The notes under the pieces: generated by a model
Databases searched by the model: none
The model's input: only the letters and a program-made list of their open reading frames with translations
Told to the model about the DNA's origin: nothing
Origin: an uncultured Clostridia bacterium
Lineage (GTDB): Bacteria; Bacillota; Clostridia; TANB77; CAG-508
Length of the DNA: 64,000 nucleotides
Direction: 5' to 3'
NCBI GenBank assembly: GCA_947632605.1
Contig: CANRPX010000005.1
Location: forward strand, 1 to 64,000
Position numbers and translations under genes: made by a program
Part shown: piece after piece, positions 1 to 64,000 of the stretch
Numbering within the stretch: the first letter of the stretch is position 1
Layout: each line of letters starts with the position of its first letter

Positions 1-7
1 ATAAAAA

Positions 8-42
8 AATAATTTGTAAAAGGTTACCTTTTACAAATTATT
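8..42 (-). terminator. intrinsic terminator downstream of the sipW-like gene
   Basis: 17-bp perfect inverted repeat AATAATTTGTAAAAGGT/ACCTTTTACAAATTATT followed by a T-run on the minus strand. Confidence 0.75.
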
Positions 43-64
43 CTTGTTTTATATATAAATTAAA

Positions 65-607
65 CTATCCATGTCTACCTTTAATTACTAGTGGTCTAAC
101 ATTTGCAACAATTAAAAATATCACCATCAAAATTCCCAAAATACATATTACTATTCTATTTTTTAGAAGTAGTATTAAATTTCCTAAAAAAGGTATTTTA
201 AAGCAATACTTTCCTTCTACTGCATCTTTTCTTACCAAGTCTATATCTATTGCTGAGTTAGCATCGCCCTTTGTCTGCAAAAATTCTTCTCCATCTTCAT
301 TTATTATTTTTGTTATTCTATGTGTTACTATTGAATTTTTTTCTTTAAATGATATTATATCTCCTTCTTTTATTTTTGATGTTTCTTTTACTATTATTAT
401 ATCTCCTATCTTTAATTTTGGTTCCATACTCCCAGAAAGTACAATAAAATTTTTAAAACCAAATATATTAGGAATTTTATCTCTCCATATTATCTTTTGC
501 AACATTATAATCACACTATACAACACAAGGATTATCACTAAAACTCTAATAATTCTTTTTATTTTAGAATCTTTACTTCTTCTCATTAGTTTCATTATAT
601 TTATCAA
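65..607 (-). CDS. SipW-like type I signal peptidase
   Basis: N-terminal TM; VLSGSMEP (catalytic Ser), GDIISF, THRI; C-terminal TM. Confidence 0.85.
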   Translation of the reverse strand: MINIMKLMRRSKDSKIKRIIRVLVIILVLYSVIIMLQKIIWRDKIPNIFGFKNFIVLSGSMEPKLKIGDIIIVKETSKIKEGDIISFKEKNSIVTHRITKIINEDGEEFLQTKGDANSAIDIDLVRKDAVEGKYCFKIPFLGNLILLLKNRIVICILGILMVIFLIVANVRPLVIKGRHG

Positions 608-617
608 ACCCCATGTC

Positions 618-1155
618 TTAATTTATTACTTGCTCACCATCTAGTTGTATAGTACATAATATTTGTTGCCCTGCATATTTTACATCATTATCAGTGTTAC
701 TCCAATTTAATTTTAATCTATATGTTCTTATTTCTTGTGTTCCATAGCTCATAGATAAATTTTCTGTTTTATTATCTGACAATTTTACTTCTTGTTCACT
801 ACCAGAAGTTATATCATATAAAGTTACTTTTACTGGTACAATAGTATTTAAATTAATACTTAGAGTATAGTTTAATAATACTTCGTTGACCAAATCACTT
901 TCAGTATTAGAAACTTTAAAATCAAAACTTCTTTCTTCACCGTGGTAGCATATTAGTAACATTATATGTACTATTGTCATTAGTTAAATTTAATACTGGT
1001 ACAGCAATAACATCTTCCCCTGTTGCTTGTGCTTGTTCCATGTACCTACTAGTAGTTAAATCAAATGTAGATATAAATAAAACAGTTACTATAAATATGC
1101 CTATACATGTAATATTAAATTTATTTATATTTTTTTTCATTCTATCAGACTCCAA
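618..1155 (-). pseudogene. TasA/camelysin-like SipW substrate, frameshifted (or sequencing error)
   Basis: ORFs 937-1155 and 618-980 join as ...NVTNMLPGEERSFDFKVSNTES... if one base (G at about 942, plus strand) is removed; N-terminal signal helix with SRYMEQA. Confidence 0.75.
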
Positions 1156-1156
1156 T

Positions 1157-1753
1157 CTAACTTATTTTTTGACTTACTACTGCAATAACTGGTATATCTG
1201 TTTCAATTGATTGAGGATTTGGGTTTGTAATATCAGTATTCCATTCCCAATATATTTTTAAATTTATTTTGTCATCTTCTGTAAATCCTGTTGTTTGATT
1301 TAATAAATCTTTTCCATCTCTTATTGTATTATCTGTAATTTCTGTAAATGTTAAATCATTATCTTTTGTATATTTAGTTAATTTTATGTCTGGGTGATTT
1401 GCTAAATCAAATACAAGTTTATATTCTATACTTACCTCAGCTCCAGTAGGATCTATTTCTATTTCAAAATATTCCTCTTTTAAACTTGGAGCTATTTTAT
1501 TATTATATGTATTATTATTAGTTGAACTTAAATTTAAAGCAAAAGGTTCATCTGATCCTACTTCTATTCCATTTACTTTTGCAGTAAATTTTGCTGGGCT
1601 TACTGTTAAAGCAGTTTCTGTTGTTTCTGTATATCTTGAGAATGTATAATTAACAAAAATTAATATAACTAGAGCTATATAAAACAAGAAAAAATTAATA
1701 TATCGTTTTTGTTTCTTCTTGAATCTTTTTCCCTCAGACATTGCCCTTTCCAC
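1157..1753 (-). CDS. TasA-like SipW-dependent surface protein
   Basis: Basic N-terminus, TM, FSRYTE; NKIAPSLKEEYFEIEIDPTGAEVSIEY motif shared with the 2772-3398 protein. Confidence 0.65.
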   Translation of the reverse strand: MERAMSEGKRFKKKQKRYINFFLFYIALVILIFVNYTFSRYTETTETALTVSPAKFTAKVNGIEVGSDEPFALNLSSTNNNTYNNKIAPSLKEEYFEIEIDPTGAEVSIEYKLVFDLANHPDIKLTKYTKDNDLTFTEITDNTIRDGKDLLNQTTGFTEDDKINLKIYWEWNTDITNPNPQSIETDIPVIAVVSQKIS

Positions 1754-1764
1754 CTTTCTTAGTT

Positions 1765-2667
1765 TTAAATTTGTTCTGCATACACTTTCATATATAATTG
1801 ATAAGCTGCATCAATAGAAGTTCCTATATCTGTGTCATTATCGCTTTCAACCCATTTCCAATCTAAAGTATAAACATCATAAGTTTTTGCTGGAAGATTT
1901 AAATCATATTTACTTAATTCTTCAGCATCAACATATTGTTTATCATTTCCAATAATATATTTGCCATTTAATTTTAATCTAAATTTCATATTTATATCAT
2001 GAGTATTTTTTTCAAACATCTCTAAATCATAATTTAAATTAAAATTATTATTATTTCTTACAACAAATTGATATGAATTCTCACTAGATGGTGCTATTTT
2101 ATCGTTCAAAACATGATATGTTGCTTGTTTAAATATATTTAATTTTGTATTATGCTCTACTGTAACATCATCCTCATCATATACATCTAAACTTCCTTGT
2201 GTATTATCTTCATTTCCAGTACTCTGTCCATTTCCCACTGGAGTAGAATTTTGTTCTGTTGTGGTAGATACTTTTCCTAATAGACGTCTTTTCTTTTTAC
2301 TATTACTACTAGTTTCTCCAGTTAGTGGTAGAACATTATTATTTCCATTGCATATACATCCTTCTACGTTACAATTACAAACAACGTTATTTTGATTATT
2401 ACAACTACAACCACAAGTACAATTTGAATTATTTCCAAAGACAATATCAAATATATCTATATTTCCTGTTGGAATTCTATATTTATTTTCAATTCGTCCT
2501 AAACATCTAATAAGTAGAAAAATAATTATAACTAAAAGTATAATAATTATTGTTGTTAATATAATATGCTTTTTCTTTTTATCATTTTTATAATTTTCTT
2601 GATAATCTTCTTCGATATTTTCTTCTAAATCTTTTTCAATATCTACATCTACATCTTCTTCTTTCAT
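1765..2667 (-). CDS. membrane-anchored TasA-like protein with Cys-rich linker
   Basis: TM helix, then CTCGCSC..CNC..CIC cluster and LPLTGE, then a domain with NDKIAPSSENSYQFVVRN. Confidence 0.6.
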   Translation of the reverse strand: MKEEDVDVDIEKDLEENIEEDYQENYKNDKKKKHIILTTIIIILLVIIIFLLIRCLGRIENKYRIPTGNIDIFDIVFGNNSNCTCGCSCNNQNNVVCNCNVEGCICNGNNNVLPLTGETSSNSKKKRRLLGKVSTTTEQNSTPVGNGQSTGNEDNTQGSLDVYDEDDVTVEHNTKLNIFKQATYHVLNDKIAPSSENSYQFVVRNNNNFNLNYDLEMFEKNTHDINMKFRLKLNGKYIIGNDKQYVDAEELSKYDLNLPAKTYDVYTLDWKWVESDNDTDIGTSIDAAYQLYMKVYAEQI

Positions 2668-2684
2668 AATTTTCCTCCTTATCT

Positions 2685-2760
2685 ACTTTCACTTAGGTCT
2701 ATAGATTTTTAAACTCAAATCTACATACCTAAATGAAAGTTTTATTCTTTCATTTAGGTT
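2685..2760 (-). promoter_or_regulatory. intercistronic three-segment RNA structure with alternative hairpins
   Basis: The segment 2717-2740 is complementary both to 2685-2708 and to 2746-2760; immediately upstream of the RBS of the 1765-2667 gene. Confidence 0.5.
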
Positions 2761-2771
2761 ATTTATATTAA

Positions 2772-3398
2772 TTACACTTCTATATGTTGTTCACAATGTG
2801 CCGTTACTTCAACTTTATATTTTGGTGTTTCTTGTTCTAATGTTTTTCTTGCAATTTCTGAATCATTTACGTTATGATCATCATTATTTACCCATTTTGC
2901 ATATACTCTAACTGTAACTTGATCATCTTTTGTAAATGCTTCTGTTGCACCATTTTTTAACAATATACTTCCAGTATATTTATCACCTTTTTTAAGTAAA
3001 GTTTCTCCATCATGTCCATCTTCTAAATAACATACCTTTGTAACAGACATATCTTGAGGTTTTGCTTCGCCTTCTGTTCCTGTAATGGCTCCAAGTGTAA
3101 ACCAATAATCAATAGAAACTTCTGTGTCTGTTGGATCAATTAATATATCTGCATACATTTCTGTATTTGGAGCTATTTTTCCATCAACAACATGATCATT
3201 TTCTACTTGTTTAAACTCAATTGTCATTTTCTGGTTATTATGTACGCCTCCAACCTCAATATGCCATTTAGCAACTTGTACTTCTCCAACTCCTGAAGCT
3301 GTACCTGCATATCTTGCATAAGTACCTGAAACACAATATAGAGCTACTACCAAAACTACAAGTATAAACATTATTTGTTTTATTGTTCTTTTGGCCAT
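2772..3398 (-). CDS. TasA-like SipW-dependent surface/fibre protein
   Basis: Signal helix with TYARYAGTASG; DGKIAPNTEMYADILIDPTDTEVSIDYWF. Confidence 0.65.
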   Translation of the reverse strand: MAKRTIKQIMFILVVLVVALYCVSGTYARYAGTASGVGEVQVAKWHIEVGGVHNNQKMTIEFKQVENDHVVDGKIAPNTEMYADILIDPTDTEVSIDYWFTLGAITGTEGEAKPQDMSVTKVCYLEDGHDGETLLKKGDKYTGSILLKNGATEAFTKDDQVTVRVYAKWVNNDDHNVNDSEIARKTLEQETPKYKVEVTAHCEQHIEV

Positions 3399-3466
3399 TT
3401 TGTCCTCCTTTCTCTTTTATAAATATCTATTTTATAAAAAGTAAAAACTTATTATAAACTAATAAA

Positions 3467-4111
3467 TTATGAATTTTTGTTTTGTTTTTCTTGTTCTTCT
3501 TTCATTTTCTTGTACTCTAAAAATTCTTTTCTTTCTATTTCTTCTTCTTTTGATAACTTTTTATCTTCTAATTTATTTACTATTTGCAAACAAATTAATC
3601 CTACTACTAATATTACTAATAATATTACAACTAATCCTATTGGTTGTTGTACAAACATTAGAAAATTTCCAAGTCTTCCTATTCTTGATACATAAATACC
3701 TTCCACATCAGAACTTTTTACTATGTTAGCATCTTCTGCATTATTAGCATCACCTTTAGTTGTAAAAATTTTACTTCCATTTGCTTCCATTACTTCTACT
3801 ATTCTGTGAGTTGTAACTGTATTTTTTTCGTTTCTAAATGCAATGATATCACCTTTTTTTAGAATATTTGTATCAACAATTTTTACGAATACTAAATCTC
3901 CTGTATTTATTGTGCCTTCCATTGATCCTGATAGCACTATCATTGGTTTATAGCCAAATATATCTGGTATTTTATCTGGATACTTATATGCTTTATATAT
4001 AATTACTATTGAAATAATTAATACTGGAATTATAATTATAAAAAATAATATTTTTACAAAATTAAATACATCTAATCTTTTTTCTTCTTTAATTTTTCTT
4101 GCTCTGCTCAA
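3467..4111 (-). CDS. SipW-like type I signal peptidase
   Basis: MIVLSGSMEGTI, GDIIAFRN, THRIVEV, C-terminal TM. Confidence 0.85.
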   Translation of the reverse strand: MSRARKIKEEKRLDVFNFVKILFFIIIIPVLIISIVIIYKAYKYPDKIPDIFGYKPMIVLSGSMEGTINTGDLVFVKIVDTNILKKGDIIAFRNEKNTVTTHRIVEVMEANGSKIFTTKGDANNAEDANIVKSSDVEGIYVSRIGRLGNFLMFVQQPIGLVVILLVILVVGLICLQIVNKLEDKKLSKEEEIERKEFLEYKKMKEEQEKQNKNS

Positions 4112-4141
4112 GTTTTTACACCTCTTTTATTAATTGCCAAT

Positions 4142-5947
4142 TTAATTATTAACTAGTTCTTTTGTATTTTCAGAAATCTCACTATCTACTCCATTTTCGT
4201 TTGCAGGATCGCCAACAGTTCCATCAGCTGGTATAGCACCTGCTTTATTTAGTTCTATTTTTACTTGTTCTCCTGTTAAAGGATGATAATTAGATAATAT
4301 TCTATTTACAAGTATTGGATCTTCATTTACTTCGTTTGATATAACTTCTCCTGTTCCTAATTCTGTATTTCCTGACAAAGTACCTTTATTATTATATCCT
4401 ACTATTCTTCCTACATTTGATTGTCCTGCTGTACTTCTAATATTTGTAGAATAATTTATACAACCAGTAATTGATCCATAATTATATCCTACTATTCCTC
4501 CAATATAGTTAATTCCTGTTATAGTGGCTGTAGAATGATTTTTGCAATTTATAATAGATCCACCTAGTTTATTATATCCTGCTATACCTCCAACATCTGT
4601 ACCTGGACCACTTGTTCCACTAGTTATATATGTAGTTACATTAGCATAATTTTCACAATTTCTAACAGTTCCACCGCCATCTGTTCCAACATTATTATTT
4701 TTATCATCTTGATCTTGCATAGCAGCAAATCCTACAATTCCTCCCGAATATTTCTGTCCAGTAACTAAACCATAATTTTTACAATCCTCTATTGTAGAAT
4801 GAGACATCCATGCAGCAATTCCTCCAGCAACACCAGAAAACGCGTTTGTATCTCCTGTAAACTGTGATGTTATTATAGCTTTATTTACACAATTGCTTAT
4901 TACAGCATTTCTTTGAACATAACCTACAATACCACCTGCATAAGTATCTCTATCTGGAGTACTTTTATCTGTTGACATTACTGATGTTCCATCTATGGTT
5001 ACATATTCTATTTTTCCACCTTGCATTCTTCCTGCTACCATTCCTGCTGTTTCATTATCATTTAAAATAACTCCATTAGTTATAGTAAATCTTCTAATAT
5101 CTGCTCCATTAGTAGTTCCAAATAAACCTATATTTATTTGTAAAGATTTATGCATATATAAGTTAGATATTTCATGATTTCCACCATTAAATGTGCCTGC
5201 AAATTTATGTTCTAATTCTCCAATTGGTAGCCAACCTGGTTCTTCTGTTAACTCTACATATAAGCTTCCTTTTGTTTTTCCATCTTGATTTGCATCATTA
5301 TAATCTGTTCTATCAGCATTATCATAAGAGTTTTTATCTTTAAAATTTATATCTCTCGTTAATTTAAATCTTTCTTTTATTACACTACCACTAGTTGAGC
5401 TATCTCTTAATGCTAAACTTAAATCAAGTAAATCTTCAATTGATTGAATAGCTCCTTTTTGGTCAACTTTTAATGTAATATCTATTGATTTTTTATAAGG
5501 TTTTGTTGAAGTTACTCTTAATTTTAAGGTTTTAGAAGGATTTTCTAAATTATTTATATTTACCTTAAAAGAAATTGTGTTATCTATTTTACTATTTCCA
5601 CCTATTGTTTTAGTAATTTTACCACCTTCAATTGAAAACTTAGGCGAATCAACAATTTCAACTTCATAAGTTGTTTCAAATGTATTAAAATTTGTTCCAT
5701 CATTATTTTTTATAACTAAATTTACATTCTCTGATGTTGTTGTTAATATAGTTTCATGATCATTTACATCAGCTGTTCTTGGAAAAACAACTGTATCAGT
5801 TGATGTAGCATCAAAATAAAAAGGAGCAGTTCCTATTGATATATCTATTTTTTTATTAAATATATATTTTGCATAAGAATATGTACTTATTGATAATAAA
5901 ATAAGAATAATTAAAATTCCAAAAAATCTAATATTTTTCTTTTGCAT
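4142..5947 (-). CDS. secreted GLUG-motif repeat protein
   Basis: Repeated GGIVGYN/GGIAGYN GLUG-type units; N-terminal signal helix followed by YAKYIFNKK as in SipW substrates. Confidence 0.75.
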   Translation of the reverse strand: MQKKNIRFFGILIILILLSISTYSYAKYIFNKKIDISIGTAPFYFDATSTDTVVFPRTADVNDHETILTTTSENVNLVIKNNDGTNFNTFETTYEVEIVDSPKFSIEGGKITKTIGGNSKIDNTISFKVNINNLENPSKTLKLRVTSTKPYKKSIDITLKVDQKGAIQSIEDLLDLSLALRDSSTSGSVIKERFKLTRDINFKDKNSYDNADRTDYNDANQDGKTKGSLYVELTEEPGWLPIGELEHKFAGTFNGGNHEISNLYMHKSLQINIGLFGTTNGADIRRFTITNGVILNDNETAGMVAGRMQGGKIEYVTIDGTSVMSTDKSTPDRDTYAGGIVGYVQRNAVISNCVNKAIITSQFTGDTNAFSGVAGGIAAWMSHSTIEDCKNYGLVTGQKYSGGIVGFAAMQDQDDKNNNVGTDGGGTVRNCENYANVTTYITSGTSGPGTDVGGIAGYNKLGGSIINCKNHSTATITGINYIGGIVGYNYGSITGCINYSTNIRSTAGQSNVGRIVGYNNKGTLSGNTELGTGEVISNEVNEDPILVNRILSNYHPLTGEQVKIELNKAGAIPADGTVGDPANENGVDSEISENTKELVNN

Positions 5948-6072
5948 TAAGGATATCCCTCCTTTCTTTATTGTTACAATACTTATTCTTTAAAAAATAA
6001 TTTTTTTCAATACCTTTGTTCTATTTACATTTTTTTAAAGAAAAATAAACCTTTATATAAAGTGGTAACATT

Positions 6073-6225
6073 TCATATAAAAGGTTCATTTATATTTATC
6101 AATATGTTATTTAAAAATTTAATTACAACATTTAAAGAATAGCTATTATTTGCTACCCTTTTATTTTCATTTAAATTACATCTACGTGTGTGCACAGTTG
6201 CAAGAATTGCATTGCTTATTATCAT
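6073..6225 (-). CDS. possible 50-aa leader peptide/small protein
   Basis: ATG preceded by AAGGGG, ORF MIISNAILATVHTRRCNLNENKRV...; followed by a hairpin plus T-run; not in the supplied track. Confidence 0.3.
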   Translation of the reverse strand: MIISNAILATVHTRRCNLNENKRVANNSYSLNVVIKFLNNILININEPFI

Positions 6226-6432
6226 TTGTGTACCCCTTATTTTACAAATTTAATATCTAAATGTTAATTAAATTATATTTATAGTATAATACACAAACAG
6301 TATAATATATAAAACTTTATTTTTAAATACTTTTTATTCTTTTTAACATATTTTTAACTTAAATGTTACATTTTTTTAACATTTAAGTTAGAATCTCATA
6401 AAAAGTAAGTAAGCGTAAGTTATAATAAAATA

Positions 6433-6475
6433 AAAATAGAGATTTGAATGGATTTTACGCAAATCTCTATTTTTT
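6433..6475 (-). terminator. intrinsic terminator after the giant surface protein gene
   Basis: AAATAGAGATTTG...CAAATCTCTATTT stem. Confidence 0.7.
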
Positions 6476-6498
6476 AATTTTTATAGCAAATACATATA

Positions 6499-9400
6499 TT
6501 ATTTATATATTTTCTTTTTTCCTTTTAGCCATAATATAAATTGTGCTATTATATTTGATATTATTACAACTATTATTGTTCCACCAGCGATTATTGGAGT
6601 TTTATCTCCTGTATATGGTGCTATATTTGGTTTTTCTGTTGTTCTCTTTTCTTCTTCTTTTGTATTATCACTATTATTATTTTGAGTTTTTTCAGTACTT
6701 TCTCCTGTATTTGCTTGTATTACTTGTTCTTCACGTTTTTCTTCTTTTACTTGTTCTTGTGAAGGTACATTTGAAGGCTCTTTAGAAGGTTTTTCTGGTT
6801 TATTTTCAGGCTTATTATCTTTATTTGGCTCTACTGGTTCAGTTTTTTCTTCTTCTTTTTCATAATAGTATTTTACAACTATTTCTGTTTCTACTGTTCC
6901 ATCTTCTTTTCTTTCTGCTTTCATTTCGCCTTTCCAATTTTCTGGTTTTTCTAATAGTTTGTATCCTTCAAATTCTTTTTCTTTTGTTTCATATTGGTCT
7001 CCTTCATGTCCATATATATATTCTGTACTATCTTCTAATTCTCCGGTTTCCGTATTTTTTCCTTTTAGTGTTTCTCCAGTTTCTTTTTCTACATACTCTA
7101 CTTTCACTTGCATTTTTATTGAATAATAATATGTTACTACTAGTTCTGTCTCTACTGTTCCATCTTCTTTTCTTTCAACTTTCATTTCGCCTTTCCAATT
7201 TTCTGGTACTTCTACTATTTCATATCCTTCAAATCCTTTTTCTTTTGTCTCATATTTGTCTCCTTCATGTCCATACATATATTCTGTACTATCTTCTAAT
7301 TCTCCAGTTTCTATATTCTTTCCTTTTAGTATTTCTCCAGTTTCTTTATCTACATATTCTACTTTTACTGATGCTTTTCTTATATAGTAGTATTCTACTA
7401 TTATATCTTCTTTTGTCATCTTTCCCTTACTGTTTTTAGGCATTTTTTCTTTTACTATGTCATAGCCTTCTATTTCTTTTTCAGTTATTTCATAGTCATC
7501 TCCTACATAGCTTTCATATATTATTTCTTCATCTATCATTTCTTCTTGTTTTATATCTATATGTCTTTCTATTACTCTTGCTTTTCTTCCATAATAATAT
7601 GTTACTACTGTTTCTGTTACTACTGTTCCATTTTCTTTCACTTCTATTTTCATTTCGCCTTTACTATTGTCTGGAACTTCTATTAATTCATAACCTTCAA
7701 ATTCTTTTTCTTTTGTTTCGTATATATCTCCTTCGTGTCCATATATATACTCTGTGCTATCTTTCTCCTTTTCTGTTTCTGGATCTTTTTCTTGTAATTT
7801 TCTTCCTGTTTCTTTATCTACATATTCTACTTTTACTGATGCCTTTCTTATATAATAGTATTTTACTTCTATTACTCCATCTATCATATATCCTTCACTG
7901 TTGTCTGGATATTGCTCCATTACTATATCATAACCTTCAAATTCTTTTTCTTTTGTTGTGTATGGATCTCCTTCATATCCTTTATATGTTTGATTATATA
8001 ATACTTCTTCACTCTTTATATCTATATGTTTTTCTATTACTGATGCTGGATGTACTTTTCTATAATAGTACTCTAACACTATTGGTTCTTTTGTCATTCG
8101 TACTGTTTCTTTTTGAGGTTTTCTTTCTAGTATATAATGTTCTATATCTTTTGCTCTTGATGTGTATAAATCTCCTACTAATCCTTCTTTTTCCTCTTCT
8201 ATTATTACATCATTTGTTTCTACATCTATATGTCTTACTATTACTTTTGTTTTTCCTGCATAATAATACTCTACTTCTGTTGGTTCTAATTTTATTGTTC
8301 CAGTTGTATTTCCAGAGTTTCCTACACACTCATAACCTTCTATTTCTTTTTCTTCTGCATTATATTCACTTCCTATTTTCCCTTCTATCTCAACATCTTC
8401 TTCTACTTTTTTTAATGTATCTTTTTCTAAATATTTTACTATTACTTTTCCATCTTTTAGTTTATAATTATAATCTACCTCTATTATGTCTTCTTGCATT
8501 ATTCCTTCACTGTTGTCTGGCATTTTTACCAATTCATATTCTTTTGGTATGTCTTCTGCTGGTTTTGTTGTGTATGGATCTCCTACTTTTCCTTCTATTA
8601 TTACATCATTACTTAATCTATTTACTGTTCCTTCTTCATAATAATGTACTATTACTTTTGCTGTCTTTTTAACATAATATACATTTATTACGTTTAGATC
8701 CTCTCTTTCTGTTATTCTTAGTGGACAGTAATCTACACTTCTTAATTCATAACCTTCCATTGATTTTTCTGGATATGTTGTTATTAAATCCATAAATGTT
8801 GCTAAATGTGTTTCTGTGTTCTCATTATACAATACACCATTATAGTAATATTTTATTTTATACTGATATTGATTTATTCTCCATCCAGCATATAATTCTA
8901 TATCTTTTGTTGGAATATATTCTGTATTATTTGGCTCTAATATTTTTTGTGTACATTCTTTATCTAAGTACCATCCTATAAATGTGTATCCTGTTCTTGT
9001 TGGTGTATATTCTACACTTCCCGGATTCCATTGTGCATAAAGGTCTACTACTCCACCTTCTTCTGAACTTAAGTTTAATACTTTTTCTTTGTTTTTATAT
9101 GTATTTCCACTTCCGTTTTCATTTATGCTCCAATTTTTAAATGTATATTCTGCTACTTTTTCTTCTTCTCCTCCAAAGCTATAATTGTGATTAAATGTTA
9201 CTTTATATTCTCTTTTAAATCCATTTTCTGTTAATGCTTTTGGTTCATCATAAGTATGTATACTATCAGCTGTATCTCCACTTGTTGCTTTATTTCCGTG
9301 ATATTTAACTGTATATTTTATTGGTATCCATTTTGCATATAATGTTATATCTTGTGTTGGTACATATACTGTATTATCTGCTTCTAATATTTTATTTTCG

Positions 9401-12400
9401 CAGTTTTCATCTAAACACCATCCATCAAATATATATCCTACTCTTGTTGGTGTATATTCTACACTACCTGAATTCCATTGTGCATAAAGGTCTACTACTC
9501 CACCTTCTTCTGAGCTTAAGTTTAATACTTTTTCTTTTTCTGCAAATGTTCTTTCTGTTCCTTCTGCATTTAAATTCCAATTCCTAAATGTATATATTGC
9601 TACTCTTTTTTCATCTACACTATTTGCATAATTATGATTGTATGTTACTGTATATTTTCTTTCAAAGCCATTTGGTGTTAGTTCTTTTTCTTGGTCATAT
9701 ATATGTGTGCTTTCTGCTGTGTTTCCACCTGTTGCTGTGTTTCCATTATATCTTACTGTATATTTTATTGGTGTCCACTTTGCATATAGTGTTGTGTCTT
9801 GTGTCGGTACGAATTCATCATTTACTTTATTTTGACATGTACTTTCTGTATACCATCCACTAAATATATATCCTGTTCTTGTTGGCAAATATGATATACT
9901 TCCTGGATTCCATTGTGCATAAAGATTTACTACTCCACCGTTTTCTGAACTTAAGTTTTTTACTGACTGCTTATCTGTAAATGATTCTCCTGTATCTTCT
10001 TTAGTTCTTGTCCAACTTTTAAATGTGTATGTTGCTACTCTTTTTTCATCTACACTATCTGGATAATTATGATTGTATGTTACTGTATATTTTCTTTCAA
10101 AGCCATTTGGTGTTAATTCTTTTTCTTGATCATATATGTGTTTGCTATCTGCTGTTGCCCCACCTGTTGCCTTATTTCCATTATATTTTACTGTATATTC
10201 TATTGGTATCCATTTTGCATATAATGTTGTGTCTCGTGTTGGCACATAATTGTCACTTGCTTTATTTTGACATGTACTTTCTGTGTACCATCCATCAAAA
10301 ATATATCCTGTTCTTGTTGGTGTATATGACACACTTCCTGGATTCCATTGTGCATAAAGATTTACTATTCCATTATTTTCTGAACTTAAGTTTTTTACAT
10401 TTTCTTTTTCTGCAAATGTTCTTCCCGTTCCCTCTGCATTTAAATTCCAATTTTTAAATGTGTATGTCGCTACTCTTTTTTCATCTACACTATCTGGATA
10501 ATTATGATTGTATGTTACTGTATATTTTCTTTCAAAGCCATTTGGTGTTAGTTCTTTTTCTTGATCATATATATGTTTGCTATCTGCTGTGGCCCCACCT
10601 GTTGATCCGTTTCCATTATATTTTACTGTATACCCAATTGGTTCCCATTTTGCATATAATGTTGTGTTTTGTGTTGGTACAAAGTTATCATTTACTCTAT
10701 TTTGGCATGTACTTTCTGTGTACCATCCACTAAATGTATATCCTGTTCTTGTTGGTGTATATGACACACTTCCCGGATTCCACTGTGCATAAAGATTTAC
10801 TATTCCACCGTTTTCTGAACTTAAGTTTCTTACTGACTGCTTATCTGTAAATGACTCTCCTGTATCTTCTTGTGTTCTTGTCCAACTTTTAAATGTGTAT
10901 GTTGCTACTTTTTTTTCATCTACACTACCTGGATAATTATGATTGTATGTTACTGTGTATTTTCTTTCAAAGCCATTTGGTGTTAATTCTTTTCCTTGAT
11001 CATATATGTGTTTACTATCTGCTGTGGCCCCGCCTGTTGCTTTGTTTCCGTTATATTTTACTGTATATTCTATTGGTGTCCATTTTGCATATAATGTTGT
11101 GTTCTGTGTTGGCACATAATTGTCACTTGCTTTATTTTGACATGTACTTTCTGTGTACCATCCGCTAAATATATATCCTGTTCTTGTTGGTGTATATGAC
11201 ACACTTCCCGGATTCCATTGTGCATAAAGATTTACTACTCCACTATTTTCTGTACTTAAATTTTTTACTGATTGTTTATCATTAAATGACTCTCCTGTTC
11301 CATTTTGATTTCTTGTCCAGTTTTTAAATGTGTATGTTGCTACTCTTTTTTCATCTACACTATTTGCATAATTATGGTTATATGTTACTGTATATTTTCT
11401 TTCAAAACCATTTGGTGTTAATGCTTTTGATTCATCATATATATGTGTACTATCTGCTGTGGCCCCACCTGTTGATCCATTTCCATTATATTTTACTGTA
11501 TATCCAATTGGTGTCCATTTTGCATATAATGTTGTGTTTTGTGTTGGCACAAAGTTATCATTTACTTTATTTTGACATGTACTTTCTGTGTACCATCCAC
11601 TAAATGTATATCCTGTTCTTGTTGGCGTGTATGACACACTTCCCGGATTCCACTGTGCATATAAATTTATTGTATCTCCATCTTTTGAAGTTAAATTATT
11701 TACTACTTGGCTGTTATTATATGACTTACCAGTTCCAGCAGCATTTATATTCCAATTTTTAAATGTGTATGTTGCTACTTTCGTTTCATTTACACTATTT
11801 GCATAATTGTGGTTATATGTTACTACATATTGTTTTACAAACCCATTTGGTGTTAATGTTTTATCTTGATCATATTTATGTGCACTATCAGCTGTAGCCC
11901 CACCTGTTGATCCATTTCCATTATATTTCACTGTATATTCTATTGGTGTCCAATGAGCAAAAAATGTTGTATCATTAGATATTTCTACTAATGAATTCTC
12001 AGTTATGTAATTATTATCTGTTTTTGAAAAATACCATTTTCCATCCCATGCTCTATATCCTGTTCTTGGTTTTGTTTTTGGTAATGTTCCATATACTTGT
12101 GTTGAAATAACATCTTTTGATTTTATTGCTCCATCTGCTAATTCTCCTCCATTTGGATCAAAAGTAGCTCTATATGTTGCTAAAATACCTTTACCTTTAA
12201 TATTTTTAAATCTTGCTTGTGGTTGACTCCAAGACCAAAAACCGTATGATCCTTGTAATATTGGATTGTTTGTATCTGTATAACGTAATACTTCTTCTTG
12301 ATTGCCATCACCATTTGCATCTATATAAACAGTTATCGTATTATCAATTGCTGTAATTTTAACATTTGTATACTCATATCTTTTCCAATAAAGATTTTCT

Positions 12401-12924
12401 GTATTGCATTTACATACTAAGTTATTTTTTAAAATATTTCCATCAAAATTTGAATTTTCTAATTTATATAATCCAGATTCTGCTGGTCCCCATATATCAG
12501 TATTTCTCATAACAAATACATATCCAGTAAATTTTTGGTTATTTTCTGAAAATCTTATCATACATCCCATATAGTCATCATCAGCATGGAAACCACCTAA
12601 ATCCATAGAAATTTCCATTTTTGAAAAGTTAGTGTCGGGACGATAAAAACCTGTTAAGTTATCTGTGTTTTCTGCATTTACAATATAATGACCTCCTGCA
12701 TCATATTGATCACCTGTTTCTTGATAACTCCATTGTCCTGGATACTGCAAACTTCCATCACTTTTGTAAATAGAAATTTGTCTCCACTTTTGTTGTACAT
12801 CGTTTGGTTCAACACTTATATCTACTTCATATTCTCCAACTCCTAAAACAGTTGGAATATTAATACTAATGAATATAATTAGCATAATGATTGTAATCAT
12901 TATATAAAGACATTTTTTCTTCAT
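6499..12924 (-). CDS. giant cell-surface protein: N-terminal domain, Listeria-Bacteroides (InlB B-type) repeats, MucBP-like repeats, C-terminal anchor
   Basis: Signal peptide; 7 x about 145-aa WTPIEYTVKYNGN...; about 8 x KVEYVDKETG...GDxYETKEKEFEGY units; C-terminal IAPYTGD + TM + KGKKKIYK. Confidence 0.8.
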   Translation of the reverse strand: MKKKCLYIMITIIMLIIFISINIPTVLGVGEYEVDISVEPNDVQQKWRQISIYKSDGSLQYPGQWSYQETGDQYDAGGHYIVNAENTDNLTGFYRPDTNFSKMEISMDLGGFHADDDYMGCMIRFSENNQKFTGYVFVMRNTDIWGPAESGLYKLENSNFDGNILKNNLVCKCNTENLYWKRYEYTNVKITAIDNTITVYIDANGDGNQEEVLRYTDTNNPILQGSYGFWSWSQPQARFKNIKGKGILATYRATFDPNGGELADGAIKSKDVISTQVYGTLPKTKPRTGYRAWDGKWYFSKTDNNYITENSLVEISNDTTFFAHWTPIEYTVKYNGNGSTGGATADSAHKYDQDKTLTPNGFVKQYVVTYNHNYANSVNETKVATYTFKNWNINAAGTGKSYNNSQVVNNLTSKDGDTINLYAQWNPGSVSYTPTRTGYTFSGWYTESTCQNKVNDNFVPTQNTTLYAKWTPIGYTVKYNGNGSTGGATADSTHIYDESKALTPNGFERKYTVTYNHNYANSVDEKRVATYTFKNWTRNQNGTGESFNDKQSVKNLSTENSGVVNLYAQWNPGSVSYTPTRTGYIFSGWYTESTCQNKASDNYVPTQNTTLYAKWTPIEYTVKYNGNKATGGATADSKHIYDQGKELTPNGFERKYTVTYNHNYPGSVDEKKVATYTFKSWTRTQEDTGESFTDKQSVRNLSSENGGIVNLYAQWNPGSVSYTPTRTGYTFSGWYTESTCQNRVNDNFVPTQNTTLYAKWEPIGYTVKYNGNGSTGGATADSKHIYDQEKELTPNGFERKYTVTYNHNYPDSVDEKRVATYTFKNWNLNAEGTGRTFAEKENVKNLSSENNGIVNLYAQWNPGSVSYTPTRTGYIFDGWYTESTCQNKASDNYVPTRDTTLYAKWIPIEYTVKYNGNKATGGATADSKHIYDQEKELTPNGFERKYTVTYNHNYPDSVDEKRVATYTFKSWTRTKEDTGESFTDKQSVKNLSSENGGVVNLYAQWNPGSISYLPTRTGYIFSGWYTESTCQNKVNDEFVPTQDTTLYAKWTPIKYTVRYNGNTATGGNTAESTHIYDQEKELTPNGFERKYTVTYNHNYANSVDEKRVAIYTFRNWNLNAEGTERTFAEKEKVLNLSSEEGGVVDLYAQWNSGSVEYTPTRVGYIFDGWCLDENCENKILEADNTVYVPTQDITLYAKWIPIKYTVKYHGNKATSGDTADSIHTYDEPKALTENGFKREYKVTFNHNYSFGGEEEKVAEYTFKNWSINENGSGNTYKNKEKVLNLSSEEGGVVDLYAQWNPGSVEYTPTRTGYTFIGWYLDKECTQKILEPNNTEYIPTKDIELYAGWRINQYQYKIKYYYNGVLYNENTETHLATFMDLITTYPEKSMEGYELRSVDYCPLRITEREDLNVINVYYVKKTAKVIVHYYEEGTVNRLSNDVIIEGKVGDPYTTKPAEDIPKEYELVKMPDNSEGIMQEDIIEVDYNYKLKDGKVIVKYLEKDTLKKVEEDVEIEGKIGSEYNAEEKEIEGYECVGNSGNTTGTIKLEPTEVEYYYAGKTKVIVRHIDVETNDVIIEEEKEGLVGDLYTSRAKDIEHYILERKPQKETVRMTKEPIVLEYYYRKVHPASVIEKHIDIKSEEVLYNQTYKGYEGDPYTTKEKEFEGYDIVMEQYPDNSEGYMIDGVIEVKYYYIRKASVKVEYVDKETGRKLQEKDPETEKEKDSTEYIYGHEGDIYETKEKEFEGYELIEVPDNSKGEMKIEVKENGTVVTETVVTYYYGRKARVIERHIDIKQEEMIDEEIIYESYVGDDYEITEKEIEGYDIVKEKMPKNSKGKMTKEDIIVEYYYIRKASVKVEYVDKETGEILKGKNIETGELEDSTEYMYGHEGDKYETKEKGFEGYEIVEVPENWKGEMKVERKEDGTVETELVVTYYYSIKMQVKVEYVEKETGETLKGKNTETGELEDSTEYIYGHEGDQYETKEKEFEGYKLLEKPENWKGEMKAERKEDGTVETEIVVKYYYEKEEEKTEPVEPNKDNKPENKPEKPSKEPSNVPSQEQVKEEKREEQVIQANTGESTEKTQNNNSDNTKEEEKRTTEKPNIAPYTGDKTPIIAGGTIIVVIISNIIAQFILWLKGKKKIYK
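6855..8680 (-). repeat. MucBP-like repeat array (about 8 units of 65-85 aa)
   Basis: Repeated HID/EYVDKETG...GYEGDPYTTKEKEFEGY...VEYYY. Confidence 0.7.
8886..11957 (-). repeat. tandem about 435-bp repeats (7 units)
   Basis: Artefactual antisense ORFs start at 9588, 10023, 10458, 10893 and 11328, exactly 435 bp apart; protein units 145 aa. Confidence 0.85.
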
Positions 12925-13218
12925 GTTAAAATCTTCTCCTTTCCGTTTTGTATTAATTAAAAATAGACATTTTTAAACAAATAATATTTTATTTCTCTTT
13001 ATAAATATACTATTTTAAGTTTGATTTGCATATAACAGCAATATTAAGTTTATTGGCCTTTTTGATGGTTTTCTTACGCATTAACATCCTTCTATTTTTT
13101 ATCTTTTTTGTTTCTTTTTTAACTTTATATAACAAAATATATAACAAAAACTTTAAATATATCCTGATTTACTAGGGATTAAAGAAGTTTACATATTTCT
13201 AACTTTTGTAAAACAAAA

Positions 13219-13255
13219 AAATCTAAATTGCTAAAACCTTTAACAATTTAGATTT
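13219..13255 (-). terminator. terminator downstream of prfA
   Basis: AAATCTAAATTG...CAATTTAGATTT. Confidence 0.65.
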
Positions 13256-13306
13256 CTATTAATATTATTTATTTTTAAATCTTAATACTGTGTTTATCAA
13301 TAAGAC

Positions 13307-14368
13307 TTATTCATTATTACCCTTTAATTTTTCGGCTCTATCTGTTGCAATTAAATTATCTATCATTTCATCCATATCACCATTTAAGAAGTTTTCCATT
13401 TGAAAAATACTTAATCCAATTCTATGATCTGTTATTCTTCCTTGAGGATAATTATAAGTTCTTATCTTTTCACTTCTATCTCCAGAACCAACTTGACTTC
13501 TTCTTTCACTTGCAACTGCTTTTTCTTGTTTTTCTCTTTCCATTTCATAAATTCTAGAACGAAGTAATCTCATTGCATATTCTCTATTTTGTAATTGAGA
13601 TCTTTCTGTTTGACATTCTGCAACAATTCCTGTTGGTTCATGTATAAGTCTAACAGCTGAAGAAGTTTTATTAACATGTTGTCCACCTGCACCAGAAGCT
13701 CTAAAAACTTCCATTTTGATATCTGCTGGATTTATATCTACTTCAACATCTTCTACTTCTGGTAAAACAGCAACAGTAGCTGTTGATGTATGAATTCTTC
13801 CACTACTTTCTGTATCTGGAACTCTTTGAACTCTGTGTACTCCACTTTCAAATTTAAATCTACTATATGCACCTTTTCCAGTTATCATAAAAGATATTTC
13901 TTTATATCCACCTATTCCAGTTTCATTTTCATTTATAACTTGAATTTGAAAATGTTTTCTTTCAGCATACATAGAATACATTCTAAATAATACTCCAGCA
14001 AATAACGCTGCTTCTTCTCCACCTGCTCCAGCTCTTATTTCACAAATAACATTGCTGTCATCATTTGGATCTTTTGGAATTAATAAGATTTTTAGCTCTT
14101 CTTCTATTTTAGGCAATTTTTCTTTTGCTTCCAACATCTCCATTTCAGCTAATTCTTTCATTTCTGGATCATCAAGCATTTCTTTAGCTTCTTCTAAATC
14201 TTTTGCTACCTTTTTGTATTCTCTATATTTTAAAACAACTTCTTCTATGTCACTATGTTCTTTCATTAGTTTTTTCCATTCATTTTGCTTAGAAATAACT
14301 TCTGGATCACTAATTAAATTATTTAACTCTTCATATCTTTTTTCAACATCATCTAATCTTTGAAACAT
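13307..14368 (-). CDS. prfA: peptide chain release factor 1
   Basis: [19 protein letters not shown] (GGQ), [29 protein letters not shown]. Confidence 0.95.
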
Positions 14369-14460
14369 AAAATAACTTCCTTTTCTTTAAATTGCTCAAA
14401 TATTATACCATAATTTTACCACTTATACAATGTCTTTTTAATAATATATTACAAAACCAA

Positions 14461-14484
14461 AAGTCGATGTAAATACATCGACTT
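14461..14484 (-). terminator. intrinsic terminator
   Basis: AAGTCGATGT AAAT ACATCGACTT. Confidence 0.65.
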
Positions 14485-14489
14485 TTATT

Positions 14490-16358
14490 TTATATTTTAG
14501 AAACTTCATAACTAATATGTAATTTATCTAAAATTTCTTTCTCTCTACTTGAACAAGTGAAAATTATTATTTGATTACTTTTAAAATTTGTATTTATATA
14601 TCTTAAAATATTTTCTAACCTTTCATTATCAAAATAAGCAAAAGCCTCATCTAATATTATTGGCATTGTTTCATTAGAGATTTCATCTAAAGCACTTAAT
14701 CTTAAAGATATATACATTTGATCTATTGTTCCAACACTTAATCTTGAAACTGGCATATAACTTCCATTTTGTATTTCAATTTTTAAACCTTCATCATCTG
14801 TTAAAACAATATTATCATATCTATTATTTGATATTTTTGATATTATATCAGATAAATTTTTTATAAATCTTGGACTTATATTTGCTTTTACTTTTGCATA
14901 TGCTTTCTCTAAACAATCTTTTGCTATATTATATGAATTATTTAAGCTTAAAAGCTCTTCTCTTTCTTCTTCACTATCTTGCAACTCTTCTTCTAATTTT
15001 GCTAAATCATCTAATTTTTTTGTTATATCTTCTGCTGTTGCTTGCATAGTTTGTAATTCAAATTTTATTGTATTTATTCTATCTTCTTTTCTATCTATTC
15101 TTCTAACAATAGCATCATAATCTCTATTTAAATTTTTTTCAATAAATTCTTTTGATAATAAGTTTTCATATTTTTTAGCAAGTTTTTGTTTTTCTTCTTC
15201 TATTTCTTTATTAAGATTTTCTTCTTTAGTTTTAGCTTCTAACTTTTGAGCTTCTCTATTTTTCTTTAAAACTTCTATTTCATTTATAATTTTATCTTTG
15301 TCATAATTTACTTGTATTGTTTCTACCACTTTTTCATCTGCGTATTTTTTATAAATTATAAAAAATATTGGAATTAAAAAAGCAAAATTTATTATTTTAT
15401 ATGGATTTACAAACATTAATATCACAAAGATTATAATACATAAACTTAAAACTAAATAATAATTATTGTGACTTTCTTTTTTATATTCATTTTTTTCTCG
15501 TTTCTCTGAGATTTGCTCATTTAGTTCTTTTATTTTTTGATTATATTCTTTTTCTAGATTTTTATTAAAATTTATTTCCGCATTCTTTAATTTATTAGCT
15601 TCTAGTTTAGATTTCATTTCTTTTAAAAACTCTTTTTCATATTGAGTTTTCTTTTGATCTTCTAATAGTCTTTGTTTTCTACTCGCATTACCATCTATTC
15701 TGTTTTTATAAGTATCTAAATTCTTTTTTTGCTCAATTAATCTATATATTTTATTTTCTACAACATTTATTGGTCTTTGTGAAGTTCTTGATGTTCCTAC
15801 CTCTTCATTTTGATTTCTATTAATTTTTTCTAGAGTCTTTTTAAATGAAATACTATCATCTCCTGAAGAAACCAAATTACTAATTTTTTGAATAATACTT
15901 CCTTGACTAGATTTACTAAGTTTTATTCCTTCTTGCTCAGTAATAGCAGTACTATAAAAAGTTTCCTCATCAATTCCTGTTTGTTCTGTAAAGAAGTCTA
16001 TTCCTTTTGTTTTATCCATTATAAATTCTTTTGAAATATCTTCTTTTTGAGAATTATATATAATTGGATTTTTCTTTTTAAAATCTCTATAAACTTCATA
16101 ATTTTCACCATTATCTAATGTATATTCGATTTTCCCTGAAAACTCATCAGAATACCATGGTTTAAATTTATCAAAATCTGATATTTCTTTGCCATTTTTA
16201 TTTTTTGAAGCACCATATAATATACAAGAAATAAATTTTTGCATAGTAGATTTTCCAGCTTCATTATCTCCAATTATTAAATTTATTCCATTAGATAATC
16301 TTATATCTTTATCAGTTAATTTTCCAAAAGAATTAATTCTTAAATTATTAATTTTCAA
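14490..16358 (-). CDS. SbcC/Rad50-like ATPase (YhaN type)
   Basis: GDNEAGKSTMQKFI Walker A, coiled coils, LSVGTIDQMYISLRL signature, PIILDEAFAYFD Walker B. Confidence 0.8.
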   Translation of the reverse strand: MKINNLRINSFGKLTDKDIRLSNGINLIIGDNEAGKSTMQKFISCILYGASKNKNGKEISDFDKFKPWYSDEFSGKIEYTLDNGENYEVYRDFKKKNPIIYNSQKEDISKEFIMDKTKGIDFFTEQTGIDEETFYSTAITEQEGIKLSKSSQGSIIQKISNLVSSGDDSISFKKTLEKINRNQNEEVGTSRTSQRPINVVENKIYRLIEQKKNLDTYKNRIDGNASRKQRLLEDQKKTQYEKEFLKEMKSKLEANKLKNAEINFNKNLEKEYNQKIKELNEQISEKREKNEYKKESHNNYYLVLSLCIIIFVILMFVNPYKIINFAFLIPIFFIIYKKYADEKVVETIQVNYDKDKIINEIEVLKKNREAQKLEAKTKEENLNKEIEEEKQKLAKKYENLLSKEFIEKNLNRDYDAIVRRIDRKEDRINTIKFELQTMQATAEDITKKLDDLAKLEEELQDSEEEREELLSLNNSYNIAKDCLEKAYAKVKANISPRFIKNLSDIISKISNNRYDNIVLTDDEGLKIEIQNGSYMPVSRLSVGTIDQMYISLRLSALDEISNETMPIILDEAFAYFDNERLENILRYINTNFKSNQIIIFTCSSREKEILDKLHISYEVSKI

Positions 16359-16370
16359 AACATCACCCTC

Positions 16371-17447
16371 TTACATAGCTTCTAATCCTATTTCAATAGC
16401 TTTTTGATATTCTTCTTCTGTACATAGTCCTTTTTCATACATACTAATTACTTCTTTTACGAACATTCCTTTAAGATTCTGTTGTTTTGTAAGTTCATTT
16501 ATATCATAATTTAACTTTGTAGAATTTTTTATTTTAAGAATATTTTCTACTGATAGTATTCTTAAAATTTCTCTTGGATTTATTTCAAAATTTCTTTTTC
16601 CAACTAAATTAATTTTATACATATTATTTTCATTTAAATCCAAACTTAAGATTTTTTCAATTAAATCTTCTTTTGAAAATAACTTGTCTACTTTTAATTC
16701 AATTTCTTCAAATTGTCTATCATCTAGCTTAACAAATTCCATACTAAATGAATCTTTCGTTATATCTCCAACTATCATTCCATGTTCACCTAATTCATCA
16801 AATCCTAATGAAATTGGAGAACCAGGATAATAAATTCTATTTTTGTTTTCTAAATTATTTTTATGAATATGTCCCATTGCAACATAATCAAATCCAATTT
16901 CATTTAATTTAGATTCTAATATTGGATTATAAGACATTCCTTCACTATCTTTTGATCCATTTAAATCGCAATGTGTTATTAATATATTTATTTTTTCTTT
17001 ATCATCTAATTTTATTTTTTCTAGTGGTGATCTATTCATATAAAATTCTGTAAAAGCCATTCCATAAATATTGAAATTATCATCTTCATATTTTTCTACT
17101 TCAAATGAATTTGTAAATATTTTTACATTTTCTCCAAAATCATATTTTTCATAATAAGAATTTCTTATATATGGATCATGGTTTCCAGGTGCTATAAAAA
17201 TTTTTGTATTTGGTATTTCTTTAAAAAGATTAATTATGTATTCTATTGTAGACTTTCTAACATATTCATGTTCATATAAATCGCCCGCAATAAATAAATA
17301 TTCAATATTATTTTTTTTAATATATTGAATTACTTTTTTTAGAACATTTCTTTGTTCTAATCTTCTTTTATCACTTAAATTTTCTCTGGAATTTAAAGAT
17401 GTAAATGGAATATCGAAATGCATATCAGCAATGTGAACAAACTTCAT
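16371..17447 (-). CDS. SbcD-like metallophosphoesterase/exonuclease (YhaO type)
   Basis: MKFVHIADMHFD, GDLYEHE, PGNHDPY, HCDLNGSK, MGHIH. Confidence 0.85.
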   Translation of the reverse strand: MKFVHIADMHFDIPFTSLNSRENLSDKRRLEQRNVLKKVIQYIKKNNIEYLFIAGDLYEHEYVRKSTIEYIINLFKEIPNTKIFIAPGNHDPYIRNSYYEKYDFGENVKIFTNSFEVEKYEDDNFNIYGMAFTEFYMNRSPLEKIKLDDKEKINILITHCDLNGSKDSEGMSYNPILESKLNEIGFDYVAMGHIHKNNLENKNRIYYPGSPISLGFDELGEHGMIVGDITKDSFSMEFVKLDDRQFEEIELKVDKLFSKEDLIEKILSLDLNENNMYKINLVGKRNFEINPREILRILSVENILKIKNSTKLNYDINELTKQQNLKGMFVKEVISMYEKGLCTEEEYQKAIEIGLEAM

Positions 17448-17562
17448 ATTATATCACCACTCTTATAATAAAATTTCCTTTTTAAGGTTTTATAATTTTA
17501 TCATAATATGCAATAATAGTCAATTAATTCTACGAAACTTTGTTTTGTAAAAGTAAAAAAGT

Positions 17563-17585
17563 AAAAGACTCTATATGAGTCTTTT
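17563..17585 (-). terminator. terminator overlapping the end of the virD4-like gene
   Basis: AAAAGACTC TATAT GAGTCTTTT. Confidence 0.6.
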
Positions 17586-19612
17586 ATTCATCTATTGTTC
17601 CAAATAATTCATCAAATTTGGCTTCTAGTTCTTTTTGTATGTCTAAAAGTTCTGCCTGCCTTTTTTCATCATTTTCTGGTGTAAGTGGTTTTGCATTTTC
17701 CTTAACGTTTGGAATTGACACCTTTTCTTCTTTTAGACTTTGATCAAAATTACTTTCTAATTCTTGAATATCTTTATTATCATCAGTAAATAGCTCATCC
17801 AAATCTTCTAATGAATTTTGAGCGCCTCCTGTATTTTGCTCTGTATTTTCATCAACATAAGGATTATAAGGATTGTAAATTCTCCAAATTCCTCTTTCAA
17901 CTTGAACACTATTATGATCTGATTTATATCTTGTAACTAGTTTTCCTTCTGGATATTTGAAATAATAATATTTATTTGCTTTTATTGGTTTAATACCTTT
18001 TTCATATATAATACAAAGATCATTATCCATTCTTCTTAGCTCATCTGGTGTCATAAGTGCTCTACCCATAATTTGATCAGATTCACTTTTTCCTTGTTTC
18101 CAATCTTCTCTATCTTTATTTACAGAAACATTATCTCTTGTAATAGTTTTTTCACCTAATGCTTTTGAAAAATATTCTACTGTTTTTTGTGAGTTAGAAC
18201 CTAAAAAAACATGTGTATCGCAGTTACCAATTATTGTTTCATAAGACTCTTTATAAACAGCCTCTAATTGATCTAAGTTCTGTAATATAACACTAAATGA
18301 TATTTTTCTACTTCTTGATGTAGAAATCTTTTTATCAAAATCTGGTATTTGACCTATATTTGCAAACTCATCTAATATGAAATATGTTGGTACTGGTAGT
18401 TCTCCTCCACTTAAATCAGCAAAATCGTATAATTGTTGAATCATTTGTGAGAAGAAAATTGTAAGTAAAAAGTCATACGCTGTATGAGTATCTGAAGAAA
18501 TAACATATACAGCTGTTTTCTTCTTTGCAATTTCTGGAAAATCTATTGTATTTGTTGATGTTACTTCAGCTATTTCTTTTGAGTCAAATTTACCTAATTT
18601 AGATTGCAAAGTTCCAAGAACTGAACCAAAAGTTTTTTCTGGTAACATCTCTATATTTTTATAATATTTTCTAGCTGGATGTTCTATTGGTAATTGATTC
18701 ATTAAATTTGTAAGTAAATTGTCTCCACTACTAGCATTTGCTGTTCTTACAAGTTCTGAACAACTTGCTAAACTTTGTTCTTCTAGTGGTCTTGTTGCTT
18801 TTAAATAATAAATTAATGCTTTCATTAGCATTTCTGCCATATCATCCCAAAATGGATCTGAACTTTTTGATTCTCCTTGTCCTTTTACAATTGTATTTGC
18901 AATAACGTCAACATCAATTTCATTATTTATATGATGTAATGGATTATATCCATCACTATTTTGCGGATGTACTAAATTCAATACTTTTATATCATAACCT
19001 TTTGCTCTAAAAAATCCTGATGTTTTATCATAAAGTTCTCCTTTTGGATCTGTAAAAACATAAGATCCTAATAGTTGTAAAGCATTTGGAATAACGTAAG
19101 AAGCTGATTTACCAGCACCAGAACCTCCGAACTATAAGAACGTTTACGTTTCCACGTTTGTCTACTGGTAAATAATTTTTCTCAGCTAGTACAATTCCCT
19201 TATTTCTACTTAATACTCTATATTGTTCTCCATTTTCACACCAGTCACTTGAACCATTTTCAATATCTTCATATTCGTGTTTTGGAAAAGCTTTTGCTAT
19301 TCCTACAAGCACAAACAATCCATAAAACATTAAGAAATATCTTATTACGAAGAAAAATCCACCTCTATATGTTTTCTCAAATACACATTTTTTTAATTGT
19401 GACAAAGGAGAAACAATTCCCATTCCAAGCTCTTCTAATAAAACTTCCCAATTGCAAGGATTCTTTTCTGTTCCGCTTGTCATAGCATCTTTCAAAGCAA
19501 CGCTAAAAGGTGCAATTGCCCAAACTATAATTACTAGCACGAGAATTGCACTTACAATTAGTTTTCCTTTTATTTTTATTACAGCTCTTTTTAATCTGTT
19601 AAAAAAATTCAT
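17584..19612 (-). pseudogene. VirD4/TraG-like type IV coupling ATPase, frameshifted in Walker A (or sequencing error)
   Basis: ORF 19109-19612 ends NVLIV|RRFWCW; dropping one base (G at about 19129, plus strand) restores NVLIVGGSGAGKSASYVIPNALQLLGSYVFTDPKGELYDKT and joins to 17584-18981, which carries FILDEFANIGQIPDF. Confidence 0.85.
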
Positions 19613-19657
19613 TTCTTTTCACCTTTTCTTAAGTAAAATTATAAAAAACTATATATA

Positions 19658-20035
19658 CTATCTTGATTCATTATTATCTTTTTCGTCTTCTTTATCAGTT
19701 TCTTCTTCACCAACAATTCTAGCTTTTTTATCTTTTTTATCTTCCCTTTTAGGTTCCTTTACAGCATTACCTTTTAAAGGAATTTGAGTCGGATCATCTG
19801 GTTCTTTTACAGCAAGTGCTCTAGCTTCTTCAGGTTTAACATGTACATGGTCTTTTGTATCTATATTAAAGAAGATCACATCACATACAGAAGGAATTTC
19901 ATCTGGTTCTGTTTCTATAACAGGTATCTCTCGACCTTTTTTCTCTATTTTCTTACTGTCGCCATTTGGCGCACTAGTTTCATTACTCATATTGAATTCT
20001 CCTTTTATTTTATTTTTGTCTAACTTCAAAAGCAA
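19658..20035 (-). CDS. hypothetical acidic/basic low-complexity protein
   Basis: ORF between the virD4-like and 20010-20531 genes; overlaps upstream ORF end. Confidence 0.5.
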   Translation of the reverse strand: MLLKLDKNKIKGEFNMSNETSAPNGDSKKIEKKGREIPVIETEPDEIPSVCDVIFFNIDTKDHVHVKPEEARALAVKEPDDPTQIPLKGNAVKEPKREDKKDKKARIVGEEETDKEDEKDNNESR

Positions 20036-20531
20036 AATATTTTTTATAAGGTTTTAATTTACATTTTCCTCTAACTTCATTTGCTTCTTCATCAAAATAC
20101 AATATTGGCTTTATTTCATCTCCATTTTCTGGATCGAGTATTGTAATCGGTCTTTTCATATTTGGAGTATAAGCAAAATCTTTGTAATCTGTTTCTTCTT
20201 CATAATATAGTGTTTCAAATCTCATTGGCATTGGTTTTTTAGAAATTTTTATTACATCATAATCCAAAAATCCCATATTTATTACCACCTTATCACTTCT
20301 AAAAGAAAGAATGATAAGTGGATTTCCTTCAGGTGCAGGGTTACTTACAAAGAAAGTTTTTTTCTTTTTAGTTCCTACAAATTCTTCAGTAAACTCTAAT
20401 CTTTCAACAGTATATTTAGGAGCATTTTTTAAAAACTCCTTTTCTGTTCTATTCACTTTATAAATTACAGTTGAAACACCTTCTGGATCTGTAATACTAA
20501 AATATTTTCCATGTAAACTTTCGTCAACCAT
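20010..20531 (-). CDS. conserved-looking hypothetical protein
   Basis: ORF with RBS context, no recognised domain. Confidence 0.55.
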   Translation of the reverse strand: MVDESLHGKYFSITDPEGVSTVIYKVNRTEKEFLKNAPKYTVERLEFTEEFVGTKKKKTFFVSNPAPEGNPLIILSFRSDKVVINMGFLDYDVIKISKKPMPMRFETLYYEEETDYKDFAYTPNMKRPITILDPENGDEIKPILYFDEEANEVRGKCKLKPYKKYFAFEVRQK

Positions 20532-20646
20532 TTATTTACACTCCTTTAAAAGTTTCTTAAAATGTGATTTCATCTTTTGTAAAAGACATAATTATTATAC
20601 AGTAATACTCTACAAAAGTCAATCATATAGCTTGCTCTTTCAAGTA

Positions 20647-21546
20647 TTAGCTTAAGTTTCTCGGATTAAAATCTGATACTTTTTTCATTTTTTTGAATAA
20701 TTCTAATTCTTCTTCATTTGGTGAACTTGGAATCATTATCTTTGTATCTAAAATAAGTTTTCCTCTTCCACCTCGTCCATCTTTATAACCTTTATTTTCT
20801 ATTTCTATTTTTTCTCCACTTTGAATTCCTGCTGGTACATATACAGATACATCTTCATTTATTCCATGAAATACGACTTTAGTACTAAGAGCTGCTTCCC
20901 AAGGGGTTAAATATAAATTAGATTTTAAGTTATAACCTTCTAAACAAAATCTATCATCATTTTTAATTTTTACTCTTATAAATAGGTCTCCATTTTTTCC
21001 ACCATTTGATCCTTGTTTTCCCTGACCTACTATTCTGATTTTTTCATTGTTTTGAATTCCTGCTGGAACTTCTACTTTTAATTTTTTTAGTTTTCCATCT
21101 ATTGTTCTAACACCAATAGATTGCTCTTTTCCTCTAAATGCATCTTCTATTGAAAGATCAATTTCTGTTTCTATATTTTGCCCTCTAATTGGTTCCTTCT
21201 TTCTTTTTTCTTTTTTAGATACAGTTTCAGCATCTACTGTTCCGAAAAACATATTAAAAAAGTCGCTAGATAAAGAGCCTTTTTTTCTTTTACTTTCTTC
21301 ATAAGAAGCATTTCTTTTTCCTATGGTTCTATTCCATAATCTATCATATTTTCTTTTGCTTACATTGTCTGAAAGAACTCTATAAGCTTCATTTATATCT
21401 TTAAATCTTTCTTCATTTCTTGAATTTGCAATATTTACATCAGGATGATATTTTTTAGCTTGTTCTCTATATGCTGTTTTTATTTGTGTCATAGTAACTT
21501 TGTTGTGTGGTAAATCTAAAATTTTGTAATAATCTTTAAAAATCAT
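20647..21546 (-). CDS. DnaJ/CbpA-like co-chaperone without the zinc-finger domain
   Basis: J-domain (YYKILDLPHN...KYHPDVN) and DnaJ C-terminal domains; likely start is the internal Met MIFKDYY. Confidence 0.85.
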   Translation of the reverse strand: MIFKDYYKILDLPHNKVTMTQIKTAYREQAKKYHPDVNIANSRNEERFKDINEAYRVLSDNVSKRKYDRLWNRTIGKRNASYEESKRKKGSLSSDFFNMFFGTVDAETVSKKEKRKKEPIRGQNIETEIDLSIEDAFRGKEQSIGVRTIDGKLKKLKVEVPAGIQNNEKIRIVGQGKQGSNGGKNGDLFIRVKIKNDDRFCLEGYNLKSNLYLTPWEAALSTKVVFHGINEDVSVYVPAGIQSGEKIEIENKGYKDGRGGRGKLILDTKIMIPSSPNEEELELFKKMKKVSDFNPRNLS

Positions 21547-21756
21547 TTCAACATCCCCCGAACTCATAAAAAAATTCAAAAATATTATATCATCTTCATG
21601 TAATTTTGTGAAGTTTTTTATTAAATAAAAAATAATTTTTTTCATTTATATTTTATATTATATTATCAAATTTAATAAAGTTTTAAGATTTCGTTAACTT
21701 TTCCTTAATAAGTTTTTTATATAATTTTAATAAATTTATAAAAGAGAGGATTTTTT

Positions 21757-22536
21757 ATGCACTATCAAAATTCTATAAACAAATCTACTTATAAAAAGAA
21801 AAAAATAAAATTTATTAGAATAGTAATAATTTTAATAATTATATTCGAAATAATAAATTTATATAAAAAATATAATCACTTAATTATCAAATTCATAAAC
21901 AATATTACAGCTCCTTCAAAATATGAAGTAATTAAACAAGATTATAATGATAATTATTCTGGAAAAGGACAAGAAAAAATATCTAATAAAGATGGCTATT
22001 TTACAACTTTTACAACAATAGAAGCAAACAAAAAAATTTACATTGAATATAAGCAAAATGGTACAAGCAGTTGGGCAAATAACATATATTGGGGTGGTAG
22101 TATGGAAGAAAACGGATGTGGAATTACTGCTATGTCAATAGTCTTAAGTGGTTATAATAAAAACTATACTCCCGAAGACTTAAGAAAAAAATACTATCCT
22201 GTTTTAAATTATGGAAATCTTTCTAAAGAATTATCTAAAACTTTTGATATTGATAATACTGATTTTTATTATGATGATGTACATCTTTCAAAAAATTCTC
22301 TTACTGAACACTTATTAACAAATAGGCCTATAATCATTTGTGTTTGGAATGAAAATGGAAATAATAGATGGACAAATAAATCTCATTATATGGTTCTTCT
22401 AGCAACAGATGGAAATGGTATGGTATATGTATCAAATCCAAATGGAAAACAAAATGATATAAATAGTTCTGGATGGTATAATTTCAGTGAAATCATACCC
22501 TATATAGCAAAAGCATTATATGTAGAAAAATATTAA
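21757..22536 (+). CDS. membrane-anchored C39-like cysteine peptidase
   Basis: N-terminal TM; NGCGITAMSIVLSGY (Cys), SHYMVLLATDGNGMVYVSNP (His, Asn/Asp). Confidence 0.65.
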   Translation: MHYQNSINKSTYKKKKIKFIRIVIILIIIFEIINLYKKYNHLIIKFINNITAPSKYEVIKQDYNDNYSGKGQEKISNKDGYFTTFTTIEANKKIYIEYKQNGTSSWANNIYWGGSMEENGCGITAMSIVLSGYNKNYTPEDLRKKYYPVLNYGNLSKELSKTFDIDNTDFYYDDVHLSKNSLTEHLLTNRPIIICVWNENGNNRWTNKSHYMVLLATDGNGMVYVSNPNGKQNDINSSGWYNFSEIIPYIAKALYVEKY

Positions 22537-22550
22537 AATTTCCCCCAAAA

Positions 22551-22602
22551 AAATGAATTTATAAATCTAAATATTTTTTAGTATTTTATAAATTCATTTT
22601 TT
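22551..22602. terminator. bidirectional terminator between convergent genes
   Basis: AAATGAATTTATAAA...TTTATAAATTCATTT. Confidence 0.65.
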
Positions 22603-22641
22603 ATATTTTAATATTAATTTTTTAAACTATATTTTTCTAAA

Positions 22642-23892
22642 TTATTTCTTTACAGCTTTGCTACCTTTTACTCCACCTTGCATTGCAAGAATGTTTTGAT
22701 CATAAGAAAAAGTTAGTTTTTCTTTATCTCTATGTCTTTTTATTGCTATATCTATTATTTCATCTAATTCTTTTTCAAAAGGCTTTCCTGTAGCTTCCCA
22801 AAGATAAAAAGATAATGCACCTGGAATAGTATTTATTTCATTTACATATACTTTATCTTCTTTAGTATCTATTAAAAAGTCTACTCTAGCAACACCACTA
22901 CAACCTAAAACTTTAAATACTTCTTTACTTAATTTTTGAATTTCTTCTGTTTTTTCTTTACTTATATCTGCTGGAATTTTTTTGTTTGAAAATTCATTAT
23001 TTTCATTTTTTGCTCCACTTGTTTTTGGTGAATCAAATTTTATAGAAGTACCTTTTCCAGCAATAGTTCCACCTTTTGTTTTTCCATCTCCAATATATTT
23101 ATCAGCATAACTTAAAATCTCATCAGAAAAGAATGGTTCTTCACATACTGATGTTTCACTTTCTGTTAAATTTCCAATTACAGAACAATTTATTTCTTTT
23201 AAATTTTCTACTGCTTTTTCAACAATTATTCTATCTGCAAATTCCATTGCAAACTCAATTGCTTCTTCTAATTCTGCTTTGTTTTTAGCCTTTTTTATTC
23301 CTACACTAGAGCCTAAATTTCCAGGTTTTACTATAACTGGATAATCTAATTTTTCTTCTATCTCATTTAATATTTTTTCTTCATCTTTTATGTATTCAAT
23401 TGAATAAAAAGAAACAAAGTCTACAACAGGAATTCCTGATTCTCTTAAAACTTTTTTCTGTAAAATTTTATCCATTCCTATACTAGATGCCATTATATCT
23501 GGCCCAACATAAGGTATTCCAAGTAATGTAACAAAACCTGCTATTGTTCCATCTTCACAATTTGTTCCATGAACTATTGGAAAAGCAACATCTATTGTAT
23601 TTAAAACTCTTTTTCCAATTAGTGGAGCTGGATTTCTAACTACTTTTACACCTTCTCCATCATTTATTACTGCTACTTTATAGCATCTTTTTAATAATAC
23701 ATCCATATCTCTAAATGAATATAAATCTAATAAATCATCTCCTGTATACATTACACCATTTTTAGCAATATATATAGGAACTATTTCATATTTTTCTGGA
23801 TCTAAGCTTGAAATAGCTTGGTTCATAGTAATAACAGAAATTTCATGTTCTACTGAAGCTCCTCCAAAAAAAACACCTACTTTTATTTTCAT
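22642..23892 (-). CDS. ddl: D-alanine--D-alanine ligase family protein
   Basis: FGGASVEHEISVIT, VIVKPGNLGSSVGI, VARVDF, NEINTIPG. Confidence 0.85.
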   Translation of the reverse strand: MKIKVGVFFGGASVEHEISVITMNQAISSLDPEKYEIVPIYIAKNGVMYTGDDLLDLYSFRDMDVLLKRCYKVAVINDGEGVKVVRNPAPLIGKRVLNTIDVAFPIVHGTNCEDGTIAGFVTLLGIPYVGPDIMASSIGMDKILQKKVLRESGIPVVDFVSFYSIEYIKDEEKILNEIEEKLDYPVIVKPGNLGSSVGIKKAKNKAELEEAIEFAMEFADRIIVEKAVENLKEINCSVIGNLTESETSVCEEPFFSDEILSYADKYIGDGKTKGGTIAGKGTSIKFDSPKTSGAKNENNEFSNKKIPADISKEKTEEIQKLSKEVFKVLGCSGVARVDFLIDTKEDKVYVNEINTIPGALSFYLWEATGKPFEKELDEIIDIAIKRHRDKEKLTFSYDQNILAMQGGVKGSKAVKK

Positions 23893-23918
23893 TTTTATTT
23901 CCTTTCTATACTTATATT

Positions 23919-25499
23919 TTATAAGTAATTATCTGGTAAATCATTTTCTAATAGCACAACACTATTATTTGTTATAATAGAATTCATTTTACCTAATGCA
24001 TCTTGTAAATTTTCTGCTATATAAATATTTTCATCTAGATAATTTTTTTCTTTAATTCCATTATATATTGGAATAGTTTGTTGTGCTCCTACCAATATAA
24101 TAAAGTCTGCACTGTCAGCTGCATTTCTTCCTAAATCTTTATTAATTTTTACAGAGTCATTGCCTAATTCCACAATTCCAGGTGTTATCAAAATTCTCTT
24201 TTTATTTTCAAAAGATTTTAAAACTTCTAATGCCATTTTTGCACCTTTTACATTTGAATTATAAGCATCATCTATAATTATATTTCCATTTGGATTTTGT
24301 TTTAGTTCTAATCTATGTGGTACTGGTCTTATATATTTTACTCCTATTTTTATTTCTTCTTCTGAAAGTCCTAGTTTATCAGCAATAGCAATTGCACACA
24401 CAATATTTAGTATATTTAAATCTCCAAGTAATCTAGTTTTTATACTAATTTTGTTTTTATTTGGTATAACAACATCAAAAGAAGAACCTCTTTCTGTTAT
24501 ATGAATATTTGTAGCATAATAATCAGCACCTTGTGATAATCCATATTTAACCATCTTTTTAGTAATCTTTGAATTTCTTATATTTTCATCTTCCCAATTT
24601 ACAAAAGCTAATCCTTCATTATCTGGAAGACTATCTATTAATTCTAATTTTGTTTTTCTTACATTTTCCAAATTTTTAAAAGTATCTAAATGTTGAGGAC
24701 CAATTGCTGTAAGTATTCCATAAGTTGGATTTACAATATCTGTAATTTCTTTTATGTCTCCTACATATTTTGCTCCCATTTCACATATAAATAATTGATG
24801 CATTGGTGTTAATTTTTCGTTTATAGTTCTTACAACTCCCATTGTCGTATTATAGCTTTCTGGTGTCATCAAAGTATTATATTTTTGTGAAAGAATAGTA
24901 TTTACTATATATTTAGTACTTGTTTTTCCATAACTTCCAGTAATTCCTACTACTTTTAAATTTGGAACTTCTTGTAATTTATTTTTAGCTTTTTTGCAAA
25001 AGCCTCTTCTTATACTTTTTTCTAATGGTTTATTTATTATACTAACAATATAAACAAAAGTATATGCTAAAACTGTACATACATTTGCAACTATCATTAC
25101 ATATTTGAAGTTTAAAGTATTAGCAAAAAATACTAATAATGCAAATAAAATCAAATATGTAGTATAAACTCTTTTTATTCTAGCAGTTACTACAAATGGT
25201 TTCTTTTCTTTTCTTTTTTGAAAAGAAAAAATTAAATATAATAAAATAAATATTTCAATAATTAAGCCAATTCTAGTTACAATTTCATCACTACTTAAAA
25301 TCAATATAGATGGAATTATCAAAAGTATTATTGTTTTAATATTTAAAACTTTGCTTAAATATCTTTTCATCCATACAGCATATCTATCTATATAATAGTT
25401 TTCTAACTGTAAAATATGTAATCCGTGCCTAGTAACTCTATAAAAATAAGTAAATATTAAAATTAAAGTAAAGTTTAATAAAACTTTTTCCATTAGCAC
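23919..25499 (-). CDS. murF: MurF-type Mur ligase with N-terminal membrane domain
   Basis: GITGSYGKTSTK, DDAYNSNVKGAKMAL; several N-terminal TM helices. Confidence 0.8.
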   Translation of the reverse strand: MLMEKVLLNFTLILIFTYFYRVTRHGLHILQLENYYIDRYAVWMKRYLSKVLNIKTIILLIIPSILILSSDEIVTRIGLIIEIFILLYLIFSFQKRKEKKPFVVTARIKRVYTTYLILFALLVFFANTLNFKYVMIVANVCTVLAYTFVYIVSIINKPLEKSIRRGFCKKAKNKLQEVPNLKVVGITGSYGKTSTKYIVNTILSQKYNTLMTPESYNTTMGVVRTINEKLTPMHQLFICEMGAKYVGDIKEITDIVNPTYGILTAIGPQHLDTFKNLENVRKTKLELIDSLPDNEGLAFVNWEDENIRNSKITKKMVKYGLSQGADYYATNIHITERGSSFDVVIPNKNKISIKTRLLGDLNILNIVCAIAIADKLGLSEEEIKIGVKYIRPVPHRLELKQNPNGNIIIDDAYNSNVKGAKMALEVLKSFENKKRILITPGIVELGNDSVKINKDLGRNAADSADFIILVGAQQTIPIYNGIKEKNYLDENIYIAENLQDALGKMNSIITNNSVVLLENDLPDNYL

Positions 25500-25506
25500 T
25501 TCCCCT

Positions 25507-26274
25507 TTATTTATCGTTTTTTAAAAATTCATTTAATACACTGTTTACATTATTTATATTTTCTAAATAAGAAAAATGTGTTGAACCAGCATATTCAATT
25601 AATCCACAATCTGGTATTAATTTTTCCATTTTTTTTGCGTCACTTATTGGAGTATCTTTATCTAAACTACCCCAAAAAAGTAAAGTTGGAACACTAATCT
25701 TTGGTAATAAATAGCTCAAATCTTCATTTACAATTAATTTCATTGTTTCTTTCAAAACATTTGCTGATAATTTATAATCTTGTGAGCCAACATTGTTTCT
25801 TAGTTTTTCTTTGAATTTTTTAATACTTTTAGTATTAGGTAATAAATTTAAAAGAAATTTTCCTGTTTTATAAAAAGCAACTTTTAAATAATATCCTAAA
25901 CTTCTTTTAGGTTTTATCCCTGCACTATCAATTAAAACTACTTTTTTAGCAGAAACTATACCTCTTCCGACTGCATTTATTATAATTCTTCCGCCATTTG
26001 AATGACCTATTAAAATTGGATTTTTTATTTGAAGTTTATCAACAAATTCTTTTAAAAAGTCACCAAAATCATTTGCTGTTAAAGGGTGCTCTGGCAAATC
26101 ACTTTTACCAAAACCAATTACATCTACTAAGTAAACCTCAAAATTTTTACAAAGTTCATTTGCTATTGGTCTCATAGTTTCTAAGTTAGTAAGCCAACCA
26201 TGTAACAAAATTACTGGATTTCCTTTGCCCATAATTTCATAATAAATATTACAGTCTTTTACTTTAACTTGCAA
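25507..26274 (-). CDS. alpha/beta hydrolase
   Basis: VILLHGWL, GHSNGGRI, GSTHFSYLE. Confidence 0.85.
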   Translation of the reverse strand: MQVKVKDCNIYYEIMGKGNPVILLHGWLTNLETMRPIANELCKNFEVYLVDVIGFGKSDLPEHPLTANDFGDFLKEFVDKLQIKNPILIGHSNGGRIIINAVGRGIVSAKKVVLIDSAGIKPKRSLGYYLKVAFYKTGKFLLNLLPNTKSIKKFKEKLRNNVGSQDYKLSANVLKETMKLIVNEDLSYLLPKISVPTLLFWGSLDKDTPISDAKKMEKLIPDCGLIEYAGSTHFSYLENINNVNSVLNEFLKNDK

Positions 26275-26436
26275 ATTTCCCTCCTATATGTAATCCACAA
26301 AATTGTAAGATTTTGTGGAATTTTTCTTACTATAATTTATTCAAATTAAAAGTTTTTGTTACTGGTAATATATTATAACAATATTATTACAATTTCAAGT
26401 TTTATCAATATAAAAAGAATAAAAATAAAAAATATC

Positions 26437-27780
26437 TTATACTGTTAAAGTTCCTCCTGGTGTATCTAAAATTACAAGAATATCTTCTTCTTTTCCTGTT
26501 TCTACATTTATATAAACTAAAAATTCTTTTTCTTCTACTTTTCCTTTAAATTCATAGCAATTAATCTCTGTTTTCCATTCAGTAGGAATTATTGCCATAT
26601 TTTCAGACATTATTTCTAATTTTGGATTTAGTTTTTCTCTTGCTTCATCAATTGAAATTTTTGGTTCTATATACTTTCTTTCTGTATGAGAATTTAAATA
26701 TCCGCTTGTTTCTATTCCTAAAACTTCTCCATTATCTAATGCAATTCTAACTTTTATTAAATCTGGATATACAATTATTCCATTATCATTATATGCATAA
26801 TTTATTGTTACAATATTTCCCTGTTTTACAAAATATGTTTCTTTCATATTTTCAAAGCCTTTGTCAGACAAATAACTTTTTCCAATTTCATTTGCCTCTT
26901 CTTGTGAAATTTTTTCTTCATAAACTTCTCTATCTAAATTAGTTTCAACAATATGTCCACCTTTTTTGGAAACCATTATACTATATTTTTCTTCTTTGCC
27001 TTTCAATTTTACAGAAAAATCATAAGATGGAATATCTGCATTTTCCAAAGAAGAATTTGTTTCTATTGCTTCAAAATCTTCTCCAAAAAATTCTTGTACT
27101 TTTTTCTTAGCATTTTCTTCATCTATGTTATCTCCTGTTAATCCTAATTTTTCTTTTTTATTTATATGATCTGAATATGCGCCATCATAAATTAATCCTT
27201 CATAATCATTTAAATTGTCATCAATATTTGAAAATACATTTATACTATCTACTGATTGTGCAAATTTTGCTTCTGAATTTAAATTTAAATCATCCCAACT
27301 AATTTCTCCATTATAAATTTCTTCTGATAATTGATTTAAAGTATTTTCTAAGTCCACACTATATTTATACATAGTTTCTAAATTATTAAAATCTTCTTCA
27401 GATAATTCTTCTCCATTTATATTTTTTCTAGACAAAGAATAAGAATAATCACTTACTTGATTCAAAAATTTTGCAGTTTGTGATAGACCTTCATTTTCTG
27501 AAAAAATTCTTGATAAATAAACCATTCCTAAATTAGAATCTCTCCAAATTTGAGTTAAAGTTTGTGCTGCATGTTCTGGGCTTTTTGAAATCATTGCCTT
27601 TGCTAAATAATTTTCTACACTATTTACGTAATTTACTAAATTACTAAAAGCTTCTGTATAATTATTTTTATTTAAATTATTATACTCTTCTCTTAATTTA
27701 AAGGCATAATATCCTGTCACAAAAGTTAGAATAATTAGAATAATAATGCATGCTATAAGCCATCTGCTTTTATCTACCAT
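26437..27780 (-). CDS. ypeB: germination protein YpeB-like
   Basis: N-terminal TM, YLAKAMISKSPEHAAQTLTQIWRDSNLGMVYLSR, PepSY-type C-terminal region. Confidence 0.8.
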   Translation of the reverse strand: MVDKSRWLIACIIILIILTFVTGYYAFKLREEYNNLNKNNYTEAFSNLVNYVNSVENYLAKAMISKSPEHAAQTLTQIWRDSNLGMVYLSRIFSENEGLSQTAKFLNQVSDYSYSLSRKNINGEELSEEDFNNLETMYKYSVDLENTLNQLSEEIYNGEISWDDLNLNSEAKFAQSVDSINVFSNIDDNLNDYEGLIYDGAYSDHINKKEKLGLTGDNIDEENAKKKVQEFFGEDFEAIETNSSLENADIPSYDFSVKLKGKEEKYSIMVSKKGGHIVETNLDREVYEEKISQEEANEIGKSYLSDKGFENMKETYFVKQGNIVTINYAYNDNGIIVYPDLIKVRIALDNGEVLGIETSGYLNSHTERKYIEPKISIDEAREKLNPKLEIMSENMAIIPTEWKTEINCYEFKGKVEEKEFLVYINVETGKEEDILVILDTPGGTLTV

Positions 27781-27959
27781 ATATTTCTCCTCTCATAATT
27801 TTTTCTTATTTTTTCCAGCATTTTTAAAAAATATACTTAAAATCTATTTAATTTCAATATTGCTTGATTAAATTTTAAATTAATATAATTTTAATTTTTA
27901 AAAATTGTTTTTTCTTTAAAATCATGATATAATTTTAGAACATTTGAAAGGAATAAAAT

Positions 27960-29093
27960 ATGAAAAAGATATTAATTTTTTATGGTTCTTATGGTGGTGG
28001 CCATCTTTCAGCAGCAAAAACAATCGACACTTATTTAAAAGAGCATTATAAAGATGAAGTTGAAACAAAATTAGTAGATTGTATTGAGTATATAAACAAA
28101 TACATAAATAAAGTTTCAACAGAAGCATATAAAGAACTTGCTAAAAAGGCTCCATGGGCTTGGAAACATGTTTATAATAATTCTCAAAATGGTGCTCTTT
28201 CTTATATAAGTAATACAACAAATAAACTAATGGCTTTAAAATTAAATTCTCTTTTACAACAATTTAAACCAGATTTAATCATATCTACACATCCATTTTC
28301 TAGCCAGATGTGTGCTATATTAAAACAAAAGGGAAAAATCAATTGCAAAATCGCAACAATTCTTACAGATTATCATATTCACGAACAGTGGCTTGTTTCT
28401 TATAAATATATTGATTACTTTTTTGTTGCAAATGAACAAATGAAAATGGATATGATTGGAAAAGGAATTAGCGACCAAAGAATTTTTGTAACTGGAATTC
28501 CAGTATCTGATAAATTTTTAAAAAAATATGATAAAAAACAAATATTAACTGACCTTAATTTATCTCCAGAAAAAGAGACTATTCTTTTCTTTGCTGGTGG
28601 TGAATTTGGACTTGGAAGAAATATCACATATTTAGTTTTAAAAGTTTTAATTCGATTGTTTAAAGAATTGCAAGTTATAGCAATTTCAGGCAAAAATAAA
28701 AAAATGAATAAAAAATTTAATGAACTTGTAAAAGTAACAAATTCTCAAGATAGAGTTAAAATTTTAGAATATACAGATAAAGTTCCTGAACTTATGAATG
28801 CATGTGTAGCAGTCATTACAAAAGCTGGAGGGCTTACTTTAACAGAAGCATTAGTTTCTAATCTTCCTATTGCAATTATTAATCCAATACCAGGTCAAGA
28901 AGAACAAAATACAGAATATTTAGTTCATAATGGTGCTGCTATTTGGATAAAAAAAGGAGACAGTATTGCTAGAACTTTAAAATATCTTTCTAAAAATAGA
29001 GATAGATTAAGAGATATGAAAAAAAGAGCTAAGCTAATTGCAAAACCAAATTCAACACAAGATATATGTAAAATTTTATTAGAAATAAATTAA
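27960..29093 (+). CDS. MGDG synthase/UgtP-like diacylglycerol glycosyltransferase
   Basis: FYGSYGGGHLSAAKTI, TDYHIHEQW, KAGGLTLTEAL, GQEEQNTEYL. Confidence 0.85.
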   Translation: MKKILIFYGSYGGGHLSAAKTIDTYLKEHYKDEVETKLVDCIEYINKYINKVSTEAYKELAKKAPWAWKHVYNNSQNGALSYISNTTNKLMALKLNSLLQQFKPDLIISTHPFSSQMCAILKQKGKINCKIATILTDYHIHEQWLVSYKYIDYFFVANEQMKMDMIGKGISDQRIFVTGIPVSDKFLKKYDKKQILTDLNLSPEKETILFFAGGEFGLGRNITYLVLKVLIRLFKELQVIAISGKNKKMNKKFNELVKVTNSQDRVKILEYTDKVPELMNACVAVITKAGGLTLTEALVSNLPIAIINPIPGQEEQNTEYLVHNGAAIWIKKGDSIARTLKYLSKNRDRLRDMKKRAKLIAKPNSTQDICKILLEIN

Positions 29094-29095
29094 AA

Positions 29096-29123
29096 AAATT
29101 CCCTAATTTATATTAGGGAATTC
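29096..29123. terminator. bidirectional terminator
   Basis: AATTCCCTAAT TTAT ATTAGGGAATT. Confidence 0.75.
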
Positions 29124-29124
29124 T

Positions 29125-31542
29125 TTATTTTCTTTTAATTATTCTAATAACTATAACAGTCATATCATCTTTTACTACTCCAAAGCTATTATCAACTGCT
29201 TCTGCTAAAATTAAATCTGCTATTTTTTGAACATTAGTTGTAGTAAGATTTTTTAAGAAATATTCTATCCAATCTTCTTTCATATCTTCCATCGAATCTA
29301 AAATTCCATCACTACACATAACTAGTATATCTCCATCTGCAAGATCTAATTTTTGTGATGTTAATTCAATATTATTAAGCATTCCAATAGGAAGATTTTC
29401 AGATTTTACTTGTTTAATGTTCTTCTTATTTTTTATGTAGGTACAACATGCAGCATTTTTTATAAATTCAGCTTTTCCAGTAAATAAATCTAATACAGAA
29501 ACATCAAGTGTTGAGTATCTTTTTGAGGCTCCTAAATAACTAATTCTAGAATTTATCATTTTAACAGATTCTTCACTTTCAAATCCTGCAGATAACATTT
29601 GCTTAATTAGTCGTAAGGTAATTTTACTATACTCTCTAGCTTTTTCTCCACTTCCCATTCCATCTGCAATTGCTAACAAATATTTTCCATCTGCAAGTTT
29701 TATTTGCAAACTACAATCTCCTGAAATTTCGCTTCCTTCTTTAGTTATTTTTCCACTTCCTACCTGAAGAACAAATTTATCTTCACTAGCATAAATTTGA
29801 TAATATTCTTTCTTTTCTTCATTTATTCTTTCTCTTTGAAAAGCAACTTTTGTTTCTAGACTTTTTGAAATGATTTCAATAATATTTGCAATTGTTTTCT
29901 TTTCTCTTAATGTAGTATCTGCATAATTACATTTTAGTTCTATTATATATTTCTCATTTTTTAATTGTTTAATTTCACATCTATCAATTTTTATATTCTT
30001 ATTTTTAAATAAGATTTCAAGTTCCTTTTCTTTTTTACTAAATTTACTTTCTTTTGACTCAGTAGCTACTTCTTCTGCACATTTATCAATAATTTTTACA
30101 GCACCTTTTAAGTTTTCGTTCATTGCATCTATTGTATTTTTTCTTTCTTGTTCTTTTGCTTTATTTATTTGATAAATTTTTAATGTTCTATTTGCAATTT
30201 TTACAATTTCTTGTAAATCGTTTTTTATATTTTCATCTCTCATAAGAACATAATTATTATGTTCTTTTAAAATTTCTATTAAATCTTTATCTACTATAAT
30301 TTCATTTTCGATTAGAACAGCACATATATCTCTTGCAATTCCAGTATCTTCATTTGAAATTTCTTCGTAAAAAATATTTAATCTAACTTCTTCTAAGTTA
30401 TCTAAAAAATCTTGTATAAATGATTCTCTACTTGCAATTTCTTCTTTATCAGCACTATTCATTAATTGATTAAACATTTCTGATATTGTTTTAAGTTTTT
30501 TAGAAACATCTTCGTTTTTTGATTCTAATCTTCGATCTCCTGAATCGTCTAGTAATTTATCTTTTCCAAAAAATTCTTCTATATCTATTTTTACTTTACT
30601 TGGAACAAGTAAAAGACCAATAGAAGCTATAAATACTTCTCTAAAATAGATTATCATTGTAGTTGCTCCTCTAACCCAATAAGTAAGAATTGCATTTCCA
30701 AGTAAAAATCCAGCTATAACTCCTATTTTTCCAAATCTGTTCAAAAGTCCTGATAATATTCCAGATATTGCAAATATAGAAATTTGTGTAAAGCTTGTAC
30801 CATCTAAAAAACTAGTAGCAAGTCCAATTGAAATTCCAGAAACTGCTCCAAGTAGCATTCCATTTTTCCATCCTAAAACCATTATTATGAATATAATTAC
30901 TATATTGCTAAGGTTTAAAGAAAATACACTTATATTATTAAAAACAGTGCTCGCAAGAGAAACAATTATAGCTGTTGCTATTAATTCTTCAATTGTAAAT
31001 GCTTTTTTTTCATTAAAATCCCTTATAGTAGCTAAGCCATTAACAAAAATTTTATAAAATACATATACAATAGCACTTGATATTATTCCCATAAAAACAT
31101 CATATATTAAAAATACACCTACAAAGTTTTTTATAAGTGAAACAATAAAGCAAGCTGCAAATAATTTTCCGCCTGTTTTTACTTCTTCGTTTCTTTCTTC
31201 AACTGCTATTTTACCTCTAAAAATTAAAACAAATATAAAATATACTACTGAAATTTCAAGAAAATTGATTAAACTTGTAGAACCTCCTCCTACACAAGTT
31301 CCTAAAATTGCTGAAATAAAAACTCCTACTATTGGCACACTTTCTCCAACACAAGCTGCCATTATAGATAGTCCAAAAGGCATAATTCCACCTTTTATTG
31401 ATAATGTAGAAACTAAAAAAGTTAAAATATAAATAATTATATTTTGATATTTAAAAATTTCTTTTAATCTATAATAAATTTTATTACTTTTTTCAATTAC
31501 TTCTTCATTCTGATTTGACATATCTGCAACGTTTTGAAACAT
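29125..31542 (-). CDS. spoIIE: stage II sporulation protein E
   Basis: Multi-TM N-terminus, PP2C phosphatase domain LLAIADGMGSGEKAREYS...VMCSDGILDS...DDMTVIVIRI. Confidence 0.9.
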   Translation of the reverse strand: MFQNVADMSNQNEEVIEKSNKIYYRLKEIFKYQNIIIYILTFLVSTLSIKGGIMPFGLSIMAACVGESVPIVGVFISAILGTCVGGGSTSLINFLEISVVYFIFVLIFRGKIAVEERNEEVKTGGKLFAACFIVSLIKNFVGVFLIYDVFMGIISSAIVYVFYKIFVNGLATIRDFNEKKAFTIEELIATAIIVSLASTVFNNISVFSLNLSNIVIIFIIMVLGWKNGMLLGAVSGISIGLATSFLDGTSFTQISIFAISGILSGLLNRFGKIGVIAGFLLGNAILTYWVRGATTMIIYFREVFIASIGLLLVPSKVKIDIEEFFGKDKLLDDSGDRRLESKNEDVSKKLKTISEMFNQLMNSADKEEIASRESFIQDFLDNLEEVRLNIFYEEISNEDTGIARDICAVLIENEIIVDKDLIEILKEHNNYVLMRDENIKNDLQEIVKIANRTLKIYQINKAKEQERKNTIDAMNENLKGAVKIIDKCAEEVATESKESKFSKKEKELEILFKNKNIKIDRCEIKQLKNEKYIIELKCNYADTTLREKKTIANIIEIISKSLETKVAFQRERINEEKKEYYQIYASEDKFVLQVGSGKITKEGSEISGDCSLQIKLADGKYLLAIADGMGSGEKAREYSKITLRLIKQMLSAGFESEESVKMINSRISYLGASKRYSTLDVSVLDLFTGKAEFIKNAACCTYIKNKKNIKQVKSENLPIGMLNNIELTSQKLDLADGDILVMCSDGILDSMEDMKEDWIEYFLKNLTTTNVQKIADLILAEAVDNSFGVVKDDMTVIVIRIIKRK

Positions 31543-31602
31543 CCTTAACCACTCCTTTACTTTTAATACATATTTTTATTTAAACATACCTTGAAAGAAA
31601 AT

Positions 31603-31611
31603 TTTGTCAAA
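31603..31611. promoter_or_regulatory. candidate Spo0A (0A) box upstream of spoIIE
   Basis: TTTGTCAAA about 60 bp upstream of the spoIIE start. Confidence 0.35.
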
Positions 31612-31857
31612 TTTAAAACATATATATTAAAAGTTTTTTACAAATTGTGATAATTTAGACTTATTTTATTACATTTATTTTAAAAAGACAAGTAAAAAAA
31701 TAAAAAACTATAAAGAAATTAAGTTAATTTTGATAAATATTTTTTATAATAAAAAATTTAATTTTCTTTATAATTTTTATCTTTTTATTTTCATACCATC
31801 TTTACACTGCTATAATACTACAAATATATTATAATATCAATTTTTGTAAAAAATTAT

Positions 31858-31897
31858 CGAGAGAGTACCTGTTAAGGACTCTCTCGATAATGCGTGC
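31858..31897 (-). terminator. terminator of the foreign-composition gene
   Basis: TTATCGAGAGAGT...ACTCTCTCGATAA stem followed by TTTTTT on the minus strand. Confidence 0.8.
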
Positions 31898-31914
31898 TTT
31901 ATTAAGAACGTTCT

Positions 31915-32898
31915 TCAGAACAACCTCCTTATTTTATCCAAAAGTGTGGATTTATGTTTTCCACTAATGGTTATCGGTTTCAGAGGTTTTTGGGAGTTAT
32001 TCTTCGTGGGAGAATCGATGAATTCCAGAAATCCCCGGCTGTATACATCTTTGCGCCAGAAATCATAAATGAAATTCACTCCTTCATCACTAGGAACAGT
32101 AATGCGTTTGCAGGGAATCATGCCACGAACACCTTTTTTGTAGTGCTCTGGTATGCCGGCCTCAATGGGAAGACTGTCAACAAGTTTCTCGATTTCATAC
32201 TTTCCCGGATGGTAGAGCATATCTATCAGGATTTCCTGATTCAGACACACACTTGTACTTACCTTGTCTAACTCAATTCCCATCGCAGGAAAAATCAGTA
32301 CTGTGTTTTCTTCTTGACTCAAACAAAAGCTAACAACAAATCCAAAACGATTTTCCAGTCTTTCCTTAACAGACATAAAGAATTTAACTCTGTCATCTTC
32401 TTCATGAACTTCTTTTTCCCAGGATTTATTTTCCGTGAATCTGCTAAATGGACAGTTTTTTACAGAGCACCGCTCACATGTCTTCTTGTCGGCGATGTAA
32501 CCACTGGTACGATAAGCTGTTCTGCATGCCAAAATGGTAAGATAGCGATTGATTTTCTCTTTCTCGTGAATTCCTTTTTCTTCAAAAGGCATCCATCTAA
32601 TTCCATCAAGCATGGAGCCACCGCCCCAATAGTAGCCGAAATTCCACGTGGCATTTTCGACATACTTCTTGATTGATATTCTTCCACTTTCCATAAACTC
32701 ATAATCTTTAGTAGGGATTACCATAAAAATAGATCCCCGGTAATGCCGAAGAATCAGTGGATGATAACTCTGCAAAGAATGTGCTGGAATGTAATAATAC
32801 CAACCATTTTCGTCAGTGTGTACGTGTTCTTCTCCGATACTCAAACCAATGAGATTGCTTACGATGTCGCTGAGCTGAGATGTGACTTCATTGTTCAT
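31915..32898 (-). CDS. uncharacterised protein of atypical composition with Cys cluster
   Basis: Intact 327-aa ORF, TGA stop, own terminator, visibly higher GC and different codon use from neighbours; CERCSVKNCPF motif. Confidence 0.75.
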   Translation of the reverse strand: MNNEVTSQLSDIVSNLIGLSIGEEHVHTDENGWYYYIPAHSLQSYHPLILRHYRGSIFMVIPTKDYEFMESGRISIKKYVENATWNFGYYWGGGSMLDGIRWMPFEEKGIHEKEKINRYLTILACRTAYRTSGYIADKKTCERCSVKNCPFSRFTENKSWEKEVHEEDDRVKFFMSVKERLENRFGFVVSFCLSQEENTVLIFPAMGIELDKVSTSVCLNQEILIDMLYHPGKYEIEKLVDSLPIEAGIPEHYKKGVRGMIPCKRITVPSDEGVNFIYDFWRKDVYSRGFLEFIDSPTKNNSQKPLKPITISGKHKSTLLDKIRRLF

Positions 32899-33246
32899 GT
32901 AATCTCTCCTTCTTATTCGTCCAAAATCTGCACACCTTTCAAAAAAAACTTTTTGAAAAAAACCTTCCTAAATAATTATTTTACAATTCTGCTGTACGTC
33001 CAAAGGTGCAAAAAGAAGTATAACAGAAAGGTAAGTTATATTAATTATAGCACATTTACATAATATGGTCAAAATTTGCTATATTTTTTTTTGCTTTCAA
33101 TCATCGCGTAATCTCATTTTTAAATAATGCAATTTTTATATTTTTTCTTAAAAAATATAAAAGTAGACATTTTAAACTTATAAGATTAAAATTTAATTTA
33201 TCCTTATTAAGTTTATTTTCTACTTCTTATATCTTTTTTAATTAAT

Positions 33247-33969
33247 TTAAACTTCTGTTTTTAGTATTTTTATTACTTCTTCATAATTATTTATTTGATA
33301 ATCTGATAATTCATTTATTTTTTCTCTATCCCTATCAGAATATCTATCATATACTGCAACCACTTCAATTCCGGCATTTTTTCCTGCTTCTATTCCAACT
33401 AAAGAATCTTCAAAAATTAAACATTCTTCTTTTTTTACATTAAGTTCTTTCATAACTTTTAAATATATTTCTGGGTTTGGTTTTATTTCTTTTGCATCTT
33501 CTCTTGTATAAATAATGGAAAAATAATCATCTAATTTTAATTTACTTATTATGTTTTTATTTTCATTTCTATAAATATTCATATTCTGTTTTCTAGTAGT
33601 GCTTGCAATTATAAGAATAAAGTTCTTTTCTTTTAATAACTTTAAGAATTTTGGAACATCTGGTTTAAAATCTACTTTATCTTTCAAATATTTTTCAGAT
33701 ATCTCATATCTTACTTCTCCAATCTTTTCTGCTTCTAAATGAAATTTATATATTTCTTTTAATTCTTTATAATATTCTAAATATGGATTTTCTGATTTGC
33801 TATTTCTTCTCAAAGATTCATCTCTTCTTATTTGAAGTTTTTCTGTATCTAAAGTCTCTTTAACACCTAAATTCTCCAATAATAGCTTATCTACTTCATT
33901 CCAAATATTAATTGAATCTATAAGTGTTCCATCCATGTCAAAAATAATAACTTTTTTATTTTTAAACAT
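33247..33969 (-). CDS. HAD-family hydrolase (beta-phosphoglucomutase-like)
   Basis: IIFDMDGTLIDS, ASTTRKQN, CLIFEDSLVGIEAGKNAG. Confidence 0.9.
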   Translation of the reverse strand: MFKNKKVIIFDMDGTLIDSINIWNEVDKLLLENLGVKETLDTEKLQIRRDESLRRNSKSENPYLEYYKELKEIYKFHLEAEKIGEVRYEISEKYLKDKVDFKPDVPKFLKLLKEKNFILIIASTTRKQNMNIYRNENKNIISKLKLDDYFSIIYTREDAKEIKPNPEIYLKVMKELNVKKEECLIFEDSLVGIEAGKNAGIEVVAVYDRYSDRDREKINELSDYQINNYEEVIKILKTEV

Positions 33970-34029
33970 TTATATATACCTCTTTAAAAAAATATTTTTA
34001 TTTATAATAACATAAATTTTAAAAATAAG

Positions 34030-35835
34030 CTATTTTAATTTTCCATAATACATATCACTAAATATTCCATTTTTCTCAATTAATTCATCATATTTTCCAC
34101 TTTCTTCAATTTTACCTTTGTTTAAAACTATTATTTTATCGCAATTTTTTAAAGTGGTTAATCTATGTGCTATTGAAATAATTGTTGTATTATTTTCTTT
34201 TTGCAATTTCTCTATTTCTGTTTGAATATGTTTTTCTGAAGTATTATCTAGTGCAGAAGTTGCTTCATCTAAAATTAAGATTTTTGGTTTTCTTAAGAAA
34301 ATTCTTGCTATTGCTATTCTTTGTCTTTGTCCACCTGATAAATTATTTCCACCTTCTGAAATTATTGAATTAAATTTATCTGGTAAGCCATTTATATAGT
34401 CATATATATAAGCCTTTTTTGCAGCTTCTTCTACTTCTTCTAATGAAACTTCTCTATTTAATCCATAACAAATATTTTCAAAAATTGTACCTGCTATTAA
34501 GAATGGACTTTGTGGAACAAGAGCAATAAGTTCTGAAATATCTTTTCTACTTAAAGAGTCTATATTTCTTGAATCTACTATAATTCTTCCATGCCCTTTT
34601 TCTAGTTTAGAAATTGCTTTAATTAGTGATGATTTTCCACATCCACTAGGACCTGCAATTCCTAAAAACATTCCTTTATCTATTTGCAAATTAAAGTTAT
34701 CTAATATAACTTTATCTTCATCTTCATTATAATAAAACATTAAGTCTTTAATATCTACTATACTATCTGTTTTAACATTTTCTTTTTTATTTGATACTTC
34801 ACTATATGAAAAGTCATTTGGTATTTCTACCATTTTGAAGAAGTCAGTAGCTAAAACTGTACATTCTGATAATTCATCAAAAATTCTATGTAGTTCTTCT
34901 AATGGTTTTATTAGTTGATTAAAACATAAATAAGCTGTTAAAACATTACCAACAGATATAATATTTTTTGTTGCTAAATATGTTGATATTCCAATAATTA
35001 ATACTGTAAAAAATGCTTGATTTACAAATTTTAAGCAGTCATACATAGCCATTGCCTTATGGTGCTTCATTTCTTTTGATCTTAAAAATTCTGACTTATT
35101 ATCAAATCTATTTGTTTCAAAATCAACACTATCACTAATTCTTATAACTTCAATTCCATTTATTAATTCAACTATTGTTCCATCCATTTGAGATTTACTT
35201 TCCAATAGTTCAACTCTTATACCTTTTTGACTATGTATTTGTTTGAAAACTATAAATATTCCAATTGGTATAACAAGCATCATTGGTAATGCTAAAACAA
35301 ATGGTAATGTTATAAATATTGTTATAATTGCAGCAATACTATTGAAAATAGCTGGTGCAAAATCCATAAATAACAATTTTTCAAGTTTTACTGTTCCTTC
35401 TAAGCATCTATTCATTCTTCCATGAATATTTCCAGTCATATTTTCTCTAAAATATGAAAGTGGAGCCATGAGTAAAGATTTAATAACCATTCCTCTTGCT
35501 TCTTTTTCTGTTCTTGTTGCTGTATCTTCTACCATAACTCTTCTAACTATTTTTATAACTTCATTTGCTACATTAACAACTAATATTAATATTAGAAAAG
35601 GTATAACTTTTAAAAATGCTATTTTTTCTTGTGTTAAAATATCATCAGTAAGCCATCCAATTGCTTTTGGTGTTACTTGCGTTAATGCTGCTGAAATTAT
35701 CATTATTAAGACAATTATTAAAAATGAAATTTTTTGTTTTTTAGTTAATATTTTATATAATTTTTTTAATACAGATTTTATTGATTCTTTTTCTTTTTTC
35801 ATTTGCTCTCCTTTTCTCTTTCTTACATTTAACAC
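34030..35835 (-). CDS. ABC transporter, fused permease/ATP-binding protein
   Basis: Six-TM domain; GPSGCGKSSLIK, LSGGQRQRIAIAR, ILDEATSALD. Confidence 0.95.
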   Translation of the reverse strand: MLNVRKRKGEQMKKEKESIKSVLKKLYKILTKKQKISFLIIVLIMIISAALTQVTPKAIGWLTDDILTQEKIAFLKVIPFLILILVVNVANEVIKIVRRVMVEDTATRTEKEARGMVIKSLLMAPLSYFRENMTGNIHGRMNRCLEGTVKLEKLLFMDFAPAIFNSIAAIITIFITLPFVLALPMMLVIPIGIFIVFKQIHSQKGIRVELLESKSQMDGTIVELINGIEVIRISDSVDFETNRFDNKSEFLRSKEMKHHKAMAMYDCLKFVNQAFFTVLIIGISTYLATKNIISVGNVLTAYLCFNQLIKPLEELHRIFDELSECTVLATDFFKMVEIPNDFSYSEVSNKKENVKTDSIVDIKDLMFYYNEDEDKVILDNFNLQIDKGMFLGIAGPSGCGKSSLIKAISKLEKGHGRIIVDSRNIDSLSRKDISELIALVPQSPFLIAGTIFENICYGLNREVSLEEVEEAAKKAYIYDYINGLPDKFNSIISEGGNNLSGGQRQRIAIARIFLRKPKILILDEATSALDNTSEKHIQTEIEKLQKENNTTIISIAHRLTTLKNCDKIIVLNKGKIEESGKYDELIEKNGIFSDMYYGKLK

Positions 35836-35882
35836 ACTATTTTATATTATATCATAGTTTACATAAAATGTAAATAACTACT

Positions 35883-35942
35883 AAAAAAAGATATGATATT
35901 GAAATAATAATTCTAAAATTTAACTTCAAATCATATCTTTTT
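35883..35942 (-). terminator. intrinsic terminator
   Basis: AAAAAAGATATGAT...ATCATATCTTTTTT. Confidence 0.6.
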
Positions 35943-35973
35943 TACTTTATAGAATTTTTAATTATAATAAAAA

Positions 35974-36858
35974 TTATTCATCTATATCTATTAATTCATA
36001 CTCTTTAGATCCTATTCCTAAATCTGCTGCTGCATCTATTGTGTGAGTTCCATGTCTTGAATTAACTCTCTCTAAGAAATGTTCTTTTCCTGGATCATTA
36101 GAATTTTTAACTAAATCTATACAAGCTTGGTCTATTGCAACTGGATCTAAAGAAGCTAAAATTCCAATATCTTTCATACATGGATCTTCTGCAACATTAC
36201 AACAATCACAATCAACACTCATATTACACATAACATTTATATATGCAATGTTTTCTCCAAATTTTTTAGTAACACTACTTGCTGCATCTGCCATTGCCTC
36301 TAAGAATTTTATTTGATCTGCTCTAAACATATCTTCATAACTTGCGTTTTCTGCTCCTGTGCAGTGAATATATCTTTTTCCTTTTCCAGAAGCAACACCT
36401 ATTGATAATTGTTTTAAAGCTCCACCATATCCACCCATTGGATGTCCTTTAAAATGTGACAATACAAGCATTGAATCATAATTATCTATGTTTTTACCTA
36501 CATAATTTTTCTTAATTACTTTTCCATTTGGAATTTTTAAGACTTTATCTTCGCCTTCACCATCTAAAATGTCTACTTTAAAATATTTTGTCCATCCATG
36601 TTCTGCCATTAATTCATTATGTCTTTCTGTTGTATTTCTAGCACCATCATAAGCGGTGTTACATTCAACAACAGTTCCATTTACATGTTCTACCATAGCT
36701 TTTACCATTTCTGGTCTAATATAGTTTTGATTTCCACGTTCACCAGAATGTAACTTAACTGCTACTTTTCCTGGTAACTTTCTTCCAAGGACTTCATACA
36801 TCCTAACAATATTTTCAGGTGTAATTTCCTTGCAAAAATAAACTTTTGATTTTTCCAT
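35974..36858 (-). CDS. DUF362 domain-containing protein
   Basis: VAVKLHSGERGNQNYIRPE, SHFKGHPMGGYGGALKQLSIG, DPVAIDQACIDLV; likely start MEKSKVYF. Confidence 0.75.
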   Translation of the reverse strand: MEKSKVYFCKEITPENIVRMYEVLGRKLPGKVAVKLHSGERGNQNYIRPEMVKAMVEHVNGTVVECNTAYDGARNTTERHNELMAEHGWTKYFKVDILDGEGEDKVLKIPNGKVIKKNYVGKNIDNYDSMLVLSHFKGHPMGGYGGALKQLSIGVASGKGKRYIHCTGAENASYEDMFRADQIKFLEAMADAASSVTKKFGENIAYINVMCNMSVDCDCCNVAEDPCMKDIGILASLDPVAIDQACIDLVKNSNDPGKEHFLERVNSRHGTHTIDAAADLGIGSKEYELIDIDE

Positions 36859-36883
36859 AAATACCGTTCCTTTCTTTTTTATT

Positions 36884-37357
36884 TTAATATTTACTAACCC
36901 ATTCTTTAAGTTCTTCTTCAGTAATTGATCCTCTAAGTCTATCTCCTCCAAACCATTTTGTTGTATCAGAACAAGATGGTTTTAATTCATCTATTGTATT
37001 TCCAAGTCCACTACTTCCAGATGTTGCGAATACAATTATATTTTTATTTGAAAAGTCATAACTTTCTAAAAAAGTATTTATAATTGTTGGTGCAACATAC
37101 CACCAAATTGGAAATCCTAAATAAATAGTATCATATTGCTCCATATTTTCAACTTTTCCAATGATACCTGGTCTTGATGAATGATCATTCATTTCAATTG
37201 AACTTCTGCTATTTTTATCCATCCAATTTAAATCTTCTGGTGTATAAGGAATTTCTGGTTCTATTTGGTATAAATCACCATTTACTACATTTGCAAGTTT
37301 TTCAGCTACTTTCTTTGTAGTACCACTTGCTGAAAAATAAGCAACTAAGCTTTTCAT
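36884..37357 (-). CDS. flavodoxin
   Basis: SLVAYFSASGTTKKVAEKLA, YLGFPIWWYVAPTI. Confidence 0.85.
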   Translation of the reverse strand: MKSLVAYFSASGTTKKVAEKLANVVNGDLYQIEPEIPYTPEDLNWMDKNSRSSIEMNDHSSRPGIIGKVENMEQYDTIYLGFPIWWYVAPTIINTFLESYDFSNKNIIVFATSGSSGLGNTIDELKPSCSDTTKWFGGDRLRGSITEEELKEWVSKY

Positions 37358-37465
37358 ATATAAATCTCCTTTCAATGGATTAATTATTACATATCTGTTT
37401 TTCCGTTTAGATAATATCACAAAGAAAAAAAGTTTTCAATTGTTTTTTCTTTCTTTCCAAATCTT

Positions 37466-38341
37466 TTATTTACACTGTTTCCATAGCATTTTGTTGTTTT
37501 TAAATTCATATACTATTTTATTTTCATCATATAAGTAAGATAAATATGATTTTATCGTACTACCTATAAGCACATATTGATTTGGATTCATTATTAAATT
37601 ATATTCATCAAATATATTTTTTAAAATTTCTTCAAAAGTTTTTTCTTCTTTGCAGAAATCATAAATTTTTTCTGCAATTTCATATATTTTGTTTTTATTA
37701 AGTTCTATTAATGAATATATATCACAAGTAGCTTCACAATGTGATGGTATATAAAGATTTCCTTTTAAAGTACTTAAAAATTCCAAAGTATTTAAATATT
37801 CTCTTACATCATAAATAAAAAATAAATGATATTTTGTAATGGTTTCTTCACTAAATAAAGAGTCTGCTAAAAAGTATATATTATCACTAGTTTTAATTCC
37901 CACCATATCAAAAAAATGACCTTTTAGCATAAAATATTCTAATCCTTCTGGCAAATTTCCATCTAACTCTATTGCATTTGATTCTTTTGCTAATAAAAAC
38001 TTATTTCTTATATCTTTAAAAGGATATCCTCCATAAAGAAAAGAAGGTTCCAAAATAGGACTTTCTGTAAAAGATTTTTCAATATTATGTGCTAAAATAT
38101 TGCAACCTGTTCTATCTTGAATTACTTTATTTCCACCAATATGATCTGCGTTAGAATGTGTATTTATTATTCCTTTAACTTTCCAACCTTGCTCATCTAT
38201 AATTTTTAATATTTTTTTACCAGCATCTTTATCATTTCCTGAATCTATTATATACACATTTTCTTCATCTATTTTATAAATTCCAATATTTGTTGGATTT
38301 TTTATGTAATATGTTTTTTCTCCTACTTTAATTAATTCCAT
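37466..38341 (-). CDS. MBL-fold metallo-hydrolase
   Basis: NTHSNADHIGGN, LKGHFFDMVG, LADSLFSEE, IPSHCE. Confidence 0.85.
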   Translation of the reverse strand: MELIKVGEKTYYIKNPTNIGIYKIDEENVYIIDSGNDKDAGKKILKIIDEQGWKVKGIINTHSNADHIGGNKVIQDRTGCNILAHNIEKSFTESPILEPSFLYGGYPFKDIRNKFLLAKESNAIELDGNLPEGLEYFMLKGHFFDMVGIKTSDNIYFLADSLFSEETITKYHLFFIYDVREYLNTLEFLSTLKGNLYIPSHCEATCDIYSLIELNKNKIYEIAEKIYDFCKEEKTFEEILKNIFDEYNLIMNPNQYVLIGSTIKSYLSYLYDENKIVYEFKNNKMLWKQCK

Positions 38342-38358
38342 TTTAAATTATTTCCTTT

Positions 38359-39627
38359 TTATTTTATATCTTTAAGATTATTTAATTTTTTTGCAATAAT
38401 TGTAATTATAACACAAAATACTAAGATTGTACCAAAGATAAAATTAGTGGTTCCTGTTTTAGGTAATACTTTAGTTGTTGTAGTATTATCTTTTTGTGGC
38501 ACACTAGGTTGATTGCTATTATTATTTTTTTTGTTATTATTTGAATTATTACTTGCGCTATTATCTTTATTTTGATTATTGTTTGAATTGTTGTTTGAAT
38601 TGTTATTGTCTTTATTTTGATTATTATTTGAATTTTTATTTTGGTTATTATTGTCTTTCTCTTCTGTAATTTCGCTCTCTTTATCATCATTTTCTTTATT
38701 ATCTGCATCTTTTGAATATCTAATAGTAGCAGAGTCTATCATCCAGTCAAATCCATAAATTTTTCCTTTTTCTATTAAAATAGAATCTGTTTTTTCTACT
38801 CCAAAAGCAGTATTTTTTATATCAATATTTATGTCTGTTTCAGTATCATTGTAAATATACTTTTCAAATTCATATTCTAATTTATCTCCATCTTTAAATT
38901 TACTCAATAAAATAACATCATCTTCTGAAACTCTTTTTAATAGTTCAGAATTTTCAATTTTTCTATACATAAAATTGAATGATTCTCCTGAATTATACTC
39001 ATTGAATGAAAATGATAATGAATCGCTAGAAATATTTTTAAACATATTTATTTTCTTTTCATAACTTTTTTCGTCTTTTTCTTTTAAATAAATTATACAA
39101 TTTTCTCCAATATCATTTTCAATTTCAGGAAAATTAGTTTTTTCATTAGCTGTAAATTTATATACTTGATTTTGTTTCAATTCTGATAATTTTATTTTAT
39201 CAGTCCATTCTTTATTAGTAATATCTACTCCATATTCAATATTATACAGTTTTTCTATATTTTCTTCTGATATATCTTCAAGTATTTCGTTTGTCATAAA
39301 ATCTATAATTTTACAATCATATACTTTAAAATCTTCTGGTGAATATGTTATTCTTAAACGAATATCATCTTTATATTTAAACAAGTTTGATGGTAAATTG
39401 TAATCACTAGCATAAACAGTTAAACTTGTTTGAGTGTTTTCACCTTCTTTCATTATAAAAACTCCATAACTAACTTCATCATTAACTTTAGAATAAGAAT
39501 TTAATTCGAAATCTTTCGTAATTAGATTTTCGTTATCAGCAGCAAAACTTACATAATGTTCATTAAATATTAATATAATTAATGTAATTATTATTGTTAT
39601 TATTATTGAAAATTTTTTAATTTTCAT
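38359..39627 (-). CDS. LPXTG-anchored surface protein with Asn/Lys-rich linker
   Basis: Signal peptide; (NNQNKDNNNSNN)n linker; LPKTGTTNF + TM + basic tail. Confidence 0.8.
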   Translation of the reverse strand: MKIKKFSIIITIIITLIILIFNEHYVSFAADNENLITKDFELNSYSKVNDEVSYGVFIMKEGENTQTSLTVYASDYNLPSNLFKYKDDIRLRITYSPEDFKVYDCKIIDFMTNEILEDISEENIEKLYNIEYGVDITNKEWTDKIKLSELKQNQVYKFTANEKTNFPEIENDIGENCIIYLKEKDEKSYEKKINMFKNISSDSLSFSFNEYNSGESFNFMYRKIENSELLKRVSEDDVILLSKFKDGDKLEYEFEKYIYNDTETDINIDIKNTAFGVEKTDSILIEKGKIYGFDWMIDSATIRYSKDADNKENDDKESEITEEKDNNNQNKNSNNNQNKDNNNSNNNSNNNQNKDNSASNNSNNNKKNNNSNQPSVPQKDNTTTTKVLPKTGTTNFIFGTILVFCVIITIIAKKLNNLKDIK

Positions 39628-39767
39628 AAAACTAGTTTTCCCCCTTTTTCTTTTGTCAATAATATATTTAATTATATTATTACTGTTTTTTTATTACAAT
39701 TAATTTTATGTTACATTTAAGTAACTATCTTCTTATAATTCTTTAATAATTTTATTCTAAAAATAAA

Positions 39768-39811
39768 CAAACTCTTATAATGTTTATACATAAGCATCAT
39801 AAGAGTTTAAA
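39768..39811 (-). terminator. intrinsic terminator after the mmpL gene
   Basis: AAACTCTTATAATG...CATCATAAGAGTTT. Confidence 0.65.
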
Positions 39812-39819
39812 ATTATTTT

Positions 39820-42800
39820 TTATTGTTTTTTAGATTTAACTATAAATCTATCCCAAAATGCCAGTACTGCTGGTAGTAAAGTTAAAATCAAAATTGTAGA
39901 GCATAAAGTTCCTTCTGATATTGTTTTACATATTTTTGCTGCTATTGCTGATGCAAAATTTGCAATAATTAATGTTACTATAATAAGTATTGAACTTGAA
40001 GTTAATATTGTGTGAATTGACTTATTATATGAATCTATTATTGACTCTTTTATTCCTTCTGTTTTTCTATGCTCCAAATAATATGATGTATATAAAATAG
40101 CATAATCTATTGTTGCACCCATTAGAATGCTTTGAACAATTAAGATTGAAATAAAGTAAACATCTTCACCTAAAAATGATAATATTCCCATAGTTAAGTA
40201 AACTGCACATTGTATTGTTAAAACTAATATTATTGGCACAATTATTGATTTAAAAGTAATTACAACTACAACAAATATAAATATCATTGTTATAATAGTC
40301 ATGAAATTTAGCTCATTATTGAAAGTTTTACTCATTTCATAAGCCATTGGAGAATTTCCTATTACATAAAAATCATTTAAATTCTTACCTAATAAATCTT
40401 TTACTTTTTGAACAAATGCAAAAGTTTCATCTGATTCTTGAGCAAATTTTGTATTTAATACAACTCTTGAATAATTATTTCCTATAAGCATTTCTTTAGC
40501 ATCAGTTACAGTTGTTTTTGCATCTGTAATATCTTTTCTCATATCATCATCAATAAAATCTGTAAAACGCTCATCCTTCAAAATATCTTCATTTAAATAA
40601 TTAACAAATTCTTCTATTGTAAGTTCCCATGTATTATTATATTCTTTACTACTGCCATAATAAGTATAAAGAATTTCCACTGTATTTCTTTCTACTTTAT
40701 CTGATAAATTGCTAAGAATTCCAAAAATTTCATTTGAAGTATATTTAGTTCCAATTATGCTATTTTTCATAATACCATTAACTGTATTCAAATTTGCTAT
40801 TTGTTCACTATCAAAATTACTTGAATACTCTGGATTTGTAACTACATCTTTTAGTAAAAAATTAATAAATTCATTTAATGATATAGTAAAATTTGAATTT
40901 ACATATTTTGAGCTATATAAACCATAAAGTAACTTTAAATCATCTTTATTTATGTTTAATAATGAGGATAATTCTTCACAATTATATTTTTTATCAATTA
41001 CAATTCCATCTATTGCTGTTTTTAATAAATTTAAATCTGAAATAGTGTCATTTGAAATTTTTCCTGCTAAAGAAGCATCGTCTTTGTGTGCAAGTACAAA
41101 ATTTACAAATTCTTGTGGCGTTAAACTCATATTATTTTGAAGTGAAACATATAAAGTATATATGCTTTTTGTTTTTTCACTATCAATTCCAATAACTTGT
41201 GAAATTTCTTGATAAGTAAATGTTGTGTTATTTATAGTATTTTCCATAATAGTAGATAGCAACTTTAATTTATTAATTGTGTTTTCATCAATATTTGCTT
41301 GTATGCTTTCTAATGTACTATTGTCTAATATTAATTTTACAAATTCTTGTGGTGTTGATGTCCAACTATTTGTATTTCCCGTTCCATAATCTATTAAAGC
41401 ATATAATTGATTAATTTGCTCTAAACTAATAACTTGTGAACCTGCTATCATTTGAAATAAATTTGTCATTTCTTGAGATGTAAATTTTTTATCACTCATT
41501 ATTGTTTGTAAAAGTTGTAATTTTTTCAAAGCATCACTCATGCCTTCAGGGTTAAACATACCAGAATCAGAGCCACCTGGAGCTTCAGTTGGAATACTTA
41601 ATACAAAATCTACAAACTCTTTAGGAGACATCTTACAATCTTCTCCTTTATTCTCTTTGATAAAAGAAAATATGCCATTTAATGTATCTTGATTAATACT
41701 AACAAAAATTTGACCTAAACCATTTTCATCTAGTGACATTTGAGTATTTTTATTTTCAACAATTGGCAATATAGTTTTTGATAATCCTTGTAATGTTGCA
41801 AGTTGTGTACTATCCATATAAGAACTTCCATAAGTAGTTGCATTATCAATGAATTCTTTTATATCATATTTACTATTTGAAGTTTGTTTAGTATATTTTA
41901 ATAGCAAAATTTGAGTTATTTTAGAATCTTCTATTCCAAACAAAGTAGATAATTCTTTACTATTCATTTGTTTAGTAATAACATTTTTATCACTAAAAGT
42001 TGAAAGTAATTTTATATTTTGAATTGTTGCTTCATCAAAACTACTTGCATAATTACTATCATTTAAAACGTTGTTTAATACAAAATTTGAAAATTCAGAA
42101 ATACTCAATTTTATATCTATATCATTTACTAAAATATAATACTTATATAGTTCATTCATTGTATTTTCATCAATTTCAAATAGTCCTGCCATTTGACTAC
42201 TTGACATTTTGCTTTGAACGGTTTGTTTATTAGTAAATTTTGATAAAGTATTTAATTTATTTCTACTTTCATTATCAATTTTTTTAGAATATTCTTCATT
42301 AGTTAAAACATCTTTATTCATGAAATCTACAAATTCATCTAATTTAAGTTGAACATTATTATTCTTAGAAAGATAATAAATAAAAATATCTTTTACTTTA
42401 TTTTCATCAATTTCCAATATATTTGCGATTTCTGATGAAGTTCTTTTTCTATTTATAGAGTTTTCTGTAACAAAATTTTTAAGTCTAGTTATATCTTTTT
42501 TAGTTTCATCATCAATTTTCTCATTTGTTTTTTCATTCTTATATGCCTCTTCTTCAATAAAGTTTATAAAATCACTAAATGTCATTGCATTGTTCTCATT
42601 TTTATTATAATAATCATAATATAAAATTTTTAATAAATAATCTTCAATATTAACATCTGATCCTAAATCTTCAAGCTTATCGTTTAATTTATCATAAGTT
42701 AATTTTTCATTAATTGTATTGCCATAACCTAAAACTTCTTTTACTTTTTCCTCATTTTCAAATTCTTTTAAATATTTAGAAATTTTTTCTTCATCTTCAT

Positions 42801-43950
42801 TTTTATATATAATAGCAATTTGATTATTTTCGCTAAATATTTTCGATATTTCATCTTCTTTTGAATCTGTATAGTCAATTCCCAAGTTTCCTTTTAATAT
42901 AAAACTTGTAGCAAAAATTATCAAAAACAATGGGAATGCAATAAATCGAATTTTATAACTATATTTGCCTAACCAACTTAATTTTATATTAGGACTTTTC
43001 TTTTTAGTTTTTATAATCCATTTATCAAATATCAATATTAAAGCTGGAAGAACAAAGAAAATGCAAATTAAACTAAATAACACTCCTTTTGCCAAAACAA
43101 ATCCTAAATCTTTTCCTATTTTAAAGCTCATAAATACTAATGCTAATAATCCAACTATTGTTGTAACAGAACTACTTGATATAGCCTGGAAAGCTTTATA
43201 TAACGCATTTTTCATAGCTTTAACATTATCTTTTTCCGTTTCTTTTTCTTGATCATATCTATTCATTAGCATAATTGAATAATCCATTGATAAAGCCATT
43301 TGCAATATAGCTGTTATTGAATCTGTTATATGAGATACATTTTCAAATATTATATTTGTTCCTTTATTCAAAATAACTGCCATTAAAATTGATGTTAAAA
43401 ATAAAAATGGTTCTACATAAGATTCACACATTATAATCAAAATTATTAAAGCACATCCAACAGCTAATGCTATAATCCAAAATGGTAACACTGTTTTATT
43501 ATTTTCAGATACATCCCCACTTGTATAAATATTATAATTACTATATTTTTCTGTTATTTGATTATATACATCTGATGCAGTTTGAGAATCTGCTTTTCCA
43601 TCTACTGTTATAACATATAAAGTATAATTATCTTTATTGTACTCTTCATTATTTTCATAATCTATTTCTTTAACTCCAGTTAAATTTTCTAAATAATTTT
43701 TAACATCTTCTTTTTCATCATCTTGCAAGTTTTCAAACATTAAATTTAAAGTACTAGTCTCTGTTCCTGAGAATTCATCTTCCATAATATTCATTCCAAT
43801 TCTTGTTTCAGAATCATCTGGCATATATTTGGCTATATCATGATTGATTTTTACTTTATTAGATAATATAGCACAAATTATTGTAAGAACTATGAATAAT
43901 GTTAATATAAAATATCGTTTACTTATTATGAAATCAGTAATTTTTCTCAA
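39820..43950 (-). CDS. MMPL/RND-family transporter with very large extracytoplasmic repeat insertion
   Basis: Two TM bundles (one with SMDYSIMLMNRYDQE, one with GATIDYAILYTSYYLEHRKTEG); about 9 degenerate 80-aa repeats inserted between them. Confidence 0.85.
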   Translation of the reverse strand: MRKITDFIISKRYFILTLFIVLTIICAILSNKVKINHDIAKYMPDDSETRIGMNIMEDEFSGTETSTLNLMFENLQDDEKEDVKNYLENLTGVKEIDYENNEEYNKDNYTLYVITVDGKADSQTASDVYNQITEKYSNYNIYTSGDVSENNKTVLPFWIIALAVGCALIILIIMCESYVEPFLFLTSILMAVILNKGTNIIFENVSHITDSITAILQMALSMDYSIMLMNRYDQEKETEKDNVKAMKNALYKAFQAISSSSVTTIVGLLALVFMSFKIGKDLGFVLAKGVLFSLICIFFVLPALILIFDKWIIKTKKKSPNIKLSWLGKYSYKIRFIAFPLFLIIFATSFILKGNLGIDYTDSKEDEISKIFSENNQIAIIYKNEDEEKISKYLKEFENEEKVKEVLGYGNTINEKLTYDKLNDKLEDLGSDVNIEDYLLKILYYDYYNKNENNAMTFSDFINFIEEEAYKNEKTNEKIDDETKKDITRLKNFVTENSINRKRTSSEIANILEIDENKVKDIFIYYLSKNNNVQLKLDEFVDFMNKDVLTNEEYSKKIDNESRNKLNTLSKFTNKQTVQSKMSSSQMAGLFEIDENTMNELYKYYILVNDIDIKLSISEFSNFVLNNVLNDSNYASSFDEATIQNIKLLSTFSDKNVITKQMNSKELSTLFGIEDSKITQILLLKYTKQTSNSKYDIKEFIDNATTYGSSYMDSTQLATLQGLSKTILPIVENKNTQMSLDENGLGQIFVSINQDTLNGIFSFIKENKGEDCKMSPKEFVDFVLSIPTEAPGGSDSGMFNPEGMSDALKKLQLLQTIMSDKKFTSQEMTNLFQMIAGSQVISLEQINQLYALIDYGTGNTNSWTSTPQEFVKLILDNSTLESIQANIDENTINKLKLLSTIMENTINNTTFTYQEISQVIGIDSEKTKSIYTLYVSLQNNMSLTPQEFVNFVLAHKDDASLAGKISNDTISDLNLLKTAIDGIVIDKKYNCEELSSLLNINKDDLKLLYGLYSSKYVNSNFTISLNEFINFLLKDVVTNPEYSSNFDSEQIANLNTVNGIMKNSIIGTKYTSNEIFGILSNLSDKVERNTVEILYTYYGSSKEYNNTWELTIEEFVNYLNEDILKDERFTDFIDDDMRKDITDAKTTVTDAKEMLIGNNYSRVVLNTKFAQESDETFAFVQKVKDLLGKNLNDFYVIGNSPMAYEMSKTFNNELNFMTIITMIFIFVVVVITFKSIIVPIILVLTIQCAVYLTMGILSFLGEDVYFISILIVQSILMGATIDYAILYTSYYLEHRKTEGIKESIIDSYNKSIHTILTSSSILIIVTLIIANFASAIAAKICKTISEGTLCSTILILTLLPAVLAFWDRFIVKSKKQ

Positions 43951-44017
43951 AGTAAATCCTTCCTTTCTTTTAAATCCGCTGTATATTATATTCTCATTAT
44001 TTTCATTTTGGAAGTAT

Positions 44018-44061
44018 AAAATATAAAAAAGTGTCTAAATTTAGACACTTTTTTATATTTT
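44018..44061. promoter_or_regulatory. 44-bp perfect palindrome, candidate TetR operator between mmpL and tetR
   Basis: AAAATATAAAAAAGTGTCTAAATTTAGACACTTTTTTATATTTT reads identically on both strands; divergent intergenic region. Confidence 0.6.
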
Positions 44062-44128
44062 GTATTTATTTATTGAAAATAGTATGCTATAATTTTGATA
44101 TATTTTTAAAAAAGGAAATGATTTATTT

Positions 44129-44677
44129 ATGAAAGTAAGATGTCTAAATTCTTCTTCTGTTAAAACCAGAAATTGTATAAAAAAAGCATTCGCAGAATTA
44201 ATTAATGAAAAGAGACAATTAGATAAAGTAACTGTTACAGAATTAGTAAAAAGAGCAGATATAACAAGGAGCACTTTTTACACACATTATGATGATATTT
44301 ATGAAGTTGCAAATGATTATCAATTACAAACTATTGAACTTCTATGCAGTGATGAATTAAAATTATATTCAAAAAATGATATAGAAAATTATTTTGAAAA
44401 TATTATATGTTGCTTAAAAGATAATGAAAAAACATATAAATTACTCTTATCTGCTGATGAATCACTTTTATTTTTGCAGAAATTAACAAGAATTGCTTGT
44501 AATAAAATATATGATGCTTTAAAAAATACTTGCACAGATGAATATCTTAAACTCAATGTTTCTTTCCTTTTAAATGGAATATCTGGTGAAATTTTAAAAT
44601 ATTTTAGAAATGAGAGTGATTACTCATTGGATGAAATACTTTTTAATATGAAAAAATGGTTTGAGAAACTTTTTTAA
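44129..44677 (+). CDS. TetR/AcrR-family transcriptional regulator
   Basis: CIKKAFAELI...VTVTELVKRADITRSTFYTHYDD helix-turn-helix. Confidence 0.85.
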   Translation: MKVRCLNSSSVKTRNCIKKAFAELINEKRQLDKVTVTELVKRADITRSTFYTHYDDIYEVANDYQLQTIELLCSDELKLYSKNDIENYFENIICCLKDNEKTYKLLLSADESLLFLQKLTRIACNKIYDALKNTCTDEYLKLNVSFLLNGISGEILKYFRNESDYSLDEILFNMKKWFEKLF

Positions 44678-44704
44678 GTTAATCTCAAACCATTTCTATT
44701 AATT

Positions 44705-46201
44705 TTACATTAATGGTGCAACTAATCTTAGCAAAGATTGCCAAACAGATTTAAAGAAATTAGGTGATGTTTCTTCTTTAGTTACTTTATGACTTTTTTT
44801 CATAGTATCTACTAAATCTTTCTTTATATCTTTAATTACATCCATATCTTCCAAATAACATCCACATTCAAAATGCAAATATAAACTCCTATAATCCATA
44901 TTTATTGTTCCAACTGTTGCAATATCATCATCTGATACAAATACTTTGCTATGAACAAAACCTGGTGTATATTTATAAACCTTAACACCTGATTTTACTA
45001 AAGGTTCTACATAAGATTCAGATAATGTATAAACTACTTTTTTATCTGGGATTCCTGGAATTACTATTCTAACATCAACACCTCTTTTTACAGCTAAACT
45101 TAAAGCATTTATCATATCTGTATCTATAATTAAATATGGTGTAAATATATAAACATAATTATTGGCTTGATTTATAATATTTAAATATACATCTTCTCCA
45201 GTTACTTCTTCATCTAATGGTGTTTCTCCATAAGGCACTACAAATCCAGAATTTATATTGTTATTAAACTTATATTTATATTTATTAAAATCTTTATCTT
45301 CATTTCTAAATGCATTCCACATAGTTAGAAACATTACTGTATAATTCCAAACAGCATCTCCAGAAATTCTTATTGCATTATCTTTCCAATGACCATATTT
45401 TTTATCTTCGTTTATATATTCATCTGCAATATTTATTCCTCCAGAAAAAGCAACTTTTCCATCTATGACTAATATTTTTCTATGATCACGGTTGTTTAAG
45501 AAAACACCAGCAATAGGATTTAGTTTATTAAAGACAACACACTTAATTCCCTTTTTTTCTAATTCTTTTGGATAAGAATTAGAAAGTGTAGAAATACATC
45601 CCATATCATCATACATAACTCTTACATCAACACCTTGTGATGCTTTTTCTTCTAATATTTTTAAAATAGAATCCCACATCTTTCCATGTGCTACAATAAA
45701 ATATTCAAAAAATATAAACTTTTCTGCTTTCTTTAATTCTTCTAACATAACAGTAAAAGCTTTTTCTCCAATAGGATAATATGTGACTTCATTATTTTTA
45801 GTAACTGGATATCCTGTAAAATCACTTAAATATCTAATTTTACCATTATCCTTATATTCTGCTTTTATTTTCTTATCTTGAACTAAATATTTCTGATTTT
45901 CACTTTCACTCTTTTTAATATTTTTTAAAGTTTTACTTCCTCTTTTATTTCTTTGAAAAATTATATAAAGTAAAGCACCAACAATAGGAAATAAAATTAA
46001 AATAATTATTAAAGGCAATGTATAAGAATAATTTTTACTTTTTCTTATAAATCCTAAAGTAAGAAGAATACTTATAATTCCAAAGAAAACATCTATTATA
46101 ACAATGTGTTCTATAAAAAATAAGTAAATAAATAATGTTGACAGTATTTGTAAAAGTAATCCTACTACTACTATCAATCCTCTTTTTAAAGCCATTTTCA
46201 T
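44705..46201 (-). CDS. cls: cardiolipin synthase (phospholipase D family)
   Basis: Two HKD motifs: NRDHRKILVIDGKVAFSGG and HSKVFVSDDDIATVGTINMDYRS. Confidence 0.92.
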   Translation of the reverse strand: MKMALKRGLIVVVGLLLQILSTLFIYLFFIEHIVIIDVFFGIISILLTLGFIRKSKNYSYTLPLIIILILFPIVGALLYIIFQRNKRGSKTLKNIKKSESENQKYLVQDKKIKAEYKDNGKIRYLSDFTGYPVTKNNEVTYYPIGEKAFTVMLEELKKAEKFIFFEYFIVAHGKMWDSILKILEEKASQGVDVRVMYDDMGCISTLSNSYPKELEKKGIKCVVFNKLNPIAGVFLNNRDHRKILVIDGKVAFSGGINIADEYINEDKKYGHWKDNAIRISGDAVWNYTVMFLTMWNAFRNEDKDFNKYKYKFNNNINSGFVVPYGETPLDEEVTGEDVYLNIINQANNYVYIFTPYLIIDTDMINALSLAVKRGVDVRIVIPGIPDKKVVYTLSESYVEPLVKSGVKVYKYTPGFVHSKVFVSDDDIATVGTINMDYRSLYLHFECGCYLEDMDVIKDIKKDLVDTMKKSHKVTKEETSPNFFKSVWQSLLRLVAPLM

Positions 46202-46303
46202 ATTATTAATCCCCTTACTATAAATTTTAGTAGAATTATAATATCATAAAAAAGCTTATATTTCAAGTTTATAAAGCATTTCTTTTTATTTTAATTAGAA
46301 TAA

Positions 46304-46343
46304 AAAAATATGAGATTAAATTTAATATAATCTCATATTTTTC
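46304..46343 (-). terminator. terminator after nrdG
   Basis: AAATATGAGATT...AATCTCATATTT. Confidence 0.65.
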
Positions 46344-46362
46344 GCATATTGATTAATTTTTC

Positions 46363-46878
46363 TTAGTTCATTAATACAACTTCATTTGTTTTTAAACTAT
46401 TTTGTACATCTATTACTCTTTGATTTGAAGAACCTTTCCATTTTAATGTTGGATCATGAAGATCATCTACATATCTGCCATCAACTAAAACATCTACATA
46501 TTTCATAACTTCTTTATCTTTTAAATCTTCATCAAATCTAAATCCAGACCAAACCCATAAGTTCTTATTTGGATATTTTTCTTTAAATTCTTTTGCAAGT
46601 TTTGTTGTTGCCTCAATATTCTTTGGATGCATTGGTTCACCACCTAAGATAGATAAACCTTTTATATGATTTTCACCACATAATTTCATTATTTCATCAA
46701 TTGATTCTTGTGTAAAATCTTTTCCATCCTCAAAATTCCATGTTTCTGGATTGAAACAATTTTTACAATGAAATTCACATCCTTGCATAAATACTGAAAC
46801 TCTAATTCCAGGTCCATTTGAGATATCCATTTTTCTTATTACATTATATTTCATTCTACTTTGCCACCTTATTATCAA
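46363..46878 (-). CDS. nrdG: anaerobic ribonucleoside-triphosphate reductase activating protein
   Basis: GCEFHCKNCFNPETW radical SAM motif; overlaps nrdD. Confidence 0.9.
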   Translation of the reverse strand: MIIRWQSRMKYNVIRKMDISNGPGIRVSVFMQGCEFHCKNCFNPETWNFEDGKDFTQESIDEIMKLCGENHIKGLSILGGEPMHPKNIEATTKLAKEFKEKYPNKNLWVWSGFRFDEDLKDKEVMKYVDVLVDGRYVDDLHDPTLKWKGSSNQRVIDVQNSLKTNEVVLMN

Positions 46879-49048
46879 TATGTAATACTCTCTCTTTTAT
46901 TTCTTGAGTTCTTCCTTTGTTCCAGAAATTGGTTCCTATATAACCACATGTTCTTCTTGCTACATTTAATGTATTGTGATCTCTGTTACCACAGTTTGGA
47001 CAATACCATTCTAAGTTTTCATCTATTAAGATTTCTCCTGTATATCCACATTTTTGGCAATAATCTGATTTTGTATTTAATTCTGCATACATTATATTAT
47101 CATAAATGAATTTTACAACATCTAAGATTACATCTAAGTTATTTTGTAGATTTGGTGTTTCAATATATGAAATTGCTCCACCAGGACTTAATCTTTGGAA
47201 TTCGCTTTCTAATTTAAGTTTTGTGAAAGCATCAATTTCTTCGAATACAGGAACATGATATGAGTTAGTAATATAGTTTTTATCTGTAACTCCTTCTACT
47301 GTTCCAAAACGTTCTTTTAAGCATCTAGCAAATTTATATGTTGTTGATTCAATTGGTGTTCCATATACTGAGTAGTCAATATCTTCTTCTTTCTTCCATT
47401 CTTTACATGCATCATTTAATTTTTGCATGATCTTTAATCCTAATTCTTTTCCTTCACCATTATCTGTATGTGAATGTCCTGTCATATATTTTACACATTC
47501 ATATAATCCTGCATATCCTAAAGAAATTGTAGAATATCCATGATGTAATAATTCATGAATGCTTTCTCCTGGTTTTAATCTTGCTAAAGCTCCATCTTGC
47601 CATAATATTGGTGCTACATCACTTGTAGCTGTACTTAATCTCTTATGTCTTATTTGTAATGCTTTATGACATAATTCTAATCTTTCATCAAGTATTTTCC
47701 AGAATTTATCCATATCTTTTTCTGAAGAAAGAGCAACATCTGGTAAGTTTATTGTAACAACACCTTGGTTAAATCTTCCATAATATTTTCCTTTTCCTTC
47801 TTCATAGTTTTTAGCATTAGCAATATTTCCTATTGACATTGTTCTATCTGGTGTTAAGAAGCTTCTACATCCCATACAAGGATAGCATTCGCCTTCTCCA
47901 TATTCATTTTTCTTTAATTCTAACATTACTTTTTCAGAAATGTAGTCAGGAACTAATCTTTTAGCTGTACATTCTGCTGCAAGTTTTGTTAAATAATAAT
48001 ATTCGCCATCTTCATTAACTGTGTCTTCTTCAAGAACATATAATAATTTTGGGAATGCTGGTGTAATGTATACACCTTTTCTATTTTTAAATCCAAGAAT
48101 TCTTTGTCTTAAAAATTCTTCTATTATCATTGCAAGTTCTTTTTTGTATTCTTTTGTTTCATTTAAATACATAAATACACTTAAGAATGGTGCTTGTCCA
48201 TTTGTATTAGTCATTGAATTTACTTGATAATTGAATGTTTGAACTCCATCTGCAACTTCTTTTTTAGTATCTTCCCAAGCAAATTTTTCACAATCTGCTT
48301 TTTTAAGTTTTCTTTCTTCATATTTTTTATAGTATTTTTCATAACTACTTCTAACGAAAGGTGCTAAGTGTGTTAAAGAAACTGTTGCTCCTCCATAGCT
48401 AGATGAGGTAACTGCTAAAATTATTTGTGTTGCAATTGTTGCTGCTGTTATAAATCTGTGTGGTTTTTCAATCATAACACCATTTATAACTGTTCCATTT
48501 TGCAACATATCATCTAAGTTTATTAACTCACAATTGTGTAATGCGTTTTGTGCAAAATAGTCTGCATCGTGGAAATGAATTATTCCTTCATCATGTGCTT
48601 TTACTATTTCGCTTGGAAGTAAAAATCTTCTAGTAATATCTGTACTTGTTATTCCTGCTAAATAATCTCTTTGTGTTGTAACAACTTGTGCATTTTTATT
48701 AGAATTTTCACTATTCCAATATTCATTTTCACCTTCAATTAATTCTTTAATTGTTTGGTCTGTAGTATTTGCTTTTCTAACCAATTCTCTAGTATAACGA
48801 TAAGTAATATATTTTTTAGCTAATTGGTATTTATCAAATTCCATTAATTTCTCTTCAATAATGTCTTGAATATCTTCAACTAATATTCTTTTTTTATCCA
48901 AGTCTTCAATGTAATGGATAATTTCTTTAATCTCTTGTTCACTTGCTCTTTCTTTTGGCTTTACTTCTGCATTTGCTTTTTTAATAGCTATTTTGATTTT
49001 ACTTGGATCATAATCAACAATATGTCCGTCTCTTTTAACAATCTTCAT
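46856..49048 (-). CDS. nrdD: anaerobic ribonucleoside-triphosphate reductase
   Basis: ATP-cone N-terminus, CxxC zinc sites CQKCGY/CPNCGN, glycyl-radical RRTCGYIG. Confidence 0.95.
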   Translation of the reverse strand: MKIVKRDGHIVDYDPSKIKIAIKKANAEVKPKERASEQEIKEIIHYIEDLDKKRILVEDIQDIIEEKLMEFDKYQLAKKYITYRYTRELVRKANTTDQTIKELIEGENEYWNSENSNKNAQVVTTQRDYLAGITSTDITRRFLLPSEIVKAHDEGIIHFHDADYFAQNALHNCELINLDDMLQNGTVINGVMIEKPHRFITAATIATQIILAVTSSSYGGATVSLTHLAPFVRSSYEKYYKKYEERKLKKADCEKFAWEDTKKEVADGVQTFNYQVNSMTNTNGQAPFLSVFMYLNETKEYKKELAMIIEEFLRQRILGFKNRKGVYITPAFPKLLYVLEEDTVNEDGEYYYLTKLAAECTAKRLVPDYISEKVMLELKKNEYGEGECYPCMGCRSFLTPDRTMSIGNIANAKNYEEGKGKYYGRFNQGVVTINLPDVALSSEKDMDKFWKILDERLELCHKALQIRHKRLSTATSDVAPILWQDGALARLKPGESIHELLHHGYSTISLGYAGLYECVKYMTGHSHTDNGEGKELGLKIMQKLNDACKEWKKEEDIDYSVYGTPIESTTYKFARCLKERFGTVEGVTDKNYITNSYHVPVFEEIDAFTKLKLESEFQRLSPGGAISYIETPNLQNNLDVILDVVKFIYDNIMYAELNTKSDYCQKCGYTGEILIDENLEWYCPNCGNRDHNTLNVARRTCGYIGTNFWNKGRTQEIKERVLHIDNKVAK

Positions 49049-49120
49049 CTTTTTTTCCCTTTCGTTTATAAATTTTTGTTTTTTAATTTAACCAAATTAT
49101 AATCTTAATTTTAAAAAGTA

Positions 49121-49142
49121 AAAAGGTGCATTTGCAACTTTT
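49121..49142. promoter_or_regulatory. candidate Crp/Fnr-type operator overlapping the -35 of its own regulator
   Basis: Imperfect palindrome AAAAGGTGCATTTGCAACTTTT; TTGCAA(49132)-N17-TATAAT(49155) reads toward the regulator gene. Confidence 0.5.
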
Positions 49143-49177
49143 ATCAAATTGTGATATAATTGTAATGGTGATGAAAT

Positions 49178-49819
49178 ATGATTAATCCTTTTGAAGGACT
49201 TTCTAACTCGCAAAGGGCTAAATTACTGCATAAGCTGGAAAGTCACATTTACAAATATAATAAAAATGAAGAAATACTTGCAACATTAAAAGCAACTAAT
49301 ATTGTTTGTATTTTAATAGAAGGTCATGCCCAAATTTTGAACATAAATTATTTGGGAGAAGAAACTCTTATAGAAGATCTTTTTGAGAATAGCGTTTTTG
49401 GAACAAATATGTCTAATATTGATAGTACAGAATGTGAAATTAGAGCTCTTGAGCCTTGTAAAATTATAGTTATAGATTACAATAAACTAATCAATATAGA
49501 AAATATTGAAACTTCCTATTACAATAAATTCATTTTCAATTTATTTGTAATAATAAATTCACGTTTTAAAGAGAATAATGATAGAATTCAAATTCTTACT
49601 AAAAAAAGTATTCGTGATAAATTATTAGCTTTTTTTGAAAATGAATATAGAAAAAATCGTTCTCAAAAAATTTTCTTATCTAGTAATTTAAAAAATTTAG
49701 CAGACTATCTTGCAGTAAATAGATCTGCTATGTTTAGAGAACTAAAGAGCCTAAAAGAAGAAAACTTCATAAAAGTTGATGGCAAAAAAATTACTCTTTT
49801 ATATGTTCCTAATATATAA
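49178..49819 (+). CDS. Crp/Fnr-family transcriptional regulator
   Basis: cNMP-like sensor domain, C-terminal HTH NLADYLAVNRSAMFRELKSLKEENFI; divergent from nrdDG. Confidence 0.8.
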   Translation: MINPFEGLSNSQRAKLLHKLESHIYKYNKNEEILATLKATNIVCILIEGHAQILNINYLGEETLIEDLFENSVFGTNMSNIDSTECEIRALEPCKIIVIDYNKLINIENIETSYYNKFIFNLFVIINSRFKENNDRIQILTKKSIRDKLLAFFENEYRKNRSQKIFLSSNLKNLADYLAVNRSAMFRELKSLKEENFIKVDGKKITLLYVPNI

Positions 49820-49820
49820 A

Positions 49821-50816
49821 CTAATCAAATAAAGAAAGAGTTATTGTTACATCTGAAGTTCCTAAAAGCTTTTTTAAATCTTCTTTTGACAAGTCTTCTA
49901 CTTTACCAAGTTTAGTAAAGCTCCAAGTATTTGTATCATAATATAGAGTTATTTGATTTCCTTGATATAGTATTAAATCTCCTGGCTCTGTGGTTATTTT
50001 TGTGTCATTTGTTGGAAGAGAGAAATCCAAACTTCCAACTTTCTCAAAATTGCCATAGTCATGGGCTTTAATTACTATATCATTTTCTTTTAATTTTTCT
50101 ACAAGAGCTTTAGAAGAAGAATTATCTTCTAAATTTACTGTAAGTTCTTTTCCATTTACTTCTAGTTTTATTTTATTTATCATTTCGCTAGTTTCCTTTC
50201 CTATTTCGTTAGTATTACCAATTGTATTTGTTTGAATTATTTCTGTTTGCATTGTATTTGTTTCTATTTTATTTTGTTCTTGAGATTCTTCGTCATTTGT
50301 TAAATATGAATAGTACTCATTCACTTCTTCGCTTAATTTTTGACCATTAACAAGAGACTCACTTAACTTTATTCTTATATCAGGTGGAAATATTTCTTTT
50401 AAAGATTTTCCATACTCAGAACCATCTCTAGGCATTTTATAGTCTACTATTTCATCATTTTCAAATATAAATTTATATGGTATTGAACTACCACTATTTA
50501 CTATTAATTTTCCATCTTGTACATAGTAGCTTTCTACTAAAGCCCATACATACACATTTGTTTTATTTTGAGATTCTCTAATTCCAAGTTTGGCAATATC
50601 TGTAAAAACTTTAAAATCGCTTACATTATAATTTGGTTTGCTTTCCTTTGTTTCTAAGTTATAGTGTGGATGTTCTTGACTTATTAAATATTCCTCAACC
50701 TTATCATATAAATAGTCCTTATTATTAACCACTTTCTCTTTTAAATTCATTTTTATAAGTATAATCAATATAGAAAGAAATATAATTATTATAAAAATTT
50801 TCAAAACTCTTTTCAT
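49821..50816 (-). CDS. membrane/lipid-linked protein with C-terminal cyclophilin-like fold domain
   Basis: N-terminal TM; C-terminal IKLEVNGKELTVNLEDNSSSKALVEKL...PGDLILYQGNQITLYYDTNTWSFTKLGKVED. Confidence 0.65.
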   Translation of the reverse strand: MKRVLKIFIIIIFLSILIILIKMNLKEKVVNNKDYLYDKVEEYLISQEHPHYNLETKESKPNYNVSDFKVFTDIAKLGIRESQNKTNVYVWALVESYYVQDGKLIVNSGSSIPYKFIFENDEIVDYKMPRDGSEYGKSLKEIFPPDIRIKLSESLVNGQKLSEEVNEYYSYLTNDEESQEQNKIETNTMQTEIIQTNTIGNTNEIGKETSEMINKIKLEVNGKELTVNLEDNSSSKALVEKLKENDIVIKAHDYGNFEKVGSLDFSLPTNDTKITTEPGDLILYQGNQITLYYDTNTWSFTKLGKVEDLSKEDLKKLLGTSDVTITLSLFD

Positions 50817-50848
50817 AAAATCTTCCTTTCATAATTTATTGTGAATGC

Positions 50849-50895
50849 ATTATAATACAAAAGCAAGTGATTTTCAAGGTAATCACTTGCTTTTA
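50849..50895. repeat. 47-bp hairpin repeat, copy 1
   Basis: ATTATAATACAAAAGCAAGTGATTTTCAAGGTAATCACTTGCTTTTA; one mismatch to 51560-51606. Confidence 0.9.
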
Positions 50896-51156
50896 TTCAT
50901 AATGTCCTTTGCATTGTATTATTTCAATTTGATTATTGTTTATTCTATACACTAATCTATTAACTTCATCAATTCTTCTACTCCAAAATCCACTTAAATT
51001 AGACTTTAATGGTTCAGGTTTTCCAATTCATGTAAAATTGTTTCTTTGTATATCAATTAATAATGCATTTATTCTTTTTAATATCTTTTTATCTTGTGTT
51101 TGCCAATAACAGTATTCCTCCCATGCCTTTGTTGTAAAAGATATATTATTTGTCAT
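50893..51156 (-). pseudogene. yoeB: YoeB-type RelE-family toxin with in-frame TGA
   Basis: MTNNISFTTKAWEEYCYWQTQDKKILKRINALLIDIQRNNFT*IGKPEPLKSNLSGFWSRRIDEVNRLVYRINNNQIEIIQCKGHYE; TGA at plus-strand 51028-51030; start overlaps the antitoxin stop. Confidence 0.88.
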
Positions 51157-51454
51157 CAGCCATCGCCTCTAATTCATCCATAGTTTTTGTAATTACTTTT
51201 CCTTCTTTTAATTGTCTTATTGATTCGTTTATAGCCTTTATATTTGTTTCAGAATAAAATGGATCAATAGAAACTTCAAATGGTATTCTTTTTTCTCTAA
51301 TTACTTTTTTAGCAAACATATTAAATGCTGTTGACATTGTAATACCTAATTCATTACAAATTTCTTCAAGTTGCTTTTTTGTATTTTCATCTATTCTAAA
51401 GTTTATTAATGTTTGTGCCATAAATATCACCTCTCTATAATTATTATAATACAT
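51146..51454 (-). CDS. RelB/DinJ-family antitoxin
   Basis: Ribbon-helix-helix INFRIDENTKKQLEEICNELGITMSTAFNMFAKKV. Confidence 0.88.
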   Translation of the reverse strand: MYYNNYREVIFMAQTLINFRIDENTKKQLEEICNELGITMSTAFNMFAKKVIREKRIPFEVSIDPFYSETNIKAINESIRQLKEGKVITKTMDELEAMADDK

Positions 51455-51559
51455 TGTAAATACATTGTCAATATATTAACTTTATACTATTAAATATTAT
51501 ACATTTTATTTTTATGTATTATATTTTTATTTATTCACAAAATTTATTATTGAAGCGAT

Positions 51560-51606
51560 ATTATAATACAAAAGCAAGTGATTTTCAAGATAATCACTTG
51601 CTTTTA
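51560..51606. repeat. 47-bp hairpin repeat, copy 2
   Basis: ATTATAATACAAAAGCAAGTGATTTTCAAGATAATCACTTGCTTTTA. Confidence 0.9.
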
Positions 51607-51608
51607 CT

Positions 51609-52019
51609 TTATATCATTTCTCTATATATTTTATTTATATCTTTTTCATCTTTATATTTATTTTCCATTGGACACATTCCCGTTTTATCTTGATTTATAA
51701 TATAATCTGTTATTTGTTCATATTCATATTTTACATTGTTTTCTTCTAGAACGGGAATAGCATATTTACTTATAACTTTTGCATAAATTTCTTTAACACC
51801 TGCTACTGTTAAAATACTTCCTGCTACTTTTCCTATTACTTTATCCGCTACAATAGCATTTTTTAACGCATTTTCATTTTCTTTTAAAATGTTTTTTATA
51901 TCTTTAATTCTATCTTGATAATATTCTTTTATTTCTCCATTTTGAAAACAAACAACTAAAGATGCATCTTTTTCAAACAAAATTTGTTTTACTTTTTCTA
52001 AATTACTCATTAAAGCCAA
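51609..52019 (-). CDS. DUF1893-like protein
   Basis: SLVVCFQNGEIKEYYQDRIKDI...AIVADKVIGKVAGSILTVAGVKEIYAKVIS. Confidence 0.7.
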   Translation of the reverse strand: MALMSNLEKVKQILFEKDASLVVCFQNGEIKEYYQDRIKDIKNILKENENALKNAIVADKVIGKVAGSILTVAGVKEIYAKVISKYAIPVLEENNVKYEYEQITDYIINQDKTGMCPMENKYKDEKDINKIYREMI

Positions 52020-52572
52020 TTCCCTTCTTAATGAATTTAGCTATAAATGGAACGCATGCTAATTGGATTAAAATTCCTGGTAATCCTGCTTTTATACTTT
52101 CAATAACTGAAATTCCATAAGTAGGTAATCCTAAAACATTAATTGCAACAAATAGTACACCTGCATATAATACTCTTCCTAAAATTATTGTGGCAATTAA
52201 TGAAATGTATGAATTAAATTTTTTATTTAAAACGCTTAATAAAACAGCATAAATTACAAGTTCTATTAACATATATGGAAGTCTTGCTAAAGCTGGCATT
52301 CCTGTTAATAAATAACTAAATACTACTGAACTTCCAGCTACTATGCTAGCACTTATTGCTCCAAAAACAAGTGAAGCAATTAAAACAGCTATATGCATTG
52401 GTAAAAATGTTGCTCCAGCGCTACTTCCTGCAAATATATGGAATATTCTTGGAAGCGCAATTCCTAAACCACTTAATAAAATTGTTCCTACAACATATTT
52501 AGCTCTTGTAGTTTTTAATGTTTCTAATAAAGTATTTTGTTTTTTTACACTTTCTGCTTTTTCAATACTCAT
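52003..52572 (-). CDS. ECF transporter S-component-like membrane protein
   Basis: About six TM, FLPMHIAVLIASLVFG...PMLIELVIYAVLLS-type sequence; overlaps the DUF1893 gene. Confidence 0.7.
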   Translation of the reverse strand: MSIEKAESVKKQNTLLETLKTTRAKYVVGTILLSGLGIALPRIFHIFAGSSAGATFLPMHIAVLIASLVFGAISASIVAGSSVVFSYLLTGMPALARLPYMLIELVIYAVLLSVLNKKFNSYISLIATIILGRVLYAGVLFVAINVLGLPTYGISVIESIKAGLPGILIQLACVPFIAKFIKKGIGFNE

Positions 52573-52651
52573 TGCTATTCCTCCTTTAAATTTTCAAAAA
52601 TTCTTTCTTCTAAAATATATATTAAAATTTGTTATTTTTCAAGTTGATCTT

Positions 52652-53092
52652 TTAATATTTATCAATTCCAGTACCATTTTTCAAATAAATTTTTATTTGT
52701 CTTATAATATGAGGAATATTATAGTTTCCAGCAAATTTAGAATTGTCTAATAATTTATCATTTATAGTTACCCATTCTAATTTATTTTTTTCTTCTACCA
52801 ATTTTACTTCATGTTTTAAAATTCCATAATAAACTTGTAAATTATTTTCATATTTAAAATAATTTAAATCCATAAAATGATCTAATTCTATATCTTTACT
52901 AGATATTCCTGTTTCTTCAAATAATTCTCTATATGCTCCTTCATCATTTGTTTCGCCTTCTTCTACTCGCCCACCAACAAAGTTATATAATCCTTTATAT
53001 GGCTCTTTTGCTCTAATACAGAAAAGTGCTTTATCTAAATCTTTATTAAATACTACTACTAAATTCAATTTTCTCATATTATATTTCTCCAT
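52652..53092 (-). CDS. NUDIX hydrolase
   Basis: GGRVEEGETNDEGAYRELFEETGI Nudix box. Confidence 0.92.
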   Translation of the reverse strand: MEKYNMRKLNLVVVFNKDLDKALFCIRAKEPYKGLYNFVGGRVEEGETNDEGAYRELFEETGISSKDIELDHFMDLNYFKYENNLQVYYGILKHEVKLVEEKNKLEWVTINDKLLDNSKFAGNYNIPHIIRQIKIYLKNGTGIDKY

Positions 53093-53103
53093 CTAAAACT
53101 TTA

Positions 53104-53670
53104 TTATTTTTTTAGTTGTAATCCATCTTTAAAAGCATTTCCAACTCTTTCTGTAACTTTATAATATCCATGTGTATATGGGTCAAATGCTATGGCATTT
53201 ACTAAATTAATATCAACATTATCTCCATTCATTACTGATTCATCAGCATTTACATTTACTATTTTACCAACTACTCCACAGCCATATTTATCATCTTGGT
53301 ATTCTATAAATTCACATTCCATGCAGATTGGAAATTCATTTATAATTGGTGCATCTACATTTTCAGATTTTGTAGCTGTTAATTTGCTATTTTCAAATTT
53401 GTTTGGAGTATTATTTCCAGATGCTATTCCAAAATAATCTGCTTCTACAACATGCTTACTATCTGCAATGCTAACTGTAAATGCTTTTCTTTTTTTAATA
53501 TTTTTTACTGTTTTATGTGTTTCTGTTAGATTAAGTATTACATAATCTCTATCTAACATTGTACCCCAAGCAGCATTCATGACATCAACACTTCCATCTT
53601 CATTATAAGTTGCTACCATTAAAACTGGCATTGGAAATATTGCCTCTGTTACTTTAATATTTTTTCTCAT
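53104..53670 (-). CDS. flavin reductase family protein
   Basis: MPVLMVATYNEDGSVDVMNAAWGTMLD, KAFTVSIAD. Confidence 0.85.
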   Translation of the reverse strand: MRKNIKVTEAIFPMPVLMVATYNEDGSVDVMNAAWGTMLDRDYVILNLTETHKTVKNIKKRKAFTVSIADSKHVVEADYFGIASGNNTPNKFENSKLTATKSENVDAPIINEFPICMECEFIEYQDDKYGCGVVGKIVNVNADESVMNGDNVDINLVNAIAFDPYTHGYYKVTERVGNAFKDGLQLKK

Positions 53671-53701
53671 AATCTTTTCCTCCTATTTTTTAATATAAAT
53701 T

Positions 53702-54676
53702 TTAGTTTTGCATAAAAATTTGTTGTCCTTTAATTAAATCATAACTTATTAGATTATTACCATCTAAATTTTCTTTATACATATCAATTCCTGTAATTTG
53801 ACTATTTTCATAAGTTAAATAATAATATATTCCTTTGTCCATATTACAACATGAACTATATATTGTTATTTCATATTGTCCTTTTCCCATGTGAACTAAT
53901 CCTCTTTGTTGATATACAGATTCTAGTATATGGAAGAATTGACTAATACTTTCTGATTCTGAAGAACCAGATTTTGAGTTCATTTTGGTAAAAGTTGCTT
54001 TTACAAATCTTGATGCAGAAGATAAGTCTCCTGGTAATCCCATTCCACCCATTCCACGACTATAAGTTTCCAAATTTAAATCTTTTGAAAAGTTATTTTC
54101 TGGTTGTTCTGTTGATAAACTCATATAATTATTTAAATTAAATAAATGAATATCAAAAGTCGGATTATTTGTAAGAACACCAACAGGATTATCATATACT
54201 TTTAATCCACTTTTTACACTTTCTACTGTTATTGATTTTTCTTTATCTGCAATTATCCAATGTAAAGGTGAGGCTAGTAATTCTTCACTAAAATTAATTT
54301 TAGCAATATTCATATTTTGTAATAATTTTTTTGCCTCTTCAATGTTTGAACATTGTGACAATATATAAGGAATAAATTCGAAAGGTGCAACATTATTCTT
54401 TCCTTCTTCTATTTCCTTATAATCAGCATTTCCTGGGAAATTAAGTCCAGCCATTCCTAAACCTTTTTCATTTATTGCATCATAATAAAGTGGATAATCA
54501 TTTGCAACATAAGCCATTCCAATAATTGCATAATGATTTTTGATTGGCTCCACCATTCTAAAATTAAATTCATAATTTCTAGGAGTTATAGTAACAGTTT
54601 CTTTATATGAATATTCTAAATCTAAATTTCTCCCAAAATAATGATCGTTTGTACTATAAGTTACAGCAGTACACAT
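53702..54676 (-). CDS. choloylglycine hydrolase family (bile salt hydrolase/penicillin acylase)
   Basis: Start MCTAVTYSTNDHYFGRNLDLEYSY (N-terminal nucleophile Cys), NEKGLGMAGLNFPGNADY. Confidence 0.9.
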   Translation of the reverse strand: MCTAVTYSTNDHYFGRNLDLEYSYKETVTITPRNYEFNFRMVEPIKNHYAIIGMAYVANDYPLYYDAINEKGLGMAGLNFPGNADYKEIEEGKNNVAPFEFIPYILSQCSNIEEAKKLLQNMNIAKINFSEELLASPLHWIIADKEKSITVESVKSGLKVYDNPVGVLTNNPTFDIHLFNLNNYMSLSTEQPENNFSKDLNLETYSRGMGGMGLPGDLSSASRFVKATFTKMNSKSGSSESESISQFFHILESVYQQRGLVHMGKGQYEITIYSSCCNMDKGIYYYLTYENSQITGIDMYKENLDGNNLISYDLIKGQQIFMQN

Positions 54677-54692
54677 AAACAACATTCCTCCT

Positions 54693-55736
54693 TTACATTT
54701 TATTTATATAATTACTTAAATCTATTGACATATATCTTGGCCCTCTAACTGCATTTATTCCAAATTCTTTTAATTTTTCTAATGATAATTTTCCCTTTTC
54801 ATATCTTTTTATTAAATCTATTTTCATAACTTTTTGTATTCTCATATTTTTATCTTTATACTCATAAGGAATATTTACATCTACTACTCTAAATTTATAC
54901 ATAATTGATGAATAAGGACTTGCAACATATAAATAAACAATATCATTTACTTTAATATCTGTACTTTGCTTCCATGTTATTGTATTACTTTTTTCTAGAG
55001 CTTTATATATATCAAAATATGTAGGATTTGCAGGCACTATCCATTCATTTTTAGCATTATTTTTGTTTGTTACTGTATACGAATAGCTTTCTTTAATTAA
55101 CTTCAATATCTTTTCATCTGATACAGTATTATTTAATATAACTGTAAGCCAGCTTTTCTTATTCATGTGATATGCAGGATAAAATCCATCTTTTTTTAAT
55201 AAATCTTCTATTTCTTTTGGATCTAATTTTATATCAATTACTTCTACTTCTCCAGTAGAGTTTTTATCTAATTTACTTTTGTCAATATTCATTATTATAG
55301 CATACCATTTTTTACTATCTTTATTTCTAAAGGTAGCATATCCTGGAAACTTTTCCCATTCAAACTGTGGCTCATCTCCATACATTTCTTTTATTGCCTT
55401 TGCTATTCTATTAGACTGCTCATATATAAAAGATTCTTTAACAAAACAATTATTTTTAATATCATTTAACAAATCTTTAAATTCTGCTCTAACCTGTCCT
55501 ACAAAAGAACCCACACTATCTTCTATACGAAAATTTGTATATTCATCCTCAAAAGATAAATCATAAATTTTACCTTTAACTTTTCCAACATTATCTATTT
55601 CAACATCTACTCTAAAAGTATTATTCATAATATTTTTAGAATACTTATATGAAGAATTTTCTTTTTTAAATCCATATTTAATTATTTTTTCAAAATCAAC
55701 TCTTGTTTTTCTGAATAATTCTTCTTCAATAGTCAT
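54693..55736 (-). CDS. MmcQ/YjbR-like domain protein with C-terminal EVE-like domain
   Basis: Middle YPAYHMNKKSWLTVILNNTVSDEKILKLIKESY; C-terminal EWIVPANPTYFDIYKALE...WKQSTDIKVNDIVYLYVASPYSSIMYKFRVVDV. Confidence 0.7.
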   Translation of the reverse strand: MTIEEELFRKTRVDFEKIIKYGFKKENSSYKYSKNIMNNTFRVDVEIDNVGKVKGKIYDLSFEDEYTNFRIEDSVGSFVGQVRAEFKDLLNDIKNNCFVKESFIYEQSNRIAKAIKEMYGDEPQFEWEKFPGYATFRNKDSKKWYAIIMNIDKSKLDKNSTGEVEVIDIKLDPKEIEDLLKKDGFYPAYHMNKKSWLTVILNNTVSDEKILKLIKESYSYTVTNKNNAKNEWIVPANPTYFDIYKALEKSNTITWKQSTDIKVNDIVYLYVASPYSSIMYKFRVVDVNIPYEYKDKNMRIQKVMKIDLIKRYEKGKLSLEKLKEFGINAVRGPRYMSIDLSNYINKM

Positions 55737-55839
55737 TTTGTTCTCTCCTACGAATTACTATTTATCTAATCAATTTTATATCATAAAAAATTATAATTAT
55801 CAATTTATAAAAAACAATCAAAAAATTTGTTTTGTTCGC

Positions 55840-55868
55840 TTGATTTTCATTTGTCTTTGATTTATAAT
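55840..55868 (+). promoter_or_regulatory. toxin mRNA promoter (copy 1)
   Basis: TTGATT-N17-TATAAT. Confidence 0.7.
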
Positions 55869-55945
55869 CCTTCTCCATAGGAAATGACAAAAAGCAGATG
55901 TGGTTTTGCCACCAATTTTTACGATTCTTCGTGAGAGAGGTGGTG

Positions 55946-56065
55946 ATGTTTATGGTTAAAGTTATACTATTTTGGATAATATCTTTAATGTTTTCTTTAA
56001 CATTAAACGTTGCCTTGGCTACAGTTCTGTATAAGAACTGGGTTAACAAGCAACTACATAAATAA
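55946..56065 (+). CDS. 39-aa hydrophobic peptide, putative type I toxin (copy 1)
   Basis: GAGAGAGGTGGTG ATG; MFMVKVILFWIISLMFSLTLNVALATVLYKNWVNKQLHK. Confidence 0.7.
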   Translation: MFMVKVILFWIISLMFSLTLNVALATVLYKNWVNKQLHK

Positions 56066-56150
56066 AAAATAAACCATTCTGCTTATGCTGAGAGAATGGC
56101 TTATTTAAACTATTACTTGGCAAAACCACGTTTGTGGATTTGTCATTTCC
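56060..56150 (-). ncRNA. putative antisense antitoxin RNA (copy 1)
   Basis: TTGACA-N17-TATAAT promoter at 56158-56186 (minus strand); ends at hairpin 56068-56105 with T-rich tail; overlaps the 3' part of the toxin transcript. Confidence 0.6.
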
Positions 56151-56214
56151 TATATTTATTATATAGTCATTTATTTGTTTTGTCAAATTAATTTTAAGTA
56201 ATACAATTTGTAAA

Positions 56215-56589
56215 CTACCATAAATTGAAGGCAGTTCTTATAAAGTAATTTAAAAGTATTATTATAATTATAATCGATATTATTCCAATAACTATTATAT
56301 AAGACTTTATAAATTTTTTTGCGTTTCCAACATCATTGTAAACGGAATCAATTTTTTTATGGTCTAACTCTCTTGCAATTACCTCTGGTATTTCTGTTTC
56401 TTTTATCATCTCATCCAGACTAACATTGAACAAATTAGATAATTCTACTAATTTATTCATTTCTGGTGTTGTTTCTCCCAATTCCCATTTTGAAACAGTT
56501 TGTCTAGCAATATTGAGTTTATTTCCTAATTCTTCTTGAGATAATCCTGATGATTTTCTTAACTTAATTAATTTTTCATTGAATTTCAT
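56215..56589 (-). CDS. XRE-family regulator with C-terminal TM
   Basis: LRKSSGLSQEELGNKLNIARQTVSKWELGETTPEMNKL; C-terminal TM. Confidence 0.88.
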   Translation of the reverse strand: MKFNEKLIKLRKSSGLSQEELGNKLNIARQTVSKWELGETTPEMNKLVELSNLFNVSLDEMIKETEIPEVIARELDHKKIDSVYNDVGNAKKFIKSYIIVIGIISIIIIIILLNYFIRTAFNLW

Positions 56590-56779
56590 ATTTTCTCAAC
56601 TTCCTTTCTAAAAATTTGATATTAAAAATATCATTATTATTGTAGATTTTTTTTGCACTTAAATCTACCATTTTAGAATGGAAGATTGACACTTAAACTT
56701 AACGTTTTTTTGAAAATTTACTTTTTTATCTAAATTACTATTTATTCGACTCATACAATTTGTGTTACTCCTAAAAAAT

Positions 56780-57955
56780 TTACTTTTCTAATAATTTTTT
56801 ATATGTTAAATCAATTCCAAATGCTCCTAATGTAGCTGTTATTAAAATTGCTATTACTGCTACTGTTAAAACAATATCTCCACAACTCAATCCCATTGCT
56901 AAAGGCACACCTCCAATTGCTGCTTGAACTGTTGCTTTTGGAATATACGCAATTGCACAAAAAATCTTTTCCTTTTTTGATAATTTTGTTTTTAATAAGC
57001 ATACAAATACACCCATTATTCTAAATAGTAATACCGCAAATATTAATATAACTGTATTAATTCCAGCACTTAAAGCATAATTTATATTTACACTTGCACC
57101 TACCAAAACAAATAACATTATTTCTGCTACTACCCAAAGTTTTCCAAATTTTCCAGTTATTCTTTTTGCAAGAACTGGATAATTTCTGTTTATTATTATT
57201 CCCATGCTCATAACGGCTATTAAGCCAGAAATTGAAACTATATCTTTAAGCCATTCTTCTAAAGTTACAAATATAAATGACATACTAAGTAATATTACTA
57301 CTTTAACAGTGTCTCTCATGTGAACTTTTTTAAATAATTTTATTAATATAAAACCAACAATTGCTCCTAATAATATTCCAAATATTATTGAAACTGGAAT
57401 ATTTATAAATTGCCAGATACTTATATTTTTTCCTGTTGCTAACCCAGTAAAAGTTGTAAACATTACTATTACAAAAACATCGTCAACTGATGCTCCAGCA
57501 AGTATGAGCTGTGGAATACTGTTTTTCTTTCCATAGCCATCTTCTATTAGTTTAATCATTTTCGGAACAATAACAGCAGGAGACACTGCTGCTATTACAG
57601 AACCCATTATTGCAGCCTCTAATAATGAAATTCCTAAAAGTTTTGGTGCTAATAAACACATACCTAAGATTTCAAAACACACAGGTAAAAAGCACATTAA
57701 TATTGCAGGTCTTCCAACTTTTTTTAAATCTTCTATATTAAGAGTTATTCCTGCTCTTATTAAAATTATTATTAATGCAATTTGCCTCAATTCAGATGAA
57801 ATATTTAATATTGTTCCATCAATGGCATTTACTGCATAGGGTCCTAATATTATTCCTACAATAATATAAGACAATAAACTTGGAATTTTTAATTTTTTAA
57901 ATATAAAACTTAGACTCATTGATAATAAAAAAATATATGCTAAACTGATAATCAT
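56780..57955 (-). CDS. cation:proton antiporter (CPA2/KefB-NapA type)
   Basis: About 12 TM; LSYIIVGIILGPYAVNAIDG, ASVDDVFVIVMFT. Confidence 0.88.
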   Translation of the reverse strand: MIISLAYIFLLSMSLSFIFKKLKIPSLLSYIIVGIILGPYAVNAIDGTILNISSELRQIALIIILIRAGITLNIEDLKKVGRPAILMCFLPVCFEILGMCLLAPKLLGISLLEAAIMGSVIAAVSPAVIVPKMIKLIEDGYGKKNSIPQLILAGASVDDVFVIVMFTTFTGLATGKNISIWQFINIPVSIIFGILLGAIVGFILIKLFKKVHMRDTVKVVILLSMSFIFVTLEEWLKDIVSISGLIAVMSMGIIINRNYPVLAKRITGKFGKLWVVAEIMLFVLVGASVNINYALSAGINTVILIFAVLLFRIMGVFVCLLKTKLSKKEKIFCAIAYIPKATVQAAIGGVPLAMGLSCGDIVLTVAVIAILITATLGAFGIDLTYKKLLEK

Positions 57956-57995
57956 TTTATTCCTCCTTTTAATTCTTATTTAATCAATTAGGCAC

Positions 57996-58090
57996 AAAAA
58001 AAGCCAATGATTCTGTTATTTTATAACAGATGTCATCAGCTTTAAATAGCAGTTTTGATATATTATCAAGGGAGAACATCATTCCCTATA
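57996..58090 (-). promoter_or_regulatory. fluoride (crcB) riboswitch with terminator expression platform
   Basis: AGGGAATGATGTTCTCCC...AAACTGC...AAAGCTGATGACATCTG; pseudoknot GATGT/ACATC; terminator AGCTGATGA...TCATTGGCT-T7 sequesters the 3' aptamer strand. Confidence 0.85.
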
Positions 58091-58237
58091 TTTATCATAA
58101 AATATTATAGCACCTTTAAAAATTTTTTCAAGTATTTTTTACTAACACAAATTGTAATTTATACATTACTTACTATATTTTGGGGTTTCATAACATTGTT
58201 TATATTTAAAAATAACTAATTACTACCTTTTCCTCAC

Positions 58238-58909
58238 TTAACGTATATCTTTATTTACGTCATAATTATAATTTTTTAAAATTAATTCTTTGGCTTTTGC
58301 ATCTAAGTAATTACATAGTTCATCTAAAAACATAAAATCTAATGAATCTATTTTTTCGTACTTTTCATAAATGTATCTCCAATTTATAAAAGCTTCTGAA
58401 ATATTTTCAATTTTATCTTCAATATTTGTAAACTTCTTTAAACTCATTTCATAATGCAAATTTGATTTGAAATCAATATTGGTTTTAGAATATAATTTAA
58501 ATATTTTATGTCCATTTATTCCTTTTAAATCTTTAAAATCAATATTGTTTTCTAATAAAATTAATTTTAAATATATCTCGCATGCAAAAGATTTATTTAC
58601 TATAAAAGGAGTTTGTTTGCTTATTATTTTATTGCCACGTGCTGTGGCTAGAGAGTATTCATTAAGTTTAACTTGAGAATTGTCTTTTAAATTATATTGG
58701 CTAATCAAATCTTCTAATTTAATATTATTAAGTGTTATTTGGCAATAATTTGTCCAATCACCTATTTCACTTGGTATAATTAACATTTCTTCAATAGGAA
58801 CAGCATTTTTAAATTGTCTTGCTGTAGTATACATTATTATTCTATTTTTTCCTTCTACACTTACATTATCCAAATGCGTAAAATTATTATTCATATTTTT
58901 CATAATCAT
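58238..58909 (-). CDS. uncharacterised HEPN-like protein
   Basis: FACEIYLKLILLENN...GHKIFKLYSK...EAFINWRYIYEK resembles HEPN-type helical proteins. Confidence 0.45.
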   Translation of the reverse strand: MIMKNMNNNFTHLDNVSVEGKNRIIMYTTARQFKNAVPIEEMLIIPSEIGDWTNYCQITLNNIKLEDLISQYNLKDNSQVKLNEYSLATARGNKIISKQTPFIVNKSFACEIYLKLILLENNIDFKDLKGINGHKIFKLYSKTNIDFKSNLHYEMSLKKFTNIEDKIENISEAFINWRYIYEKYEKIDSLDFMFLDELCNYLDAKAKELILKNYNYDVNKDIR

Positions 58910-58955
58910 TCCACCTTACAACTTACTATTTATCTTACTAACACAATTTGTCTTT

Positions 58956-59849
58956 CTATTTATTTTTTGATGATTGTCTAATTTTCTCGTGATAAAAATA
59001 ATTGATTATAATAGGTTTACCTGTTGGATTTTTTAAAAATGGTTCTTCATCTATTACATACATAAATTTATTTTTATCTGCATATTCTTGAACTTGTTTA
59101 TCTAATTCTTCCCAATATGACATATCTTTTTTGGTATATATCTTATTATATAAATCTTTTAACTCTGGGTGTTTCTCATTTATATAATTTATGATAGTAG
59201 GTTTAAATGTTCCTCTCAAATTCAAATTTTCAAGCCATATATAGTCGCAAAAATCTTTTATTTCTTCAATAATTTCAAAAACATTTGTAATTCCAGGAAA
59301 TATTGGAGAGATAAAACAAGTTGTTCTTATTCCTGCCTCGTGTATTTTTTTCATTGCCTCAATTCTTGCTTTAATACTTGGAGCTGAATCCATATCTTTT
59401 TTAAATTCTTCATCTAATGTATTGATAGACCAAGCAACTAAAGGATCAGGATATGTATTTATTAAGTCTATATCTCGTGTAACTAAATCAGATTTTGTAG
59501 TAATTATTAAGTTAATTCCACTCCCCTGCATTTCTTCCAAGAAAGCTCTTGTTCTTTTATATTTTCCTTCAAAGTAGTTATATCCGTCTGTTACAGAGCC
59601 AACTATCATTGTTTTTCCTTTATATTTTTCAGGATTTTTTATTTTATCCCACATCTTAACATCTAAAAACATTCCCCAGTCTTCTGTATGCCCTGTAAAT
59701 CTTTTCATAAATGTTGCATAACAATATTCACAACCAAAAGGGCAACCTACATAGGTATTTATTGAATACCCTGCTATTGGCAGATTTGACTTTGTAAGAA
59801 CTGTATCAACTTTTTTCTCTTTTATTATTACTTTTTTTAAATCTATCAT
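58956..59849 (-). CDS. radical SAM protein (SPL-like)
   Basis: GCPFGCEYCYATFMKRF; TIM-barrel-like pattern. Confidence 0.88.
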   Translation of the reverse strand: MIDLKKVIIKEKKVDTVLTKSNLPIAGYSINTYVGCPFGCEYCYATFMKRFTGHTEDWGMFLDVKMWDKIKNPEKYKGKTMIVGSVTDGYNYFEGKYKRTRAFLEEMQGSGINLIITTKSDLVTRDIDLINTYPDPLVAWSINTLDEEFKKDMDSAPSIKARIEAMKKIHEAGIRTTCFISPIFPGITNVFEIIEEIKDFCDYIWLENLNLRGTFKPTIINYINEKHPELKDLYNKIYTKKDMSYWEELDKQVQEYADKNKFMYVIDEEPFLKNPTGKPIIINYFYHEKIRQSSKNK

Positions 59850-60523
59850 TTTTTCATATCTCCAAATTCTTTAGGGAACTCTTGTATTATTTCATTCTCA
59901 TCTAAAATTCCTAATAAATCTTCTTTCATAAATACAGGTATATTATTTGCCTTTGCTTGATTATAAATATTAAATACCCATTCTTTTTTAGTAACTCCTT
60001 TGTTTTTTCTACTACCTGTTTCTGTTCCTATAACTATCCAAGAAATATCAGTTAAATCAAGTTCTCCTACATCATCAAACATTGGCTCAAATGTAAGATG
60101 ATAATGTTTTGTTTTTATATTTTTTCTTAATTCATCTATTCTATATTTTTCTTTTGAAGATGTAACTGTTACTCCAAACCAACCATTGTCTGGTGTTTCA
60201 TTTATTTTTATATTTTCAGGTTTTTTGCTTAAGAAGATATATTGTGTATCTTTATTTTCTTTCATTTTCTCAAATACTTTGTGTTTCCATTCTTCTTTCC
60301 AACCTGATAAATCACTTTGCCCAGTTAGTAAATATGCTCCATATTTTTTATTATCAAGCATTTTTAATTTACTTTCAAAAAATACAGGATTATTAAAGTT
60401 ATCTATTGTGTTAAATCTATTATTATTCATTCTAGCATAACAATAAGAACAACCTATATCACAACCAATTACTATGTTTATATTTTTTATACTATCTTTA
60501 ATACATTGCATAATATTCTCCAA
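59846..60523 (-). CDS. DUF5131/phage Gp37-Gp68-like radical SAM protein
   Basis: VIGCDIGCSYCYARM, LSKKPENI, GWFGVTVTS, WIVIGTETGSRKNKG; ATGA overlap with the next gene. Confidence 0.82.
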   Translation of the reverse strand: MENIMQCIKDSIKNINIVIGCDIGCSYCYARMNNNRFNTIDNFNNPVFFESKLKMLDNKKYGAYLLTGQSDLSGWKEEWKHKVFEKMKENKDTQYIFLSKKPENIKINETPDNGWFGVTVTSSKEKYRIDELRKNIKTKHYHLTFEPMFDDVGELDLTDISWIVIGTETGSRKNKGVTKKEWVFNIYNQAKANNIPVFMKEDLLGILDENEIIQEFPKEFGDMKK

Positions 60524-60536
60524 TCATTTATCTAAT

Positions 60537-61046
60537 TTATTTTATTATTTCTTCAATTTCGGATTTACTTACAGCACCAACAATTCTATTAACTTCTTCT
60601 CCATTTTTTATCACGATAAAAGTTGGAATTGACATTACATTATATCTTACTGCTAAATTTTCTTCTTCATCAACATTAATTTTCCCAACAATAATATCCT
60701 TATTTTCTTCTGCAATTTTTTCAATTATAGGTGACATCATTTGACATGGACCACACCAATCAGCATAAAAATCTATTAATACTGTTTTTTCGCTTTTTAA
60801 AGCCTCTTCCTCAAAATTTTTACTTGTTAATTTTACCATTTTTACTTCCCCCTCAATAATATTTTGTTCTCCTGATTTATCTTCTAATATACTCGTATTA
60901 TTAGTAATCTCATCACTTAAACTAATATTTTCATTCGAATCATTGAGCATATTATTTTTCGAATAGTTATTAATAAATTTACTTGCACCTATTAAACTTA
61001 TTATAAATACTATTAGAATAACAATAAGTATTATTTTCTTAGTCAT
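60537..61046 (-). CDS. membrane-anchored thioredoxin
   Basis: N-terminal TM; DFYADWCGPCQMMSPII; SIPTFIVIKNG. Confidence 0.95.
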   Translation of the reverse strand: MTKKIILIVILIVFIISLIGASKFINNYSKNNMLNDSNENISLSDEITNNTSILEDKSGEQNIIEGEVKMVKLTSKNFEEEALKSEKTVLIDFYADWCGPCQMMSPIIEKIAEENKDIIVGKINVDEEENLAVRYNVMSIPTFIVIKNGEEVNRIVGAVSKSEIEEIIK

Positions 61047-61074
61047 TGTTTCTTACCTCTTTAAATTAATTTCT

Positions 61075-61710
61075 TTAAAAGAATATTGTATAAATACCCA
61101 TTATTATAAGTAAAATCCCTGATATTTTTTTTATTATACCATAATGCTTTTTTATAAAAGTAAATAATGTTTTTAGTTTTTCAATTAATATCGTTGAAAT
61201 TATAAATGGAATGCCAAAACCTATTGAATATATGATTATTAATATTATTCCTTTTATTATATCTTGATTTTTAGCTATTAATAATAAAGCCGAACTTAAA
61301 AATGCTCCAACACAAGGTGTCCAACTAATTGTAAATACTATTCCAAAAAGCATTGCTTTTAAAAAGTTTAATTTTTCTATATTCATTTTTATATTTTGCG
61401 TTTTATTTAAAAATTTTATTTTAAAAACTTCCATATAATTAAATCCAAAAATTATTATTAATATTCCAAATCCTATTTTAAAATATTGCATGTTTTTACT
61501 AACAATATTTCCAAAAGTGCTTGCAAAGACTGACAATAAGAGAAAAATAAATGTAAAGCCCAGCACAAATCCAATTGAATTTATTACAGCTTTTTTCAAA
61601 TTTTTTTCTTCTTCACCAGTAAAATAGGCAATATATATTGGTATCATTGGAAGGACACAAGGTGATATAAAACTTGCTATCCCTTCTAATAAAATAAGTA
61701 AATATTCCAC
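61075..61710 (-). CDS. ccdA: CcdA-like thiol:disulfide transmembrane electron carrier
   Basis: SFISPCVLPMIPIYIAYFTG; SWTPCVGAFLSSAL; six TM. Confidence 0.9.
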   Translation of the reverse strand: MEYLLILLEGIASFISPCVLPMIPIYIAYFTGEEEKNLKKAVINSIGFVLGFTFIFLLLSVFASTFGNIVSKNMQYFKIGFGILIIIFGFNYMEVFKIKFLNKTQNIKMNIEKLNFLKAMLFGIVFTISWTPCVGAFLSSALLLIAKNQDIIKGIILIIIYSIGFGIPFIISTILIEKLKTLFTFIKKHYGIIKKISGILLIIMGIYTIFF

Positions 61711-61809
61711 CTTTTTATCCTCCTTTCAACTTATTATAATCGATTTTATATCATAAAAAATTATAATTATCAATTTATAAAAAATAATCAAAAAATTTGT
61801 TTTGTTCGC

Positions 61810-61838
61810 TTGATTTTTATTTGTCTCTGATTTATAAT
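61810..61838 (+). promoter_or_regulatory. toxin mRNA promoter (copy 2)
   Basis: TTGATT-N17-TATAAT. Confidence 0.7.
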
Positions 61839-61915
61839 CCCTCTCCATAGGAAATGACAAAAAGCAGATGTGGTTTTGCCACCAATTTTTACGATTCTTC
61901 GTGGGAGAGGTGGTG

Positions 61916-62035
61916 ATGTTTATGGTTAAAGTAATACTATTTTTTATAACAACATTTATGTTATCTTTAACATTAAACGTTGCCTTGGCTACAGTTCTGT
62001 ACAAGAACTGGGTTGATAAGCAACTACATAAATAA
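61916..62035 (+). CDS. 39-aa hydrophobic peptide, putative type I toxin (copy 2)
   Basis: MFMVKVILFFITTFMLSLTLNVALATVLYKNWVDKQLHK; RBS GGGAGAGGTGG. Confidence 0.7.
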   Translation: MFMVKVILFFITTFMLSLTLNVALATVLYKNWVDKQLHK

Positions 62036-62120
62036 AAAAATAAACCATTCTGCTTATGCCGAGCTAATGGTTTATTAAAACTATTCTTGGCAAAACCACG
62101 TTTGTGGATTTGTCATTTCC
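62030..62120 (-). ncRNA. putative antisense antitoxin RNA (copy 2)
   Basis: TTGACA-N17-TATAAT at 62128-62156 (minus strand); hairpin about 62039-62076. Confidence 0.6.
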
Positions 62121-62194
62121 TATAATTATTATATAGTCATTTATTTATTTTGTCAAATGAGATTTTTAATTATATAGACTGTAATTTGTAACTC

Positions 62195-62506
62195 TTAAAT
62201 TGTATTTATTAAATCAGTATAATATAGAATTTCTTTTTCTAATTTTTTTGCATATTCTATTTCTGATTTTGTACTATTTCCTATATAGTTATTTACATTT
62301 ACTACTAATATTGAATCAGCTAATTCTATCCTTTTAAAATGCTCTTCTTTTAAATTTAATAATTCTATTTCTGTTCTTTCTTCACTCTTTAACACTTGAT
62401 AAACAGGAGTAAGAATACAATTGCCTTTTAAAGCCATCTTTTCTGCTACAATCATCATTTCTTTTTGAAATTTTAAACTACCACATAAAGTTATAACTTT
62501 CATCAT
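62195..62506 (-). CDS. small Rossmann-like protein, nucleoside 2-deoxyribosyltransferase/DUF4406-like
   Basis: VITLCGSLKFQKEMM...SILVVNVNNYIGNSTKSEIEYAKK. Confidence 0.6.
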   Translation of the reverse strand: MMKVITLCGSLKFQKEMMIVAEKMALKGNCILTPVYQVLKSEERTEIELLNLKEEHFKRIELADSILVVNVNNYIGNSTKSEIEYAKKLEKEILYYTDLINTI

Positions 62507-62522
62507 AATCTCCTCTACAAAT

Positions 62523-63308
62523 TTATTTTATAATTTCCTTAAGTCTTTTCACATATTCATCTTTATTCTTTACAGAATAAGTTAAATGACCATAACCTTC
62601 TACAATTTCATAATTAGCATTTGGATAAGCTCTTTTCACTCCATTTATACAAGTTTTATATGCCTTTTCTTCTTTTGCATAAAAGAAATACATATTTTTT
62701 TGAATATTATCATCTAATTCTGGAAAGTCAAAAGTATAACAACATTCATTTTCATTATTTATTGTTTCGTTTGATATTATCGGAGCAATCTCTAATATTG
62801 GTTCAATCATTGGCTTTAGTGATTCAGTATCGCCATTTGCAAATTTATTTAAAAACTTCCAGTTCATTAAATCTTCCATCGATTTGTTTTTTAGTAAATT
62901 TATTAAAGTTTTAAATTTAAAATACATAAATTTTTTATATAAATAAGATAGTTTTATGCACGGAGCTCCATCAAAAAAAGCACTATTGACTTTTATTCCT
63001 TTATTAGTTAATTGATATAACAATTCTATTCCAATTTCTGCTCCCATTGATTGCCCATATATCATATCTATAGCTTGAATATTATTTTCTTTTAAGTATT
63101 CCATAATACAAGATGCTTCTTGTTTTCTTGTTGTAAATGTACTATTTTCATAATGACCTGTATATTCTGGAAGAATTATATAATAATCATCTTTTAAAGC
63201 ATTATATAGGCCTGCCATACTTTTACTATTACAAAAAGAACCTGGTAGCATTATTATTTTTTTGCTTTCTTTATCTCCTATAGTATTTATTAACATATTT
63301 ACCTCCAT
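62523..63308 (-). CDS. alpha/beta hydrolase
   Basis: IMLPGSFCNSKSM, YGQSMGAEIGIELL, GYGHLTYSVKN. Confidence 0.75.
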   Translation of the reverse strand: MEVNMLINTIGDKESKKIIMLPGSFCNSKSMAGLYNALKDDYYIILPEYTGHYENSTFTTRKQEASCIMEYLKENNIQAIDMIYGQSMGAEIGIELLYQLTNKGIKVNSAFFDGAPCIKLSYLYKKFMYFKFKTLINLLKNKSMEDLMNWKFLNKFANGDTESLKPMIEPILEIAPIISNETINNENECCYTFDFPELDDNIQKNMYFFYAKEEKAYKTCINGVKRAYPNANYEIVEGYGHLTYSVKNKDEYVKRLKEIIK

Positions 63309-63471
63309 TTGTTAAATTGATTATATATTATTTAAAATAAAAAATAAAGAAGATATTAACAGCTTAATTAATGTCTTCTTATTTTTTTCAAATATTTAAT
63401 TATATTTATTTTACATCTACTATGCTATATCTGATGGAATTGTTTCTGTAGTTTCATGATTTATACTGCTT

Positions 63472-64000
63472 TTATCCTAATGCTACATCTAATATCATCA
63501 TAATAACAAATCCCAATGCTACTCCTATTGTACCTATATTTGAATGTTCACCTGCTTGTGATTCTGGAATTAATTCTTCCACTACAACATACATCATTGC
63601 CCCTGCTGCAAAAGATAATAAATAAGAAAGAATTGGTACTACTGCATTTGTAAGCAATATTGTAATAATTGCACCTATTGGCTCTACCACTCCAGATAAT
63701 ACTCCATATAAAAAAGCTTTTGGTTTTGACATTCCTTCGCTTTTTAATGGCATTGAAATAATTGCTCCTTCTGGAAAGTTTTGAATTGCTATTCCTATTG
63801 ATAAAGCAAATGCTCCTGCCATTGTAATTCCTGTATTTCCGATAATTGTTCCTGCAAAAGTTACACCTACTGCCATTCCTTCTGGAATATTATGAAGTGT
63901 TACTGCTAATACCATCATTGTAGTTTTCTTTAATTTAGACTTTAGTCCTTCTGGTTTATCACTTTCTAAATGTAAGTGAGGGATTAAACTATCTAAAATC
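63472..64000 (-). CDS. ZIP-family metal transporter (truncated by window edge)
   Basis: LHNIPEGMAVGVTFAG, IAIQNFPEGAIISMPL; frame stays open upstream of the track ORF (ILDSLIPHLHLESDKPEGLKSKLKKTT) to position 64000. Confidence 0.88.
   Translation of the reverse strand, partial: ILDSLIPHLHLESDKPEGLKSKLKKTTMMVLAVTLHNIPEGMAVGVTFAGTIIGNTGITMAGAFALSIGIAIQNFPEGAIISMPLKSEGMSKPKAFLYGVLSGVVEPIGAIITILLTNAVVPILSYLLSFAAGAMMYVVVEELIPESQAGEHSNIGTIGVALGFVIMMILDVALG

Follow-up and report, generated by a model that had tools for sequence, protein, structure and literature searches.

A putative convergent type I toxin-antitoxin locus of Clostridia whose toxin mRNA is predicted to fold end to end

Why should an RNA that encodes a small membrane peptide begin and end with complementary sequences? 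Positions 55877-56153 of the window (the whole 64,000-nt stretch analysed here, from contig CANRPX010000005.1 of an uncultured Clostridia bacterium) raise this question, for a short ORF there lies between two pairs of inverted repeats that coincide with the predicted starts of two convergent transcripts. The original prediction was that the two ends of the peptide mRNA pair with each other, either controlling translation as in hok mRNA or competing with antisense pairing. We read the locus as a type I toxin-antitoxin module, chromosomal and with convergent promoters, whose toxicity is putative and whose transcript ends and mechanism we infer (Table 1).

Table 1. Features of the locus and of its second copy in the window
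Feature	Position	Strand	Basis or remark
Toxin promoter TTGATT-17-TATAAT	55840..55868	+	Sequence; kept in relatives
5' arm 1 ATAGGAAATGACAAA	55877..55891	+	Repeat search, fold, covariation
Segment B (GCAGATG) and 5' arm 2 (TGGTTTTGCCA)	55894..55911	+	Fold, covariation
GCCACC, anti-Shine-Dalgarno tail of arm 2	55908..55913	+	Predicted pairing
Shine-Dalgarno region GAGAGAGGTGGT	55933..55944	+	Sequence, relatives
Toxin ORF, 37 aa MVKVILFWIISLMFSLTLNVALATVLYKNWVNKQLHK	55952..56065	+	ORF and RBS; 39 aa if from ATG 55946
Antitoxin RNA, ~90 nt, begins ATAGGAAATGACAAATCCACAAACGTGGTTTTGCC	56062..56151	-	Promoter and RNA-model matches; putative ends
Terminator hairpin	56068..56105	.	U-run on antitoxin strand, poor on toxin strand (by eye)
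3' arm 2 (TGGCAAAACCACGTTTGT)	56118..56135	+	Repeat search, fold, covariation
3' arm 1 TTTGTCATTTCCTAT	56139..56153	+	Repeat search, fold, covariation
Antitoxin promoter TTGACA-17-TATAAT (12/12 consensus)	56158..56186	-	Sequence
Second module: promoter, arms 61847-61861/62109-62123, ORF 61922-62035 (MVKVILFFITTFMLSLTLNVALATVLYKNWVDKQLHK), convergent antitoxin	61810..62156	+	

Complementary arms in a convergent locus

A repeat search of the window returned two inverted repeats around the peptide ORF, the same two that had been claimed and exactly in their places: arm 1, with 15 of 15 nt matching (100%), and arm 2 (55895-55911/56118-56134, 88%). As RNA, the arms form 15 pairs, a 2/3-nt internal loop, and a further 17 pairs (55894-55910/56119-56135), three of them G·U. 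Structure prediction, which had been proposed as a check, gave a 277-nt strand (55877-56153) that is closed end to end, with a minimum free energy of -106.7 kcal/mol (z = -12.2); shuffled versions averaged -53.3 ± 4.4 kcal/mol, and 0 of 200 were as good. A second copy of the locus (homology 61790-62166) lies 5.9 kb away in the same orientation and is 93% identical. Because this paralogue keeps both arms intact, and because 98 of 99 loci collected without regard to the arms carry them (see below), the arms are not a product of chance.

The toxin promoter ends at 55868 and predicts an RNA start at about 55875-55877; the facing minus-strand promoter lies beyond the 3' arm and ends at 56158. These promoters fit the starts that had been proposed, and the arms lie at both. 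With starts predicted in this way, the convergent RNAs would share a near-identical 5' sequence of about 35-40 nt, as anticipated. The antitoxin RNA would be complementary to the toxin 3'UTR, and fully so to the 3' arm. Two of the segments have a second use: 3' arm 2 also codes for the antitoxin 5' hairpin CCACAAACGTGG, and segment B is also near-complementary to the sequence that opens the 3' terminator hairpin.

The predicted peptide has one hydrophobic helix and a basic tail. Across the family the median dN/dS of its ORF is 0.35, which shows purifying selection. At the sequence level the locus thus has the general features of type I modules, namely a hydrophobic toxin ORF with an RBS under coding selection and an overlapping antisense RNA with its own promoter. 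The peptide had no NCBIfam or Pfam match above cut-off, and its motif was not found in a literature search. The RNA had no Rfam match at the gathering score, and a low threshold gave chance-level matches only.

Further copies occur elsewhere in the genome. Contig C16 carries a copy in which the arms are the same and the peptide and terminator differ. A module on this contig (L007 2850-3165), on the opposite strand, has the same mirrored design, with both RNAs beginning ATAGAAAGTAAGTA (a different leader) and with the peptide MVEFLLFLIKGFMISLTINVALLRIIYIIWTDKQI. Antitoxin-side pieces are present on contigs C16, C20, and C22, and antitoxin-like units without an evident toxin lie at L009 1550-1670 (C22) and L007 2630-2740 (C16). 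These units might be orphans or decayed copies, and might act in trans on shared 3' arms. The window also contains a choloylglycine hydrolase-family gene at 53702-54685 (-) (Pfam CBAH, E 4e-109), possibly a bile-salt hydrolase, and a fluoride riboswitch (Rfam RF01734, 40.4 bits) at 58020-58095 (-). The riboswitch lies upstream of an apparent cation:proton antiporter gene at 56780-57955 (-), and a short ORF separates the two.

Conservation of the arms and their probable pairing as RNA

In the genus, 42 of 53 genomes have matches. We also searched with an RNA model of the antitoxin (R1, which has only 3 base pairs and is in effect a sequence profile). In the window's family, this model matched 180 of the 245 genomes sampled, and 34 of the 39 genera sampled. 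Class-wide, its only matches were in this family and in one genome of a sister family of the same order. The exact core pattern occurred in more than 117 stretches, almost all of them from gut Clostridia MAGs. A prophage origin was rejected (1 match in 2.9 million viral contigs), and a search for plasmid relatives returned short chance-level matches only. Judged by these matches, the family is chromosomal and clade-wide, often with several copies per genome.

We selected 99 unique loci on three features (the leader motif of the toxin, the RBS-ORF, and the promoter of the antitoxin), leaving arm identity unused. Matching arms were present in 98 of them; the exception (L089) looks decayed. In other genera we picked loci solely through their antitoxin side, and 43 of these 45 had the toxin-side arm, at fixed spacing. 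In 56 diverse loci, standard pairs filled 91.5% of the cells of the 32 arm pairs, compared with 39-49% in slid registers. Both sides had changed in 14 of these pairs, compared with 6.8 ± 1.6 in shuffled controls; for each of five covariation measures, 0 of 500 shuffles reached the real value. Cognate arm duplexes averaged -45.4 kcal/mol and permuted ones -40.6 ± 0.28 kcal/mol. All 41 loci that were folded close end to end, with arm 1 paired at a mean probability of 0.93. One locus (L203, the same as L340) has an intact arm 2 and a leader arm 1 replaced by unrelated sequence, and so offers a natural test of arm 1.

The differences between arms are asymmetric. Read as toxin-sense RNA, they are of the G·U type in 329 cells (71 contexts) and of the A·C type in 13 cells (10 contexts), where about 101 of the 329 G·U cells belong to one ubiquitous column and the contexts are related. 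A MAFFT column-based count without the three constitutive wobbles gave 70 G·U and 23 A·C cells, a moderate excess; G·U was in mild excess in slid registers as well (1383 vs 876). Because the differences keep G·U and rarely A·C, they point to arms that pair within the toxin-sense RNA rather than act as a DNA site. No such asymmetry is predicted by gene conversion, by an operator in the DNA, or by a 5' end that is shared. We also rejected an operator at both starts in view of the distribution of GGAAATGACAAA: of its seven exact copies in the genome, six sit in these loci. We conclude that fold-back pairing is well supported; the long-range 5'-3' interaction put forward for the toxin RNA is upheld by covariation, by the wobble asymmetry, and by the closed folds.

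Predicted ribosome-binding-site access and proposed antisense competition

The 3' arm lies beyond the terminator hairpin, which in the window copy has a good U-run on the antitoxin strand only, as judged by eye. Among the 98 loci, terminator-like signals were found in the antitoxin sense in 84 and in the toxin sense in 55, so part of the toxin transcripts may end before the 3' arm. Further downstream we found no consistent toxin-strand terminator (11/89, compared with 18/91 in the control). These signals make it plausible that short toxin RNAs occur beside long ones, and the 3' end could be set by head-on transcription or by trimming back to the helix.

In the closed RNA, the Shine-Dalgarno sequence is predicted to be mostly paired, and it remains so after removal of the 3' end; hiding it therefore needs no fold-back. 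Across the 98 loci, predicted accessibility was 0.278 in the closed RNA and 0.237 without the 3' arm, which is a small effect. Accessibility was higher in the closed form at 62 loci and lower at 36, a split whose p value is optimistic because the loci are related. Of the proposal that the fold-back controls translation as in hok, the 5'-3' pairing is supported, whereas silencing by the fold-back is not. The GCCACC tail of arm 2 is common to two alternative predicted helices, one with the 3' arm and the other with GGTGGT over the RBS. In the closed RNA, the predicted probability that the tail (GCCA) pairs is 0.75 with the 3' arm and 0.22 with the Shine-Dalgarno sequence; when the 3'UTR is masked as it would be by the antitoxin, the tail pairs with the Shine-Dalgarno region with a predicted probability of 0.84. 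The antitoxin duplex with the 3' arm has an energy of -81.8 kcal/mol, compared with -45.4 kcal/mol for the fold-back arm duplex.

We propose that the weaker plus-strand promoter gives rise to the mRNA for the 37-aa membrane peptide and the consensus-strength minus-strand promoter to an antitoxin of ~90 nt that is complementary to the mRNA 3'UTR. Those toxin mRNAs that run past the weak terminator in the toxin sense, a read-through RNA that we infer, would fold end to end, with the 5' leader (arm 1, segment B, and arm 2) pairing with the 3'UTR at the antitoxin's target site. The leader would in this way closely resemble the first ~35 nt of the antitoxin, apart from some wobbles, and because it is an imperfect imitation, the fully complementary antitoxin should out-compete it. 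Once the antitoxin occupied the 3' arms, presumably by strand invasion, the freed arm-2 tail would close fully over the RBS, and the long antitoxin duplex would be a probable substrate for RNase III. Without the antitoxin, the mRNA would stay closed, with both ends protected, and slowly translatable. Competition between fold-back and antisense pairing, the second half of the original prediction, is retained here as a model, on the strength of the antitoxin's full complementarity to the 3' arm and the two duplex energies. Taken as a whole, from read-through mRNA to the tail flipping onto the RBS, this is the explanation toward which we lean slightly.

In hok and in aapA1/aapA3, the closed mRNA is inert and 3' trimming activates it (PMC6733600). 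A reading of the present locus along those lines, in which an inert full-length mRNA is activated by loss of its 3' arms and the antitoxin is directed against the trimmed product, would suit the strong and conserved fold-back, and hok/Sok and Helicobacter pylori aapA/IsoA do share with our locus a 5'-3' long-distance pairing in the toxin mRNA, here conserved by covariation. However, removal of the 3' arm is predicted to leave the Shine-Dalgarno sequence hidden, and slightly more so than before. Moreover, the antitoxin is complementary to the 3'UTR only, so trimming would remove its target, unlike in the case of Sok or IsoA; Sok targets the 5' leader and coupled reading frame. The specific prediction of the hok-type mechanism, that 3' trimming exposes the Shine-Dalgarno sequence, is not supported by our modeling, and we regard this reading as unlikely.

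The enterococcal par/Fst system (RNA I/RNA II) resembles the locus in its convergent promoters, its intramolecular sequestration of the Shine-Dalgarno sequence and 5' end, and its shared terminator region. If both RNAs ended at such a shared bidirectional terminator, which is common to the par RNAs (PMC7472228), no single RNA would contain both arms, and the likeness of the 5' ends would serve a common purpose at each start (as operator, or in RNA stability or decay). The toxin-sense terminator-like signals and the position of the arms at both predicted starts agree with this, but the wobble asymmetry and covariation fit pairing in toxin-sense RNA and not a DNA site, and exact GGAAATGACAAA is almost confined to these loci. 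The par repeats DRa/DRb are direct, so that the RNAs are complementary there, whereas those of the window are inverted and the RNAs are alike there. In the related arrangement of Clostridium difficile phage phiC2, the toxin ORF contains the antitoxin terminator, and no toxin-strand terminator is seen before the 3' arm. No NCBIfam or Pfam match to an Fst-type toxin was found above cut-off. We consider a par-like arrangement improbable. That the arms are kept alike by inverted-repeat gene conversion, or are terminal repeats of a small mobile element with no regulatory role, is very hard to credit: the loci are multi-copy and several contigs break at the repeats, but homology between the two copies extends beyond the arms through both promoters, the differences persist as wobbles rather than being homogenized, and the spacing is fixed across genera.

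Related designs and wider meaning

The switch that we predict for the arm-2 tail has a precedent in Bacillus subtilis bsrG/SR4 (TxpA/BsrG family), where the antitoxin pairs with the 3' region of the mRNA, invades the 3' part of the main helix P1, and extends Shine-Dalgarno sequestration from 4 to 8 bp (PMC6562991). The predicted switch would follow the same logic and has the same sign; in the 98 loci the sequestering helix is predicted to lengthen upon masking of the 3'UTR. The bsrG peptide seems to be different, the two RNAs of that system are reported to pair through their 3' ends, and bsrG is carried on prophage SP-beta, whereas the window family is chromosomal. In a family-profile search, the window peptide had no NCBIfam match to TxpA/BsrG.

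The CD0956.2-RCd10 / CD0977.1-RCd11 class of C. difficile resembles the locus in its convergent promoters, its small hydrophobic toxin with a basic tail, and its short antitoxin that overlaps the toxin gene in the 3' part, and, by our analysis, also in its mirrored 5' ends and closed full-length fold. In phage phiC2, a CD0956.2-like toxin RNA and its facing antitoxin both start GCAAGAAGA...TAGAGTG(G/A)AGTTCAT, and the 316-nt strand folds closed (z = -10.5). On the toxin strand, the first hairpin that we see followed by a U-run is located past the antitoxin promoter; from this placement of terminators, the 3' arm is probably part of the phiC2 toxin RNA. Mirrored 5' ends were seen in C. difficile type I loci L267 (11400-11790) and L268-L281, and the motif pair is present in most of the related loci on phages and plasmids. 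The evidence for C. difficile consists of this conserved motif pair and the folds rather than of long-alignment scores, in which most C. difficile loci did not beat shuffled controls; promoters and A/T-rich flanks inflate that null.

The C. difficile class differs in showing no evident similarity of toxin (peptides compared by inspection) or arms, in being carried by phages and plasmids, and, in phiC2, in having the antitoxin terminator within the toxin ORF; the published modules also have sigma-B promoters, and several are CRISPR-linked. The accessible literature on these modules, which did not include the original 2018 description, does not describe mirrored ends. It does report that the toxin mRNAs are stable (36 and 89 min), that the antitoxins are short-lived (8-13 min), and that tight folding of CD0977.1 mRNA allows only a fraction of it to bind antitoxin (PMC7699646, PMC6563280). 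These stabilities and this folding fit the fold-back model.

We suggest tentatively, as a possibility short of a probability, that these loci form a clade-wide type I class in which the leader imitates the antitoxin in cis, is wobble-tuned so that the antitoxin always wins, and is flipped onto the RBS by antitoxin binding. The closed form would be poised, translatable, and long-lived, the reverse of hok; C. difficile would have arrived at this design from unrelated sequence, and it may be widespread among Clostridia in general. The window locus represents a family of putative RNA-regulated toxin loci that is undescribed in Rfam, Pfam, and NCBIfam. The model offers a testable explanation for two observations in C. 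difficile, the long-lived toxin mRNAs and the poor access of antitoxin to the folded CD0977.1 mRNA, and the signature of mirrored 5' ends allows such modules to be sought independently of toxin homology.
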